This document shows, piece by piece, positions 1 to 64,000 of a DNA stretch of 64,000 nucleotides. The stretch is from positions 16,726,148-16,790,147 of the forward strand of contig CM061914.1 in NCBI GenBank assembly GCA_031002005.1. Reading direction: 5' to 3'. This DNA comes from Vandiemenella viatica. Its lineage: Eukaryota > Arthropoda > Insecta > Orthoptera > Morabidae. The notes beneath the pieces are model-generated. The model was not told where the DNA came from and searched no databases. It saw only the letters and a program-made list of their open reading frames with translations. Position 1 is the stretch's first letter. Each line of letters opens with the position of its first letter. The position numbers and the translations under genes were made by a program.

Positions 1-23
1 TAGGTAGGCCTTTATATATTTGG

Positions 24-96
24 GCCTGGTAGCTCAGTGGGTTTCACTCATTAATTTCGAGCATTGATGCCTCAAATCGCTTATGGGTTCCTAACA
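24..96 (+). repeat. tRNA-like SINE head fragment
   Basis: The stretch contains a good RNA polymerase III A box (TAGCTCAGTGG, about 31-41) and a poor B-box-like stretch (CCTCAAATCGC) about 40 bases later. The same A box recurs at 7.5 kb beside a better B box. I read it as the decayed 5' end of a tRNA-derived SINE, not a tRNA gene, because no cloverleaf closes. Confidence 0.3.
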
Positions 97-99
97 GTT

Positions 100-572
100 T
101 CCTAGAATGCACAAGCTATGGCCTCGAAGGTTAGCAGATTACGGATTGAGTCTGCGACTGCAGGCGGCGTAGTTCGGAGATGGGCCCGCGGCAAGCGAGT
201 CACACCTCCGCATTCGGAGACCGTCCGACTTCTCCAAGAAGCGAGCTGCTCAGATCAGCTCTCGGCTGAAGCCACGAACAGGATAGCGTCCAGAATAGAA
301 TGCCGGACCGGGGTCAAGAGCCGAATCCAGAGCCAGAATCCAGAACAAGAATCAGAAAAGAACGCCCTCTCACCGCGTCTTCCGCTCGCAGCGAAGCTCT
401 CGCCCCGCCCTCCATCATCTTGGGGACATGCGGAACACAAACGTTCCATAATTTTTGTCGTAACTACTACAGTGATTGGTGCTGGAGAAGGTGATCCGAA
501 GGCACGTGGTATAGTCAGCTGGTGATTGCTTCACTCTTCATCGCGTGAGTGATGGCGTCGGAGGGCGGGCCC
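100..572. other. GC- and CpG-rich unassigned stretch
   Basis: This block is clearly richer in G+C and CpG than most of the window. Reading frames are open on both strands (118-525 on +, 255-449 on -), but they lack recognisable domains and look like a by-product of base composition. It leads directly into the 187-bp tandem duplication and the MADF fragment, so it may be a 5' leader of the same unit. Confidence 0.35.
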
Positions 573-957
573 GGTGCACACAAGCGTCATTTCACGTCGC
601 GTGCACGCCGAGATGCCGCGCTAGCGGCTAGGAGTACACAGGAACAGATACGGCAGTGCACACGCACCAGCGGTCGTTTTTTCCCTGTTCTCGCCCACCA
701 CGCCGCAGGGTCGCCGCGCACGCTAGTGCGGTCTCCTAGTACATTGTGTCCAATGGAGCGGTGCACACGGGCGTCATTTCACGTCGCCTGCACGCTGAGA
801 CGCCGCGCTAGCGGCTAGGAGTACACAGGAACAGACACGGCAGTGCACACGCACCAGCGGTCGTGTTTCCCTGTTCTCGCCCACCACGCCGCAGGGTCGC
901 CGCGCACGCTAGTGCGGTCTCCTAGTACATTGTGTCCAATGGAGCGGTGCACACGGG
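573..957 (+). repeat. 187-bp GC-rich tandem duplication
   Basis: The motif GGTGCACAC starts at 573, 760 and 946, giving periods of 187 and 186 bases. Two full units are nearly identical through landmarks such as the GCGCTAGCGGCTAGGAGTAC box and the TCTCCTAGTACATTGTGTCC box, and a third unit begins before the MADF reading frame takes over. The high identity implies a recent duplication. Position and composition suggest a leader or promoter region, possibly the end of a PIF/Harbinger-type transposon; that is inference. Confidence 0.8.
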
Positions 958-983
958 CGGCAGAACATGCTAGCGCGGCAAGC

Positions 984-1136
984 ATGCCAGACGAGTTATT
1001 AGTTTTAGAAAATATTGACATCGAACATTTTATTGGTGTAATTAACACTTATCCAGAAATTTGGGACATCCGTCAGAAAATTATCATGATCGAATCAAGA
1101 GGAGAGCTTGGACCAGTAATGTCTGATATTCATTGA
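984..1136 (+). pseudogene. MADF-domain N-terminal fragment
   Basis: A 50-codon frame starts at ATG 984 and stops with TGA at 1134-1136. Residues 12-28 (about IEHFIGVINTYPEIWDI) match the first helix of the MADF domain, where 'L-I-x-x-V-x-x-x-P-x-L-W-D' is typical. The rest of the domain (the tyrosine/tryptophan core and last helix) is missing; after WDIRQ the frame reads unrelated residues and stops. MADF proteins bind DNA and occur both as host regulators and as the second protein of PIF/Harbinger transposons. The GC-rich tandem leader immediately upstream fits a transposon or first-exon context. It could be a first exon with a lost donor or a truncated copy. Confidence 0.45.
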
Positions 1137-1289
1137 GGGATTCGAGGAGAAGGACGACAAGGGCGAAAATGAAGTATTTAAGCAAAATATTTCGTGTTTA
1201 TTGTAATTACAGTTTCAAGTAAAGTATTTTCAATCTAGATTTTATGTATCATACCTATAAAATTTATAGTAAATTGCTATTGCAATTTT

Positions 1290-1549
1290 TTTTTTTTGGA
1301 TGGGATCGACAGTGACGTTTTCCATTTGCTCGATTGTTGCTTTTTTTTGTGGGCCGTAACCATAGCACCATGAGTCATCACCAGTAATGACCTTTGACAG
1401 AAAATTTGGATCAATTTCAAGCTGTTGTTTCAAAGCACATGTTTAAACTCGACGTTAGTTTTGACTGTCAGTCAGAGCCCGAGGAAAAAAACTTGGCAGC
1501 AACCCTTTTCATTCCCAAATATTCGGTTGAAATTCGCTGAATAAAGCTC

Positions 1550-1552
<3 letters not shown>
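1290..1552 (-). pseudogene. mariner transposase fragment
   Basis: On the minus strand the frames spell a central mariner segment: an IFGNEK-like stretch, then a broken linker, then DPNFLSKVITGDDSWCYGYG. The GDDSW box is the first catalytic aspartate region (usually GDESW). About 90 codons are recognisable, with a stop and frame changes; the N-terminus and the other two catalytic aspartates are absent. The higher-coordinate edge coincides with the start of the poly(T) tract, so the LINE next door inserted into this relic. It is a different subfamily from the intact mariner at 54.8-56.1 kb. Confidence 0.7.

Positions 1553-1615
<63 letters not shown>
1553..1615 (-). repeat. 63-base poly(T) = poly(A) tail of LINE
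   Basis: An uninterrupted run of 63 T lies directly next to the 3' end of the minus-strand LINE-R copy. This is the expected signature of target-primed reverse transcription from a polyadenylated RNA. A pure homopolymer of this length suggests a recent insertion, or a length that assembly could not measure exactly. Confidence 0.8.
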
Positions 1616-1620
<5 letters not shown>

Positions 1621-3127
1621 CGTCAGTCTTCAGACTGGTTTGATGCAATCCTCCATCCCTTTCTATCCTGTGCTAACCTTTTCGTTTCTACATACCCCAT
1701 ACAACCCACGTCCTCATATATCTGCTTCATATATTCTAATCACTGTCTACCTCTACAGTTCTTACCTTCGACTGTTCCCTCCACTAACAAATTAACCAAT
1801 CCAGCATGTCTCAAAATATGACCTAAAAGCCTGTCTCTTCTTCCTGTAAGCTTCTTCCATAAACTTCTTTTCTCACCCATCATTTCCATAACTCGTTCAT
1901 TTCTTACTTTGTCTGTCCACCTAATTTTTAGCATTATTCTGTATCACCACATTTCAAATGCTTCAAGTTTATTTCTTTCCGGTATTCCTAAAGTCCATGT
2001 TTCGCTACCGTAAAGTGCTGTGCTCCACACATAGAGTTTTAAAAAGTTCTTTCTAATTCCTAGATCAATATTTGAATCTAAAAGGTTTCTATTTTTCATG
2101 AAGGCTCTTTTAGCTAGAGCTATTCTGCTTTTAACATCCTTCCTGCTTCGGCCATCGGTTGTAATTTTACTTCCCAAGTAACAGAATTCGCTTACTTCTC
2201 CTATTGCATCCGATCCTATTTTTATATTTAATCTGCTTCTATTGGTATCATTTATGCTACATTTCATCACTTTTGTCTTACTTTGATTTATATTCAGTCC
2301 AAAATCTTCCTTCAGTATTTTGTTCATGCCATTCAATAACTTCTCAATATCCTCAGCCCTTTCTGCTAACAAGACAATGTCATCAGCAAATCGTAGCATA
2401 CTGATTTTTTCTTCCTGAAAACTTATGCCGCATGGAAATTTTTCTTTGACTTCCTTCATTGCTTCTTCTACATACAATTTAAATATTAACGGGGATAGAC
2501 TACAACCTTGTCTCACACCCTTTTTAACCGATGCATGTCTCTCGTGATTCTCTACTTTTATTACAGCCACTTGATTCTTAAATAGTTTATAGAGTATTCT
2601 TCTATCTCGATACTTTAGACCTGACTTCTTTAAAATTTTGAACATCTTGTCCCATCTAACATTATCAAAAGTTTTTTCTAAATCAACAAATGCCATAAAA
2701 GTATCTTTGTTTTTCTTGATCCGCCCTTCAAGTATTAATCTTAAAGACAGAATTGCTTCCCTGGTACCACGATTTTTCCTAAACCCAAACTGATCTTCAC
2801 CTACTATCTCTTCTACTACCCTTTCCATCCTTCTGCATATTATTCTGGTCAGTAATTTTGAAGCATGTGATGTTACACTAATGGTGCGATAATTCTCAGA
2901 TTTGTCGGCTTGTGCTTTCTTTGGAAGTGTGAACATGATATTTTTATTGAAATCAGTTGGAATTTCTCCTGTTTCATAACTTTTTTATATCAGCTTGAAT
3001 AATCTTTCGATTCCTTCCTCTCCTAGGGATTTAAGAAGTTCTGCAGGGATCTCATCAATTCCAACTGCCTTATTTGCTTTCAAGTCATTCAGAGCTCTAT
3101 TAAATTCTGTCCTCAAAACAGGATTAG
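1616..3127 (-). pseudogene. LINE-R (RTE/BovB-like) retrotransposon, 5'-truncated
   Basis: This is the reverse transcriptase and C-terminal part of a non-LTR retrotransposon. The main frame, 2936-1944, encodes 330 residues: the NYRTIS box, GEDQFGFRKNRGTREAI, the catalytic FADDIVLLAE near residue 185, and YLGSKITTDGR. A second frame, 1934-1740, carries the short C-terminal domain (LLGHILRHAGLVNLLVEGTV) typical of RTE/BovB-type proteins. Upstream codons 3126-2985 hold the LKANKAVGIDEIPAELLK motif. The endonuclease is missing. Lesions include a stop between 2937 and 2985 and another after EAFEMW. The 3' end at 1616 is followed by the poly(A) tail; no clear target duplication is seen. A sister copy lies at 30.1-43.2 kb. 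Confidence 0.85.
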
Positions 3128-3246
3128 ATGTTTGGTGTCGCCGTCGTTGGTCGACACGGTGCAGCACGCTCCGGGTGACCCGAAGACCTGCTGGGATCAC
3201 GCGTGGCAGCCCGGCCCGCGTGTCCACAGCCGAGAGGAGGCAACAG
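3127..3246 (-). other. GC-rich exon-like segment fused to the LINE
   Basis: On the minus strand a polypyrimidine tract and CAG (3254-3247) form a convincing splice acceptor. The following 120 bases are strikingly GC-rich for this locus. They keep an open frame that runs, without a stop, into the truncated LINE-R frame down to codon ...LFKLI (stop near 2985). No domain is recognised in the GC-rich part. It may be a host exon or another repeat into which the LINE inserted. The splice site is inferred from sequence only. Confidence 0.3.
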
Positions 3247-3439
3247 CTGAAAAACAAAATACAAGATACGAGTTAATGTAATCAGTGGACGCCATCAGCA
3301 ACCCAACTCTACATCGTGACGTATCGAGATCGGTGCACGCAAACCCGAAACTAAATATAGCAACCACTTCCATCATCATCATTATCCAGCTCCAGGGTGA
3401 TGGTCATGAGTACTCTCTACTTCTTCCTGTGCACGAATA

Positions 3440-4100
3440 GTTGATGTTCATGAACAGCCTTCCAATCAAGCCCTAAATCTGCTGATGATGTCAAGATTTG
3501 GGGTGAAAGTTCAGAAGGAGTGCAAGATGTCCTGGAGGCTTGGAACAAACAGTTGTCATAGTATGTACTGAAAATCAGCCAGAGTAAGACAGTGGTCATG
3601 GCAACGTGTAAAGGGGCTTCCAATCTGAATATCTACTTAAACAACCAACAGCTACTAAATGTTGAGCAATTAAAATATCTTGGCAGTACTCTGAGTAAAG
3701 ACAACACCAGTAAATGTGAGATTACAAACATAAATAAAAATACAGCAGTCTCTTATAACCAGTTGAGAACTCTATTGTGGGTCAACAAAGTTCCCAGTAA
3801 GCTTAAACATACACTACTCAAAACTTATTACATCCCCATACTGACCTATACACTGGAAACATGTACCCTGTCCAGAAGACACAGTACAGTAGTATACTTC
3901 AAGCCTCTGAAATGAGGTTTTTGCATACCATGCTACAGAGAACACGATAGGACAAAGTGAGGAATGAAATCAATCGTATAAACAACAGTCTTACAAAATC
4001 CTTACAGCATTCTCGTCTGAGGTGGTATGGACATGTCCAAAGAATGGAAGAAGAAAGAAGAGCAAAGGCCTACTTTAATATGAACATCAAATGTAAAACA
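3440..4100 (+). pseudogene. Non-LTR reverse transcriptase fragment (second RTE-like family)
   Basis: Plus-strand frames give the end of a LINE reverse transcriptase: ADDVKIWGESSEGVQDVL (ADD is the catalytic box), then ISQSKTVVMATCKG, LKYLGSTLSKDNTS and a thumb-like segment KLKHTLLKTYYIPILTYTLE in the frame 3592-3915. Further codons to about 4085 encode LRWYGHVQRMEEER, the conserved C-terminal motif of RTE/BovB-type elements. Stops and shifts interrupt it (for example a TAG near 3557). It belongs to another family than LINE-R because residue identity is low outside the shared motifs. Confidence 0.7.
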
Positions 4101-4364
4101 CGTGTCTAAAGGCCAAAAACAAACGCGTAGGCCAAATTACTTCCACACTTCTGCAATAACTGCTCACAGACACTACTCTGTTTATGAGTCAGAGGTCGTG
4201 ACCTTCCTGCTTGCATCCCGTCCGCGTCTGTACTGAGCTCCTACACCACTGGAGACCTCCTTCTATATATTACCGACGATGCCGTGGCGTCATTTCGTCG
4301 GTTACGTGACACCACCTCGTCCACATACAATGGTTTAACGCAGGGTGCTCCGAAATGTGTAAAG

Positions 4365-4765
4365 TTTTTTTTTATTGGCATTTAACGTTTTGGTCAGACA
4401 GCCATACTAACTAAAATTTTACTCTTCTAAACTTTTAGGTTATTATTTCTGACGACTGATAGGATTAAGCGATGTATATCAACATTTTCAGTGGCCAGTA
4501 AATGTTTCGTGTTGATTGGTGACGGGATACCCTCTTGTGAAAGTGTTTTCATGAAGTTTGTGATGTTGTTCCAGTATTCCTTGCGGCCGAAGAACATGCG
4601 GTTAGTGTTGCATTCTACATCTTTTTCGCAATCACACAGTGGAGATTCAATAGCTTTAATTCTATATAGATGCGAGGGAAAGAAACCACGGCTGAACTTT
4701 ATCCTCGCTATTGTAGTTAGTACTCTTGATGGAGCGCCTTTTTGATGCCACTGAGGTGTAGGTAT
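4365..4765 (-). pseudogene. LINE-E 3'-terminal fragment
   Basis: The minus strand encodes a C-terminal tail: ARIKFSRGFFPSHLYRIK, then SPLCDCEKDVECN and an ending NNNLKV before the stop. The corresponding copy at 8.6-8.9 kb reads SPNCPCGEIVDINHLLFGC, a CCHC knuckle found at the C-terminus of several LINE clades; here the histidine and last cysteine are lost. The 3' UTR shares the GGCATTT...ACAGCCA landmark with the other copy and ends in an A-rich tail near 4365. Only the last ~130 codons remain. Confidence 0.6.
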
Positions 4766-5559
4766 CTGGAGGTGAATGCGAGCGTATTTCCCTGCAATTG
4801 ATTTATCTAAGTACGCAGCATTAACTATTAAGTATACTGCGCGATGTACAGTGGAGATTAAAGTAAAATCTTAACTCATTTACATAAATACTTTTTGTGT
4901 CATAAAAATCACTTATTTGTTGGACTGCAGTTCAGCATAAGCGTGATGTGTTTGAAAAGGGGTGTATCATTGTGGACAAGTCCAGTAACTTACGACGTAG
5001 CCGTTTTAACTAGAAGATAGAAACAGAAGCCACGAATAGCTTGTGCCATAGAAATACAGAAGAAATTTTAAAGAGTCTTTATTCAGCGAGAATGTAGCAT
5101 ATAATAATTTAAGAAGTGAGTATTTAGAACGGCAGGCAAAGTAAATCACGCTTTGAATTCAATTGAGTAAGTAAAGTATGCAGCATGCATAAGATGTTTG
5201 TGCAGGTGATGTTAGGTATAATGTATTAACAGGAACTGGGAATAGAATGAATCAATAGTAACAGAAGCAAGCAGTGGCAAGCGAGGCTACTATGGCGTCT
5301 GTATTTGTGTTGGATATCTCTACTCAGGTCCCTGGCACATTCGTGTCTCGAACTCGGCAGTGCGAGTGGTATAATCCAGGAACCAACACTGACAACAGTC
5401 CTCGCCATTCAAGGTGTTTATCCAAATGGCCGTGATGACAAACACTTTCCCCGGCATGTTCCTGACAATAGACAGCGAATGTCTGCTTACGGTCGTCACT
5501 GAAATTGCCGAGAGACTTTCCCTTTGTGGAGACAGCTCATGCCTGACAGACAATAGGGG
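4766..5559. other. No recognisable feature
   Basis: About 800 bases of AT-rich sequence. Overlapping short frames at 5226-5553 on both strands show no motif I can name, and nothing repeats elsewhere in the window. Confidence 0.4.
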
Positions 5560-5745
5560 CTTTTTATTTCAATGCCTTTTGGCATCTGGGCCATATAGCC
5601 AGCTCGATAGTAATTTTTTCCAGCTAATTGGACACTCCACAGGACGGCAATGGTATTCACAGAAACAACACTTAAATACCCATGCTCTCGGCGGGACTCA
5701 AACCGGCGACCTTCGGCACGCTACCGAGGCCGGCTCACAATAGCG
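5560..5745 (-). repeat. tRNA-related SINE fragment
   Basis: On the minus strand a pol III B box (GGTTTGAGTCC, about 5694-5704) is preceded by GGCCTCGGTAGCG. It is followed by a ~150-base body ending in an AAATAAAA-type tail near 5563. The arrangement of tRNA-like head, unrelated body and A-rich end fits a SINE. No second copy is seen here, so the family is unassigned. Confidence 0.45.
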
Positions 5746-6240
5746 GCTTGTGAAGTGTCCAGCGGAGCAGATAACGGGAGAAGTTTTGTTGTAAACATTC
5801 AAATTCTGAGGCTATTCTCCCGACAGAGTCTAAGAGCTCTGTAAACCAACCTTACATTGTGTGATAGTTGTTTGAAATCTCTCGTCCATGTCATCATCGT
5901 TCTTGTTCCTACTTTTAAACTCCAACAGACAAGTTATTTTCAAACACCTTAATCTAATACGCGATGAATGTAACCGCTTAATTAGCCACCCCCACCCACA
6001 TTTAATAAATGTCTTTTACAAAGTCATCCAAAATCTTTTGGAAACGAATCATAACAGAAAATAAGTTGTTCTGTATAAGACTGCAAGCGAGGAAGCCCAG
6101 ACAAATTAAGCGACCAGCAAAAATCATGATATCACGATGTCACATTGATGTGTAGTCTGTTCATTTAGAGCCACATCCTCCCGATCATACTATATGTCAT
6201 CTGAAATCTGCAGACTAATTAAACAAGTTATGAGTGGTTT
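5746..6240. other. No recognisable feature
   Basis: AT-rich sequence between two SINEs with no motif or repeat that I can support. Confidence 0.4.
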
Positions 6241-6480
6241 TAACACTGGAGGGCGTGGCGATACGTCAGTTTGGGCGGATGCAGGTTCGGACCCCCGTCC
6301 AGGCATCCAGATTTTGGTTTGCCATGGTCTGCCCAAATCACTCCCGGTGAATGCCGGGATGCTACCTTAAAAAAAAGAAAAAAAAAGGCAGTGGCCGAAT
6401 TTCTTCGCGTTCATTGTCCCCAATCCCGTCCCCCCTCTAATGACCTCAACATCGACAAGACGTAAAACTATACATAAAAT
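6241..6480 (+). repeat. SINE-A, diverged copy
   Basis: The body matches the other SINE-A copies: a B-box region (GGTTCGGACCCCCGTCC), then GGCATCCAGAT, CATGGTCTGCCCAAATCACTC and AATGCCGGGATGCT, followed by GCAGTGGCCGAATTTCTTCG. The tRNA-like first 50 bases are poorly preserved, and an A-rich insertion splits the middle (6367-6387). No target duplication is evident, consistent with an older insertion. Confidence 0.75.
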
Positions 6481-6890
6481 TTATAAAAAAAATATTAAAA
6501 AAGAAAAAATACGTCAAGGCTGGCTATCTCCAGGATTCAGCTCATTAATTCAAAAATTACATATGTTACAAAATAATAGTAATAATAATAATATTATACA
6601 AGAAAAAATCAGATCTGCTACAGTTCTTGCTTTAATAATAATTATTTGTCATGTGCACGGGTTAGTAATTAGCAATCTGCTGCTTCAAGAAGTCCAAAAG
6701 AACCTCCATATAAAAATTCCTGAAGTTGCGATATGAGGTGTCGGGGCGAAGCGGAGTCTGGATAAAACACAACCACACCCCAGAAACATCAGCAACGTAG
6801 GATTTGAAACAAATTTTCTCATTGTGATATGTTAATATGTACTATACATTACAATAATGGGATAGGAATATGCAACATGTTATTTTAGAG

Positions 6891-7140
6891 ACTACCGAGA
6901 ATGGTGGTGTAACGGTTAGCGTTCTGGCCTCGCATTCGGGAGGGCGCCGGTTCGAATCCCCATCCGGGCATCCAGATTTGGGTTTTTCATGGTTTCCCAA
7001 ATCACTCCAGACAAATGCCGGGATGCTTCCTTCAAAAGGCCATGGCCGAATTCCTTCCTATTCCTAGCCCCCCATCCTTTCCCGTCTCTAAAGACCTCAC
7101 TGTAGAGAGACGTTAAGCTAAAAAAATAATAATAATATTA
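6891..7140 (+). repeat. SINE-A, full-length copy with target duplication
   Basis: This is a 250-base tRNA-derived SINE. It contains an A-box region (GGTGTAACGGTTAGCG), a B box (GGTTCGAATCC at about 6950), the body motif GGCATCCAGATTTGGG, and a 3' end of TAGAGAGACGTTAAGC plus (AAT)n. An 11-base direct repeat, TTATTTTAGAG, flanks it at 6880-6890 and 7141-7151, proving insertion by target-primed retrotransposition. SINE-A lacks coding capacity and would use a LINE's enzymes. Confidence 0.9.
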
Positions 7141-7151
7141 TTATTTTAGAG

Positions 7152-7496
7152 TACAGTGTAATCGCCGTACAAAACTATGGTGTTACATTTTTTCATAATA
7201 GTTGTTTGCATCTTTGTTCTTCAATACCACTTGCAAATTAACTTATTTCCTTATGTCAACATTTTACATTTTATAGGTTGTCACGGTGGATATGTACTCA
7301 TTACTATTAATTCTAACACAAAAGCTGTAGTAAACTGAGTTAAGGAAAATATGTCGTTTGTTGCTATCAAAATTTTGTAAAACTAAGCAAAGGTGCTGTA
7401 AATAGTATGTTAAAAGGAAATTTATATTTTAAGACAACCTAATAATTGCATCTGAGCAGAGGTGCCTAATCAAGGAATAACAAAACAGAGGAAGGA
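7152..7496. other. No recognisable feature
   Basis: AT-rich spacer between two SINEs; nothing supportable. Confidence 0.4.
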
Positions 7497-7680
7497 ACGG
7501 TCTTGTAGCTCAGTGGTAGGAAATTTGATGGTTGTGTTTGATCACGTGAGCTACGCGAACACGCTCCGTGGTTCAGATTCCTCTCTAGGACCAACAACCC
7601 TAGTTGTAACACGAGGTGTACACATCTACAGCAAACAAAGGACCAAAATGAGCATACAGCAAACAAAGAGAATGACATGA
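7497..7680 (+). repeat. tRNA-derived SINE (third family)
   Basis: A perfect A box (TAGCTCAGTGG, 7506-7516) and a B box (GGTTCAGATTCC, about 7570-7581) stand about 65 bases apart, close to tRNA-like spacing. A ~100-base body follows, containing two copies of an ACAGCAAACAAAG motif. It lacks a closing acceptor stem, so I call a SINE and not a tRNA gene. The A box matches the fragment at the left edge of the window. Confidence 0.6.
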
Positions 7681-7807
7681 GTTGTAATTCAACAGCAGTG
7701 TCCTATTGAACATTCACATTATTTTCAAATGTTACCAGTTTTATCGCTGAGATATACCGCATCAAATGTTGGTGGTACATAAACTTCGCCACTGGATGGT
7801 TCTTAAT

Positions 7808-7995
7808 CTTAATCTTGATCGTCATAATCATTAGATATTTCTTCATCTGTTTCGTCTATAAATTCGACGTTATCACTATCACATACTGGTTCATCCACGT
7901 GTGACTCTTCTTCCGCCACTGCTACGTCGCCATCGACGACAGGGTTCTGCACCTGTACCACATGCAAGTGGACAATCTCACGTCTGCGTGAACTA
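7808..7995 (-). other. Acidic open reading frame, possible 3' exon
   Basis: On the minus strand about 57 codons run from a CTCCTAG acceptor-like site near 7998 to a TAA at about 7811, followed by a second in-frame TAA. The peptide is strongly acidic (VAEEESHVDEPVCDSDNVEF then DETDEEISNDYDDQD). Acidic C-terminal tails are common in DNA-transposon proteins and in host regulators; I cannot assign this one. It is too short to stand alone. Confidence 0.25.
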
Positions 7996-8204
7996 GGAGA
8001 TCAGCAAAGGTATAATGTAAACACTGAGCAGTGCGCCCCCATGCCCAATATCCGGTTTTTTTTTAAGGTGGTGTTAGAGGAGGAAACATAACCTAATTCC
8101 AATCTCCTATGTATTAATTTTATAAAATTTTAGTACTAGAGATCTTATGAACTGTTATGGGCGATTAATGAACTCCTTTGTGGAACAGTAAGCCTCACAG
8201 ATTT

Positions 8205-8910
8205 ATTTATTTATTTATTTTGTTGGCATTTGGGTTTGTACCCATACAGCCACCTTCGTTTTACTGTTTAACATCTACAATAATAACATCATGCAATTGG
8301 TTCTTTTCATTATACAGCATAACATCATAGAATACCAATAATAATTACATGCAATTACCATTTTCGTTTTACGCAAGTACATCAATAATATAACAATAAT
8401 GATATCATACATTTAGCCGTTTTCATTTGATAGGATAAGATCTATAATAGGACAATAAAAATTAAATGCAATTAGCCATTTCCATTTACAGGATAACATC
8501 CTTAATATAACAATGGTAGATCGTGCATTAAACATTTTTGTATTACCGAATACCACCAGTCATTTATCAATAATAATATCATACCATTAAGTGCATGTTA
8601 TTTACAATTGATTTAAATTGTGATACCCATATTTTCTATATACAGATACAAAATCTTATAACCCGTATAATCATCAGATGCAAGGAGTGAGGAAGCACAA
8701 GTGGGAAACGGAATACCTACTTTCATGAGGGTATCTAAGAAATGGTCAATTTCCAACTTCTTCAATCGGCAGCCAAATAGGAGGTGGTTTATATCTACAA
8801 TTTCCCCACAAGGACAGTTGGGAGAGTCTATAATGTGTAATCTGTAAAGGTGTTGCTTGAAACAGCCATGATTGAATTTTAATCTAGCAATACAAGTGAT
8901 GAGTCAGACC
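8205..8910 (-). pseudogene. LINE-E 3' end with intact C-terminus
   Basis: The minus strand has a clean ~95-codon frame from about 8905 to a stop near 8618. It includes ARLKFNHGCFKQHLYRL and then the zinc knuckle CPCGEIVDINHLLFGC (CxC, H, C spacing), a C-terminal module found in several LINE clades. The copy at 4.4-4.8 kb aligns to the same residues. The 3' UTR contains a 58-base tandem repeat and ends in an (AAAT)n tail at 8204-8221, the simple-repeat tail many LINEs use in place of poly(A). Reverse transcriptase is absent, so the copy is strongly 5'-truncated. Confidence 0.7.
8234..8600. repeat. 58-bp degenerate tandem repeat
   Basis: The landmark CAATTA/CATTTAGCC-type box begins at 8294, 8352, 8410, 8469, 8526 and 8585, giving spacings of 58, 58, 59, 57 and 59. 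Each unit also has an ATAATA-rich part. Units are diverged but the period is regular. It lies inside the 3' UTR of the LINE-E copy. Confidence 0.75.
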
Positions 8911-10297
8911 TACTATTAACCGTAGCATATAACGTCAAATGCAGTGTCTGCTAACTGCATGTGACTAATTTTCCATACATACATAAACAATTGAATCAAA
9001 TCTCTGTCAGAGACATTTAAACGCGTCAAAATTATTTCAGCATGTTTTTCTGTGATTACAAATAAAGTTGTATCACTTTTTGGTATTTAAAAAAAAAAAA
9101 AAAAAAAAAAGTCTAAGCTTTGTTTGACATGAAAGAAAGTAATGATTTGTGAAGATATTTCAGCTGAATAGCACAGGTATGACTCCAATTTTCTGTCTCA
9201 GTTTAAAATATTGACTGCTGTCCGGAATTTTATAGATTTCAGTTTTCTCCCAACTGCAGTAGCTTCCCTGTAGGTATTGAAGTAAATACTAAATTCTTTC
9301 GGGAGAGTGAGTGATGACCTTAAATGTATAGACTCTAGCCATATTACTTCAAATGTATCTGCTACCAGATGAATCACCTTTCCGCTTTGAGGGTAGAATA
9401 TAGTGCCAGCATATAATAAAATATTTCGATAACGGTCCCATATACGAGTTTAAACGGACAGTATTGGCTAGTCTCCCGATGTATTGTTCCTGTCCTGGGG
9501 GGTTGCCATTAACCAGGTCTCTAAATCGCCCATCAGAATCAACTGCGGCTGATTCAATAGTCTTGGATGATCCTCAACAGGAGTACAGTCATTTTAAATA
9601 TCATGCTTCCCAGAGCTCATTTTTATGATAAAATTTTCAACTTATAATTAAAATAAATGAAATTTGTTGTAGTGAGTAACACGTTTCTTAAATTATTTTG
9701 TTACTTATATTTTGTAAGGTTTAATTGTTCTGAGAAATATTATAATTATCTTTATACATGTCTATTGATTTTTATTAGTTAGCCTTTAAATTAATTTTAC
9801 TGCCCATCATTTATTCGGTAATCGAGTGGCAGTCGAAGTTATCAAGATTCACCAAAACCTACAATTAGATTTACGAACCTGCAAGAAAACACATAACGCA
9901 TATATTGAATTATGTGTGCTCTGTATTAATAAGTCAGTAGATTACTATTGGTGTCGAACTATAATTGCTTTTAGCGATAAGTAACATTGTTTATTCTCGT
10001 AACTTAATGTCTGTTACATCCGTCTGCCTCATAATAATAACAGAGAGTCTCCTTTATATTTTCATCAGCTATAGATCATACTTAATGGAGAAGTAATTTA
10101 ATCTGAGAAGGCTCGTATAAGGAAATTATACAGATAATACTTATCTCATTAACAGCTCTCTACTTATGGAGTGAACTCCTGTACTCCTACAGCTTGCAGT
10201 TAAAATACAATTTAAAAAAAAGTTACTGTGTTTTAACTTTTAATGTTAGTAACGATAATAAATCAGATTCCATTTAACCAACCGCGTCCCTGCTCAT
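8911..10297. other. Mostly featureless; one open frame and an A22 run
   Basis: A run of 22 A lies at 9089-9110. On the minus strand 9452-9198 a frame of about 84 codons without ATG stays open (it begins TRIWDRYRNILLYAGTIF and ends TAVNILN before TGA). It looks protein-like but I do not recognise it; it may be an upstream part of a decayed LINE. The rest is AT-rich without supportable features. Confidence 0.35.
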
Positions 10298-11015
10298 TTG
10301 TTATATTACCTATTATATGATACTAGTCCCAAAGCCCGTCGAAAATGATGGTTTTAACTGAGTGTTATGGTAATTTATTTCTCTGCAGTTGCTTAACTAA
10401 ATAGAATTGTTATAAAATAAACCTCATTGTAATTTATCGTCCCTTGTGCTGTAGCAAAAAGCTTCAGTTGTCAACTAGGTCCACGATGCATTTCAGCCTA
10501 ACCACAATCTCTGCTAATATTGCCACTAGAAAACCAAAGCTTAATCACGCGCGAATTAATATATTCCCTTTATCTCATATCAGGGTCATCATGCATCGCG
10601 AAATAAACTTGATACCAAATCTTCACAGGTTCTGAAACATTTTTCTTATTACCTGTGATGAAGATTGATGTTTTAACGGCTGAGACAGCTTACATCGGCT
10701 GAAATAATGACCCCAGTGAAAACAAAGGATGCTAAAAATAAATCTTAACAACTTAAGCAATGCCACGTAATATTTAATTCTGATTTAGGGAACATATACC
10801 ACGATAAATTTGGAACTTCTTTCATTCGAACCATGTAATGATTTTAGTTAAAAAAAACCCTGATAATTAATACATCAATTTAAACGAATTCATAGCCTAC
10901 TTTTCTTTCAGTGTTCTGACAATTCATGTCTTAGCAATTGCTTAACTAAATGGAATTGTTATAAAATAAAATTCAGTGTAATTCCTCGTGTCTTGCGCTG
11001 TAGCAAAAGGTTTCA

Positions 11016-11262
11016 TTTTTTTCTTTTTTTAACTGTTTTACGTCTCCTATAACTACGAGGTCTTTGGAGACGGGAAAGGATGGGGGGCAAGGAATGGGAA
11101 GGAATTCGGCCATGGCCTTTTGAAGGAAGCATCCCGGCATTCACCTGGAGTGATTTGGGGAAACCATGGAAAACCCAAATCTGGATGTCCGGACGGGGAT
11201 TCGAACCGCCGTCCTCCCGAATGCGAGGCCAGAACGTTAGCCGTTACACCACCACGCTCGGT
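11016..11262 (-). repeat. SINE-A, full-length copy with target duplication
   Basis: This is a 247-base minus-strand copy with its B box (GGTTCGAATCC), the GGCCTCGCATTCGGGAGG head and the AATGCCGGGATGC body intact. It is flanked by the 12-base duplication CAAAAGGTTTCA at 11004-11015 and 11263-11274. Removing it restores the satellite subunit seen at 10.4 and 12.7 kb, which confirms the borders. Confidence 0.9.
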
Positions 11263-12010
11263 CAAAAGGTTTCAGTTTCTCCATCTGGGTTCAGGTTGCA
11301 TTTCAACCTAACCACATACTACGATAAACTTGCCGCCAGGAGAACAATACTTCTATATTATTCATATTAATACATGAACAGTATCGCGTTTTAATGGCAA
11401 TAATGCATCGCGATATAAATTTGATAAAAAATCTACAAGGGTTTTTACACATTTCTTTATTGTTATCCGCGATTCAGACCGATATTAAAACGTTTGAATG
11501 GCTGACACAGTTGCTGAAATAATAGGCTCAGTAATATTACACAGTGGAAGCAAAGGAAATTAAAATAAATCTTATAAACTTACAATATTCCACGTAGTAT
11601 TTGTTTCAAGTGTAGTGTAGGATGCACAGATCGGGATCAGTGTGCAACTATTTCCGTTCAAACGAATTAATAATTTCAATAAATGGACCAAAAAAACTAA
11701 ATTATTCATGCCCTCTGCCGTAACGTCAAATGCCAGTTTTAATTCTGACCCATGCTAAATAACAATCTAACCAAAACATTCGCTACATTGATGCTCGAAA
11801 CACAAAGCTTTTATCTTACATATCTAATCAAAGAATTTAAGGAATACTATATATCAAAGAATATTACGAAAATATAAGCATCTAATGATTGATATGTCAA
11901 TTTTAACGCAATAAATACTTTTATTTCAGTGTTCTGTCAGTTAATATTTTCGCGGTTGCTTGGAAATGTTATTAAATAACGTCAAGTACCAAGAATAATA
12001 ACTCAAAGAG

Positions 12011-12051
12011 TGACGTCATTGCGTGACGTCATAGCCTGACAGGTGACGTCA
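12011..12051 (+). promoter_or_regulatory. Three perfect CRE palindromes
   Basis: TGACGTCA occurs at 12011-12018, 12024-12031 and 12044-12051. The octamer is the consensus site for CREB/ATF bZIP factors. The paralogous block at 13835-13880 keeps one perfect copy plus mutated ones, so the cluster is part of the repeat unit. Function is not shown. Confidence 0.5.
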
Positions 12052-12894
12052 TACATGACAGCTTGTTTGTTATATTAATAGACTAACCTCAAAGCCCGTC
12101 AAAAATGACTGGTTGAATGGAATGTTCTGGCATTTCATTTTTTTTTTTAGTTGCATAACTAAAGAGAAATGTTATAAAATATAGTTCAATGTAATTACTC
12201 GTCCTTTGTACTGTGGCAAAACAGTTTAATCTTAGTCCGGGTTGAATTTCAGCCTAACCACAAACTCCGCTAATATCGTTTCTAGAAAATATAAGCTGCA
12301 ATCACACGTGAATTAATACATTCACGTATCGCGATGTAAACTTGATTCAAAATCTTCACAGGTTCTTACATCTTTATTTTTTGTAATCCGTGATGCAAAT
12401 CAATGTTTTAATGGCTGACACAGCTTACGTGTGGCTGAAATAATGACCCCAGTAATATGAAGTCAGTGAAAACGAAAGATACTAAAAATAAATCTTAGCT
12501 ACTTACGTTATGCCATGTAATATTAGTTCAATTGTGGTACAGGGCGCATAGATAGCGTTAAATTTGAAACTGATTTCATTTAAATCAAGTAATGATTTCA
12601 GTAAATGTAGCAAATAATAATTAATATGCCGATTTAAACCAAATATATACATTTCTTTTAGTGTTCTGGCAATTCATTTATTTGCAGTTGCTTAACTAAA
12701 TGGAAGTGTTACGAAATAAAGTTCAATGCAATTTCTCGTGCCTAGAGCTGTACCAAAAACTTTCAGTTGTCATCCCGGTCCTGGTAGCACTTCAACCTAC
12801 CCACAAACTACTCTAAACTTGCCGCCAGAAAAACAGTACTTCAATCTCACGCATATTAATACTTGTATTGTATCGCATTTTGGTGGCTATAAAG

Positions 12895-13214
12895 CAGGTA
12901 TGGGCAACCTTTGCTTAGCTGAGGGCGTAATTTCGGGACTTAATCAGGCCGCGGGCCGTAGGTAAGAAATAAGTAGGTAGTAGTGAATAAAAAGGCGATA
13001 GAAATTCACACATTTTTTTTTTATTTATTAGAATTACAATAGCATAATCAAACATACAGAAAGCAAATTAACAAAAACAGAGAGAAAAATCAAATGAATA
13101 TTAATGAGAGATTTGAGTTTGAAGCTTATCTGAAATTTCTGAATCTCTCGCGGGCCGGATTGAAGCTGGTGGAGGGCCGGATCCGGCCCGGGGGCCGGGG
13201 GTTGCCCATGTATG
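12895..13214. mobile_element. Non-autonomous hAT MITE, 320 bp
   Basis: The ends are CAGGTATGGGCAACC on the left and, reverse-complemented, CATACATGGGCAACC on the right. An exact 8-base duplication, CTATAAAG, flanks it at 12887-12894 and 13215-13222, the hallmark of hAT transposition. The interior has GGGCCGGAT/CCGGCCCG blocks, AT-rich filler and no transposase. The sister satellite block at about 11.39 kb shows the empty site (ATAATGCATCGCG context), confirming the borders. Confidence 0.9.
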
Positions 13215-13880
13215 CTATAAAGCATCGCGATATAAATTTGTTCAAAAATCTTCATGGGTTCTTACACTATCTTTTTTGTTATCCGTGATTCAGACAGATT
13301 TTATAACGTTTGAATGGCTGGTGCAGTTACATTTTGCTGAAATAATAGCCTCATTAATATTGCCCAGTGAAAGCAAAGGAAATTAAAATAAATCTTATAA
13401 ACTTACATTATGCCATGTAATATTTGTTTTAATTGTAGTCTAGGCTGCACAGATCACGATCAGTTTGCAACTATTAGAGTTCAAACGAATTTATAATTTT
13501 AATGATAGGACACAGTTTTAAATTATGTTTAAAAAAACTAAATTATTCATGCGCTCTGCTGAAACGTCAAATGCCAGTTATAATTCTGACCCATGATAAA
13601 TAACAATCTAATCAAAACTTTCGGTAAAATTGATGTCCGAAAATTAAAGCTTTATCTATGGACAAAGTTTTTTAAGGAATACTTCTATATATCAAACGAA
13701 TGTTACACAAACATAAGCCTGTAATGATTGACATGTCAATTTAAACGCAGTGTTTTGACAATTAATTTATTGGCGGATGCTTACAAGTGTTATTATTTAT
13801 TAAATATTGTGCATTACCTATAACGATATAAGCGTGACGTCACAGCGCGACGTCGTAGTGTGACGTTATGGCGTGACAGA

Positions 13881-14408
13881 TAACCTAAAACTTGTGGTTT
13901 ATAAGTATAGATGGCCCAAATATGTACTGAAATACAGCATTATACTCTCAGCTGCTGTGAACAGACTCAGCCTCGCAGGTGAAGTCGTTCGTCGGCGGCG
14001 CTGATGGTGACTGCGGTGGGATTGACACCCGGCAGAGCGCCCCGCTGCCCGCATTAGCGTAACGCATATCCACAACCAAAGAGTGTTTTTACTCAGGAGC
14101 AGAGAGAAAGTAGCGTAATCATACCAAACTTCGATTTTGATAATCTCAACTTCGTTTTGAGATCTTGCACAGTGGAGCCAACTTTACCATTTACTTTAAT
14201 GAAATTCGTTGAACCTGGAGGCTGGACGTCAACTCGATAACTCGGAAACGTTCGGAGAGTCCGATGATACCCGACGTTAGCTACTCTGGCGTTGCTTGGC
14301 TAACCAGGAAATATCAAATGAAAAAGTTCGTCGATTTTATTTGCGCTCATACTGTTAAAATAAAGTGTGATTTCAAATAAATTATTGAATTTTGATTTTT
14401 TTGCACTT
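13881..14408. other. No recognisable feature
   Basis: Moderately GC-rich at first, then AT-rich with AATAAA-type signals near 14,358 and 14,376. No frame or repeat can be supported. It could be an older LTR end, but no partner is visible. Confidence 0.35.
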
Positions 14409-15773
14409 TGTAAGCACCTTAGAATTTTGGCAAATTCTAGTTTCCCTAGTAGTAAAATGTTCTATAGATCGATTGTAAAGCTGCTTATGTTGTAGAAATT
14501 TCGAGAAGAGTAATTGTCAACTTGAAGGGGTTTCCCTGTAATCGTTTCTAAGTTACAATTCGCCATAAAAATCATTTATCCTATCGAGAAATGTTTATTT
14601 TAAGAGATATTCTGGTTTGTTCATGTTTTGAAACACGCGATCAGAAAAGTAAATTTCTAAGATTTGTAACATCTTTAAATCGAGTAAAGTGGCAGCTGAA
14701 CTTTTATCACCAGCTATAGTCAACATTGTTCCGGATATTTTGGCAGTAAAAGTAAATAATTTGGCAATGTTTAATTAGCGATTTTAATTAAGAGAAAATA
14801 ATGAACTTTTTAATTAAAAGGAATATTAATTTGAAATTTATATCAGTAGACAGCCCTAATTAAGACGATCCTGAATATATAATGTTTTTAGTAAAAAGTT
14901 TTAGCATTTGGTAATTAAGTTTTTGAAGATAGATTGTCGTTGACTGTCGCTGTAAAAATTCAAACGTTTGGGTTAATCCCCTACTTCGGAGATTTATATC
15001 ACCACGTGGAAATTAAATGAAACTTTAAAATTAATTACTCTAAATTTCCCACTAAACTGCCGTTGGACTTCTAGTAGATAAGTCCAGATACTGTCGAAGT
15101 TTAAACATTTTTAATAATCTGGATCGTCAAATAAATTACACACACTTTTGATCTCGCGGAAGCAAAAAGTTGTGATACGACTGTGACGTCATTGGTTTGG
15201 CCACTTGCTATATAAACTCGTGCTTACATGTGACCGGGTCCTTTCGTTTGATTTTGTCTTTCTGTACCCTGGGAGCATTATGTGAGTGAATCTGCGCAAG
15301 TCTGGTATAGGAGCGGGTAGGAAATCAGTTGAAGGTGAAGCTACCGAGTCGGCCATGTTGGGACTTTGGTGTGATATCCTGCGAGGATAACGGTTAACAT
15401 GAACTTTTAAATTTACAAAAGGGGTGCGGTCGGTGAAATTTCTCTCCACAATCTGCAATATTTTGAAACGAGTGTTAGATTTGCCTACTCAACTGTGAAA
15501 TGCATTTTAGTAAATGTGACTTTGAAATAAAACTTTAAATTTTTCTGATAGTGAACTCTTGTGATTTAGTAGTTATTTTGGAACCTTTTCTAGATTTGTG
15601 GTTTACAAACAGATCTAGGGGCGACCTTCAAGCATTTAAGTTGAGTTTCTATTCGGCTACATGGTCAAATTTAAATTACTTTGTGGAGATTGCACAGAAC
15701 TTTCCATCCACATAAATTGTTAGTTGAGGCGCTAAGGCGATACTACAGCCCGGTATCAGCCTTGTTCCTTACA
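14409..15773 (+). mobile_element. Solo LTR, 1,365 bp, ACTT target duplication
   Basis: The element starts TGTAAG and ends CTTACA, perfect 6-base terminal inversions with the 5'-TG...CA-3' rule of LTR retrotransposons. The bases ACTT precede it (14405-14408) and follow it (15774-15777), a 4-base duplication typical of Gypsy or BEL-like integrases. A CRE and TATATAAA box at 15184-15216 and an AATAAA at 15526-15531 stand in the order expected for U3, R and polyadenylation signals. No gag or pol adjoins, so it is a solo LTR produced by recombination. The superfamily is not certain. Confidence 0.6.
15184..15216 (+). promoter_or_regulatory. LTR core promoter: CRE plus TATA box
   Basis: A perfect TGACGTCA at 15184-15191 lies 18 bases upstream of TATATAAA (15209-15216) inside the solo LTR. 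No strong initiator is seen 30 bases downstream. The arrangement suggests plus-strand transcription from the LTR. Confidence 0.45.
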
Positions 15774-16039
15774 ACTTACATTGTTAAAATGAAGTTTAAA
15801 TGCGATGCCAGGTAGAAGGCAATTGTCTGTTGTGGACTCAAATGGACCAAAATACGATGACAGAGATAAATAAAAACATGGCAGTAATTGGGGACTGCCG
15901 ACAGATGTTAAAACTATTAATATCATACGCACAACACGTCATACTTACAGCTAAATGATAACAAACAATTCCGCGGTGTTGTAATGAACTAGTGACTGCG
16001 ATTCTAGTGACTGCGCAATTCACCCCTGTGTTAGCCGCC

Positions 16040-16262
16040 TTAACCTAACCCGGTAGTCCTACCAGGTATAGAGGACCTACAGTTTAACGTGGAATCCAAA
16101 CCAAGGAAGTATTCTGGCGTACTTCACACTGCACAGGAAGCTATGCCAGAGGTGAAGGTCGCGTGAATGGTCTATGAAGAACCCCTACAAGACAGAGATT
16201 TGAGCCTGGGACCTTTCGTTCGCCAGTCAGACACCTTAACCACTGAACCATCACACCGCTAC
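16040..16262 (-). repeat. SINE-B copy
   Basis: On the minus strand a tRNA-like head has an A box (TGGTTCAGTGG, close to 16,243) and a B box (GGCTCAAATCT, about 16,202). The body carries the box CTACAGTTTAACGTGGAATC, shared with the copy at 40.0 kb (CTACAGATTAACGTGAAATTC). The similarity defines a second SINE family of about 220 bases. Target duplications were not found. Confidence 0.65.
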
Positions 16263-17464
16263 AGATATACTATTAACATTATCAAGTCGGTGATGCGAAC
16301 TCAAAAGATTTTACCCACTCAAAAATAGAAGTTTTAACTTCAAAAACTAAAAATCTAACTTAAATCACAACCCAACGGTTTGTTGAATCTTCCCGAAGGA
16401 GATGTAGCAAGCTGTTGTGTCAGAGGCAGGAAGACTAATTCCTTTCTTCAGGGACCCAGCAAGGAAAGTCCCGGTGTAGCTCATATAATCAAATACAACT
16501 TCTAAAAACTGTGGGTTTGTATGAACAATGGTGACAGAAATTAAGGTAAGGAGGAAAGGAGGAGAGGGTTTAGGTTTCTTTAAATCATACCTCAATAGTG
16601 TTTTCTATTTCTTTTAAAGTATATGTCTACAAAATTCCGATAAAAACTCTGTGTTTGAATAAAGATTTTGCGAAAAACGTCACGCGCAACAGGTGGTGGC
16701 GACAGCCGCGATCTAACTCGCAACAGGTGGCTTCTTGTGAACTCATAGATTCCCCCCCCCCCAGACATCGCGTAGCACGACTATAGAAGTTTTCACTTAA
16801 AAAATTATAATGCGAGGCAGCGATTAAAAAAATTCCATGTGAGATTCATTTAAATTTACAGTTGCTTTTTATTTATTTACGACTATCAGATACAGAAATT
16901 AACGTAAGGAGAAGGGCATTCTCTGAAGCAGTTACCAGACGCGGTTCACAACATAAACTACGAATCTTTTTAACAGAAGATAAGGGAAGGGAAGTTCAGT
17001 AAAATCTCGGATAAAGTTTACACCAAACGTATGTAACTGCAAAATATAACAATCAAATAAATAATAGTTTTTAAAATTATAATTAGAAGTTTTTAAAACA
17101 ATAATATTTGCTTTATTTAAAGTCAAATGCAGTTATTTAAGAAGATTCTAACCAAATACCGCGAGAATAAAATAAGAGTTTATTCTTATCCCCCAAAACA
17201 TTGGCAAAAAGATCGTTATTGATTTTTCCCGCCAAGCTAATCCGGAACAAATCCTACCATCAACACAGATGATAACCGTCACTTCTGATGGGAGCTGAAA
17301 CTAGTAATCTAATACTTTGTTTCCCAGCGGTTACAGATGCGCAACATGTCTCCCTTCAACCTCGTAGGGACATTACGTGCGTCATCGACTCAACCAGACC
17401 CATAATTAAATATTTAGTCGTTGTTATTGAGGCCTAACTGCGCTACAACAAGTGGATTATCACT
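16263..17464. other. No recognisable feature
   Basis: AT-rich sequence with a C13 run at 16,750. A minus-strand frame at 16595-16365 (76 codons) has no motif that I can name. Confidence 0.4.
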
Positions 17465-20015
17465 AGAGATGAAACGGATATCCGGCAATTATTCGGTATC
17501 CGGCCGGATACCGCATAGAAGGTAAAAATCCGGTGGATATCCACCGGATACCGGATTCTCAATAAATTGTGAAAATCTTCTTTAAATTCACATATGTTAA
17601 TTATATAATAAGTCTAAACACAAATAAAAACAATATATCTTTAAATCATAATACTTTTAATTATTGTTTTTAACAGAAAAAGTAAGTACTCGTACTGAAT
17701 GAACACTAATTTCTCTATATTGAGAGGTAATAACGGTTTTGCTTGTATTCGTAAACAAAGCTAAGTTAAAAAAAAAAAAAAAACTGTATATGCAACTGCA
17801 AGGCGCTGAAATATAAATGCTAGCAAATTTTGCTGAAATTCGGATACTGTATCGCATTAGCTGACCACCAAAAATTTCCATGAGTTGAGCTTCAGATCGA
17901 TTCGTTTGCAATCACGTTTTTTTCTTGATCGATAAAACAGTCCCAAAAAGTGTCGAGAGCTTGGCGAGTCACAGCTGATTCTGTCTAGTCCCTTCTACTG
18001 GTGGAAGATTCTTCGCAAAACATTTTCATAGATTCCAATAGAATAGTCCGTGATCAAGTTCAGCTTCAGCAAACCAAAATAATTTGTCTTTAATATTGTA
18101 TCTAGGACGGTGCAATCAATAATTTTGAATCTTCACTTAAGGAGCAGAAACAACTTTATAATTCAGCTTTCAAAGACACTCATGTGTGGTTAGTTCTTTG
18201 TGATTTTTCATCCTTATCTAAATATTTTTTTTTTTTTTAGTGCAGAAATTTGTGATATTACATTGGAATTTCAGGAGAGACCAGAACTTGTTATTTTTGT
18301 TATTTCTTCAACGGGCTACAAAAGCTTAACCGACTTCTCCATCAACCACCACTGATGAGGCGTCAAATTAGTGTGTGTTCCGTGATCAGCCACACACAGA
18401 GAGCTCTTTTTTTCTCCTACAGCCACTCCATCTCGTGCTGATATCTTGTACCAGCTGGCGGTCTGGTATATTATTTTTTCTGAATCACCAGCAATTTTTC
18501 TTGAGCCAAGTCCGAATAATTAAAGTTCGTAACGAAACGTTTATCACTCCTGCCACTTCGGGCTGGATATTCAATGATTCAGTTACTTTCTCTGAAGCAT
18601 CTATCAGAAACATACTTAGCCACACATACACCCTGTATCATGTTGGCGCCACTGTCGTGAACGAGTAAATGTATTTTGTTCTGGTCACTAGACCGACGAT
18701 TGGCGGTACTAGTAAGCTCCCTTGCTATATTTTCTCTAGTGTGAGAACCAGGGAAAATGCTCCATAGCAAGACTCAATGTTCTAGTTTGAATTCAGAAGA
18801 TGACGAACCAGCTGCGAAACTCGTGTAAACATATCCATACGTCAGAAGTCACAGAAACAGCGAGAGCACCTGAAATGTTTATTTTATTATCTCATAAATT
18901 CTGTTGTAAATGCCAGGTACGTACGATTCGGTAAGTTATAGCGAGGTGAATGTTGTTCTAGAAGACTGGAAAATCCGGTTCTTTCTACGATGGACAACGG
19001 TTCGTTCTCTCGTGCAACCATTTCTGTAATAATTTAATGATATTTTTGGCCTTGGCATCGTTTAAATCCCAAAGAATTTTCTTATCAAGCGATTCTGATA
19101 TAGTCAATTGATTTTCTTTACCTAACACGAAGTTCCCGGGGATGGTACGACAAAGGATGTAGCTTTCCTCATTTCATGGAATTTTACTGGATGTTTCACT
19201 TCCAAATGGTTTGTAATTGCAGAAGTACCTTGTAGAATAAAAACGGGGAAAAAAGGAACTCATTCATACTCCGCATCAAAGTTTGCTTCACGAAAAGAAA
19301 TTCAAAATCGAAAGTTTTGTGCAAATATGATATTATTGTTATCTACATATTTTCTTGAGTGAGCCGGACGTCCGTCCAGAAAAAATAAAAATGTAAAAGT
19401 ACAGGAAAAACGTTGATAAAGATTTTAGAATCACTTTTCATACCTACAATAAATGGTTTATCACACGGGTTTGTTGAAGACATTTTCGATGGGTTTTTTC
19501 TACGTATCTGCCTACCGTAAATCATCATAACTAACAGGGAAACATCTTGTGGAACAGTTTGTTATAAATTCATAACGATTACATCAAAACAAAAGATAAA
19601 AGACAAGCTAAATCTAAATTTTTGGTAAACACTTGCTTTCTTTTCCTCACCGCCAAGAGAAATTTGAACTTGGGATAATAAATAACAGGCAGACTTACTG
19701 TCACTAATTATACACACATATTCCCGAATAGGTGATCTTTTTTTTACTGATGAAATATTTATTTTTCCTAACTTTAAATACCATCCAGCCGACGCGTAAA
19801 ACATACAATTCGCAACAAGTCAAATAGTAAAGTCACTAAACCAACATGTCTTTCATTCACTTTACTCCTGAACGATGAAGCCCGAATTCACCCGAAGCTC
19901 CGTGTCTCACTTCGCGAGCCCGTCACGACGGGATATTCGGCTGCCGAAACCCGGCTGTTAGCATGGCCGGGTAACCGGTATCGGGAAAACAGCTATCCGT
20001 TTTATCTATAATTAT
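17465..20015 (-). mobile_element. Decayed hAT transposon with terminal GGATATCCGG motifs
   Basis: The ends are imperfect inversions: TAGAGATGAAACGGATA on the left and, reverse-complemented, TAGATAAAACGGATA on the right. Rich GGATATCC/GGATACCGG palindromes lie just inside. Minus-strand fragments match a hAT transposase in the right order: SVTSDVWICLHE (about 18.85 kb, the TTD-W-TS box), GSHTRENIARELT...HDSGANM (18770-18579, the DDE core) and YISAPCSC (about 17.8 kb, the hATC dimerisation region). Frames are broken many times. No 8-base duplication survives, so it is old. Confidence 0.75.
18579..18770 (-). pseudogene. hAT transposase core fragment
   Basis: The longest legible part of the hAT above. 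Residues 5-18 read IFPGSHTRENIARE, matching the conserved hAT motif in which a glycine-serine/histidine-threonine turn precedes ENIA. Residues 34-48 read LLVHDSGANMIQGVC, the 'D-N/S-G/A-A-N-M' box holding a catalytic acidic residue. The frame ends soon after VAKYVSDRC. Flanking codons are shifted or stopped, so no functional enzyme is possible. Confidence 0.7.
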
Positions 20016-20193
20016 TAGCTTCCCGGCACAGATATTGTACTTTAATACCTATATATACTAAATAATTGCGAATAAAAGTTGATAACTGTGATTACTCTAC
20101 AAGGGTTCTCTGCCCAAGAAAACCAAACCAGCGAAACTGTAATGGTAAAAGAGGCATCAATTGCATAGGGCTGTAAAATATGGCCAATGACTC

Positions 20194-20300
20194 TCAATCC
20201 AGCTCCTTAATCATATCAGTTACCAATTGTATCTTGAAGTAATTTCCACAATCAAATCTAATCCTTTGCATTCCCTCTAGCTCCTTATTATATACCACTA
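20194..20300 (-). pseudogene. LINE-C fragment
   Basis: A short minus-strand frame spells ELEGMQRIRFDCGNYFKIQ then VTDMIKELD. This is the LINE-C motif that other copies preserve as QRRSARFVCGKYRRIQSVID followed by MIKKLEWDPS. Only about 35 codons are present. Confidence 0.6.
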
Positions 20301-20599
20301 TGTCATATGCAAACAATTCACAGAATTGCGAGATCTTGACGAGATTTGTGAAGTGAGTCCATAAGGAGCGTCGCACCTTCTCTGTATCGCATGGAATTCC
20401 CAGATACTGCGAAACAAAGTCATAATAGTGGCGTCATACCTTCTTCTGCACAAAACATCAAGGTGCCAACTCGGCAGAGTAAGTTCTTTGCTTCTTCGGC
20501 TGTTGAGCGGTAAAATTTGTATTTAGAGTTAGGTGAGGTGATATATCTGAAGCTACCAGGTTTGTCTTTGGAAATTATCGCAGAACACAATTAGTAACT
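20301..20599. other. No recognisable feature
   Basis: A short AT-rich spacer between two LINE-C fragments of opposite orientation. Confidence 0.35.
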
Positions 20600-21003
20600 A
20601 ATATGATAAAGGAGCTGGAGTGGGATTCATTGGAGGATAGAAGGAGGGTGAAGAGAATCATGGGAGTATACAAAACCTATAATGGTGATGAAACATGGAA
20701 AGATATTGGTGGGAAAATTAAGAGAGGTGCTTGGAAGGGTAAGGTTGACCATGACCACAAGCTGGCACTTGATTTCATGCATAAGGGTGTAGGAAAATTT
20801 TCTTTCGTGGGAAAGGGAGTGAGGGACTGGAAAAAATTGCCAAGAGAAGTGATGAATAACTTACCGGAAACAGTGAAAGATTTTAAAGTAAAAATTAGTA
20901 GAGGGAAAAAGTAGGTTGGAAGGAGAAAAGGAGGGGTTTTAGGGAGATTGCCACCGGAGTGGGTGCTCCATCACAATTTTATCAATTATTATTATTATTA
21001 TTA
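20600..21003 (+). pseudogene. LINE-C 3' end
   Basis: The frame 20603-20914 encodes MIKELEWDSLEDRRRVKRIM, later DHDHKLALDFMHKGVGKFSF and KLPREVMNNLPETVKDF, then stops. It is the C-terminal ~100 residues of the LINE-C ORF2 and is fully open. A short 3' UTR with TTGCCACCGGAGTGGGTGCT leads to a (TTA)n tail near 20,983-21,001, the simple-repeat tail of this family. Minus-strand and plus-strand relatives occur at 25.1, 43.2, 44.5 and 46.5 kb. Confidence 0.75.
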
Positions 21004-22344
21004 AACTACATATCACTGTTTCATCATCTTTGGATTTTTACGAAGTGGGATCCAGTATGAACGCAAAAGCAGTTGCATTGGAGAGTAATTCAGTACTTCT
21101 AAAAATGTTTCATCCCCCACTCTTCCCAAGGTGAAGCGCAGATGTGGGGTTTGTGTAAGGTCTCAATGGCCCTTTACAGCCTACCTAACCCACCTGTATC
21201 TCCCATTTCAATAAGTATTAAACTTATTAACGCAACTGAGGAACATTATTAGTTTCTCGAGCTGTTCCGCCATATATTCTCTGGCTGGAGGCGCCAGTTT
21301 CTTTTGTTGGCGAATGAGGGAATTGAATAACACTGCCATTCTAGAAATTTCACCGACACATATGTTATTATACCGGTACACCTGTATTTAAAACTCCAAA
21401 GCCGGAAGGTTGTGCTGATTGCAGGTAGCAGTGGACATCCGGGAAACTCGCTGATCGTAGAGATAGGCGCAAACAGTGGCCACTCTATAAACAACACTCG
21501 TTCCTATTTCCGCTTTTCTTGTTCTTTTAATTATGCATAAAAATCTGATTAAGTGTCAGTAAACCTCAAATCTGTAATTCCCATAAAGTTTTCTGTTACA
21601 CCATTCGTATAATCTGTTTTTTCACCGTAGACGAAACTAATTGTCATGATATGAATATTTTAATTATCTGACATGGAAGTGTCAACAAAAATTCTTCCAT
21701 TACGTAGATCTAATTTACTCAGGCAATAGTTGCTAGAGAACTTCAGTCATATGAGAAAATAGATTTTTTTGATATTTTTTGATATGCTATCCTAATACGA
21801 GTAGATATGTTAATTTCACAGTAATTATGTTTTGCTCTATCGGCTTCAAACTTGAAGTTAGTGTGTCAGAGTGGTTCGAAACGGGTAGAAGCATTTAAAA
21901 AACGTTTTTTAGATTGAGTCTGGAGATTGCTGCGTACTAGAGAAAGACAGATTTCTCTATTCTTTCATCTTTCATTCGTTTAAAATGCAAACTGCACTGA
22001 ATACCCACAATAGTCATCCACACAAATAATAGCACTTGGATTCACTCACATATTGGGAAGGCACTCCAGTTAAAATTCCAAATACAATTACTTTTGGAAA
22101 AAATCCGATTGAGGCTTTATCACAACTAATACCATAACTATGGACGCCAAAGAATATTCTCCATCTTAATTTGTTTCTTGCTGTGTCAGAAGAATTTATG
22201 ATTTCAAATATTTCTGCAAAGATATTACGTTATTAAGTAAGTCTAACGTATGACATACCGATTAATACGATTAACACGATATATAAAAATCATAAAACTT
22301 TGCGCTTAAAATTACAAGTGTATGAAGAGAATCTTCAGGGTATA
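21004..22344. other. No recognisable feature
   Basis: About 1.3 kb of AT-rich DNA. Short frames (for example 21497-21249 on -) have no motif. Confidence 0.4.
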
Positions 22345-24680
22345 AATATCATGAGCCATTTAATTCACTTCATATCTAATCGATACAGGTAAATGAGGTA
22401 TCATATTAAAGTCCCTGATCCTTGTTCTATCTCTTCTTCACAACGTAGCCAGTTACCTGCTTCATATATTCAAATTCTTGTCTTTTTCTGCTGTTATTAC
22501 CTATGACTGCTCTCTCTACTTCCAAATGATCCAAACCCGCAAACATCTACAATCCTGCCTCCACTTTCTGGAAGGCCCTTCCACAGATTTCTTCCCTCGC
22601 CCATCATTTCCAGGATATTTTCATTTCGTACTTCATATATTCATTTCGTTTTCAGCATCCTTGCACGACACCACAATTGGAATGTTTGAATTTTCTTTCT
22701 TCTGTATTTCTTAAATCAATATTTTACGAAGTTCTTTATGAGTTTAATAATTTTCTTAACTCGGATCTTTTAATCAATACCACTCTGCCTTAAGACGGTG
22801 TATTCGCAGCCTCCCGCGTAGAATGATGAATCATCATATATATTACTACTATAAGATTTTTTTTGTCACAAGCCTGTATCTTCATACTTAACCGAAACCA
22901 ATGAATGAGGTGTCATTTTAATGCTTATGGTCTCCACTTTGGTCACATCCTATTTTAAGAAAGAAAGTTTTCGGAATTCGACCCATAAAGGGCAAAAATG
23001 TCAATATGTTTAAAACGCTGTTTTCTGTGTTGAGAGTAATTTATCTCCCTGGATACCTATCTGAAATCGTTTAATGAAGCATCATTTTAAAGATCATGAT
23101 CTTCGCTTTAGTGACGTCATATACTAAGACAAAAAAATTTCGGAATACGACCCTTAAAGGGAAAAGTATCAATATTTTTGCAATGCGTTTTTCTGTCACG
23201 AGGCATTTATTTCACTTCATATCTAACCAATACTGATAAATGAGGTATCATATTAAAGACTAAGGTCTCCGCTGTGGTAGCATTATATTTTAAGAAAGCA
23301 ATTTTTCGTAATTCGATCCTTAAAGGACAAAAATGTCAAATTTTCTAAAATCCGTTTTTTGTGCCTCGAGCTATTTATGTCACTGGATATTGAACCAAAA
23401 TCGATAAATCAAATACGATTGTGAGGAGTAATTTCTCAGCTTTGGTGACATCATATTTTAAGAAAGAAGTTTTTTGGAATTCAACCCTTAAAGGGAAAAA
23501 GTATAAATTTTTATGCAACGCGTTTTTTGCGTCACGGGCCATTTCTCTCCTTTGATATCTAACCGATATAGATCAATGAGGTATCATATTAAAGACTAAG
23601 GTCTTCGCCGTGGTAACATTATATTTTAAGAAAGCAATTTTTCGTAATTCGACCCTTAAAGGGCAAAAATGTCAATATTTATAAAATCCTTTTTTTGTGT
23701 CTGGAGCCATTTATCTCCATGGATATCAAACCAAAATCGATAAATGAAGTAGGATTATGAGGAGTAATGTTTCAACTTTGTGACATCATATAATAAGAAA
23801 GAATTTTTTTTAATAATTGAACCCTTAAAGGGAACAAGTATTAATGTTTTTTCAACGCATATTTGTGTCTCGATCCATTTATCTCCATTAATATATAATC
23901 GAGATAGATAAATGAGGTATCATTCTAAAGATTAAGGTCTCCTCCACTGTGGTCACATCATGTTTTAAGAATAGAATTTTCTGAATTTAACTCTTAAAGG
24001 ATGAAAATATCAGGATTTTTAAAATGCGTTTTTGTGTCTCGAGTCATTTATCACCCTTGATAATTATACAAAATTGATAAACGAGGTATAATTTTAAAGA
24101 CTGAGGTATTCGTAAGGTCTTCGGTTGGTTACACCATATTTTAAGACATGAATTTTTCAAAATTCGACCCTTAAAGGGCTAAAATATTAATATTTCCACA
24201 ACGCATTTTTCCGTCACTAGCCATTTATCTCCATTGATATCTAGCCGAAATCAATAAACGGGGTATCGTTTAAAATATTATAGTATCCGCTGTGGACAGA
24301 TCATATTTTAAGAAAGAACTTTCTTTGAATTCAACCCTTAAGGTGCAAAAATATCATCAATTCTAAAAATCTTTTTACCTCTCTTAATGCCTATCCGAAA
24401 TCGGTAAATGAGATATCATTTTAAAGGCCAATGTGTCCGCTTTGGTCACACCATATTTTATAACAGTTTTTTTTAATTTAATTTTGACCCTTAAAAGGCA
24501 AAAGCATCAATATTATTTCTGCAACATATTTCTTTTTTTTATTATTGTTATTACGAGCCATTTATCTCCTTCGGTTCCTAATCGAAATTAGAGTTTAAGG
24601 TCTCGAGTTAGGTAAAATCATAAATTAAGAAAGAATTTTTTTGAATTGATGCTTAAAGTGGTCACATGTATCAAACAGTT
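22345..24680 (+). repeat. ~167-bp satellite array, about 11 copies
   Basis: The box ACCCTTAAAGGG (or a variant) begins at 22981, 23150, 23316, 23484, 23652, 23821, 23990, 24167, 24334, 24487 and 24649. Spacings are 153-177, mostly 166-169. Each unit also contains GATAAATGAGGTATCAT, a TTTGGTCACATCATATTTTAAG box and a CGTTTTT...GAGCCATTTATCTCC box. Units are diverged by many substitutions and small indels. One partial unit at 22345-22425 is separated from the rest by a LINE fragment. There is no coding potential. The period is close to one nucleosome core plus short linker. Confidence 0.85.
22435..22845 (-). pseudogene. LINE-R 3' fragment inside the satellite
   Basis: Base-level similarity to the 1.7-2.05 kb part of the LINE-R copy is visible in order: CTTCATATATTC, then CTCGCCCATCATTTCC, then CACCACAATTGGAATG (versus CACCACATTTCAAATG), then a TTTCTT..GTATTTC box and GAAGTTCTTT. 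It is strongly diverged and non-coding. It splits the satellite array. Confidence 0.6.
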
Positions 24681-25084
24681 CAGAGCCAAGTCCTCAGATT
24701 GCGGCAGCAGTATCGCTGAGATGTCAATAAACTTTTTTTATACAATAAGTAGTTTTTCGGATATTTTTTCTGTTACGGAAACATTTTTGATTTGCTATAC
24801 AATTCCAGTGTAAACATTTTATTCGCACAGCAGTACATATCACAGAGATATTGATATGCTTTGTGCATTTTGTTCCGATTCATTGGGTCAGTGACAGTTT
24901 GTCGTACATAGAGCGTGTGTTAAATTTTCCTAACTGTTTAGTAATATGTTTTTATTCGTACCTGTTACACTAAACAAATAAATATTTGATACAAAGTGCG
25001 ATTCTACTTTTCATTATATTACAAGCATTCAACCCCACTATTCATTGCATTTTATCAGCGAAATTTTCGCATGGGTCGTCTAGT
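24681..25084. other. No recognisable feature
   Basis: AT-rich DNA at the right flank of the satellite array. Confidence 0.4.
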
Positions 25085-25610
25085 TTAATTTAATTTAACT
25101 GTAGGGAACACATGCTCTGGTGGCAACTTCCCTACCATTCTTGATACCTCTTTCTTATTTCCTTTGTTATTATCTTATGTACTTTCAGTATTACATTCAT
25201 TCACCCATCTATTTTCTTCATTTACGAATTTTAACCTTTATTTCCTTCTGCATTTTTGGTAAATTATTTTTCACTTCCCCTTGGCAGTTTATTCCAATCC
25301 CTGACTCCGTTACCCACAACAGAAAAATTTCCCATTTCTTTATGCGTGAAATCGACTGCCATCTGCAAGCTTGTGGTCATGGTCACCTTTTCATTTAAAT
25401 GCACTTCTCCTATCTCGGTGACCAGTATCCCTCAAAGCCCTATCACCAACATATATATGCCTTTTATACTTCCAGTACTTTCTTCACAATCCTCCCGTAA
25501 TTCGATGGATCCCATTCCAGCTTCTTTATCATATCAATTACTGACTGGATCCTGCGGTATTTTCCACAAACAAATCTAGCTGATCTCCTTTGCATGCCAT
25601 CCAACTCCTG
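25085..25610 (-). pseudogene. LINE-C 3' end
   Basis: On the minus strand the order is QELDGMQRRSARFVCGKYRR (from 25,610), IQSVIDMIKKLEWDPS, a broken middle, DHDHKLAVDF-like codons, and a 3' end reading TTGCCACCAGAGCATGTGTT with an (AAATT)n tail at 25,086-25,100. The order matches the plus-strand copy at 20.6 kb. Frameshifts separate the pieces. Sequence above 25,620 no longer matches. Confidence 0.7.
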
Positions 25611-25741
25611 TACTTGAAGAAAGTGGGGGGAAAAACCAGGCAAGTCAACTTTTTTCCGAAATTGGGTTAAAGTTACAGTTCGATTCAGAATGATCAAACG
25701 CATCAGCTGAGAGGTTGGAACTGAAAAAAAAAATTGACAGG

Positions 25742-26257
25742 TCAAGAGATATTAAAATTGAATGATTTGTTGTAACGGGAAAGAACCGGAAAAGTCAAGC
25801 GCATAGGGGAGATAAGCAGGCGACTCAATGATGACAACAATGAAAATTTTTCATAAGATAAAGGCTCAAGTATTTTACGACTTAAAAAAAAAACGAAAAT
25901 TGGAGACAAGTAAAAATAAAATAAGGTGAATGTCTGCATAGACTTTGCAAAAAAAAGTGTATCTGCCAAACATAGCAACCAACGACGTTTGTTGTTAACA
26001 TCAACTGGCCAAGTAGTCATTCAATATCCATGTTCCACCAATTGGTAAATCTCTTTTTTATGTTTATCCAAAGAATTCTCCGAATGATGTGGCCACTTCA
26101 TGACGCATGTCTTGGAAGAAGTCACAATATTGTGATTCAGCTGGTGGGCACAATAAAAACTACGACCGTCTTCTGCTTTATTCTTTATGTAACTCTGAAT
26201 CACATTGGTGGGTTTGGGAAGATCAAAATTACACTTCCTACGCGTGGCCATTCGCAC
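25742..26257 (-). other. Unassigned open frame with one stop
   Basis: Minus-strand codons 26257-26021 (78 residues) and 26020-25742 (92 residues) are in the same frame, separated by one TGA at 26021-26023. The first part and the start of the second (about 105 codons) look protein-like in composition, including VIQSYIKNKAEDGRSFYCAH and KTCVMKWPHHSENSLDKHKK; the last ~60 codons are low-complexity. A pyrimidine-rich CTCTAG lies just upstream of the frame. No family is recognised. It could be a decayed transposon or host exon. Confidence 0.25.
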
Positions 26258-26359
26258 CTAGAGTGCGATAAAAATGTTAGATTATGGAACACAAAAGCAG
26301 AACTTCAAAGACATGAAGCTTTCAAAGAAATGCTCAAACCATTCTCTTTCACTGGTTAG

Positions 26360-27050
26360 CGTTATCCAATGAATCATGTTGGACTGGAAAACGAAACTGG
26401 ACTCAGCGTATGTTTCAAAATGGCCTTTCAAAACGCAGCCTATTAAAGTAATATCTACTGTATCCAGCCACAGTCGCTTGCGATAAGGGAGCTTGTCTCG
26501 GTCTAGTGGGGGGAGCGGTTGGCTGGAAAGCTACATTGGGTTACGTGGAAAAATGGGGGGGGGGGTGTTTCCAAGCAAGACCATGTAGCTTTTCATTCAC
26601 ATATATTTGTCACAGTTAAAATGAGGTCCAGAACACACAACATCATGTGAGTATTTATTTCCGTCATTTAATTATCTTCGTATGTAATTAACAGAAGGCC
26701 AAAATGGAGCTACGTAGTTTATGGACGCTCCCGAAACGGGCATCATGATTTGGTCAACCATTGGAGGATAGCCTGTTTAAACTTCAGACACTGCACAATA
26801 CTTCTGTAATATTCCGTTTTACGTAATATACTACTTCAAAAGTTTCCGTTCTTCATTGTAGGTTTCCTGTCGATTTCCACAATATAATTTAAAGATACGC
26901 AAAGATTTTGCTATTCTGGTGCTGTAAAGTTCTTGTCAGATGCCCCACGACTAAATTTCAGCGATGTGAGTACCATCACATCGTAGGCATCACATCCAGA
27001 CTCTTCATGATATTTGCGGAATAATTGTGCTTGTTTCACTTGGCTTATCC

Positions 27051-27052
<2 letters not shown>
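26360..27052. other. No recognisable feature
   Basis: Contains a G-rich stretch near 26,562 and a CTACGTAGTTTATGGACGCTCC box at 26,714-26,735 that faintly recalls the end of the MITE at 31.6-31.9 kb. Not enough to call. Confidence 0.35.

Positions 27053-27112
<60 letters not shown>
27053..27112 (-). repeat. ~58-base poly(T) tract
   Basis: A nearly pure T run ends at TTGCAGC. By analogy with 1553-1615 it could be the poly(A) tail of a minus-strand retrocopy lying at higher coordinates, but I cannot identify that body. Confidence 0.5.
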
Positions 27113-27114
<2 letters not shown>

Positions 27115-27466
27115 AGCTACAGTTGAACGTTTGGTAAGATTTAGGAGAATTATTTCACTCTGAGGAGGAACTAGATGGAAATAGCTCGGATTTCACGTTC
27201 CCTGAACCTAAGATGTTTTATTTTAGAAACCAAAATTATATTACGTACAGGTATACTAATGCATTGACATTTCAAACATTAAAGTTGCTTATCTTCAAGT
27301 TTTATAAAAATTTACGTACCTGCTTTTTCCGAAGAGTCTTTATTTGGTAACCAAAATGTGGTTCCCATATTACACCACCCTTTCAAGCAATTGTCTGGTC
27401 AAAATTATGTAATCCACTCCCTAACTTCTCTGGTATATCCTCTCATCACACTCTCCAGTAAATGAA

Positions 27467-27725
27467 ACCGAGCGTGGTGGGTGAACGGTTAACGTTCTGG
27501 CCTCGCATTCGGGAGGACGCGCGTTCGAATCCCCGTCCGGGCATCCAGATTTGGGTTTTCCATGGTTTCCCCAGATCACTCCATGCGAATGCCGGGATGC
27601 TTCCTTTAAAAAGATCATGGCCAAATTCCTTCCCGTTCCTTGTCCTCAGTCTCCCGCCTCTAATGCCATTAGCCGTCGACAAGGAGTTTAAACAAAAAAA
27701 AAAAAAAAAACAAAAAAAAAAAACT
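27467..27725 (+). repeat. SINE-A, full-length copy with target duplication
   Basis: The copy has an intact tRNA-like head (GGTTAACGTTCTGGCCTCGC), a B box (CGTTCGAATCC), the GGCATCCAGATTTGGG body and an A-rich tail ((A)n with single C interruptions). The 13-base repeat TCCAGTAAATGAA flanks it at 27454-27466 and 27726-27738. With the copies at 6.9 and 11.0 kb it defines SINE-A as about 250 bases. Confidence 0.92.
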
Positions 27726-27738
27726 TCCAGTAAATGAA

Positions 27739-29400
27739 GGACTTTTACTACCACCTGCTTCAAGCCTTCAACAAGCTTTGCTTTTTACAAGGAAATATAT
27801 GTATCACCTAACATAAGCTTCTTAATATGAATGGTAATATAAAAACTTGGTATGACAGTATGAAGTTTCTGTTAAATTGTTAATTTCTTCTACTAGTGAG
27901 GAGCCATAGTGTTGTTAACGTCTCCAATGTGGGTAATTTCCCAATTTCCCTTTACTGCTAGAGAGATAGTACGCACTACTCATACATTAAAAAGAGACGA
28001 AACTAATACATCGAAAAAGTTTGTTGTACAAAAGATTTTTCGTAACAATTCCATTGACAAAATGGTAAAACGGGTACCCTGTCAATTTCGTCACTTTAGT
28101 CCGTTCCTGTTATAGCTTAGTAAGTTCGCTGCTATTGTAATGTTTGTTATTAAATTTAACAAGAAGATGTATTTTATTGACTCCAGAACAGTTTCACAAA
28201 CAAAAACAAAAAATTTTTAGGCTAGCTCCAACCGCAATATGATATCTGATTTTTTCTTTTATAATCCGTGAAAAATGCAAATTCAGAACAAAATGCTGTC
28301 TCCATTGTCTACAGATATTAATATTTCCCGATATATGAGCGAACAAAATTGTTAACAATGCAATTCATTTTTTCAATTTTCCTCTTATTTCCTTAGCATA
28401 TAATAAAAATATCAAGAAATTTGAGGTTATGGTACTTAATAAGGAATTTCAATGAAAATTGTTTTAAACAAGTTACTCTGAGTTTTAAATTATTTCATTA
28501 AAAATAAACTTAATTTTCTAGTACATAAAATAAGCCTCGACTCAAATCTATCTGCTTCAACGCGCTTTCTTAATGCGGTCCTCTTAAAAAATTCAGGGGA
28601 TTTGCTTCGAATCCGTCACGAATTTATTTATTTAAGTAAGGTACACTAAAAGAATACATAATTAACATTTATTAAATTATGTAATCAAAGAAATCGTAAA
28701 CCAATATGCGCTGCGGAAACGGATGGCAGGCCTCCCAAACACGTAGGCTACTCCGCAGTTTTGTAAGTTTACCACTTTACGAATCGTCATCATCTCGGTC
28801 TGTGATAGCTTCGTTACCTGGAAACGGGAAGAAATTTATGCTTGCATTTAGGAACTATTCATCCTCGCATTCCGAAATTCCAGATTCCAAAGTTATCGCT
28901 TACCAAACAGAACAGGTAAATAGCATTCTTTCACAATGTATTCTCTGCTGGTTGCGTCCAGTCACTGGAATTTTATAACGTTTTCTTCATAAATAGCTAC
29001 CGATTCAAAGCTATAAACTTTTTCCCAAGAGATTTTGTTCAGTCGACCGATGGAGAGGATGTATTGCCTTACAACTTCGTTATATACATTTCTAAACACT
29101 TGGTTCTGATTAGATACTACCAACACATCTTGTGAATTCAGACAAGGCAATGGGGAGCTAAAAACGAATTCAACTGAAAACCTTTGTATTCGTTCCGTTG
29201 CCAGGAACCAAAAGCGATAGGCTGCCAAAACCAAACACAACACGCGATTCTAATTTCCGTATAAAGATAAAAGTTTGCAGTTAATTGTGTTGAGTGTTGT
29301 GATAACATTGTGGAGCATTTGCTGGATGTGCCCATACCTCGTGACATTAATCAGATTGCCCGCAGTCATGAAAGGTCATCCATCCGTCGCTGCCTGTCTG
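27739..29400. other. Mostly featureless
   Basis: A 90-codon plus-strand frame (28706-28978) contains a donor-like CAG|GTAAAT at about 28,913 but has no recognisable domain. The rest is AT-rich. It lies directly upstream of the candidate promoter at 29.4 kb. Confidence 0.35.
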
Positions 29401-29438
29401 TATATAGGCCAGGTGTGTCGCCAGCCCACACAGTGTCC
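29401..29438 (+). promoter_or_regulatory. Candidate core promoter (TATA plus initiator)
   Basis: TATATAGG starts at 29401. The best initiator-like site (ACAGTG, A at 29432) is 31 bases downstream, the canonical spacing for insect TATA promoters. The first ATG follows at 29439, which would leave an unusually short leader of about 7 bases; transcription may start elsewhere. It is predicted from sequence only. Confidence 0.35.
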
Positions 29439-29480
29439 ATGATGGCCAGAATCACTGTCGCGGCAGCTCTTTTACTGGTG
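29439..29480 (+). CDS. Candidate first exon encoding a signal peptide
   Basis: ATG ATG opens a hydrophobic N-terminus, MMARITVAAALLLV. It stops exactly at a good splice donor (GTG|GTAAGA, GT at 29481). Many insect cuticle and other secreted proteins have such a gene plan: TATA box, a first exon coding about a dozen signal-peptide residues, then a long intron. If translation reads through the donor the frame continues to 29606 without a domain. The next exon is not identified in the window, so the product is unknown. This is the only place where promoter, start, secretory peptide and donor line up. Confidence 0.3.
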
Positions 29481-30114
29481 GTAAGACAAGCTAACACAGC
29501 TGCATTCACCTGTAATCTGTTGCGGGTCAACAATTTTGGTAATTGGGGTAGCGATTCAACACGGGAACTATGGTATTTGTTCTTGAAGATACTCTTGAGA
29601 GTGTAATACAATATGGCATCACCGTATTGTCACTAGAAAATTAAACTAATGATCTACTATTTATATGGCTATCAAAATTTGTCATGGTATATCCTGAAAC
29701 GCTAGTACGGTAACCTGTAGTAGACTATGTAATATTCTAAATGCAATTAAAAATCAATATAATGCACCTATGCGCAGGAGAAAGTTAGAGTAGACTCAAT
29801 GATTCAAGAAGATTATCTGGAAGAAAGTCTGCTACCAGATTGAAGGTTTTGCATGCTCGCCTCTAGGAGAACTCAAACAAAATAATTTATCGAAAAAAAA
29901 AATTATATAATTCTATATTTGCCAGTAAAAATATATTTTTAGCTCCCCAGTGGTGGATACAAATCCTCTGCCCTTCTTTTCAATCATATACAAACCATTT
30001 CTCACCAGAGGTGATGTTTAAATTATTATTTTTCTGAATTATCAATTCTGTTACATCGTAGTATCACTGTCATCTTAATTCATTTACATATCTTCTTAGT
30101 GGGGTATAAGGGTT
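29481..30114. other. No recognisable feature
   Basis: AT-rich DNA, possibly intron of the candidate gene; no second exon is recognised before the LINE-R copy starts. Confidence 0.35.
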
Positions 30115-30621
30115 TGGGAGAGACTATACTACCCTTTTCCAACCAAATGTCAACCTCTCCTTCACGTGGTACACCCTGTTTGCACAGACGAGGCTCTGGC
30201 GACTGAAAGATTCCCGGTACCAGGAGTCACCCACTGCTTGCCAACAGCCTCCGAAAGGAGGGCGGATGAGCGAGGAGTGGTCCAGGGCATCCTCTTGCCC
30301 TTGGAGTTGGAAACAGCCCGTAAAGTCGGATGAATCAGAAATGATCGACGGCATGGGGATGTAGAAGGCGTTAAAAACACAAAAAGGGTAATCCTCTCAA
30401 ATTGCATATATCATGATGGCTTCTTCCTGGGTAAAATATTCCGGAGGTAAAATAGTCCCCCAGTCGGATCTCCGGGTGGGGACTGCTCAGGGAGGAGTCA
30501 TCAGAATGGATAGAAACATTCTACGAGTCGGAGCGTAGAATATTAGAAGTCTGAATAGGGCAGGTAGATTAGAAAACCTAAATAGGGAGATGGAACAACT
30601 TAAGTTAGATGTTGTTGGGCT
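30115..30621 (+). pseudogene. LINE-R 5' part (UTR and start of endonuclease)
   Basis: This is the 5' portion of a LINE-R copy whose remainder lies at 41107-43229, with a hAT between them. The last ~90 bases encode RVGA, then (after a TAG in place of a conserved tryptophan codon) NIRSLNRAGRLENLNREMEQ and LKLDVVGL. This is the beta-strand/helix start of an APE-type endonuclease. The preceding 400 bases look like 5' UTR (ATTCCGGAGGTAAAATAGTCC, CGGATCTCCGGGTGGGGAC boxes). The exact 5' end is not certain. Confidence 0.75.
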
Positions 30622-31556
30622 CAGTGGCGTAGCTGGGAGGGGGGGGGGGTTAGTGGTGGGGGTGGTCCGCCCCGGGTGTCACCCGTTTGGGGGTGACACC
30701 CGCATTTCGAAAATAGTAATCAAAATTAGTGTGATACAAAAAAAAAAATATTTTTGATAGACTTCTTTTATCCTTTGGTGTCGAAACACGTCTACCTTTA
30801 ATGTTCTGAATATTTCTTTTTAAGTTGATCTATCGCTTTTTCAAATACGATCCGGTACAGTAGAGTATAATAATATTATTGGCTATACCACGCGCTTAAA
30901 CAAATAGAGCATCGCTCTGTTGCTCCAACAATCACAGGAACTCGTTGAGCTTGCCGTTCGTCACAATTGTTTGTTATGAACGGCGGTGGATATAATGTAA
31001 GTTTTCTTGTATTAAGAGAGGAAGTTTTAAAATTAAAGGATATATTATATACAGTATATCTAAAATTGTTAAAATCATGGTATTGGGCAGTTAAATTATA
31101 ATTCCTCGAAATTATTTCAAGAAAAATGTTAGATTTTCCTTTGAAAATGAAAAAAAAAGCAGCAAAGCGTATGTTGGAATACACGTAGTCTAGGCTTCAA
31201 AATTGTTTTAACTTTTTAGAATTCTATTAGCTTTCTAGCTAAGATTCACAAGTGCCTTGAAGTATTTTCTAGTAATTTTTGAATTTATTATCTGACAGAT
31301 TCGAATTGAGTATATTTCGTGTTATCCGATATACACTCTGCGTATACCTACCTTTTGTCGACAGTGCACCTATACTCGACATGAAATCGTATCATGTTCG
31401 AATTTATGCAAATAAAATGATTCGGAAAACTGCATTAAAATAGCAATACTGTCAGGTTTCAAGTCAATCAGGACGAGACAAAGTGTTATCGTCTGTCGGT
31501 AATCAGTTTTTGTAGAGCATGTGTTTAAAACAGTGGGAACCGCGTAACATTAGTAA

Positions 31557-31920
31557 GGGGACATCCATAAATTACGTGAGGTGTTTTTCCGGATTTTCGG
31601 ACCTTCTCCCCCGCCCCCCCCCTCCTCTGGTGAGACTTCGTGAGATCTTGTCCCGTCAGACCCCCCTCCCCCTACGGATCGTCTTCGCAACTTTTTGAGA
31701 CCTTTTTTTTTTTTAGGTCTCACCCTCCCAAAGCCGGTTACAACCACACTTTTCGACGAAATACCCCCCTAAAATCGACATTAGCGTCATTTGTAAACCC
31801 TTTTTTTTTTTTTTTTTAGCTCTACAGTCTAACACAATTTTTAAAAATCTCACGTGACAATTGGTGAGATTTCGCTGGACCCCGTCCCTATTTCACCTTA
31901 CGTAATTTATGGATGCCCCC
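31557..31920. mobile_element. MITE, 364 bp, TAA target duplication
   Basis: The termini are GGGGACATCCATAAATTACG and, reverse-complemented, GGGGGCATCCATAAATTACG, 19 of 20 matching. TAA flanks both sides (31554-31556, 31921-31923). The interior contains C-rich and T-rich tracts and no protein. A 3-base TAA duplication suits the PIF/Harbinger superfamily, but the class is not certain. It lies inside the hAT. Confidence 0.75.
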
Positions 31921-33921
31921 TAAGCACTTTAACTCTTGGTTCATGTAAGTTTGATATGCTTTCTACTGATTGAGAATATACAAATATGATCGCGATCAAA
32001 TAAATAAGCGTATGATTCTCTAAGAATTTTCCATCATAAATTTTCAGAAGAAGATTTCTATTATGGGTAACCTCTTTGTCGAATACAGGTAACTACATTC
32101 TTATGGGTTCCTTAAATTGATAGGGATGTTGAACTTCTGTTCTTGAACAAAAATTGAGCTTTAATTATAAACTGAACAAACATTCGAGCCGTTTACAACA
32201 TCTTTATTTATACATTACTGAGCAATACTAGAAATCTAAAATTTACACTTGGAGATGGGCTTCGATACATATCATATTTAGGAGTCTGTAGCGACTTATT
32301 TCTTAGGCGGGTGATAAAATACTTGTTAAGTAGTTCATGTAAAGGCGGCAGAAATCTCAAAGGCATGTTATTTTATTACCTGACCGTTGTTTTTTTCTTA
32401 TTTTAAATTGTGTTTAATTATGATTTTATATTTTATTTATTCCTCTATATTTATGTAGGAACTTAATGTAGAGTTGCTTCTCTGACTATACAGTATCCCC
32501 CAGGGTCTCACAACTTGTGGGACCCGGATACTGGGTTTGCACCAATGGTACCCCATCTGGGTCTGGAATTGCTTCTACTTGGATCAAGCCACTTCTGTTA
32601 ACTTTCCTCTCAATATCCCTTGGTCCTCCAAATACCGAAGTTGTGAAGTCATTTAAATACAGCCTATGTTAACGTTTCAATAACAAATGGGTAGCTTTCG
32701 ACTTTTTGAAATTTATAGCGAAATCTTATGGTCGCCCTATAGTTACACTGGCGGAAATTAAAATCACAACACGCATACATGAATGGTAGAATTTTAGGAT
32801 ACTTTGAAAATATATCCAGGACCATACCTAAAAGAAATAATAACAAATGGAAATGAATCAGGCTAAGTTATTATCTTTTACAGTTGTCAGTGAGAAATGC
32901 GCCCAACTTGAGCACCAATACATTCGTGGATCCTTGCCGGCATTGACACAAGTGTTCGGATGTCTTCTTGGTGTATGTCTCACTACGCGTACATGTCTTT
33001 TGCAGTCAGTTGTTGCACAGTTTGTGCTGGGTGACCACGTGTTCTAATGTGTCTACTTATGGTATCCTAGAAATGCTCTATTTGAGACAAATCTGGGGAC
33101 CATGCTGTCCATATTGTGATCGAAACTCCTTGCAAAGCTTGCAAGGCTTGTGTGACGATGGCTGCAGTATGAGGACGGGCATTATCTTGTTGGAAAATGC
33201 GATTCGGATTTTGAACATGTATAGGGTATCACATTTACTTTTTATTTCCTGATTTTACATAGCCTACTACCTTGTTACCTAAAGTAGGCCCTTAGTTTCT
33301 ACAGTTTTATTCTTACAACAATTTACTTTTTTTATATATCTGGATAATTATTTTTAAGGATTTAATGGATTTAAGTATTCTAATAGTAAATCTACTAATT
33401 ATTCTATTAATTAATATACCGCTTAATCTACCAACTAATCTACTAATTAATCTACCATCTTACTAATTCACACAAAAATCAGCAATTGTCTTTGTATTTT
33501 CATACTTCTAGTTAATAAACTGTCTATTTGTATATGTTCTTCTTTTACCACTGCTGGCCTGCGTCGACATCCAGGCCGCCAGCTGTCTCTGCTGATGCAG
33601 CGGGGCGACTGCTGACATGCTGACCACAAAGTGTCGTCTGCCAGCTTCACGTTCCAGGTAGTGGTCTCGTTCTTCTCCGGTTTGTCCCGGGAGCCACCTG
33701 CTCCCCCATCAGGAGTTCCCTCCTGGAATCAGAGCAGGCCACCCCCTAAGCCCTGGAGAAGGTGCCTCTGGCTTCCAGAGGCACTACAATGAATTGAGTC
33801 TTTGCCGTCTTCCTGGTGCAGGCACCGCCTTAGTCATGGGCAGTGCTTGTAGTCACCTTTGGGTTGTTCTTTGCTCTTGAGTTTCTTCCTCTCCTGTCCT
33901 TCTTTCTGCTTCTGATGCCGG

Positions 33922-34278
33922 TTACTCGCGGCGTCCCCTACGCTCTGCCTGTTTCAATTCAACAAATCTCGCCTTCTCGCGCTGCGACGCTAGATTAGCA
34001 GCTTCATCCAGCAAGTGCCAGAGCTCGGTATCACGCAGTATGTCATATATTCTTCTGTTCTGAAGTTGCATTTGGAGATATGCTCTTGATTCTTCAGTTT
34101 GTTTGCACTCCCAAACCACGTGCTCGGGAGTACTTACTTCGCCACAGTCGCACCTGTTTGTTTCTTTGAGGCCTCTCTGTTCTAAGAAACTGTTGTATGG
34201 GACCATGGCCAGATTATGTAGTGTATGAGCCCTGGAGATGGTTGTAGGTGAGTCATGTTCATTCTCTCTTTCACGCAA
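33922..34278 (-). pseudogene. R1-clade LINE ORF2 C-terminal zinc knuckle
   Basis: A 118-residue frame includes HNLAMVPYNSFLEQRGLKE followed by CDCGEVSTPEHVVWEC, the C-x-C, H, C knuckle at the end of R1-type ORF2 proteins. A charged tail (EKARFVELKQAERRGRRE) ends at the stop near 33,922. The 700 bases between here and the 3' end at 33,234 are 3' UTR. Confidence 0.75.
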
Positions 34279-34419
34279 GGAAGCATGTCGAAGGTCCTTC
34301 TGCCCGTGTTGCTGTTAGTCCATGTTTGCTGCCATTCATCCATCAGCGCATCCCAAATATCTTTTTTGGTTTTAACAGGCCTTCCAATTATTTCAGTAGC
34401 TTGGTCATACCTACCTTTT

Positions 34420-35892
34420 TTAATCCAGTATAAGCGCTCCTCGCTTCCTTACTTCCAGGTCCAGGGGCCAGATACCGAGTATAACCGTTAGGGCATCTGT
34501 GGCCGTTGTTCTGTAAGCCCCAGTTAGTCGGAGCAGAATTCCTCGCTGCGTACGGCGAAGCAGCTCCTTTGGTTTGACCTTTCTTAGGTGCTTGGCCCAA
34601 GTGCTTGCAGCGTATCCAGTAATGGAGGTCAGTATTGCATCGTGATATCTTCTTATGACGAGCGGAGGCAGATTAAACCGTCGTTCGCCAATGCTTATCA
34701 ATTTGTGCATTACCAGTGCTGCTCTTACCACATACTTCCTCCATGTGAGACGCAAATTTCAGTTGTTCCTCCAGGTTTACACCAAGGTAGCGGACTACTG
34801 CTTTTTCTCTTTATTGTTTTTCCCTGGATCCTAATTACCGGATTTCGTTTGAGTGTTCCTTTTAGGAGCATGTAGGTAGTCTTTTGTGGGGCTAGGTTTA
34901 ACTTAACTGCTGCACACCACTTACTCAGGCAATCCAATACTGCTTTGCATTTTGTTTCGAGTTCCTGCCTGGTGTCCGCGTCTATCAGAAGTGCGAGATC
35001 ATCGGCGAATGCCACCACACCCAGCAGTTCTGACATTTGTTGCAATATTTCCATGACCGGTTCCAAACCAATGTCCCAGAAAATTGGTCCACACACTGAT
35101 CCCTGCGGGCAACCTTTCGTCAGTCTTTTCTCTATGTACTTGTTGGGGCACCGCAATTTGGCATATCTATTTCTACAATAATCTCTAAAACTGGTATATA
35201 GGTTTTTTGGACAGTTGATGTTTCTTAAGCGTTCGAACAGCGCGGGCCACCAGAGATTGTCGAATGCGCCAGGCGATATCTACAAATACTCCCACCACAT
35301 AATTTTTGGAAGAGTTTTGAGCTATTTCCATTAAGCGGTTGATGGCGTCCTCTGTTGACTTGCCTGCTCTGAACCCATACTGATTTGGGTTCATCCCATG
35401 TTTTAATCTGTGTTCCTTTAGTTTCTTGCAAAGTATCTTTTCTTGTACTTTCCCTAGAACATTGAGTAAGCAGATTGGACGATAGGATTTTGGGAGTTGT
35501 GGGTCTTTGCCTCCACCTTTCGCTATGATAATCACGTCACTCGTTTTCCATGCATTTGGTATTTTTCCCTGCACCAGGCATTCGTTAAAAAGTTTATTTA
35601 AGGTTGGAACCAGTTGGACGACCAGCTCCTGGAGGACCTCTGCCGGTATCCCATCAGGTCCAGGTGCTTTTCTTTTTGGAAGGGAAAATATTGCCTCTAC
35701 TATCTCTTCATCTGATATGACGCATTTTTGATGTTCACTCTCGTAGGGATCCCACATTTTTTGACGCAGTTCACTTTGCCGAACGGTCTCGTTTTCCGTA
35801 CTATCATCTGGAAGTAGCACGTCAAGTAGCTCCCGTGCAGTTTCCATCCAGTTGGTGGTCATAGATCCATCCAGTTTTCTTACTGTAGACAA
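34420..35892 (-). pseudogene. R1-clade LINE ORF2 reverse transcriptase
   Basis: Frames 35892-35185, 35156-34725 and 34755-34420 read one after the other. The first has RKAPGPDGIPAEVLQEL, SYRPICLLNVLGKV and YGFRAGKSTEDAI. The second has KGCPQGSVCGPIFWDI and the catalytic VAFADDLALLIDADT, then LAPQKTTYMLLKG. The third has RRTQRGILLRLTGAYRTTAT, a signature of the R1 clade. Shifts near 35.2 and 34.75 kb prevent a single protein. The R1 assignment rests on the GAYRTTATDAL thumb and ADDLALL context. Confidence 0.85.
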
Positions 35893-36250
35893 GGTTGTAG
35901 GTGGCCTAATTTTGCCAGCGGCAATCTTGTAAGGGGATGCCCCATGGGCCTGATCTCATATTTTGTCTGACGAAGGCTTCCCAGCTTTTTTGTTTTGTCT
36001 TCAGCAACAGATCCTTGAACTCTTGCTTTTTATTCCTATATCTATCTAGAAGAGTCTGTCTCTCTTCTGTAATGAGGCAACGTTGATATGCTTTTCTTGC
36101 CTTCCTCATTGTGATTCGTAGTTTCTGCAATCTTTCTGTCCATGGTTTGTCTTTTAATCCCGTTGTTTTCTTTAGTGGAATTGCAGTTCTCATTGCGTCC
36201 TTGGATTGCTCGAATTGTTTCTTTCCGCAGCCTTGTCCACATCAAAATCT

Positions 36251-37033
36251 TTATCTTCGACTTGGGGGAGGAATAAAGCAACTCCTCAACCTTGGCCAGT
36301 TGGCTTTGCTGATGTCATATCGCCGTTGAATATTGGTACAGGCGCCTTCGCGCGCACCGTCCCGCAGTCTTCCCAGTTCGAACATAATTAGATTGTGATC
36401 ACTGGTGGTTTGGTTCTCAATCACCTTCCACCCGCTTACTAGGTTTCCTGCTCTTCGATTTGCTAAAGTTATATCTATGTTCGATTTGGCACCTGCTCGG
36501 TCACTGAACGTGTATGGATTGTTTGGCTCGTTTTTGACATACAGCTGTAATTCTCCAATCAGCTCGAGTAACTTTTCTCCTCGTGCGTCTGTACGACCGC
36601 TGTGCCAGAGTGCAGATTTGGCATTTGCATCGGCAACTATCACCGTAGGGCTGTCGCCTATGGCTGTACATATTTCCCTAATCTTGCAAAGATAGGGATC
36701 AATATCGTCTCTGTATTGAAAGTACATGTTAACGAGGACTACGTTTCCCCATTGCGTACCTAACTCCACACACACCGTATGTTCATCGCAGAATTGTGTT
36801 ATTTTTGTGACTGTGATCTGCTTATTGAAGACTATGATGGCACTCATAGGTTTTTTCCCTGTCGAGATTATCTGAGACGTCACTGGCATGTGTGGGATTT
36901 TCCCTTCACTGGAATGGGGCTCTTGAAGACAGAGGATATCTATTTGCATTTCCTCAGCTAGTTTACTCACTTCATGCAAAACCAGACTGGTTCTCCTGCA
37001 GTTTAACTTGTGCGATCTTAATTCTCTCTGCAC
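36251..37033 (-). pseudogene. R1-clade LINE ORF2 endonuclease domain
   Basis: This 260-residue frame matches an APE-type endonuclease. Its start (NCRRTSLVLHEVSKLAEEM) leads to ILCLQEPH (catalytic glutamate), a VVLVNMYF strand, VIVADANAKSALWHSG (the A-D-x-N-A box), TFSDRAGAKSNIDITLA and TTSDHNLIMFEL (the S-D-H box). All main catalytic motifs are present. The domain nicks target DNA to start reverse transcription. The frame ends with a shift near 36,250 before the linker to the reverse transcriptase (35906-36193). Confidence 0.85.
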
Positions 37034-37784
37034 CCCTGCTCATGGATGCCGAGTATGGATATTGCACTGTGGCCACGGCTGTCTCGAGTCAAGCATTATT
37101 CTTCCATGAGTCATCACAAAATGACGATAAATTTGATCTGGATCAAAGATTTCAGTTCCGTCTGTCAAATACTTGCTTGACTATAGTGAGTAACTGGGCT
37201 GAATTAGTAGGTATATTGTTTATCTTAAGTTGAATACGATCAATTGCCTCTGGTTGCGGAAATGTGATGTTTTTGCCATTTGGATGTGCTATTCTGGTTA
37301 GGTGGCGTAACGCTATAGTGAGATTTTGTGTTTCCTCTAGTCTAGCGAGCTGCAGATTGTTTTCAAACTTTTGGTAGATATGGTCTGGAGCTATAGCAGC
37401 GTGTCTTGGTTTTTCGTTCGCTCGGTTTTCGGAGGCCGCCACTAATTTTGCAGTAGTTGGATGTCATTGGAACTGGTCCTACCCACCCAAGTCCAGCTCG
37501 TTTTGGTTGAGGTCTAGGAGAAATATCACAGATGGTAGAAGTAATCTCTGAGTGTTGGAGGATAGATTCATCTGTCTGCGTGCTTACGCTGTTTGCTGTT
37601 TCCTTCCCTTCTTGCAATATTTTCTCCCTGTATCTTGCAGCCCTCTCTGCGTTCCGCCTCTTCCTTGATGGCGTGTTTCTTGTTTTATTCCTCTTTCTTT
37701 TCCTTACTGTTTCTTCTATTAGGTTGATAATGATACTCAATAATTGATCTTTGTATGGTTTAGTCCATCCGCTTGGAGTTTCTT

Positions 37785-38500
37785 CTACTGTCCATAATCA
37801 GTTCTGTTTATCAATCTTTGAAGAAACAGTTGGTATGTCGGACAATCTTTGCCAGATTTGTTGCACGATTTTCCCCGTTTCCTGCATGGGATACAAACAG
37901 CTGACTGTAAGGACTTGCTACAGCCTTCTTTCTTGTGGCTAGTTTCTCCACAATGTTTGCAAGCGGCCGACGTTTGGGTACAATGTTTGCTAATATGACC
38001 ATAATCGTAGCAATGCATACATTTTGGTACTACCGTATAATCTTTTGCAGATATGGCACTGAATTCTATGTATATTTTTCTTTGCTGCATTATTTGCTTC
38101 CTTATTTCAGCACTTACTTCAACAACTTGATGGACAGTGCTTTTATCTCTGGGGCCTGTTCGAAATTTTGACTTGAACCCCTCCAGAAATTGTTGTCTTT
38201 CTATTTTTCCTTCAAAATTTTGTTCATATACTTTTTCTGGGATTTTGCATGGCTCAAGTGACGTGGGTAGTTCGTACAGAATCAACAATGGTTTCCTTTT
38301 CCGCGGCATTTCACACTTCAGATTTTCGTTTAGTTCTTTATTTTCCATGATTTTTCTTACATCATCTTGAGATGCTGTTTCTACGATTACAGCATTATTT
38401 GTGCTACGTATTTTGTTTATTTTTATCTTATCTTTCCCTGGTTTTATGATTCTGGTTAGTTTATCAGCAACCTGTTTCGGAGTTTCTCCATTCTTGGAAG
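37785..38500 (-). pseudogene. R1-clade LINE ORF1 (gag-like, three zinc knuckles)
   Basis: The open frame runs without a stop from the truncation point at about 38,500 to 37,785. It shows a conserved fold segment (KIRSTNNAVIVET, then KRKPLLILYELPTSL), then three knuckles: CMHCYDYGHISKHC, CKHCGETSHKKEGC and CIPCRKRGKSCNKSGKDC. It ends RLINRTDYGQ. ORF1 proteins of this type bind the LINE RNA and form the ribonucleoprotein. The true start codon lies in the lost 5' region. Downstream frames at 37740-37363 and 37442-37152 appear to be shifted continuations or a linker between ORFs. Confidence 0.8.
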
Positions 38501-40019
38501 TTATAGGGTATCACAATAAGATGCAGTACCCCGTCCACATAGTGATGGGCTGTCATTGCCTTCAACAACAGCCGACTCAGTCATGCTTTCGAAACTGATT
38601 GCCACCAAAACATGACACCGGTGGCGGTACTTGCGTGAGGTTCTGAAATCACAGCAGATAAGCCGTTTCTCCACTACGCCTGCGAACATGTCGTCGATTA
38701 TCACTTTGCCACAGACAGAATCGAGACTCGTCTCTAAACATAAATGTACGCCATTCACATGTCCATTTGTGTTTCGCATTATACCAGGGTAATTGATGAT
38801 GGCATGAAATTAAATTAATGGGACACAATGCACATGGGCCAGAGAGTGTAACCCAGCTTCAAGCAATTAGTTTACAATCATCTGGGGAGGGGCGGGGAGG
38901 GGGGGTGTGACTATGTGTAACCACTACTTGGATCTGGCCTGCAGTCAACCATCTGCCAGCAACAGCCACCCACACCATTTGGCGGTCTTCACGAGCTGTT
39001 ATCCATCTGTATGGACCCATACCTGCTCTAGGAGTATTGGACCCTTCTTTCATCCACTGTGGAACAAGCTTGTATACTGAAATTTCACTATGGCCAATCC
39101 TTCAGGAGATTTCACCATATGATGCAGACTTTAAAGACATGTCAATTCTCCGACCTCTCTCACTGTTAGACAATTAGGTGTAGAGAGTTTTCACTCTTCA
39201 CCTTGCCATACTTGTGGGCAACAACGTGTCATGTGACACCTCACTGTTCGCCACTTATACGCTAAAAAATAAATTTAAAAAATTGCAATTTACATAATAT
39301 AATGCACCGTAATTCTCACATTATTACATATAAAACTTTTAATTTTAAATCATTTAATACTCTTCATGCGGGCATACTTGGGGCCAAATTTCATTCGTTT
39401 ATCACAACACCGTCTGGGTGCTGGGATTTTAATTTGCACCAGTTTGTGTATCAGTTGCTAAGTGTAAAGGTCGAACTGCACTTTGCCAATACTGGCCTGT
39501 ACCGTAACCGCAACGACAGCCGGCAGAGTGGCGGCTCGCCCCCTCGCCTCCAAACTTTTCCATAGCTCTCCCGTGTTCCTACCCGGTCTTAAGTCTCCTT
39601 TAACGTTTACAAGTGATTGTTTCAGGGAATCGGTGTTGGGGATGACAGGTAGGTATGACACCCTACTTTATTATAGAGTACCGTACTTTATTCTGCACAA
39701 TTTTGGTACGAATGTACATTAAAATACTTTTTTATCTGACTCACGTAAACACCTAACTGGTTGATATTTTATGTACAAAAATAGTATCCCAGCGCAGTAT
39801 TAACATTATCAATCAAATGTCAATCACTCGCAATTGGTGTGTTTGTTTTGTCTGAGGTTCTTTTCGATTCACTCAGTACTTTTTGTTAGTGAAGAACGAG
39901 ATTATAACATATTTTAATTTAGGTCGCAAAGATTTTGTAAAGTAAAAATAATAATTTCATGTTATCTCAAAGTTCTAGTGACAGAGTTTCTTATTGGGAA
40001 ACTCGCAGTGCACCTATAT

Positions 40020-40225
40020 CGTAGTCACCTAACTTGAAAAGAAGACTACAGATTAACGTGAAATTCAAACCACCGAGCGTCCTTCGCATTAAAAGATAAA
40101 AGCTTTGCCATTGGTAAAAGTCAATTTTAACGCCCGCAAAAATTACAGTCGAGACTGGGATTTGAACCGGGACCTTCAGTTTCCAAATCGCACGTAGTAA
40201 TCATTTGAGTCATCAGTCCGAATAT
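40020..40225 (-). repeat. SINE-B copy inside the hAT
   Basis: Shares the box CTACAGATTAACGTGAAATT with the 16.0-kb copy. It has a tRNA-like B box on the minus strand (GGTTCAAATCCCAGTC, about 40,162). The A box is weakly preserved (TGACTCAAATG). It lies between the Tc1 end and the hAT right end. Confidence 0.6.
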
Positions 40226-41106
40226 AGGTGTGATAAAAAAATAAGTTTTCAAATATGATAAAATAAACGTACTCTTTTTCTTTACCTTATATTTTTATTA
40301 TCAAAAGACACGAATCCACTTTTATGTGTTTGAATACATACTTTTCAGTACTTCTAGATTAGTCTTGCATCTGGTTACGGGGTGCGATTAGGGTGTGGGA
40401 AGTTCAGATACAAATGCGGATTTCGGCTGCAATTTTTGTGGGTCGTGAAATTGGTCTTCAACTCTGGCAAAGCTCTGATTTTTTTAATGCGAAGATGCTA
40501 GGACTCTTCCTACATTTTACGAACATCTGATGAACATGGATGAAACAAAGAATACTTTTTTTTTTAAGGCAAATAATAACATGAAAACAACATTTAGTCG
40601 TAAGTGAAGGTAAATTTCCGAACTCTCTCGATGTGCTTCTCCACATATAGCAGGCCGATACTGATCCGCACCGTCAAAACATAAACCAATCCAATGACGG
40701 CCGATTGTCGGACTGAGGCCCGATCTTGAGAGGCCTCTCTAAAACCACTTTCGATCACCGGTGAGCAACACGTTGCTAAAATCTTGTCATATTGACTGTT
40801 GAACATGAAGTAACTAAAATTGATAATTTTGAAGACGTGATTTACGATTTTGCAGCTGTTAAAGCTAAAAAGAGAATGTGAAAGCAATTGTTTTTAGTTT
40901 ATTGTGTTTTTTTTTAATGAAGTTAATATTACAATTATATTAACTATAATTTTTAATAGCAATAAATGTTTATTTAATTATATTTTATTAATATGATATT
41001 TTACACTTACAAGATATTATATTTTACTTAATTTTGAATTTAAATTTTCAAGGGGTGACACCATCGATATCCGCCCCGGGTGTCACCCACGCTAACTTCG
41101 CCACTG

Positions 41107-41650
41107 GTTGGGATTGGTGAGATTAAATGGAAGGACGCACAGGATTTCTGGTCTGGGGTACACAGGATAATTTGCACACAAGCTGTCAATGGAGTCACTG
41201 GTGTAGGATTTGTAATGAATAAGAGAGTAGGGAAACGGATGAGTTATTATGAACAGTTTACTGACAGGATTATTTTGGTGAGGTTAGAAACTAAGCCCAT
41301 CCCAACCACTTTAGTACAAGTGTACATGCCAATGTCGCAGGAAGATGACAAAGAAATAGAGAAAATGTACACCGAAATTAAGGAATTAATCCAATATGTG
41401 AAGTGGGTGGAAAATCTAATAATCATGGGTGATTGAAATACGATAGTAGGAGAAGGAAAAGAGGGAAATACTGAAAGAAGTTTTGGTCTAGGAGAAAGAA
41501 ATGAGCAAGGAAGCAAGTTGTTAAAATTTTGTGAAAGGTATATGCTAGTAGTGATGAACACACAGTTTAAGAACCATGCAAGAAGAATATACACCTGGAA
41601 ACGGCCTGGGGACACAGGTAGACACAAGCTGGTTTATATCATGGTCAAAC
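41107..41650 (+). pseudogene. LINE-R endonuclease, continued after the hAT
   Basis: The frame resumes as IGEIKWKDAQDFWSGVH, with the E of the E-I-K-W box as a catalytic residue. It continues with GVTGVGFVMNKRVG, a TTLVQVYMP strand and NLIIMGD, where the following TGA replaces the tryptophan of the usual GDWN box. After it come SFGLGERNEQGSKLL and HARRIYTWKRPGD, typical of RTE-type endonucleases. A deletion after about 41,650 joins it to the reverse transcriptase region. It nicked DNA in the ancestral element; this copy cannot. Confidence 0.8.
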
Positions 41651-41699
41651 AGCGATTCAGGAATCAGGATGATTGATAAATAAAAACAACTTGAACAAT

Positions 41700-43229
41700 A
41701 GCGTAATGGAAAAGGAAGGCGATGTTGACATTGATGACTTAGGAGATCCTGTTTTGAGGACAGAATTTAATCGAGCTCAGAATGACTTGAAAGCAAATAA
41801 GGCGGTTCGAATCGATGTGATCCCTGCTGAACCTCTTTAATCCCTAGGAGCAGAAGGAATTGAAATATTATTCAAGCTGATATCAAAAAGTTATGAAACA
41901 GGAGAAATTCCAACTGATTTTAATAAAAATATCATCTTCACACTTCCGAAGAAAGCACAAGCTGACAAATGTGAGCATTATCTCACAATTAGTCTAACAT
42001 CACATGCTTCAAAATTACTGACCAGAATAATATACAGAAGGATGGAAATGGTAGTAGAAGAGATAGTAGGTGAAGATCAGTTTGGGGTTAGGAAAAATCG
42101 CGGTACAAGGGAAGCAATTCTGGCTTTAAGATTAATTTTTGAAGGGCGGATCAAGGAAAACAAAGATACTTTTGTGGCATTTGTTGATTTAGAAAAAGCT
42201 TTTGGGTTAGGTGGGACAAGATGTTCAAAATTTTAAAGAAGTCAGGTCTAAAGTATCGAGATAGAAGAATACTTTATAAATTATATAAGAATCAACTGGC
42301 TGTAATAAAAGTAGAGAATCATGAGAGACAAGCATTAGTTAAAATTGGGAGTGAGACAAGGTTGTAGTCTATCCCAGTTAATATAGGCCCTAGCCTACAA
42401 CTTGTATGTAGAGGAAGCAATAAAGAAAGAAAAGAAAATTCCATGTGGCATAAGTGTTCAGGGAGAAAAAAATTAGTATGCTACAATTTGCTGATGACAT
42501 TGTCTTGTTAGCAGAAAGGGCTGAGGACATTGAGAAATTACTGAATGGCATGAACAAAATACTGCAGGAAGATTTTGGACTGAATACAAATCAAAGCAAG
42601 ACTAAAGTGATGAAATATAGCAGAAATGATACCAATACTAGTAGATTAAATATAAAAATAGGATTGTATGCAATTGGAGAAATAAGTGAATTCTGTTACT
42701 TAGGAAGCAAAATTTCAATGGATGGCCAAAGAAAGAATGATGTTAAAAGCAGAATGGAACTAGCGAAAAGAGCCTTCAAGAATAAGAGAAATCTTTTAGT
42801 TTCAAATGTTGATCTAGAAAAAACTTTTTAAAACTCTATGTGTGGAGCACAGCACTTTACGGTAGCGAAACATGGACTTTAGGAATACCGGAAAGAAGGA
42901 AAATTGAAGCAATTGAAATGTGGTGTTAAAGAAGAATGCTGAAAATTAAGTGGACAGACAAAGTAAGAAATGTATGAGTTTTGGAAATGATGGGTGAAGA
43001 AAGATGTTTGTGGAAGAAGCTTACAGAAAGAAGAGACAGGCTTTTAGGTCAGATTTTGAGACATGCTGGATTAGTTAATCTGCTGGTGGAGGGAACAGTT
43101 GAAGGTAAGAACTACAAAGGAATACAGATATTAGAATATATGAAGCAGATAATTGATGATGTGGGTTGTAGGGGATATGTAGAGATGAAGAGGTTAGCAT
43201 AAGATAGGAAGGGATGGAGGATTGCATGG
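41700..43229 (+). pseudogene. LINE-R reverse transcriptase and C-terminus
   Basis: Plus-strand frames parallel the 1.6-3.1 kb copy: a QNDLKANKAV box (41.79 kb), IIFTLPKKAQADK, GEDQFGVRKNRGTREAI (42042-42236), the catalytic FADDIVLLAE (42.49 kb) in the frame 42454-42831, YLGSKISMDGQ, and MEMMGEERCLWKKL...ILRHAGLVNLLVEGTV (42981-43202). At least five stops or shifts break it. The element ends abruptly at about 43,229 (GGATTGCAT) where a LINE-C fragment begins, without the poly(A) tail seen in the other copy. Confidence 0.85.
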
Positions 43230-43482
43230 AAGGGAAAAGATGACCATGATTACAAGCTGGCACTCGACTTCAGGCACAAGAGTGTGAGAAAAATTTCTTT
43301 CATAGGTAAGGGGGTTTGGAATTTGAATAAGTTACCAAGAGAAATGATGAACAATTTAGTAAAAACGATGAAAGGATATAAAATCCGTAGAGAGCAAAAG
43401 TAGGTGGGTACAGGAAAAGGGTGTGTAGATAAATTGCTACCAGAGCAAGCGCTACATTGCAATTAAATTAAATTACACATTA
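43230..43482 (+). pseudogene. LINE-C 3' end
   Basis: The fragment reads KGKDDHDYKLALDFRHK, then ISFIGKGVWNLNKLPREMMN and YKIRREQK before the stop. The 3' UTR has TTGCTACCAGAGCAAGCGCT and the tail ATTAAATTAAATTA. Directly abutting the LINE-R end, it suggests either a deletion joining two LINEs or one insertion at the edge of the other. Confidence 0.75.
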
Positions 43483-43729
43483 TCATTCATTTAGTTTTTA
43501 ATTTTAAAGTAGTATAATCATTTCACATCTTCTCATTGTGGTTAACTAAATTCTTATTGAATCTCCAGTTGGCATCATAAAATACCAGGAAATTTTTATA
43601 TGCAATCATTTCTAGTCTGGAGAACTGGTCAGGGAGAAGAGATAGTGGACACATTAATGCCTGCACTGCAATAATAGTTTTTAATAAAGATGTAATAAAT
43701 CAATTAAATGGTGATGTGTGATCATATAT

Positions 43730-43830
43730 ACGTGCTAGTGTGGCTGCACATTAACACCACCAAGTTAGATAGGGGAAGCACAATGGGACCTGGTTTGATT
43801 CCTGGTACTCACATACCGGCTGTCCTGTTT
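43730..43830 (+). repeat. Possible tRNA-like SINE fragment
   Basis: A B box (GGTTTGATTCC, about 43,792-43,802) follows a weak A-box-like stretch (GCTAGTGTGGC) by about 50 bases. The evidence is thin. Confidence 0.3.
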
Positions 43831-43844
43831 AGGGTTTTTAGGCA

Positions 43845-43910
43845 GTTTTTAATTATTATTAATTTAATTGCATTGGAGTCAACACTCCAGTGGCAATTCC
43901 CTGAGTCAAC
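43845..43910 (-). repeat. LINE-C 3' UTR tip
   Basis: The minus strand reads AATTGCCACTGGAGTGTTGA followed by CAATTAAATTAATAATAAT, the same 3' end and simple-repeat tail as the LINE-C copies at 20.9, 25.1 and 43.4 kb. Only about 65 bases remain. Confidence 0.6.
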
Positions 43911-43919
43911 TAATTACCC

Positions 43920-43921
<2 letters not shown>

Positions 43922-43953
<32 letters not shown>
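43922..43953. repeat. (TA)n microsatellite
   Basis: About 16 TA dinucleotides. Further AT-only sequence with (TA)n and (AAT)n follows at 44,320-44,470. Confidence 0.9.
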
Positions 43954-43957
<4 letters not shown>

Positions 43958-43959
43958 AC

Positions 43960-44230
43960 AATGAAAAAAAGACGCTAAGTAGCGGAAAGGAATCAAATAA
44001 GGATAGTGAAATGAGCCACCACTTACCTTTAGATGATGGATGTGGGGCGCGAACACACAGAAAAGACACAAACACAAATAATAAAGAAATTTTCGGGAAA
44101 AACCCTTCTTCAACAAGAGAACATTATGGGAGGTGGGTGCACCCGGAGACTGCCTCACGGAAAGACCGCCGGTCGAGAAAATGGTGGGGGAAAATTCAAA
44201 CATAGGAAAAGTAGAGGGGCAGTGAATCAG
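43960..44230 (-). mobile_element. PLE 3'-end fragment with degenerate hammerhead
   Basis: GCCACCACTTACC (44,015) matches the same landmark at 51.75 kb, where a PLE 3' end lies. On the minus strand TTGTTGA, a short hairpin (AAGGG...CCC) and GAAAATTTC occupy the hammerhead position seen at 51.8 kb, but the CTGATGA box has two changes. No coding part adjoins. Confidence 0.45.
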
Positions 44231-44499
44231 AGCTCATACTCGAGCAAAAATTAATATCCAAACTGATTTCTGGTTGGTGGGAAGATCAAAATATAATATA
44301 TATTGGAAAAAAAAATTTTAAAATATTATACAAATAAAAATATATATATAATATAATTATAAATATAATTATATAATAATAATAATAATAATTATAAAAA
44401 TAATAATAATATTTATGAAGTATATATTTATGAAGTATATATTTATGAAGTATATATATATATATATGTATTAAAATTTCTTTTATAATTTGAATGTTA

Positions 44500-44765
44500 A
44501 ATTCCTCCCCATTTACTTTTCCAAACTACAAATTTTAAATTCCTTATGCATTTTTGGTAAATTATTCATTACTACACTTGGTAGTTTGTTCAAATCCCTG
44601 ACACCCTTACCAACAAAAGAAAATTTTCCCCCTCCCTTATGCATGAAATCGAGCGCAAGCTTGTGGTCATGGTCGCCTTTCCCCTTCCATGCACTTTTCC
44701 TAATTATTTTTTTTACCAATTTCCCTCCAAACCCCATCACGAACATATGCCCCATACATTAACAG
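44500..44765 (-). pseudogene. LINE-C C-terminal fragment
   Basis: An 80-codon frame encodes GDHDHKLALDFMHKGGGKFS, KGVRDLNKLPSVVMNNLPK and ends KICSLEK. It is the same domain as 20603-20914, here fully open over its length but lacking the 5' part and the 3' UTR. The left flank is AT-only sequence. Confidence 0.7.
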
Positions 44766-45288
44766 ACTTTCTTTGTTCATCGCTTAATTAATACATATTC
44801 AGGTTAACATCTTTTTTTTCCGCATTGTGTCTCAAAAAGTAATTGGTAATTTTTCAAAACAAGTAATTGTTCATAATAATTAAAAATTTACAGATATAAT
44901 TTTAATTTCTTTCTTGTTCCCACAGCCAATAATTTAAAATTTTGAACTTAACAGGTTTTAATGGTTAATGAGATTTGCCAGGTATTATACCACTCAATTA
45001 TGATTTTGCCTAACTCCTACATACACACTTATATTTTACTCTTCATATTTCACAACATTTCTTCCCTAGTATCTTAAATTTAATCCACGTTTCTTCCTGT
45101 TCTTCTTACAACAATTTTTTTAATACACTCCTTCCATGACAATAAAATAGAAAATTGTTCCTTCACCTCTCATCATATTTTTTAAATCATTTTCTTTTCA
45201 CTTCTTTCTCCTTTGAGAAATAATACCTGTTGTCATTTTCTTTCATTTCTTCCTCTCCTTTGCTGTGATCTTCTTCATGCTTTTGATT
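44766..45288. other. No recognisable feature
   Basis: Very AT-rich; nothing supportable. Confidence 0.4.
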
Positions 45289-45835
45289 TTAACTGTTGTT
45301 ATCTGGTACAGAATGGTCTTGTTCTGGCTTATCATTTTTGTCTTCATAGTATTTATAATATTTGTTATCTTCTTCATGGTTTTCTTCTTGAATACAATCA
45401 TTATAATAATCTACTGGTCTGCCTTTTTCTGCTTTACATTTTCCTTTTTCATCCTCTTCTATTTTATTCGAAACACTATTACAAAAGTGTTCTTGCTGCT
45501 CTTCTAACATATTAATTTTCTGGCCCAGGATTCTCTCTATTCGGTTATTTCACACTTCCACTGCCTTCTCAATCTCAATCTCCTCCTCTCTTCTATGTTG
45601 ATACAAATCTTTTATTTTTCTTTCTAGATTATTTTCAAGTCTTTTTATATTTTCTTTCATCATGTGTTTTAATTCCATTTGTGTCTTCTTGATCTCATAT
45701 TTCATTTCACCAAATTCTCTTTGTAAACTTTTCTTCATATCATTTGTAGCTTTTTCTCAGTTGTTGATGGAATCCTGCATTTTACTCATGATCATCAACA
45801 AAATTTGGTTCATATTTCTTTGTTCTACCATTTTA
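45289..45835 (-). pseudogene. Coiled-coil gag-like protein remnant
   Basis: One minus-strand frame starts at an ATG near 45,833 (MVEQRNMNQILLMIMSKMQD) and runs to 45,289, with two internal TGA codons. The middle (EMKYEIKKTQMELKHMMKEN then IKRLENNLERKIKDLYQHRR) has heptad-like charged repeats predicting a long coiled coil. The tail is lysine/glutamate/asparagine-rich. N-terminal coiled coils of this kind occur in LTR-retrotransposon Gag proteins and some LINE ORF1s. No zinc knuckle or protease follows, so the family is unknown. Confidence 0.4.
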
Positions 45836-45839
45836 AATG

Positions 45840-46479
45840 GTTACTAAACAAACATCAACTTAACTCCATATTACAAGTTCTTTTTGTACACTTTTACTAT
45901 GAATTTGTGGCTTCTACACAACTTTGCATGGAGACTCTTGCGTCAACAACTCAACTATCCATACTTTTTCTAACCTTTTTATTTTTCATCTGAAGATTGC
46001 AGTTTCTTGTGCTACAGAAATATCTGCTGTCCTTTTCATGGTTTACATATGTAAGATTACTTTTCCACATTTGTACAAAAATCAGATTGTACTTACGTGA
46101 CTTTTGTATCTTACAACTTGATTATTGAATATAACCACTCACTTACTCTTACTAATACTTCCTTTTACCTTTTTATTAATTAATCAATTATTTATCTCTA
46201 TTTATCTATATTTTATGTAATATTTCTTACTGTCTTCATTACAACAAGACTATCTTAAAACAGATTTATTCCACCAGACATACACTTCTGTCACTTTTAC
46301 TGCTAACTCTAATGCAACGAGAGAGTCTTCTCTTCGATATTGCAACTTACAATAACAATCTATGGTCAAACGATATACTATTACCACTAATTTTTCACAA
46401 ACAGCAATGATGAGTATAAAGCATTTCCTTATATCTTCACCATCCTCCTTTCCTGCAATGAGTCCCAATACAGCTCCTT
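45840..46479. other. No recognisable feature
   Basis: AT-rich DNA. A minus-strand frame 46468-46250 has no motif. Confidence 0.35.
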
Positions 46480-46670
46480 TATCATAAGGTCACACATCTG
46501 GCCTGGCAGGAAAGGCTCCATAATGCACAGGGTCCCCAGAAGGCAAGGGGCCCGCCTAGAAGGCAGCTAATCCGGCACTGTACTCACTGGGTCCTGCAAT
46601 AGTTTCCACAAACAAATCTAGCTGCTCTTCTTTGCACACCTTCCAACTCCTGTTCCCGCAACTGTCAAAG
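46480..46670 (-). pseudogene. LINE-C fragment
   Basis: The minus strand reads QELEGVQRRAARFVCGNY (from about 46,655), and DLMIKELYWDSL-like codons at 46,490-46,465 are separated from it by about 80 unrelated bases. This is the same conserved block as at 20.2 and 25.6 kb. Confidence 0.6.
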
Positions 46671-46849
46671 TAAATGATGCTATGGTATACAATTAAAAAA
46701 CAAAAACAAAAAAACAACCTATTGTTGAAGTCAGTATAAATGATTTACTTTAATGGTTAGCTCCTATGTCTGGAATGACAAGTGTGTCTTGAGCTTAGGT
46801 CTTAGTTGATCATGTGTTTCAATACAATTTCACTGAGTAGAGAATCTGG

Positions 46850-47050
46850 ATATATGTGCAGACGGTGGTGGTGGCAGTATGTGCCCAGGAGTCTTCTGGT
46901 CCGGGCATGGTATCTGGAGGGTCGCAGGCAGGTCAGTCTGGTGTCAAGGCGGGAGAGACGGGCGCATCCACCATGCTGAGCATGGGACAGGCGGGCGCTC
47001 AAGGAGCAGGCAAGGGCATGGAGGATGTGAAGGGCAGACGCTGACACAGG
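46850..47050. other. GC-rich unassigned block
   Basis: About 200 bases rich in G on the plus strand, open in two plus frames and one minus frame (the last arginine-rich, RLSRLDTRLTCLRPSRYHAR). No domain. It stands out from the AT-rich surroundings and may be a fragment of another mobile element. Confidence 0.3.
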
Positions 47051-47355
47051 TGCAGAGTAATTACATCAATTAAATGCTAAATAACAGTACCAAGTATTAA
47101 AAGTAACAACTGGAAAATGTTAATAACAGTAAAACCATTTCACAAAAAATAAACTGACTGGGGTAAAACTGGGAAAGAGGAGATAAATTCTGAAAATGTA
47201 AAGCCAGTGGTAAGGGTGTTAATGGTAAACTGTAGAAGTATAATGAACAGAGTAATCGAATTTGCAAACTTAATAGAGATACACGAACCACAAGTAATAA
47301 TTGGGGTACAGAGTTGGTTAAAAGAAGAAGTACTAGACAGTGAGGTTCTTCCTGA

Positions 47356-47610
47356 CGCTGGAAGATTTCGTGGGTGTGCAGCCGGGTCAATTGATTGCAG
47401 ATGTACGAATTTTCGATGGCGTAACATGCCATCATCTTCAGGTAGCATCCACTGGTCGGCATGAAGAGCGAAGTCTGGGATGTGACTGCTGGTCTGCTCC
47501 GGGGGCGTCGATATTTATACCCTCGGACCCCGTCCCCCCCCCACTCCCGCCACTGCACTCTGATAGCAGTGGTGGGGGTAGTGCGTTGCAACGCGTCGAG
47601 CAGTGATGGT
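47356..47610 (-). mobile_element. 255-bp insert with hammerhead ribozyme (PLE-derived or retrozyme-like)
   Basis: The insert breaks the LINE-C endonuclease frame and is flanked by TTCCTGA at 47349-47355 and 47611-47617; removing it plus one repeat restores ...EVLPDGYRV. Its minus strand contains a hammerhead core (47397-47450). The rest holds GATATTTATACCC (TATA-like), a C-rich run (47,530) and an ACTGCAC...CAGTGG hairpin. There is no open protein. PLEs and small animal retrozymes carry such ribozymes in their terminal repeats; a solitary insert of this length fits either a PLE terminal repeat or a retrozyme monomer. Confidence 0.7.
47397..47450 (-). ncRNA. Hammerhead ribozyme core
   Basis: Read 5' to 3' on the minus strand: GGATGCTAC (stem I strand), CTGAAGA (matches CUGANGA), T, GATGGC-ATGTTAC-GCCATC (six-pair stem II with loop), GAAA, ATTC, then GTACATCTGC (stem I return strand: GTA pairs with TAC, ATC with GAT). 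All conserved core bases are present. Stem III is nearly absent, as reported for PLE and retrozyme hammerheads, which cleave best as dimers. Cleavage is predicted after the C of ATTC. Confidence 0.75.
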
Positions 47611-48626
47611 TTCCTGATGGTTACAGAGTGTACCATAGAGATACAGGAGCAATTGGTGGAGGAGGTTTCATACTAGTTAGCAAAAACTACCACAGTTCAC
47701 TGGCATTCATAGATCAATACCATGAGTTACTTGGGTTAGATTTCTGGGGTAATAAAAAAGAAAAAATCAGAGTGTTGGCAGTTTACTCCAGTGGAAGAAT
47801 GACAGAAGAAGATGAGGCTGTTGGGGAGAAATTAAATTCATACTCAGATTTCAGAAGTGAGAATAGAATGATCATCATTGGTTGGGATTAAAATTTACCA
47901 GGTGTAAACTGGGAAGGAAATAAGATAAATAACACAGGGGAGCAAAGATTTGCAAATATCTTAATAAGGGAAGGAGGATTTACACAAGTGGTTGAGCAAA
48001 ACACTAGGGGACACAATATTTTGGATATATTTCTGTTTAAGCCCAATGAAAACCTTGTGGGGTGTCAAGTAACTGAAAGCATAAGTGATCATGAAGCAGT
48101 TCTGATGGATATTAGAGGATTCAGTAAACCAGCAGCCAAAATTGAAGGGGGAAATAGGTACAATTATAAAAAGGCACAGGTTTCAAATTTGAAGAGAAAT
48201 TTCAGAGAACAATGGAAGGAAGGCACAAGTACAGTAGAGTCAAGGTGGGAAGAGTTCAAGGAGATAATAAGAAAGGGAGAAGAAAAATTTATTCCAAGGC
48301 AGAAAATAAAGAGAAGTAGAGAACCTATGTACTATAATAGGGAAGTGAGGAGGTTAAAGAGGTTGGTATGAAGAGAACATAACAGAGTTAAGAGACAGCT
48401 GGGTATTAGGGAATATTTAAAACAACTAAACAAGGACTTAATAACAGCAAATAAAGTGGCTAAAGATGGCATTATGAAGAGTATTGTTAGTGCAGGATGA
48501 CCATTGACTGATGCATCTAGAAATTTCTATGGTTATATCAGGAAACTGAGGGGAAGGGAGGGTGTAGAGATACTTATAGATAAGGATGGAGAAGAAGTTA
48601 CTGAAGATTTGAAAAAGGTAGAGATA

Positions 48627-48644
48627 GATAGATAGATAGATATG
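48627..48644 (+). repeat. (GATA)n microsatellite
   Basis: Four to five GATA units at the break-off point of the LINE-C fragment. Confidence 0.85.
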
Positions 48645-49084
48645 TTCACTTTGATCCCATGTGAGAATAATCTTGGAGATGTGAAACAGTACATACACTT
48701 ATTAGTAATGTCAATATTACTGTATAATTGATAATATTATTATATATTGATAACAAGTTAGCTACAACCCATTAGTATAACCAATATCTCCTGTAATCTA
48801 CAAATACTATCCCGAGTTAATTAATACTTATTATGTGGAACAGTGTACATACTTGTTACCAGCATCTAATAACCAGTTATTTTCTTACCAACCAGTTACC
48901 TTGATAAGTTTCACAGTAATTTGCGACTACATACTATATCATGTTAGTTGCTATTTATGTGAATCAGTACACACACCTATTAACAATATCAATTATATTA
49001 CCAACAATTCATAAGCAGGTTAAATGATTCCTAAGACTTCTGCGACTGTCTTTGTTCATATTAATAGACTTTCGGGTTATGTCG
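48645..49084. other. No recognisable feature
   Basis: AT-rich DNA without motif. Confidence 0.4.
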
Positions 49085-49411
49085 TGTTGTTTATTTCATT
49101 ACCAGAGCTTTCGGCTGGTATCCTACAGCCTTTGTCAGAGATACTGTTTATGTTGACATAGCAATGAGCGCCAAGCATCGCTGAGTAAAAGGCCGCTATC
49201 TTCGTTGATGTTGTTGGTATTCTTTAAAATTTCTGCTGCCTCTTTCACCCATTAGGGCCACCACTGCTATTAATACTGGGAATTAAATAAAATTTCAAGA
49301 AACAAGGCTACTGTGGAGGGAAGACCAGTGGTGGCCCCAACGGGTGAAAGAGGCAGCAGAAATTTTAAAGAATACCAACAACATCAACGAAGATAGCGGC
49401 CTTTTACTCCA
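49085..49411. mobile_element. Inverted pair of PLE C-termini
   Basis: The arms 49183-49266 and 49326-49409 are reverse complements, 82 of 84 identical, with a 59-base spacer. The right arm on + and the left arm on - both encode VKEAAEILKNTNNINEDSGL, the tail of the PLE protein (compare RRVKASLEIVRHPSNINEDN at 61.8 kb). Beyond the left arm the minus strand continues as SDAWRSLLCQHKQYL to a stop and then to a hammerhead-like site. The block interrupts the LINE-D endonuclease frame at 49,411. Confidence 0.75.
49100..49140 (-). ncRNA. Degenerate hammerhead-like site
   Basis: The minus strand shows CTGACAA (the invariant CTGANGA with the late G changed to A), then A, a GGCTG...CAGCC hairpin, GAAA and GCTCTGG. 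The layout equals the intact cores at 47.4 and 51.8 kb, so it is a decayed PLE ribozyme. Confidence 0.45.
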
Positions 49412-50122
49412 TTGGAACAATTTATTGTGCTCTACAAAAATGTTATCAATAATGGTACTACTATCTTTTTGTATTATAGTTGGGAAATTTACAGTTTGAT
49501 AGAGATTTAATGATCTAAGTATTCCTAGAAGATAATCTGTCTGGTTACATTCTATAGCAAAATTTATGGTGAAGTCTCCACAGAGGATAATTTCCCTTTT
49601 AGTTAATGATAAATTTAATAGAACCGCTTCAAGTTTATTACAAAATTTACTGAAGTCTCCTGTGGGAGCCCTATACACTGTCAGCACTATAATATATTTG
49701 TTTTCTAATTCTAACTGTATTGCACAGCATTCAAAATCTTCTTCTATACAGTATGTACTTAGATCTAATGATATTGTCTCAGTACTTTCTCTTACATATA
49801 TTGCTGCACCACCCATTCTCATCTCTGACCTGCAATAACATGAAGCTAATCTATATCCAATAAAAGGGAGGAGACATATTTCAGAATTCTTGAGATGATG
49901 TTCTGTCAGACATACCATATTTATGTTAAGATTAAATGATTTTTGGGTTTCTTCTATAGATATTATCAACTCATCAAATTTGCTTGAGATACCCCTAATG
50001 TTCTGATGGAATAAAGCTATTTTAGACTGACATTCTTTATTTTTTACTGTAATATCATTATGTACATTTCTTAAATAACTCTTCCTACTTTTGACGTTTG
50101 GCCTAAAAAAGTCTGAGTCCAA
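49412..50122 (-). pseudogene. LINE-D endonuclease domain
   Basis: The minus-strand frame from 50,122 encodes an APE-type endonuclease: IALFHQNIRGISSKFDELII, VCLTEHHLKNSEICLLPFIG (catalytic E), EMRMGGAAIYVRES, YIIVLTVYRAPTGDFSKFC and EIILCGDFTINFA (the GDFN box, with N replaced by T). It runs 237 open codons to the PLE junction at 49,411, where SSTIIDNIFVEHNKLFQW is followed by foreign sequence. The reverse transcriptase is lost. ORF1 lies directly upstream, the normal LINE order. Confidence 0.75.
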
Positions 50123-50152
50123 CCAGCTTCTCCTGATGCTACTGGCAATCAG

Positions 50153-50898
50153 TTACGTTAGCTTCTGCTTACCCCGAACATTCAGGTGGAGTCCATGGGA
50201 GGTATGGTCACTCCGTGTTATGCAAGAAACATCTATCACACCACTGCGTGTTCGGTCAGCCTGACACAATGCACGCTTTACATGACCACGCATCCAGGGT
50301 TGATCATAACACTTGAAGAGGTCAACAAAACCAACTTTGGTGTGAGTGGTGTTTTTAGCGATGTTGTCAATGTCTGTTTCAATAATTGAGATTTCTGGAC
50401 AGACTATTTCCAGGACCCCCAACTATAATTATATGATCCTCTTTAGTAAGATCTTTCCCCAGGTTTGAAATTTCATCCACAACATTGCCAAGTTCTGCAT
50501 TAGGCTTAAATATACTACACACCTCAACATCAGAGTCCATGCTTGACTGTAACATTGCACTTAATCCTCTACCGTGACTAGTTCCAAGCAATAACACCTT
50601 CTTGCATTTGTTTTTATGAGATTTGCACAATGTGTGCTTTTTTACAGCTTTATTGCAATGAGACAGCCCTGCTGTGGTATCTGATACAACCTCAGTTAGA
50701 TTCTCCAACACCCCAAAAGTATTGGAAACTTCCAACTTTAAATTTGTAGAATGCATGTCCTGTTGTTTCCCTCCAGTTTATCTTACTTCCATTTTGCATT
50801 ATTACTAATCTTTTATTTTTAGTCAGTTCTGTATTATTGGAAAATAAAAGAATTAATTTGGATTCTGTGTTTACTTTAGCAAGCCGTTTTCGTTCCAT
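50153..50898 (-). pseudogene. LINE-D ORF1, SGNH-esterase-like
   Basis: Three overlapping minus-strand frames (50898-50692, 50756-50379, 50422-50153) make a broken ORF1. The central part KKVLLLGTSHGRGLSAML fits the block I nucleophile region of SGNH hydrolases (usually GDSxxRG), DHIIIVGGPGNSL resembles the GGxND box, and SDHTSHGLHLNVRGKQKL fits the C-terminal catalytic D-x-x-H region. Esterase-like ORF1 proteins are known in CR1-group LINEs. The nucleophile position reads TSHG, so the serine is present. Two frameshifts disable it. Confidence 0.6.
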
Positions 50899-51033
50899 TT
50901 ATTTATTTATTATTCTCAAATAGGCTATGTCTAATACAAATATGGTTACAATATGATAAGTTTAGCTATAATTAATCATCACAATTAATACAGCAACAGA
51001 GTTAAAAAAAAGTTACAGTATCTCTCTACCAGT

Positions 51034-51310
51034 CATTTAGTGCAACATTAGATCAGGTAATACAGGATATGGGTCACTTTTGTAGCAGTGTCTCTCAGGA
51101 AATGGAGGAGTTCTGTGTTGGGGTTCTGCCTGTGGACACCATTGGTAGGTGGGGTTTCACTAGGTATGACCTACACCTAAACAGAAGTTGTTAGTTAAAT
51201 CCATACAGAAGACGTCTTCCCATAATGATGGAGTAAGGATTGTGCAGGTTAGTAGCTGCTTGTGAGGGAATGGAGATAGACTATCAAAGGGATACTGACT
51301 GATAATCCAC
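51034..51310 (+). pseudogene. LINE ORF1 C-terminal fragment
   Basis: Plus-strand codons spell FSATLDQVIQDMGHFCSSVS, VDTIGRWGFTRYDLHLNRSC and then a stop. The 'D-x-L-H-L-N' ending is the same catalytic-histidine region as in the LINE-D ORF1 just described, but in a different family and on the opposite strand. About 60 codons are legible. Confidence 0.4.
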
Positions 51311-51349
51311 AATCGGAAAAAATCACAAATTCTGTGCTCTCTTCATCCT

Positions 51350-51660
51350 CTCCAATAAATTACCTTCTACTCCCAAGTTTATCTTCAGGTATGTTGCACT
51401 ACCATGGGTACATGCTTGGTCCCATCATATTTGAAGCTCTTCATGGAGTAAAAATTCCCAATCAAAATCTCACTCAAACCGCTTGAATAGCTCAGATACA
51501 CAGATGAGACATTTATGATCTGGATACTCTGTGAAAATCAAATCATTTAATCAATTGTGATTTTGATAACTTCACCTTAGAAACCACATTTCTTGATATA
51601 AAATTTTACACTTTTCGCATGCATCATTATTGAAAAATTGCAGTTACTTGTCTTTTCTTT
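51350..51660 (+). pseudogene. PLE reverse-transcriptase fragment
   Basis: Broken plus-strand frames contain MGTCLVPSYLKLFM (compare the PLE box G-x-x-M-G-S/T...AP...F-M), RYTDETFMIWIL (the RYVDDTF catalytic box with the first D replaced) and TLETTFLDIKFYT (LDI box). Several stops intervene. It is short and old, on the opposite strand to the larger PLE that follows. Confidence 0.5.
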
Positions 51661-51780
51661 GGGGGGGGGGGTTGGAAGGTGGGGGTTGGAAGGTGGGGGT
51701 TTCACTGCGTTTTTATTTATATGTATTAAACATTAGGATAGGATAAAAACCACCACTTACCATACACAAACACACATAGA

Positions 51781-51820
51781 ATCTAATTTTCGAGCCCCCT
51801 GGCTCTTCATCAGTAGGAAT
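51781..51820 (-). ncRNA. Hammerhead ribozyme core of the PLE
   Basis: The minus strand reads CATTCCTA, CTGATGA (51813-51807), A, GAGCC-AGGGG-GCTC hairpin (five-pair stem II), GAAA (51791-51788), ATTAG. The two invariant boxes are intact. The return strand of stem I is less clear than in the 47.4-kb copy, so activity is doubtful. Its position after the GIY-YIG domain is the one known for PLE ribozymes. Confidence 0.6.
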
Positions 51821-51880
51821 GAAAAGGCTGCACGCTGGTGGCTGGCAGCCAACTGCATAAGCTACAATGCCGGTAGCTCA

Positions 51881-51898
51881 TGGGGGGGGGGGGGGGGG
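51881..51898 (+). repeat. G18 run
   Basis: A pure G tract within the PLE 3' region; a C tract on the coding strand. Similar G/C runs occur at 51,661 and in the PLE at 61,115. Confidence 0.85.
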
Positions 51899-52287
51899 AA
51901 AAACAACATCGCAGGAATTGAGGGTGGGGGTAGAAAAGGATAGGCTGGAAAATGATAATGAATAGTAAGTGAAGCTGTACATAGGGACTCGTCACGTAAG
52001 TGCAGTAGATCTCAGTTAATGGCCCTAAATTCCTATTAAGTAATGGACATCTGCAAACAGCTGAAAATAAAATATTCAGAAATTTGAAATTAAAAATAAG
52101 CAAAATTCAAAGTTACAATCTATAAAGATAGGTACTGGTAACCGGTGGTTCTATGGGAGAAGGTGGAGGTGAGGGGGATGGGTGGGAGGAAAATTGGTGC
52201 TATCTTAAATTTAGACCTGGTGATTGTCTGGTACCCAGTTGGTACTGATAAGTCAGTTCCCACCTTCTAAGTTCCGAAATACTGCTT

Positions 52288-53190
52288 CTATCTGAGAGGA
52301 CTCTGATGGCGTGGACATGTGTTAAAAATAATGTTGGTATCATGTGTGGTGGCATGATAAGATACAGAGTGGTCAGGGTTCTGGGTGTGTACCAATTGTC
52401 TGTGTCCATTCATTCTGATGGCCAGTGAATTTGTTGTGAGTCCAGTGTAGGAGGCTGGGCAATGGTTACAAGTGAGTTGGTATGTAAGGTGGGAGGATAC
52501 ACAAGTTGTAAGTACTGTGATGGGAAAGCTTTCCCCAGTTATGGGGTTGGTAAAGGTGGTGGAAGGCGGGTGCATACTGCATAATTTGCAATGGGATCTG
52601 TTGCAAGTAAATGAACCTTGGGGCTGTCTTGCAGGCTGTGCGGCTCCGTATTTATGGACCAAGAATTGGTTGAGGTTTGGAGCTCTGCTGAAGCAGGTTC
52701 TGGGTGGGTGTGGGAGGATTTTAGAAAGGAGGTTTCTCATCTCAGGGCAGGCTCGAAGGAAGTCGTAACCTTGTCTCAAGTCTCGGTTGACGGATTCCAA
52801 GCCTGGGATGTAACGGGCGATCAAAACACAGCTTCGGTGGGTTTTAAAGGGTTTTGGATTATTGATAGGTTGAGTGGGTTGTGATGTGGCACGTGAAACC
52901 TGTTTGTGAACTAAATCTGGTGAGTAATTGAGGGAAATAAGAGCTTCAGAGATATTGCTGGCATATTGTTGAAGGGCCTGTTGATTGGAACAAATCTGAC
53001 TACCCCAAATACCTAGGCTGCAGGGGAGGGAGCGTTTGATGTGATGAGGGTGGCAGCTATCATAATGAAGGTACTGTTGTAGGTTGGTGGGTTTGATATG
53101 GACAGCTGTGTGGATGTAGCTATTTGTGAGGGAAAGGTCAACATCCAGGAAAGTGGCCTGTGTATGGGAGTAAGTCCATGTGAATTTCAA
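52288..53190 (-). pseudogene. PLE C-terminal part with GIY-YIG endonuclease
   Basis: A fully open 300-residue frame. The start (ATFLDVDLSLTNSYIHTAVH, KPTNLQQYLHYDSCHPHHIK) is the end of the reverse transcriptase. Residues 170-235 contain a CNRSHCKLC cysteine cluster, the CCHH-type element preceding the nuclease. Residues 245-272 (LTYQLTCNHCPASYTGLTTN then IRMNGH) are the GIY-YIG nuclease in its PLE form. This domain is thought to cut target DNA. No stop lies inside, so this is the best-preserved PLE stretch here. Confidence 0.85.
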
Positions 53191-53735
53191 GGAGCTGACG
53201 GTGTTAAGTTTATTGAGAAAACTGAGTAGGTTGTCTTCCCGGTGGGTCCAAATTATGAAAATATCATCAATGAATCTGACACATAAGAGGTGTTTCAGAT
53301 GGGCTTCAGCTATGAATGATTGTTCTAGGCGGCCTAGGTAGGGGTTAGCTTATGAGGGCGCCATTGAGAGCCCATGGCAGTGCCGCTAACTTGGTGATAA
53401 ATTATCCCATCAAATGAGAAAAAGTTGTTATTAAGTATTAGTTCGGCCAGGGTGATCAGGAAAGATCTGGTTGGAATTCTATTGGGTGGATGCTGGTGTA
53501 GGAAGTGTTCCATGGCACTGAGCCCATGGCAGTGGGGAATATTTGTTTACAAGGAGGTCACATCAACCGTCACTAGGAAGGAGTGAGGGGGAAGAGGTGT
53601 GGGTACTGTAGCCAGTCGAGAGAGGAAGTGTCTGATGTCTGGGGAGGGAAGCTGGCCGACAATGGGCTGTAGATGCTGGTCAACCAGGGCAGAGATACGC
53701 TCAGTGGGTGAGCCATATGCAGCAACTATGGACAC
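53190..53735 (-). pseudogene. PLE reverse-transcriptase core
   Basis: Reading on from the previous frame: IVAAYGSPTERISALVDQHL, LVTVDVTSL (first catalytic D), a TAA, TNIPH, then FFSFDGIIYHQVSGTAMGSQ. A one-base loss moves the reading to VRFIDDIFIIWTHREDNLLS, with the catalytic I-D-D near 53,260, followed by LKFTWTYS. The core motifs are all visible but split by two stops and a shift. Confidence 0.8.
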
Positions 53736-54409
53736 CCTGGGTTGCCAGGCTTATGAATTTTAGGAAGCAGGTATAGTGAAGGTGTGCGTGGCTTTTTTGG
53801 AGTGAGGAGTGAGACAGAATGGGGAGTGAGTCCTTGGAGAGGTCCACTAACCTGTATATAATCTTGTATTCTATAACTCACAGCAGGTGTGGGATCATGG
53901 TTGTGGCGGCAGTAAGTGTCGGCGTCCGACAGCTGATGCAGTGCTTCACTGACATAATCACACCGGTTCATGACCACCATCGTGGATCCCTTGTCTGCTG
54001 GTAGAATGATCAAATCTGGATCAGAGGAGAGTTCCCTGATGGCCCGGGTTTCTGAACGAGTCAGGTGGGTGCCACTGGGTAGTGATTTTACGAAACTAGC
54101 AGAAATCAAACTGGTGGAAACTAGATCTTGAAACAATTGGAGAAGGTGGTTTTGTGGGAGAGGTGGTATATCAAGAATGGAGGGTGGTTGGAACCTTTGG
54201 AGACTGGGCTCCAGGTCATTCTGAGTGTCCATATTGTTGTTCTTTGAAGCAAAGTGATACCTCCAGCGGAGTGTGCAGCAGAAAACTAAGGAGTCATGTA
54301 CTAGGTTGGTCTGATCAAATTTGGGAGTGGGCGACAAGATGAGACCCTTGGAGAGTCTTTTGTTATTATTGGTCATACCACTTGCATGACTACACACCTC
54401 ATTTACCAA
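53726..54409 (-). pseudogene. PLE protein, N-terminal part
   Basis: This 227-codon frame includes KRLSKGLILSPTPKFDQ, LRWRYHFASKN, TRSETRAIRELSSDPDLIIL and PADKGSTMVVMNRCDYV, then TPSLYLLPKIHKPG. The ADKG and LPKIHKPG motifs are diagnostic of Penelope-like reverse transcriptases. The frame is lost by one base after NPG, where the following codons read on in the next frame as IVAAYGSPTERISAL. Confidence 0.85.
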
Positions 54410-54430
54410 CTACCTCCACCGCACAGCTCT

Positions 54431-54768
54431 TTATACCGATCAGCCTTACCACTAACCTACTGTCCATTACTATAAATAGGCACAGGAAACTGGTTTATAC
54501 TAGCAACCTAGATTGTCCATGCCAGTTTCCACAATTCTAACTATTTCAAAAACTGTTTTACAGTGAGAGATGTCAAAGTTTTTCCTGATACTACCCCTTC
54601 CGAACTCCACAGATGGGAACTAGCCTTTCAAAATATTCTTGAAACCAAGTCTCTTCCTGGATTTAACCTTCAATAAGATCCCACCAGTAAAATCATCACT
54701 TATTTTGATATCATATTTTATTTACTTCAGAAACAGTGTAATAGGAAGAAATACCTTGACACAGTATA
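54431..54768. other. No recognisable feature
   Basis: Between the PLE and the mariner. A plus-strand frame (ELHRWELAFQNILETKSL, about 54,605) stays open for about 40 codons but matches nothing I know. Confidence 0.35.
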
Positions 54769-56099
54769 CGAGGTGTGTACAAAAAGAAACCGAACTTGTG
54801 CTGTAATTGCTTTATTGCTCATCGTACTAACTTTTACACACTGTCCCCTTCAAATTACTGTCCTTCACTATCAATACACTGTTGCCATTGTTTTTTCAAG
54901 TTTTGGAACGCCTCCTGGAATGCAATTTCTCTGATGACGCGCAGTTCTCTAGTCGCATTGTCTTGAATTTCTTCTATGGTCTGGAAACGACGTCCTTTCA
55001 AAGTGTTTTTCAGTTTTGGGAAGAGAAAAAAGTCTGCCGGAACCAAGTCTGGAGAATATGGTGACTGAAGCACAACGGGAGTGCGATGTTTTGCCAGATA
55101 ATTCGTGACAAACAACGATGCGTGAGTGGGTGCCTTGTCATGGTGCAACATCCACGACTGATTCTCCCACAGTTCAGGCCTTTTCCTACGCACAGCATCT
55201 CTCAATCGTGTCAGAATTTTCTGGTAGACTTCCTTGTTTACCACTTGACCACGTGGTACAAATTCATGGTGCACAGCTCCTTTACAATCAAAAAATACGA
55301 CCATCATCACCTTGATGTTCGACCGACTCATCCGTGCTTTCTTTGGTCGAGGAGATCCTTTCCCCACCCATTCTGAAGACTGCCTCTTCATTTCCACATC
55401 GTACCCATAAACCCATGTTTCATCGCCTGTAATGATGTTCTTGAGGAAGTTTTCGTCCTCATTTGCTTTTTCAAGCAACTCCTTAGAGATCCTAGCTCGA
55501 TTCTCCTTCTGCTCGTCCATCAACAAGCGCGGCACCAGTTTTGCACTGACACAATGCATTCCAAGTTTTTCTATCAGGATGTGATTGCAAGAGCCTACAC
55601 TTATGCCAACTTCTGCAGCAACCTCATGGACAGTCAAAAGGCGATTTTCACGAATCACAGTGTGAACCCTCTCAACATCGTGGTCGTCTGTTGATGTGGA
55701 GGGTCGGCCAGATTTTGGATCATCGGTAACCGAACTCCTGCCCTCCTTAAAGCGCTTAAACCATTCATAGCACTGTGTTTGGCTCATGCAGTCATCCCCA
55801 TATGCTTGTTTATGCATTTGAAGTGTATCAGTAAAAGTTTTCCCAAGTTTAACACAAAATTTCACAGACACGTTGCTCCTCCAATTTCTTCATTCTCGCT
55901 TTCTCACAAAATCGACGAGCACTCTGCGCACTACCTCACACAACCGGCTGTCACTCGTAAACTAATGGAGCGACTGTAGTGCGACAAGAGGCAATCTCTT
56001 GCCGAGAGATGTCACTAGTGTGCATGGAAGTCAGACAATTTTATCTGCAGCCGTTGGCGCACTATTTAATTAGTTCGGTTTCTTTTTGTACACACCTCG
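54769..56099 (-). mobile_element. Mariner transposon, 1,331 bp, perfect 28-bp inverted repeats
   Basis: The element starts CGAGGTGTGTACAAAAAGAA and continues CCGAACT; the right end is the exact reverse complement over 28 bases. TA lies on both sides (54767-54768, 56100-56101). One transposase frame fills most of the interior. Perfect repeats and an almost undamaged gene mark a recent insertion. Confidence 0.95.
54855..55871 (-). pseudogene. Mariner transposase (D34D), N-terminal frame damage
   Basis: The frame is 338 residues long and carries the catalytic triad D150 (ITGDETWVYGYD), D245 (HHDKAPTH) and D280 (YSPDLVPADFFLFPKLK); 34 residues separate the last two, the mariner signature. An HTH pair covers about residues 1-110 (CYEWFKRFKEGR is the family box; SAKLVPRLL links to the catalytic core). 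The enzyme cuts at the inverted repeats and inserts at TA. No ATG starts this frame: the nearest in-frame upstream codon is TGA. An ATG at about 55,906 opens KKLEEQRVC in another frame and reaches this one only if a small GT-repeat change near 55,873 is allowed for. So this copy is probably inactive despite an intact core. Confidence 0.9.
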
Positions 56100-56101
56100 T
56101 A

Positions 56102-57179
56102 AATATGGAAAGATAAAATTTACCTGTGACTCATCAAAGTTGAAGGAAAGAAGGCAGCACAACAAAATGCACTCCACTAACATAAAATATGCACGTCTTC
56201 AAGGAAACAGTACCATGTGATTGAGGTCATGTGACACCATGGACAACACCTCTATACAATTCGTTGCATAGCTGTACATTTGTTTTCTTTACTTTTTTGC
56301 TACCACCCATAGCACTCCTTACAGGCAATTCGATTTTTGTTAAATAGAGTTGAAACTTTCAGCGTATTGTTTGTTGAATGACTGGTATTTAGATCACTAA
56401 AGTCTGCTAAAAGCAACAAAAACTCACCCATACTTTTCTTGATACCGATGGCAGTTTTCAATGGGTTGCTATTTTATTCAGACTTTATCTACACAGTTTC
56501 ATAGTTATTTTATACATGTGTCATTAATATTCTTGTTTAATTTGCTATCTATCAGGTTTAAAGAGACACTATCCAATACTTACACAAGATCTGATAGCTT
56601 GTGATAAGGCAGTGAGAAAAAATTACTTCTCAGCATTTTACGTAACAAGATAATAGCAATTTAATTGTACAATTTTTTTTTAATGCTTTACCCTTTTTTC
56701 TGATTGCAGGTGACTTAAACAACAGAGATTCTTCATTACAACAAGAAGCACGAATCCAAACGGCTGCCAATATAAAATAGTTCACATAACCTTACAACTA
56801 AATATATCATATCCTATAGTTTAAAAATAGAATATCATGTTGGAAAGTATAATATCTTCAAGAAAAAGTGGAGTTTCATTTCTTCCCATCAAACAATATT
56901 TCATACTTGTAATTTGACAGAACCAGCAATCAACAGACTACATTAACCACCATGTTGTCTGAATTTGTGGTTCATAGCACATGGGTAATAAACTGGCATC
57001 ATTAATTCTGGTTTCCTTTTAATACAGTAATTGTTTTCAAAGGCATATTTGAAATGGATACTTTTGAATTTGGCATGTTTATAACCTCTGTCATTGTATA
57101 GAATAACTCTGTAACCCTACTGGGTTAAGAAGTCCTAGAATTTAAATCTTAATCTGAGAAATAACTGGGTTTTGGCAAA
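56102..57179. other. Mostly featureless; one possible 3' exon
   Basis: AT-rich. At 56,693-56,709 a pyrimidine tract and TTGCAG form a strong acceptor. It is followed by 22 open codons (DLNNRDSSLQQEARIQTAAN) to TAG at 56778-56780, with AATAAA at about 56,987. Too short to call with confidence. Confidence 0.25.
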
Positions 57180-57290
57180 TACACTAATATTATAAATACA
57201 AAAGTAACTCTGCCTCTCTGTCTGTTTGTTACATTTTCACAACTAAATGGCTAAACTGATATTGATGAAAATATACAAGATGATACTATG
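57180..57290 (+). repeat. Dispersed arthropod repeat (class unassigned)
   Basis: ACTAATATTATAAATACAAAAG then AACTCTGCCTCTCTGTCTGT and ATTGATGAAAATATAC form a word order I recognise as a widely scattered arthropod repeat. I cannot place its class, and no second copy is present here. Confidence 0.3.
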
Positions 57291-57487
57291 TTTCGTTAAT
57301 TACAATTGTTTTTGGGGTAAATAACATACTTTCTCATGAAATTCAGAATGCTAACCAAACGGTGACATACAAATTGATAGCATGTGTAAGTCCCTGCAAT
57401 GTTACATCAGTTGTGCAGGATTTGTTTCAGTCAGTTTGTGGGACACCTTTTACAAAGCTTACAGCTTTCTATATCCAATTCTAACAA

Positions 57488-57693
57488 TAAAATTTATGTC
57501 CACATCTACGAAGTGGTAACTGCTGGTACTTTATGTACGTAGACGAAAGTGAAAGCTGTGTTGAGAACCCACAAGAGTACAGTTCTACTAAAATTCTGTC
57601 TGAAACCCTTTCACTCCTTGACCGATGTCTTAACATTAAATCCAAAGTTAGACAAGTTCACAAACGCATCCCAGAAAAACTGCTACATACCTA
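57488..57693 (+). other. Protein-like open frame, unassigned
   Basis: About 67 codons stay open from after a TAA at 57,487 to TAA at 57,693, with an internal ATG near 57,530: MYVDESESCVENPQEYSSTK, ILSETLSLLDRCLNIKSKVR and so on. Composition looks like protein rather than random AT-rich reading, but no family is recognised. It may be part of a decayed gene or exon. Confidence 0.25.
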
Positions 57694-59383
57694 ATTTCTA
57701 AATACCTCTACTGCCACCTTTGAAGTGCTTCCCTCATTCTACTGTAGTGTACACATCTTTCTTCTTTAATCTACCAGTAAAATTTCTTCCACTGAACTCC
57801 TAGAATAGTTACAGTTTTTATGATGAAAGATTATGACAGGTTAACTTGATTTGACAAAATATAAACTTGACCTGTGTTTCCGGGTGAATAAAATCTCTGA
57901 GCTTGAAGGACTCAGAAGCATTAATAGAGATAGGTATTAAACACAAACAGGGATGATAGTGCAATCGTATAATTGCTTAAATACAAACTTGACTTGTATT
58001 TGACCCTTGTAGTTTACTCTGCAAAATTTAAAAAAAAAAATCCTGTTTACTTCGAAAGCATCACGTTGTATTTTATTGAAACTGGGCAAACACTTGTAAT
58101 CATTGGTCATAGTATCTGTAATGGCCAGCAAACTTAACACATATTCCATATTATTAAATAGTTGAGCAACTCTGAAGAAATGAATTGCCAGAACAGTTGA
58201 TTTGGTAACATATTTGGACTCATTTCCATTTTAAACAACCTAATAATTCATGTACAGTGAACATGAAGAAAAACAATTAATGAAAGTTGTCAGTATAATA
58301 CGTAAAAAGCAAATAAACCGTAATGCATAAACTTTGGTCAAGCAACAAAATGTATCCTAAGCCGGAGTAATTTAATTTTTTTTTATGTTGCTTTCATTAG
58401 CAACATGTTACTGAAAAGCATATCCATGTTTTTTCAGATGTAAAATTTATCAATTTTTAACTATGAAATGCTATGAAAACCAACCTTAATGAATGTATTA
58501 TGTCAATTAAGCAGTTGCTTAGCTATTAAATTGTGGGCATAACCATGAATTTCTTCTAAGGGTATCTCTGGTCACTGTTTTGCAAGCGAAGGCTGACACC
58601 TGACACTGTTCTCCAGCCAATAGCTATCGAGGTGATTGAGTGAGTGAGCTTAGGATATTCTATATTAGATATCTATGTTTTAATCAAGTCCACAATCCAA
58701 TCTACCAAACATCTAGCAATTTTGTAACTCCTTCCAGCAATACACACTGTACAATGATAATGAATAATTATTTTTTCACTTTAAAACCTCCACAAACACA
58801 CTAAAGTTATATATGAATTTATCCCCAAATATTAATTCTTAACATTGCAAATTATATTAATAGATCATCAAGATTCATTGTGGCACCACTTTAGCATGCC
58901 AAAATAGTGAGAGAGAGGAAAAGAGAGATATTGATATACTGCAGTATTTTACATGTAGATGATTTGTGATTTTGTTGCTTCTATCAAGGAATTTCTGTGG
59001 TGACACATTGCTTCACAGAAATTACAAGAAATGTAAAGCAGACCAGCATTGAGAGCCCCTATTTTTTTGATGGTGATTAAATACATTACTGGATAATCGT
59101 AGAACAACCTGAGCCCATCAGTGGCAGACATCTCGTTCAATCCTCGAACAGATGGTGATACCAAACCTAACTTCTTCTTCCGACTACTCTGACTTATGAG
59201 CATATCTGCAGAAATCATAGAGATATTGTATAAGACACCTTCCCATAGGGTCCTCGTATACTATTCAGAGGTTTACTAATGGCAGCATTGGCACCGTATC
59301 AGAGAGTCAAGCTAGGGGGAAGATAAAATCAAATCATTGTATTGCTCTATCGTCTGGGAGATCCCAAAGAAGTGCTAGGTGAA
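57694..59383. other. No recognisable feature
   Basis: AT-rich DNA; frames 58149-57937 and 59218-58949 (minus) have no motif. Confidence 0.4.
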
Positions 59384-59420
59384 TATAGGACCGTGCGTGC
59401 AGTTGTTCGCCGCTCAGTCT
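59384..59420 (+). promoter_or_regulatory. TATA plus initiator (LTR-like promoter)
   Basis: TATAGG starts at 59384, and a perfect initiator TCAGTC has its A at 59416, 32 bases downstream. The next 470 bases, ending AAAACTGTTACA at 59,892, look like the R-U5 part of an LTR (TG/CA-type end, GGCGATCG box), but I could not find the matching TGTAAC left end or a target duplication. A decayed LTR is the best guess. Confidence 0.35.
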
Positions 59421-59929
59421 GCCAGGAACCGCGAACGTGATAGCATGTAGCTCAGTAGGCAGGAAAGTTTTATATCAAGCACATCAGTGATAGTTTATTT
59501 TGGAATAATGCCTCTTCTTTTATTCAAGTCAACTATTATGTCGTGTTAAAATAGTATTTCTCCAAGTGAGGCCTCGGGATTGTTTGATTTTACTAAGCTG
59601 TTGAACAATGGGAGTGTGTGATTCTCTTTGGTTAAATTACTACAACTAGTAGTTTGAACTATTGGGGTGTGGTCTGGCTCGACTGGTTAAGCGAACTTGT
59701 AAAACATTTCTTTGGAAAATTCGCCTGATTGCCTGTACAGTTTTTGGCTTTGTGAACTTTTGGAAGAATATACTTATTTAAATGTCAATGAACTACTTAT
59801 CCTTATTGAACTTTACCTTTTCATAGTTTTCTGGTTAAAAACCTATGTGGCGATCGTATCATCTTAACTAAGTCAAAACTGTTACAACCAAGGCTACACA
59901 CGGTTATAGTTAAGACAACGTGTTTATGC

Positions 59930-60115
59930 TCCACCCCAAGCATAAGCTTTCGTCTTACAAAACATTCTCACATACTTCCCTCTACACAGCAAGCTGTGCA
60001 TGAGGTGAAGCTCAGATCAAGGGACTTTGATAATCTAGCCAAGACTGGGATTCGAACTGTGGGTCTTTCGATCTCTAGTCAGATGCTCTTAACTACTCAG
60101 TCATCAAACCACTTT
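59930..60115 (-). repeat. SINE-B-like copy
   Basis: On the minus strand the tRNA-like head has TGACTGAGTAG (A box, about 60,100) and AGTTCGAATCC (B box, about 60,055), followed by CAGTCTTGGC. The head equals that of the 40.0-kb copy (CAAATCCCAGTCTCG). The 3' body is not clearly shared, so the family assignment is tentative. Confidence 0.5.
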
Positions 60116-60960
60116 CCAGGGAGATAACTAACTCTATGCTCTTACAAAGGTTTCCATGGTACTGCACTGTTAGGTCTTTACTCTCCCTCAAACACACCAC
60201 ATAAATAATCCTCATTTGATTTCCTGTTAGCGATTTAATTCTAAGCCTTACATTTCCTAATTATTCACACTTTTACAGCATATCAAAGCTAGAAATACTA
60301 TTTAGGTTGTGTCTGAGGAACTGGAATGACTGGAAAATGATCATAGTAGTCAAACTAATGGGTCCAATAAGATTGAGAATTACAGGCTAATTAGAAACGT
60401 GTGTTTAGATTGAGTTTTAGGATGTGACTCTCAGTTAACAGACTATCTTAGAGTCACATCAGATAAATAAACAATGGAACCAAGTTGACAGTGCTCCAGG
60501 GGGTTCCCCAACCAATGGTTGAAAGAAGGGCAGTTAGATTCATTTGTGAAAATTGCTGTAAAATATAAAATCAGTGATAATGATAATGGAACTGGATTGT
60601 GAGACATTTAATGGCAGGAGGAAGATGAAGAAACTGCTGAAAGTGTATCAAGCACAAATTGATGAGATCTGCATGGATACTGGAAAATAATTTATTGCTG
60701 TAAGTGGAATTTGAAAATAAAATTGATGTAATCTAACAGTAGGAAAGCAGGGAAATTCCTCTGGGATATATGCTCCATGGTAGTTAATCAATAATAAATG
60801 AACACATTAAATAGTCATAATTAATAACACTGTTCACTAATAGAAATGACAGCAGGATGGCGCAGTCTGACCAAACCATACAGATCATAATTTACACCTT
60901 AACATTGTTCTTTCATTCTCTGTTTTTGCAAATTTATTACATCCTGTCTCTTAACTGACT
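60116..60960. other. Possible LINE-C-like trace, otherwise featureless
   Basis: At 60,510-60,640 the plus strand has AVRFICENCCKI-like and GRRKMKKLLKVYQ-like codons, recalling the LINE-C ARFVCGNY...LEDRRRVKRIMGVYK block but heavily decayed. Nothing else is supportable. Confidence 0.3.
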
Positions 60961-60987
60961 GGGTGACACCACATTGTGGTTTGTAGT

Positions 60988-61030
60988 GCCAATGTTTTGA
61001 CCAACATTCTGCAGTCTTCTTCCTGGGCAG
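60988..61030 (-). ncRNA. Decayed hammerhead-like site
   Basis: The minus strand reads CCAGGAAGA, a GACTGCAGAATGTTGGTC hairpin-like part, AAAA, CATTGGCA. The layout matches a PLE hammerhead, but both invariant boxes are altered (CTGANGA and GAAA). Confidence 0.3.
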
Positions 61031-61133
61031 AAACTGTGTTTATCAGTGTCAGTTGCTGTTATATACTCGTGGTCCGCATACCGTCTAGTAGACTGCCCGG
61101 CACATGATTGTTGGTGGGGGGGGGGGGGGAGGG

Positions 61134-61751
61134 TGTAACGAGAGTGTTGATTAGTAAATGAAAGAAGGAGTGGTCAGCTTACACTTAGGGATGGTATTTG
61201 GCGTAAGGAGTGTAACAAGGAAACAGATGATTGGTCAGCAGGATCATTGGCGACGAAAAGAACTGTGATTGGCTGTAAGGTCAAGCTATCTAGCAGACTG
61301 CCATGATAGGAGAGGTATGAAGCCGGCAACCATTGGAGATGGTTGCGCAACGTGTTGCTCGATAGGAATGTGTATTTCAACATGTGTCGCGCATTGCAGT
61401 GCTTTAAAGTAGCGTATTAGCCGAGATGGGACGGTAGGAGAATTATAACCATGTGTATTGATGAGTTTGCGTTCTAACTGCTAACCTGTAATCTTCGTTG
61501 AAGTTGCACGATGCCTGATTTATTGTTTTGTAATGTGAGACTGGTACTGGACTGGATTTGTGTAATTTAAATAAACAGTTTGCAGTTTAACTATTATACA
61601 TAAATAAACTTTCCTTAGGAGTAGATAGCCAGGGATAAGGGTTATATCGACAATCCTGGTTATCTTCCCAGGTACCGGGTGGCGACTGACTTATTAACGA
61701 ACCTGTAAAAGTCCATATAATAAATCGTTACATACAACGAATCGCGTTACA
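61134..61751 (+). mobile_element. Solo LTR, 618 bp, AGGG target duplication
   Basis: Starts TGTAACG and ends CGTTACA, a perfect 7-base inversion. AGGG precedes (61130-61133) and follows (61752-61755). Two AATAAA signals lie at about 61,570 and 61,602. The flanking G-rich PLE sequence is continuous once the LTR and one AGGG are removed. No internal region is present. A 4-base duplication suits Gypsy-type integrases. Confidence 0.75.
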
Positions 61752-63207
61752 AGGGGGGAGGAGGAAGAAGGCTGCAGTGTGAGTGGCATGTGCCTTGTTC
61801 CATCTGCACCAGAAACAGCCATGCATCATGTAGGTGAAGCCCATTATCTTCATTTATGTTACTAGGATGCCTGACGATCTCCAGTGAGGCCTTTACCCTC
61901 CGTGGCCTCCGTCGATCTTCGTGCAGCATCAGTCTCGTGTTTTCAAAGTTAATGGAATGAATGCATGCCGTGCTGTGTTGTTAGAGCTATAGTTCCCACT
62001 GTGCTCTCTCAACCTATTCCCTATAGTGCACCCCGTCTCTCCTACGCTCACCCGGCCACAGGTGCACGGAATTTCGTATACCCCGACAACCTGTACTGGG
62101 GATAGTTGACTAGGAAGTTACTGTGTGCCTTATAAACGGGTTTTATGTCAACTTTTCTCAAAAGTTTGCCAGTTCTGTCTGTAATGCCTCTTACATAGGG
62201 CAGAACTGCTACTTTGCAATCCTGAGCGATGGGTTAGCTAATGTTGAGTTGTTCGCAGCATTCACAGTTCCCCCTGCTGTGGTTGTTTGCAAAGCCCATT
62301 TAATGAAGAGGCTGTGATAACCATTAGACCTGAAGGTGTGTTGCAGTGCTTCCAGATCTGTCAGTAAACTTTTATCGTCACACCCTTTCGTCGCTCGGGT
62401 ACACAACATTGTGCTTTAGTCACGTAGCATGTAGATATCTGTTTGTGTGTGTAGGCTTCTGATAAACAGAGTGTTCCAGGGTTGTCACATTCTGTCATCA
62501 TGTCTAGAAATGGCAGCTGTCCTTGTTCCTCTGTTTCAACAGTAAATTTGATTTTGGGATGTATTTAGTTTATATAATCCAGGAACTTATCAAGGACACA
62601 CTGTATATGGAACCACACAATCAAGGTGTCATTAGCATAACCACAGAAGTGGTTTGATGGGCACATTATCCAAAATTTCCATCTCCAGTGACTCCACGAA
62701 GACATTAGCTGCTGTCGGCGAAAGCAGTGAACCCGTGGCCGCTCCCTCTGGTGGGCGTAAACCTTCCCCTCATATTCAAACAATGTAGATTAGAGACAGA
62801 ACTTGGTCAAGTCCACCTAATGTTCTGAGATGTTGTGGGCCAAGAGTTTAGAGCATATCACTGCTACTATTTCCTCCACAGGCACGTTTGTGGGTAGAGT
62901 GATGTGGTATCAAAGCTAAGGTGTATGTTTTTTTTTTTAACTTTAAGTGATTTCAACAAAGTGTGAGCTGTTTCTAATGGTTGAGGTAACGCCTTCTGAC
63001 AAGAATTTTAATTTGTCAAAAGCATAGTGGACTAGTGGATCAGTGGGAGAATTGATCGCGCTGATAATTGGCCACATGGGACTTCTGGTTTGTGACCTTT
63101 AGGGGTTGTTTCTCTTTTGTCTAGCCTTGGTATCTTGTTCAATTTTCAAAGAGTTGTTGACAAGAGATGCTTCTTCAGACCTCAGTTGGCATAGATGATT
63201 TCTTTCT

Positions 63208-63235
63208 ACTACTACTACTATTACTATTACTCCAA
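63208..63235 (+). repeat. (CTA/TTA)n microsatellite
   Basis: About nine trinucleotide units, CTACTACTACTATTACTATT. Confidence 0.8.
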
Positions 63236-63294
63236 GATTCACTAAAAGTGTATGGCGGAGGGTGCATTGCACCTATCCTGAAAGGTAATGGTTT

Positions 63295-63410
63295 GGAAGG
63301 GATATTGCAGGAGACACCCATGGGCTATTGTGAGGAACCATCCCAGCATTCGTGTGGAGTAATCTGGGAAAACCATAGAAAACCCAGATCAAGATGGCCG
63401 GAGGAGAACT
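63295..63410 (-). repeat. SINE-A-related body fragment
   Basis: The minus strand reads CCATCTTGATCTGGGTTTTC, TATGGTTTTCCCAGATTACT and CGAATGCTGGGATGGTTCC, aligned with the SINE-A body GGCATCCAGATTTGGGTTTTC...AATGCCGGGATGCTTCC. The tRNA head and 3' end are missing, and similarity is lower than among the other copies, so it may be a sister family. Confidence 0.65.
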
Positions 63411-63539
63411 TTATCGAAAGCTACTCCTGTTGGATTTTAAGTTAACTCGCCCGGTAAATCCTTTCTATTCCATTCCCTAATCGCTCGTGAAAAAATGAAT
63501 GGAGTGTACATCTTGTCTTCCAGTAAACTCACAAACTTA

Positions 63540-64000
63540 TAAGAGCAATTTTCAGATTTCATCAGTACAGAATTTTGGCTACCCTAAGACCACGACACCT
63601 TCGTTGTGTGGTCCCGTGGATGGAGTGCCCTCGATGAGTTTCTGGATTATATACTCAGAGCACTTTCCGAAATCAAATTTACTATGGAAATGGAGGAACA
63701 ATGACAGTTGCCATTTCTAGAAGTGTTAGTAACAAAACATTATGACATGGCATGACAACCCTTGGATACTCAGTTTATCTCAAGCCTACACACACAAACA
63801 GATATCTACATGCCACATCACACCACCATCCGGCGACTAAAGCAGATGTCGTCACGACATTGTGTACCTGCGCGACAAAAGTGCATGAGGATAAAAGTTT
63901 ACCGACAGAGCTGAAAGCACAGCGATACTCCTTCAGGTTTAACAGTTACTACTTCCTCTTCAGTAAACGGGCTTTCCAAACAGCCAAGGCAGGGAGAGCC
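63540..64000 (+). pseudogene. PLE reverse-transcriptase end (runs off the window)
   Basis: Plus-strand codons include DHDTFVVWSRGWSALDEFLD (the D-D-T-F catalytic region, altered to DHDTF), then SEIKFTMEMEEQ and QLPFLEVLVTKHYD. After a shift come LGYSVYLKPTHTNRYLHATS, HHHPATKADVVTTLCTCATK and LPTELKAQRYSFRFNSYYF. These are the last reverse-transcriptase motifs and linker of a PLE. It faces the 61-63 kb PLE in opposite orientation. The GIY-YIG part would lie beyond 64,000. Confidence 0.75.

What the first reader, a model, noticed from the sequence alone, without database searches (positions are those of the whole stretch)
47356..47610. 255-bp ribozyme insert: possible retrozyme or PLE terminal repeat in mid-jump
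A short non-coding insert with TTCCTGA duplications sits in a LINE-C gene and carries a hammerhead with all core bases, a six-pair stem II, a bulged stem I and almost no stem III. Small animal retrozymes and PLE terminal repeats have this ribozyme type. A solitary, precisely bordered monomer is worth testing as a mobile circular-RNA unit.
Basis: partly seen in the sequence, partly recalled or inferred. Interest (0 to 1): 0.8.

Follow-up and report, generated by a model that had tools for sequence, protein, structure and literature searches.

The report
Truncated end of a Penelope-like retrotransposon
The 255-base insert is the broken-off end of a common jumping gene (a Penelope-like element) rather than a free-living ribozyme circle, but sister copies of it in the same genome show an unexpectedly strict pattern that hints at how this element writes itself into both strands of DNA.

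Summary
The insert is real: TTCCTGA repeats flank it, the flanks read on in one frame without insert and one repeat, and a hammerhead-like core lies on the minus strand (0 of 150 random windows have such a pattern). It is not an independent unit. Of 75 distinct loci read, 49 continue upstream of the window copy's start and 31 into the coding part of a Penelope-like element (PLE). It is that element's 3' terminus: pseudo-LTR with TATA box, hammerhead overlapping the ORF start, and a 3' end at the nearer of two fixed points. No tandem array appears in the stretches read. "Retrozyme" is not supported; "PLE terminal repeat" is.

Extension: 40 of the 75 loci are head-to-head double insertions with both outer ends at those two points. 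In 40 of 40 one end carries the 33-nt "tail" and the other does not, and 7-16 bp duplications bracket both ends. Arms of a pair share derived variants four times more often than random pairs (32 pairs). This fits one RNA whose two start sites each prime one target strand. Head-to-head structures and one-sided tails were described before; the strictness seems new. Sixteen further loci have an unclassed end, and a second PLE family may differ.

The parts
47349..47355 (.). target-site duplication, left copy (TTCCTGA)
47611..47617 (.). target-site duplication, right copy (TTCCTGA)
47357..47606 (-). 3' terminus of a PLE copy: 3' part of the pseudo-LTR plus the first codons of the ORF; 5'-truncated, no tail
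   Evidence: 42 of 50 other matches cover this span within a few bases at 87-93% identity
47607..47610 (-). 4-nt filler (ACCA on the minus strand) at the 5' junction, not family sequence
47356..47356 (-). one extra base between the 3' end point and the duplication
47512..47519 (-). TATAAATA, possible promoter box of the pseudo-LTR (inferred)
   Evidence: also in both pseudo-LTRs of L032
47397..47452 (-). minimal type I hammerhead-like motif; predicted cut between 47407 and 47406
   Evidence: activity not tested
47357..47435 (-). start of the PLE ORF (MMACYAIENSYICNQLTRLHTHEIFQ..), overlapping stem II
   Evidence: the frame is seen in other copies and goes on past the tail in L032
47201..47355 (+). 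host repeat, left flank, open frame, LINE endonuclease-like by eye only
   Evidence: no Pfam match
47618..47888 (+). host repeat, right flank, same frame once insert and one repeat are left out
   Evidence: no Pfam match

Best explanation
The insert is a 5'-truncated, dead-on-arrival copy of an endonuclease-type Penelope-like element inserted into an older LINE-like repeat. Inferred mechanism: the PLE enzyme cut the target, and the exposed 3' end primed reverse transcription inside the PLE RNA at the nearer of two fixed start points (76 nt into the ORF, counted from the second ATG). Copying ran back through the ORF start and hammerhead into the pseudo-LTR, stopped after 250 nt, and the loose end was joined to the target with a 4-nt filler, leaving a 7-bp duplication. 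The hammerhead is carried along as part of the terminus; it is not evidence of a circular RNA unit. Shown here: membership in the family, two fixed 3' end points, variable 5' ends, duplications, coding sequence upstream. Inferred: priming chemistry, promoter and ribozyme activity.
For: 42 of the 50 other scored matches of the genome search cover 47357-47606 within a few bases; 8 are partial. Of the first 30 loci, 30 end at CTTCCAG(C) within a base or run on into the tail, and 26 start upstream of the window copy's start. Coding sequence with RT motifs lies upstream in L016 and L029 (RVT_1 E 1.4e-11 in L032, the same place as L029). L032 holds pseudo-LTR, broken ORF and pseudo-LTR, and the frame that opens at the hammerhead in other copies goes on there past the tail. 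49 of 75 distinct loci reach upstream of the truncation point and 31 of 75 into the coding part. Architecture matches the Anolis PLE PAc: ORF starting at stem II, hammerhead cut 26 nt after the start codon (26 here from the second ATG, 29 from the first), two internal RT start sites separated by the tail (PMC11167929, parts 1-2 of 4 and passages).
Against: GIY-YIG was not matched by Pfam; it is read by eye (YHIPCECGKAYVGQT..). The window copy's duplication (7 bp) is at the short end of the range. L032's ORF has a frame break just before the tail and others later. No RNA data.
Confidence: 0.95

Rival explanations
1. It is a solitary monomer of an animal retrozyme, a non-autonomous unit that moves as a small circular RNA cut by its own hammerhead.
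For: Size within 170-400 nt, type I hammerhead, duplication longer than 4 bp (features from PMC7229834, parts 1-2 of 6).
Against: No tandem array in the stretches read at 75 distinct loci; of 3 same-orientation neighbour pairs, one is the two pseudo-LTRs of a full PLE (L032), one a deleted copy (L091) and one a short partial repeat (L080). The unit is part of a PLE ORF and pseudo-LTR. It carries a TATA box, whereas a review says metazoan retrozymes seem to lack promoters (PMC7761336, passages). Its borders are not at the ribozyme cut.
Confidence: 0.02
2. It is a fixed non-autonomous short element (SINE-like) derived from the PLE end and mobilised in trans, not a random truncation.
For: The 3' end is fixed and first-look candidates are many (1370-2040 per search, 40 scored each).
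Against: 5' ends are spread over the whole element. Taking each locus by its longest arm, only L001 and L025 start within 8 nt of the window copy's start. Counting every arm, L017, L025, L043, L006 and L070 also have an arm starting there, all within head-to-head pairs; by eye this is no denser than the neighbouring 100 nt.
Confidence: 0.03
3. For the head-to-head sister copies only: they arise by self-priming (snap-back) of one cDNA, as proposed for bdelloid PLEs, not by priming on both target strands.
For: Proposed in PMC3846280 (passages). Shared derived variants between arms would also follow. Of 56 loci with an inverted neighbour, 16 have an outer end at neither fixed point; some of these could be snap-backs.
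Against: 40 of the 56 have both outer ends at one of the two fixed points, whereas snap-back predicts only one such end; duplications of 7-16 bp bracket both ends of these 40.
Confidence: 0.1

Closest known systems
PAc / Poseidon of Anolis carolinensis (Penelope/Poseidon PLE; PMC11167929, parts 1-2 of 4 and passages)
   Same: pseudo-LTR, hammerhead overlapping the ORF start with the cut 26 nt after a start codon, two internal RT start sites separated by a tail, both target strands cut and extended in vitro
   Different: different sequence; [quoted passage not shown] ribozyme activity untested here
Penelope elements of Adineta vaga (PMC3846280, passages)
   Same: pLTR containing the first codons of the ORF, TATA box, 31-bp tail optionally on one of the inverted pLTRs, head-to-head inverted pLTR, TSDs of 8-10 bp
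   Different: described copy by copy and explained by self-priming; the word hammerhead does not occur in that text
Animal non-LTR retrozymes (PMC7229834, parts 1-2 of 6)
   Same: small size, type I hammerhead
   Different: retrozymes are tandem repeats without a PLE ORF; this unit is not tandem in the stretches read

Membership tests
Penelope-like element with endonuclease | RT ORF bounded by the repeat | tested here: met
   L032: pseudo-LTR, ORF, pseudo-LTR; RVT_1 1.4e-11; frames interrupted
Penelope-like element with endonuclease | GIY-YIG domain | tested here: inconclusive
   motif by eye in L007 and L032; no Pfam match in L032
Penelope-like element with endonuclease | optional 30-40 bp tail at the 3' end | tested here: met
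   two 3' ends 32-33 nt apart
Penelope-like element with endonuclease | 5' truncation, inverted pLTR arrangement and TSD | tested here: met
Penelope-like element with endonuclease | minimal type I hammerhead in the pLTR | tested here: inconclusive
   core, stem II and position met; Rfam no match; 0 of 26 predicted pairs with compensatory change in 29 copies; cleavage untested
Animal retrozyme | tandem ~150-450 bp monomers | tested here: not met
   no array in the stretches read at 75 distinct loci
Animal retrozyme | abundant linear and circular RNA | not testable with these tools
   no RNA data
Animal retrozyme | non-autonomous unit separate from a coding element | tested here: not met
   unit overlaps the first codons of a PLE ORF and continues into its coding part upstream

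The most novel reading that the evidence does not exclude
In this PLE family integration is two-sided and asymmetric: a single RNA molecule with two RT start sites serves both cut target strands, each site used once, so every double insertion has one tailed and one tailless end; the two cDNAs grow towards each other and join head to head. Single-sided copies such as the one in the window are cases where only one cDNA survived.
Probability: 0.4. Interest if true: 0.72.

Novelty: new member of a known kind. Interest (0 to 1): 0.45.

Why it matters
The insert itself is ordinary. Its sister copies bear on an open question: how PLEs replicate. One paper proposes self-priming and asks for further tests (PMC3846280, passages); another finds two start sites and two-strand extension in vitro but leaves the later steps open (PMC11167929, parts 1-2 and passages). 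A strict one-tail-per-insertion pattern with shared source variants in both arms favours one RNA priming two strands, and a barcoded-RNA assay could settle it.

Tried and rejected
Retrozyme and SINE-like unit: see rivals. Rfam hammerhead models: no match (second motif). Covariation of the hammerhead inside the family: copies too alike, 0 of 26 pairs with compensatory change. Ribozyme cut as the end of tailed arms: after subtracting junction overlap, 5 of 33 tailed arms end within 3 nt of the predicted cut in the first two samples (4 without that subtraction). In the third sample, whose query was the stretch just 3' of the cut, only 1 of 20 loci (L073, a single arm) ended there. Not confirmed; RT stalling on structure is as good. 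'Tailless arms are always long': 13 tailed against 0 tailless short arms in 33, but the third sample gave tailless arms of 71-84 nt in 5 of 7 composites, so largely a sampling effect; dropped. A simple identity test for shared source was weak (P 0.03, 19 composites); the shared-derived-variant test was strong, though gene conversion between inverted arms would also give this. Second PLE family: two inverted pairs read; L092 appears by eye to have both outer ends at about the same place, L093's ends differ by roughly 18 nt; too few, and L092 counts against a general rule. Phage collection: no match. Genome-contig scan with the second PLE's protein: 30 pattern matches, no relative.

Full report
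OBSERVATION. The insert 47356-47610 is bracketed by TTCCTGA. In a script that leaves out the insert and one repeat, the flanks read on in one frame..WLKEEVLDSEVLPDGYRVYHRDTG... This resembles a LINE endonuclease to the eye, from recall, but Pfam matched neither flank piece. On the minus strand lies CTGAAGA-T-GATGGC-ATGTTAC-GCCATC-GAAA-ATTC|GTACATCTGC, preceded by GTGGATGCTAC, which pairs with the last stretch around a one-base bulge. With a stem II of at least five pairs and a short loop, this core and 51813-51788 are the only two in the window, and 0 of 150 random sequences have one. Rfam finds no hammerhead, and the predicted lowest-energy fold is not the textbook one. In 28 other sequences of the family the stem I base pair that the window copy forms as U-A is mostly a C-A mismatch.

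WHAT IT IS. A search of the window's own 3.72-Gb genome with the insert gave 51 matches; 40 of 2040 first-look candidates were scored. Apart from the window itself, 42 of 50 cover 47357-47606 within a few bases at 87-93% identity, and 8 are partial. Flanks of the first 30 loci show that all 30 end at CTTCCAG(C), within a base, or run on into a 33-nt tail, and that 26 of 30 start upstream of the window copy's start. Upstream lies coding sequence with RT motifs (L016, L029) and a GIY-YIG-like motif by eye (L007). L032, the same place as L029, holds a complete though frame-broken copy: a truncated inverted unit, pseudo-LTR with hammerhead, ORF, second pseudo-LTR with hammerhead, tail. The frame that opens at the hammerhead in other copies (MMACYAIENSYICDQLTRLHAREIFQQQFRRENLRSHI) goes on there past the tail, with a break before it. 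RVT_1 matches at 1.4e-11. Of 75 distinct loci read in the end, 49 extend upstream of the window copy's start and 31 reach the coding part. No tandem array of the unit was seen in these stretches of 0.4-10 kb. The window copy is therefore a 5'-truncated PLE end.

COMPARISON. In the Anolis element PAc the ORF begins at stem II, the hammerhead cut is 26 nt after the start codon, and reverse transcription starts at two adjacent internal sites whose spacing is the tail (PMC11167929). Here the predicted cut is 26 nt after the second ATG (29 after the first), and the two 3' ends lie 76 and about 109 nt into the ORF, counted from the second ATG. Bdelloid Penelope elements have pLTRs that include the first codons, a TATA box, an optional tail on one of the inverted pLTRs, and TSDs (PMC3846280). 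Animal retrozymes are described as tandem monomers (PMC7229834), which are absent here.

SISTER COPIES. Mapping loci against the natural copy in L032 showed that many carry a second, inverted arm. A scripted classification of 57 distinct loci gave 33 with an inverted arm and both outer ends at one of the two fixed points, 11 with an inverted match but one outer end at neither, and 13 single. All 33 have one tailless end (N) and one tailed end (T): 16 N/T, 17 T/N, 0 T/T, 0 N/N. For L032 the scripted coordinates were wrong, because the script met the 5' pseudo-LTR; read by hand its ends are N and T with the 12-bp duplication AGAAGCGGATAT. For L043 the long arm's 5' limit was taken. L003 and L042 rest on tailed arms of 15 and 18 nt. 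A third sample, drawn with a query at the tailed end, added 20 loci (18 distinct): 7 more composites, all one T and one N; 5 with an end at neither point; 8 single rows, three of which are one locus repeated. Total: 40 of 40 classed composites mixed, among 75 distinct loci (40 mixed, 16 with an unclassed end, 19 single). If the two ends were independent, at most half would be mixed. The 16 include chance matches of 11-15 nt (L055, L063, L078, L082), a locus cut at its edge (L061), an arm in pieces whose outer piece is N (L058), and others whose outer end is simply elsewhere; these do not follow the simple picture.

DUPLICATIONS. 32 of 33 composites have an exact duplication of 7-16 bp at the two outer ends; the exception is L032 with its wrong coordinates (12 bp by hand). 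In 660 mismatched flank pairs, 11 reached 7 bp or more and 1 reached 8 bp. The seven later composites have 12-14 bp. So each pair of arms looks like one event. No similarity between the 60-bp flanks of different composites was reported among the 33; the seven later ones were not compared this way, and one of them (L075) has a probable second copy 55 kb away that I did not fetch. Of the 13 single loci, four have a duplication right at the junction: L001 7 bp, L037 8 bp, L034 12 bp, L049 (also held as L030) 15 bp; L056 has a 7-bp match slightly off the end; the other eight show none there. L090 has 10 bp.

SOURCE OF THE ARMS. Over the 32 of 40 composites with at least 40 sites covered by both arms (4916 sites; L032 and L043 left out beforehand), the arms share 26 derived variants. 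The rate between arms of different composites predicts 6, and none of 3000 random pairings reached the observed rate. The arms therefore tend to come from one source, either one RNA molecule or RNAs of one element; later gene conversion could contribute.

MODEL. Shown: in the classed composites both outer ends are fixed points, one of each kind, within one duplication. Inferred: the enzyme cuts both strands about 12 bp apart, both 3' ends prime on one RNA at its two sites, and the cDNAs meet and join, often with a few shared bases at the junction (overlaps). The window copy is single-sided with a tailless end.

LIMITS. A second PLE family in the window was probed only lightly, and L092 looks symmetric. 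Whether the one-tail rule is already in print was looked for only in the open library; older Penelope papers were not sought by id, and the two hammerhead-PLE papers asked for are not held.

Noticed in passing
window 51716-54400, minus strand: A second, different PLE (RT FIDDIFIIW and cysteine-rich GIY-YIG-like end by eye, frames broken) with its own hammerhead-like core at 51813-51788 that also has one extra base before stem II; 73 matches from 40 scored of 2547 first-look candidates, mostly without a close inverted partner.
   Followed up: partly
window 54855-55889, minus strand: Mariner-like transposase ORF (Transposase_1 E 3.3e-15, HTH_48).
   Followed up: no
window 34725-37039, minus strand: LINE-like ORFs with endonuclease and reverse transcriptase matches.
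   Followed up: no
window 22904-24356: Tandem array with 168/336-bp period, satellite-like.
   Followed up: no
window 47543-47579: Near-perfect inverted repeat in the pseudo-LTR upstream of the TATA box (ACTCCCGCCACTGC..GCAGTGGTGGGGGT on the plus strand).
   Followed up: no
L004 and L005 (C7, about 60 kb apart): The left flank of one copy is the reverse complement of the right flank of the other, as if a 60-kb inversion had broken between two PLE arms.
   Followed up: no
L006 and L011 (C6, about 211 kb apart): The two 3.2-kb loci are about 98% identical over their whole length: a segmental duplication or an assembly duplicate.
   Followed up: no
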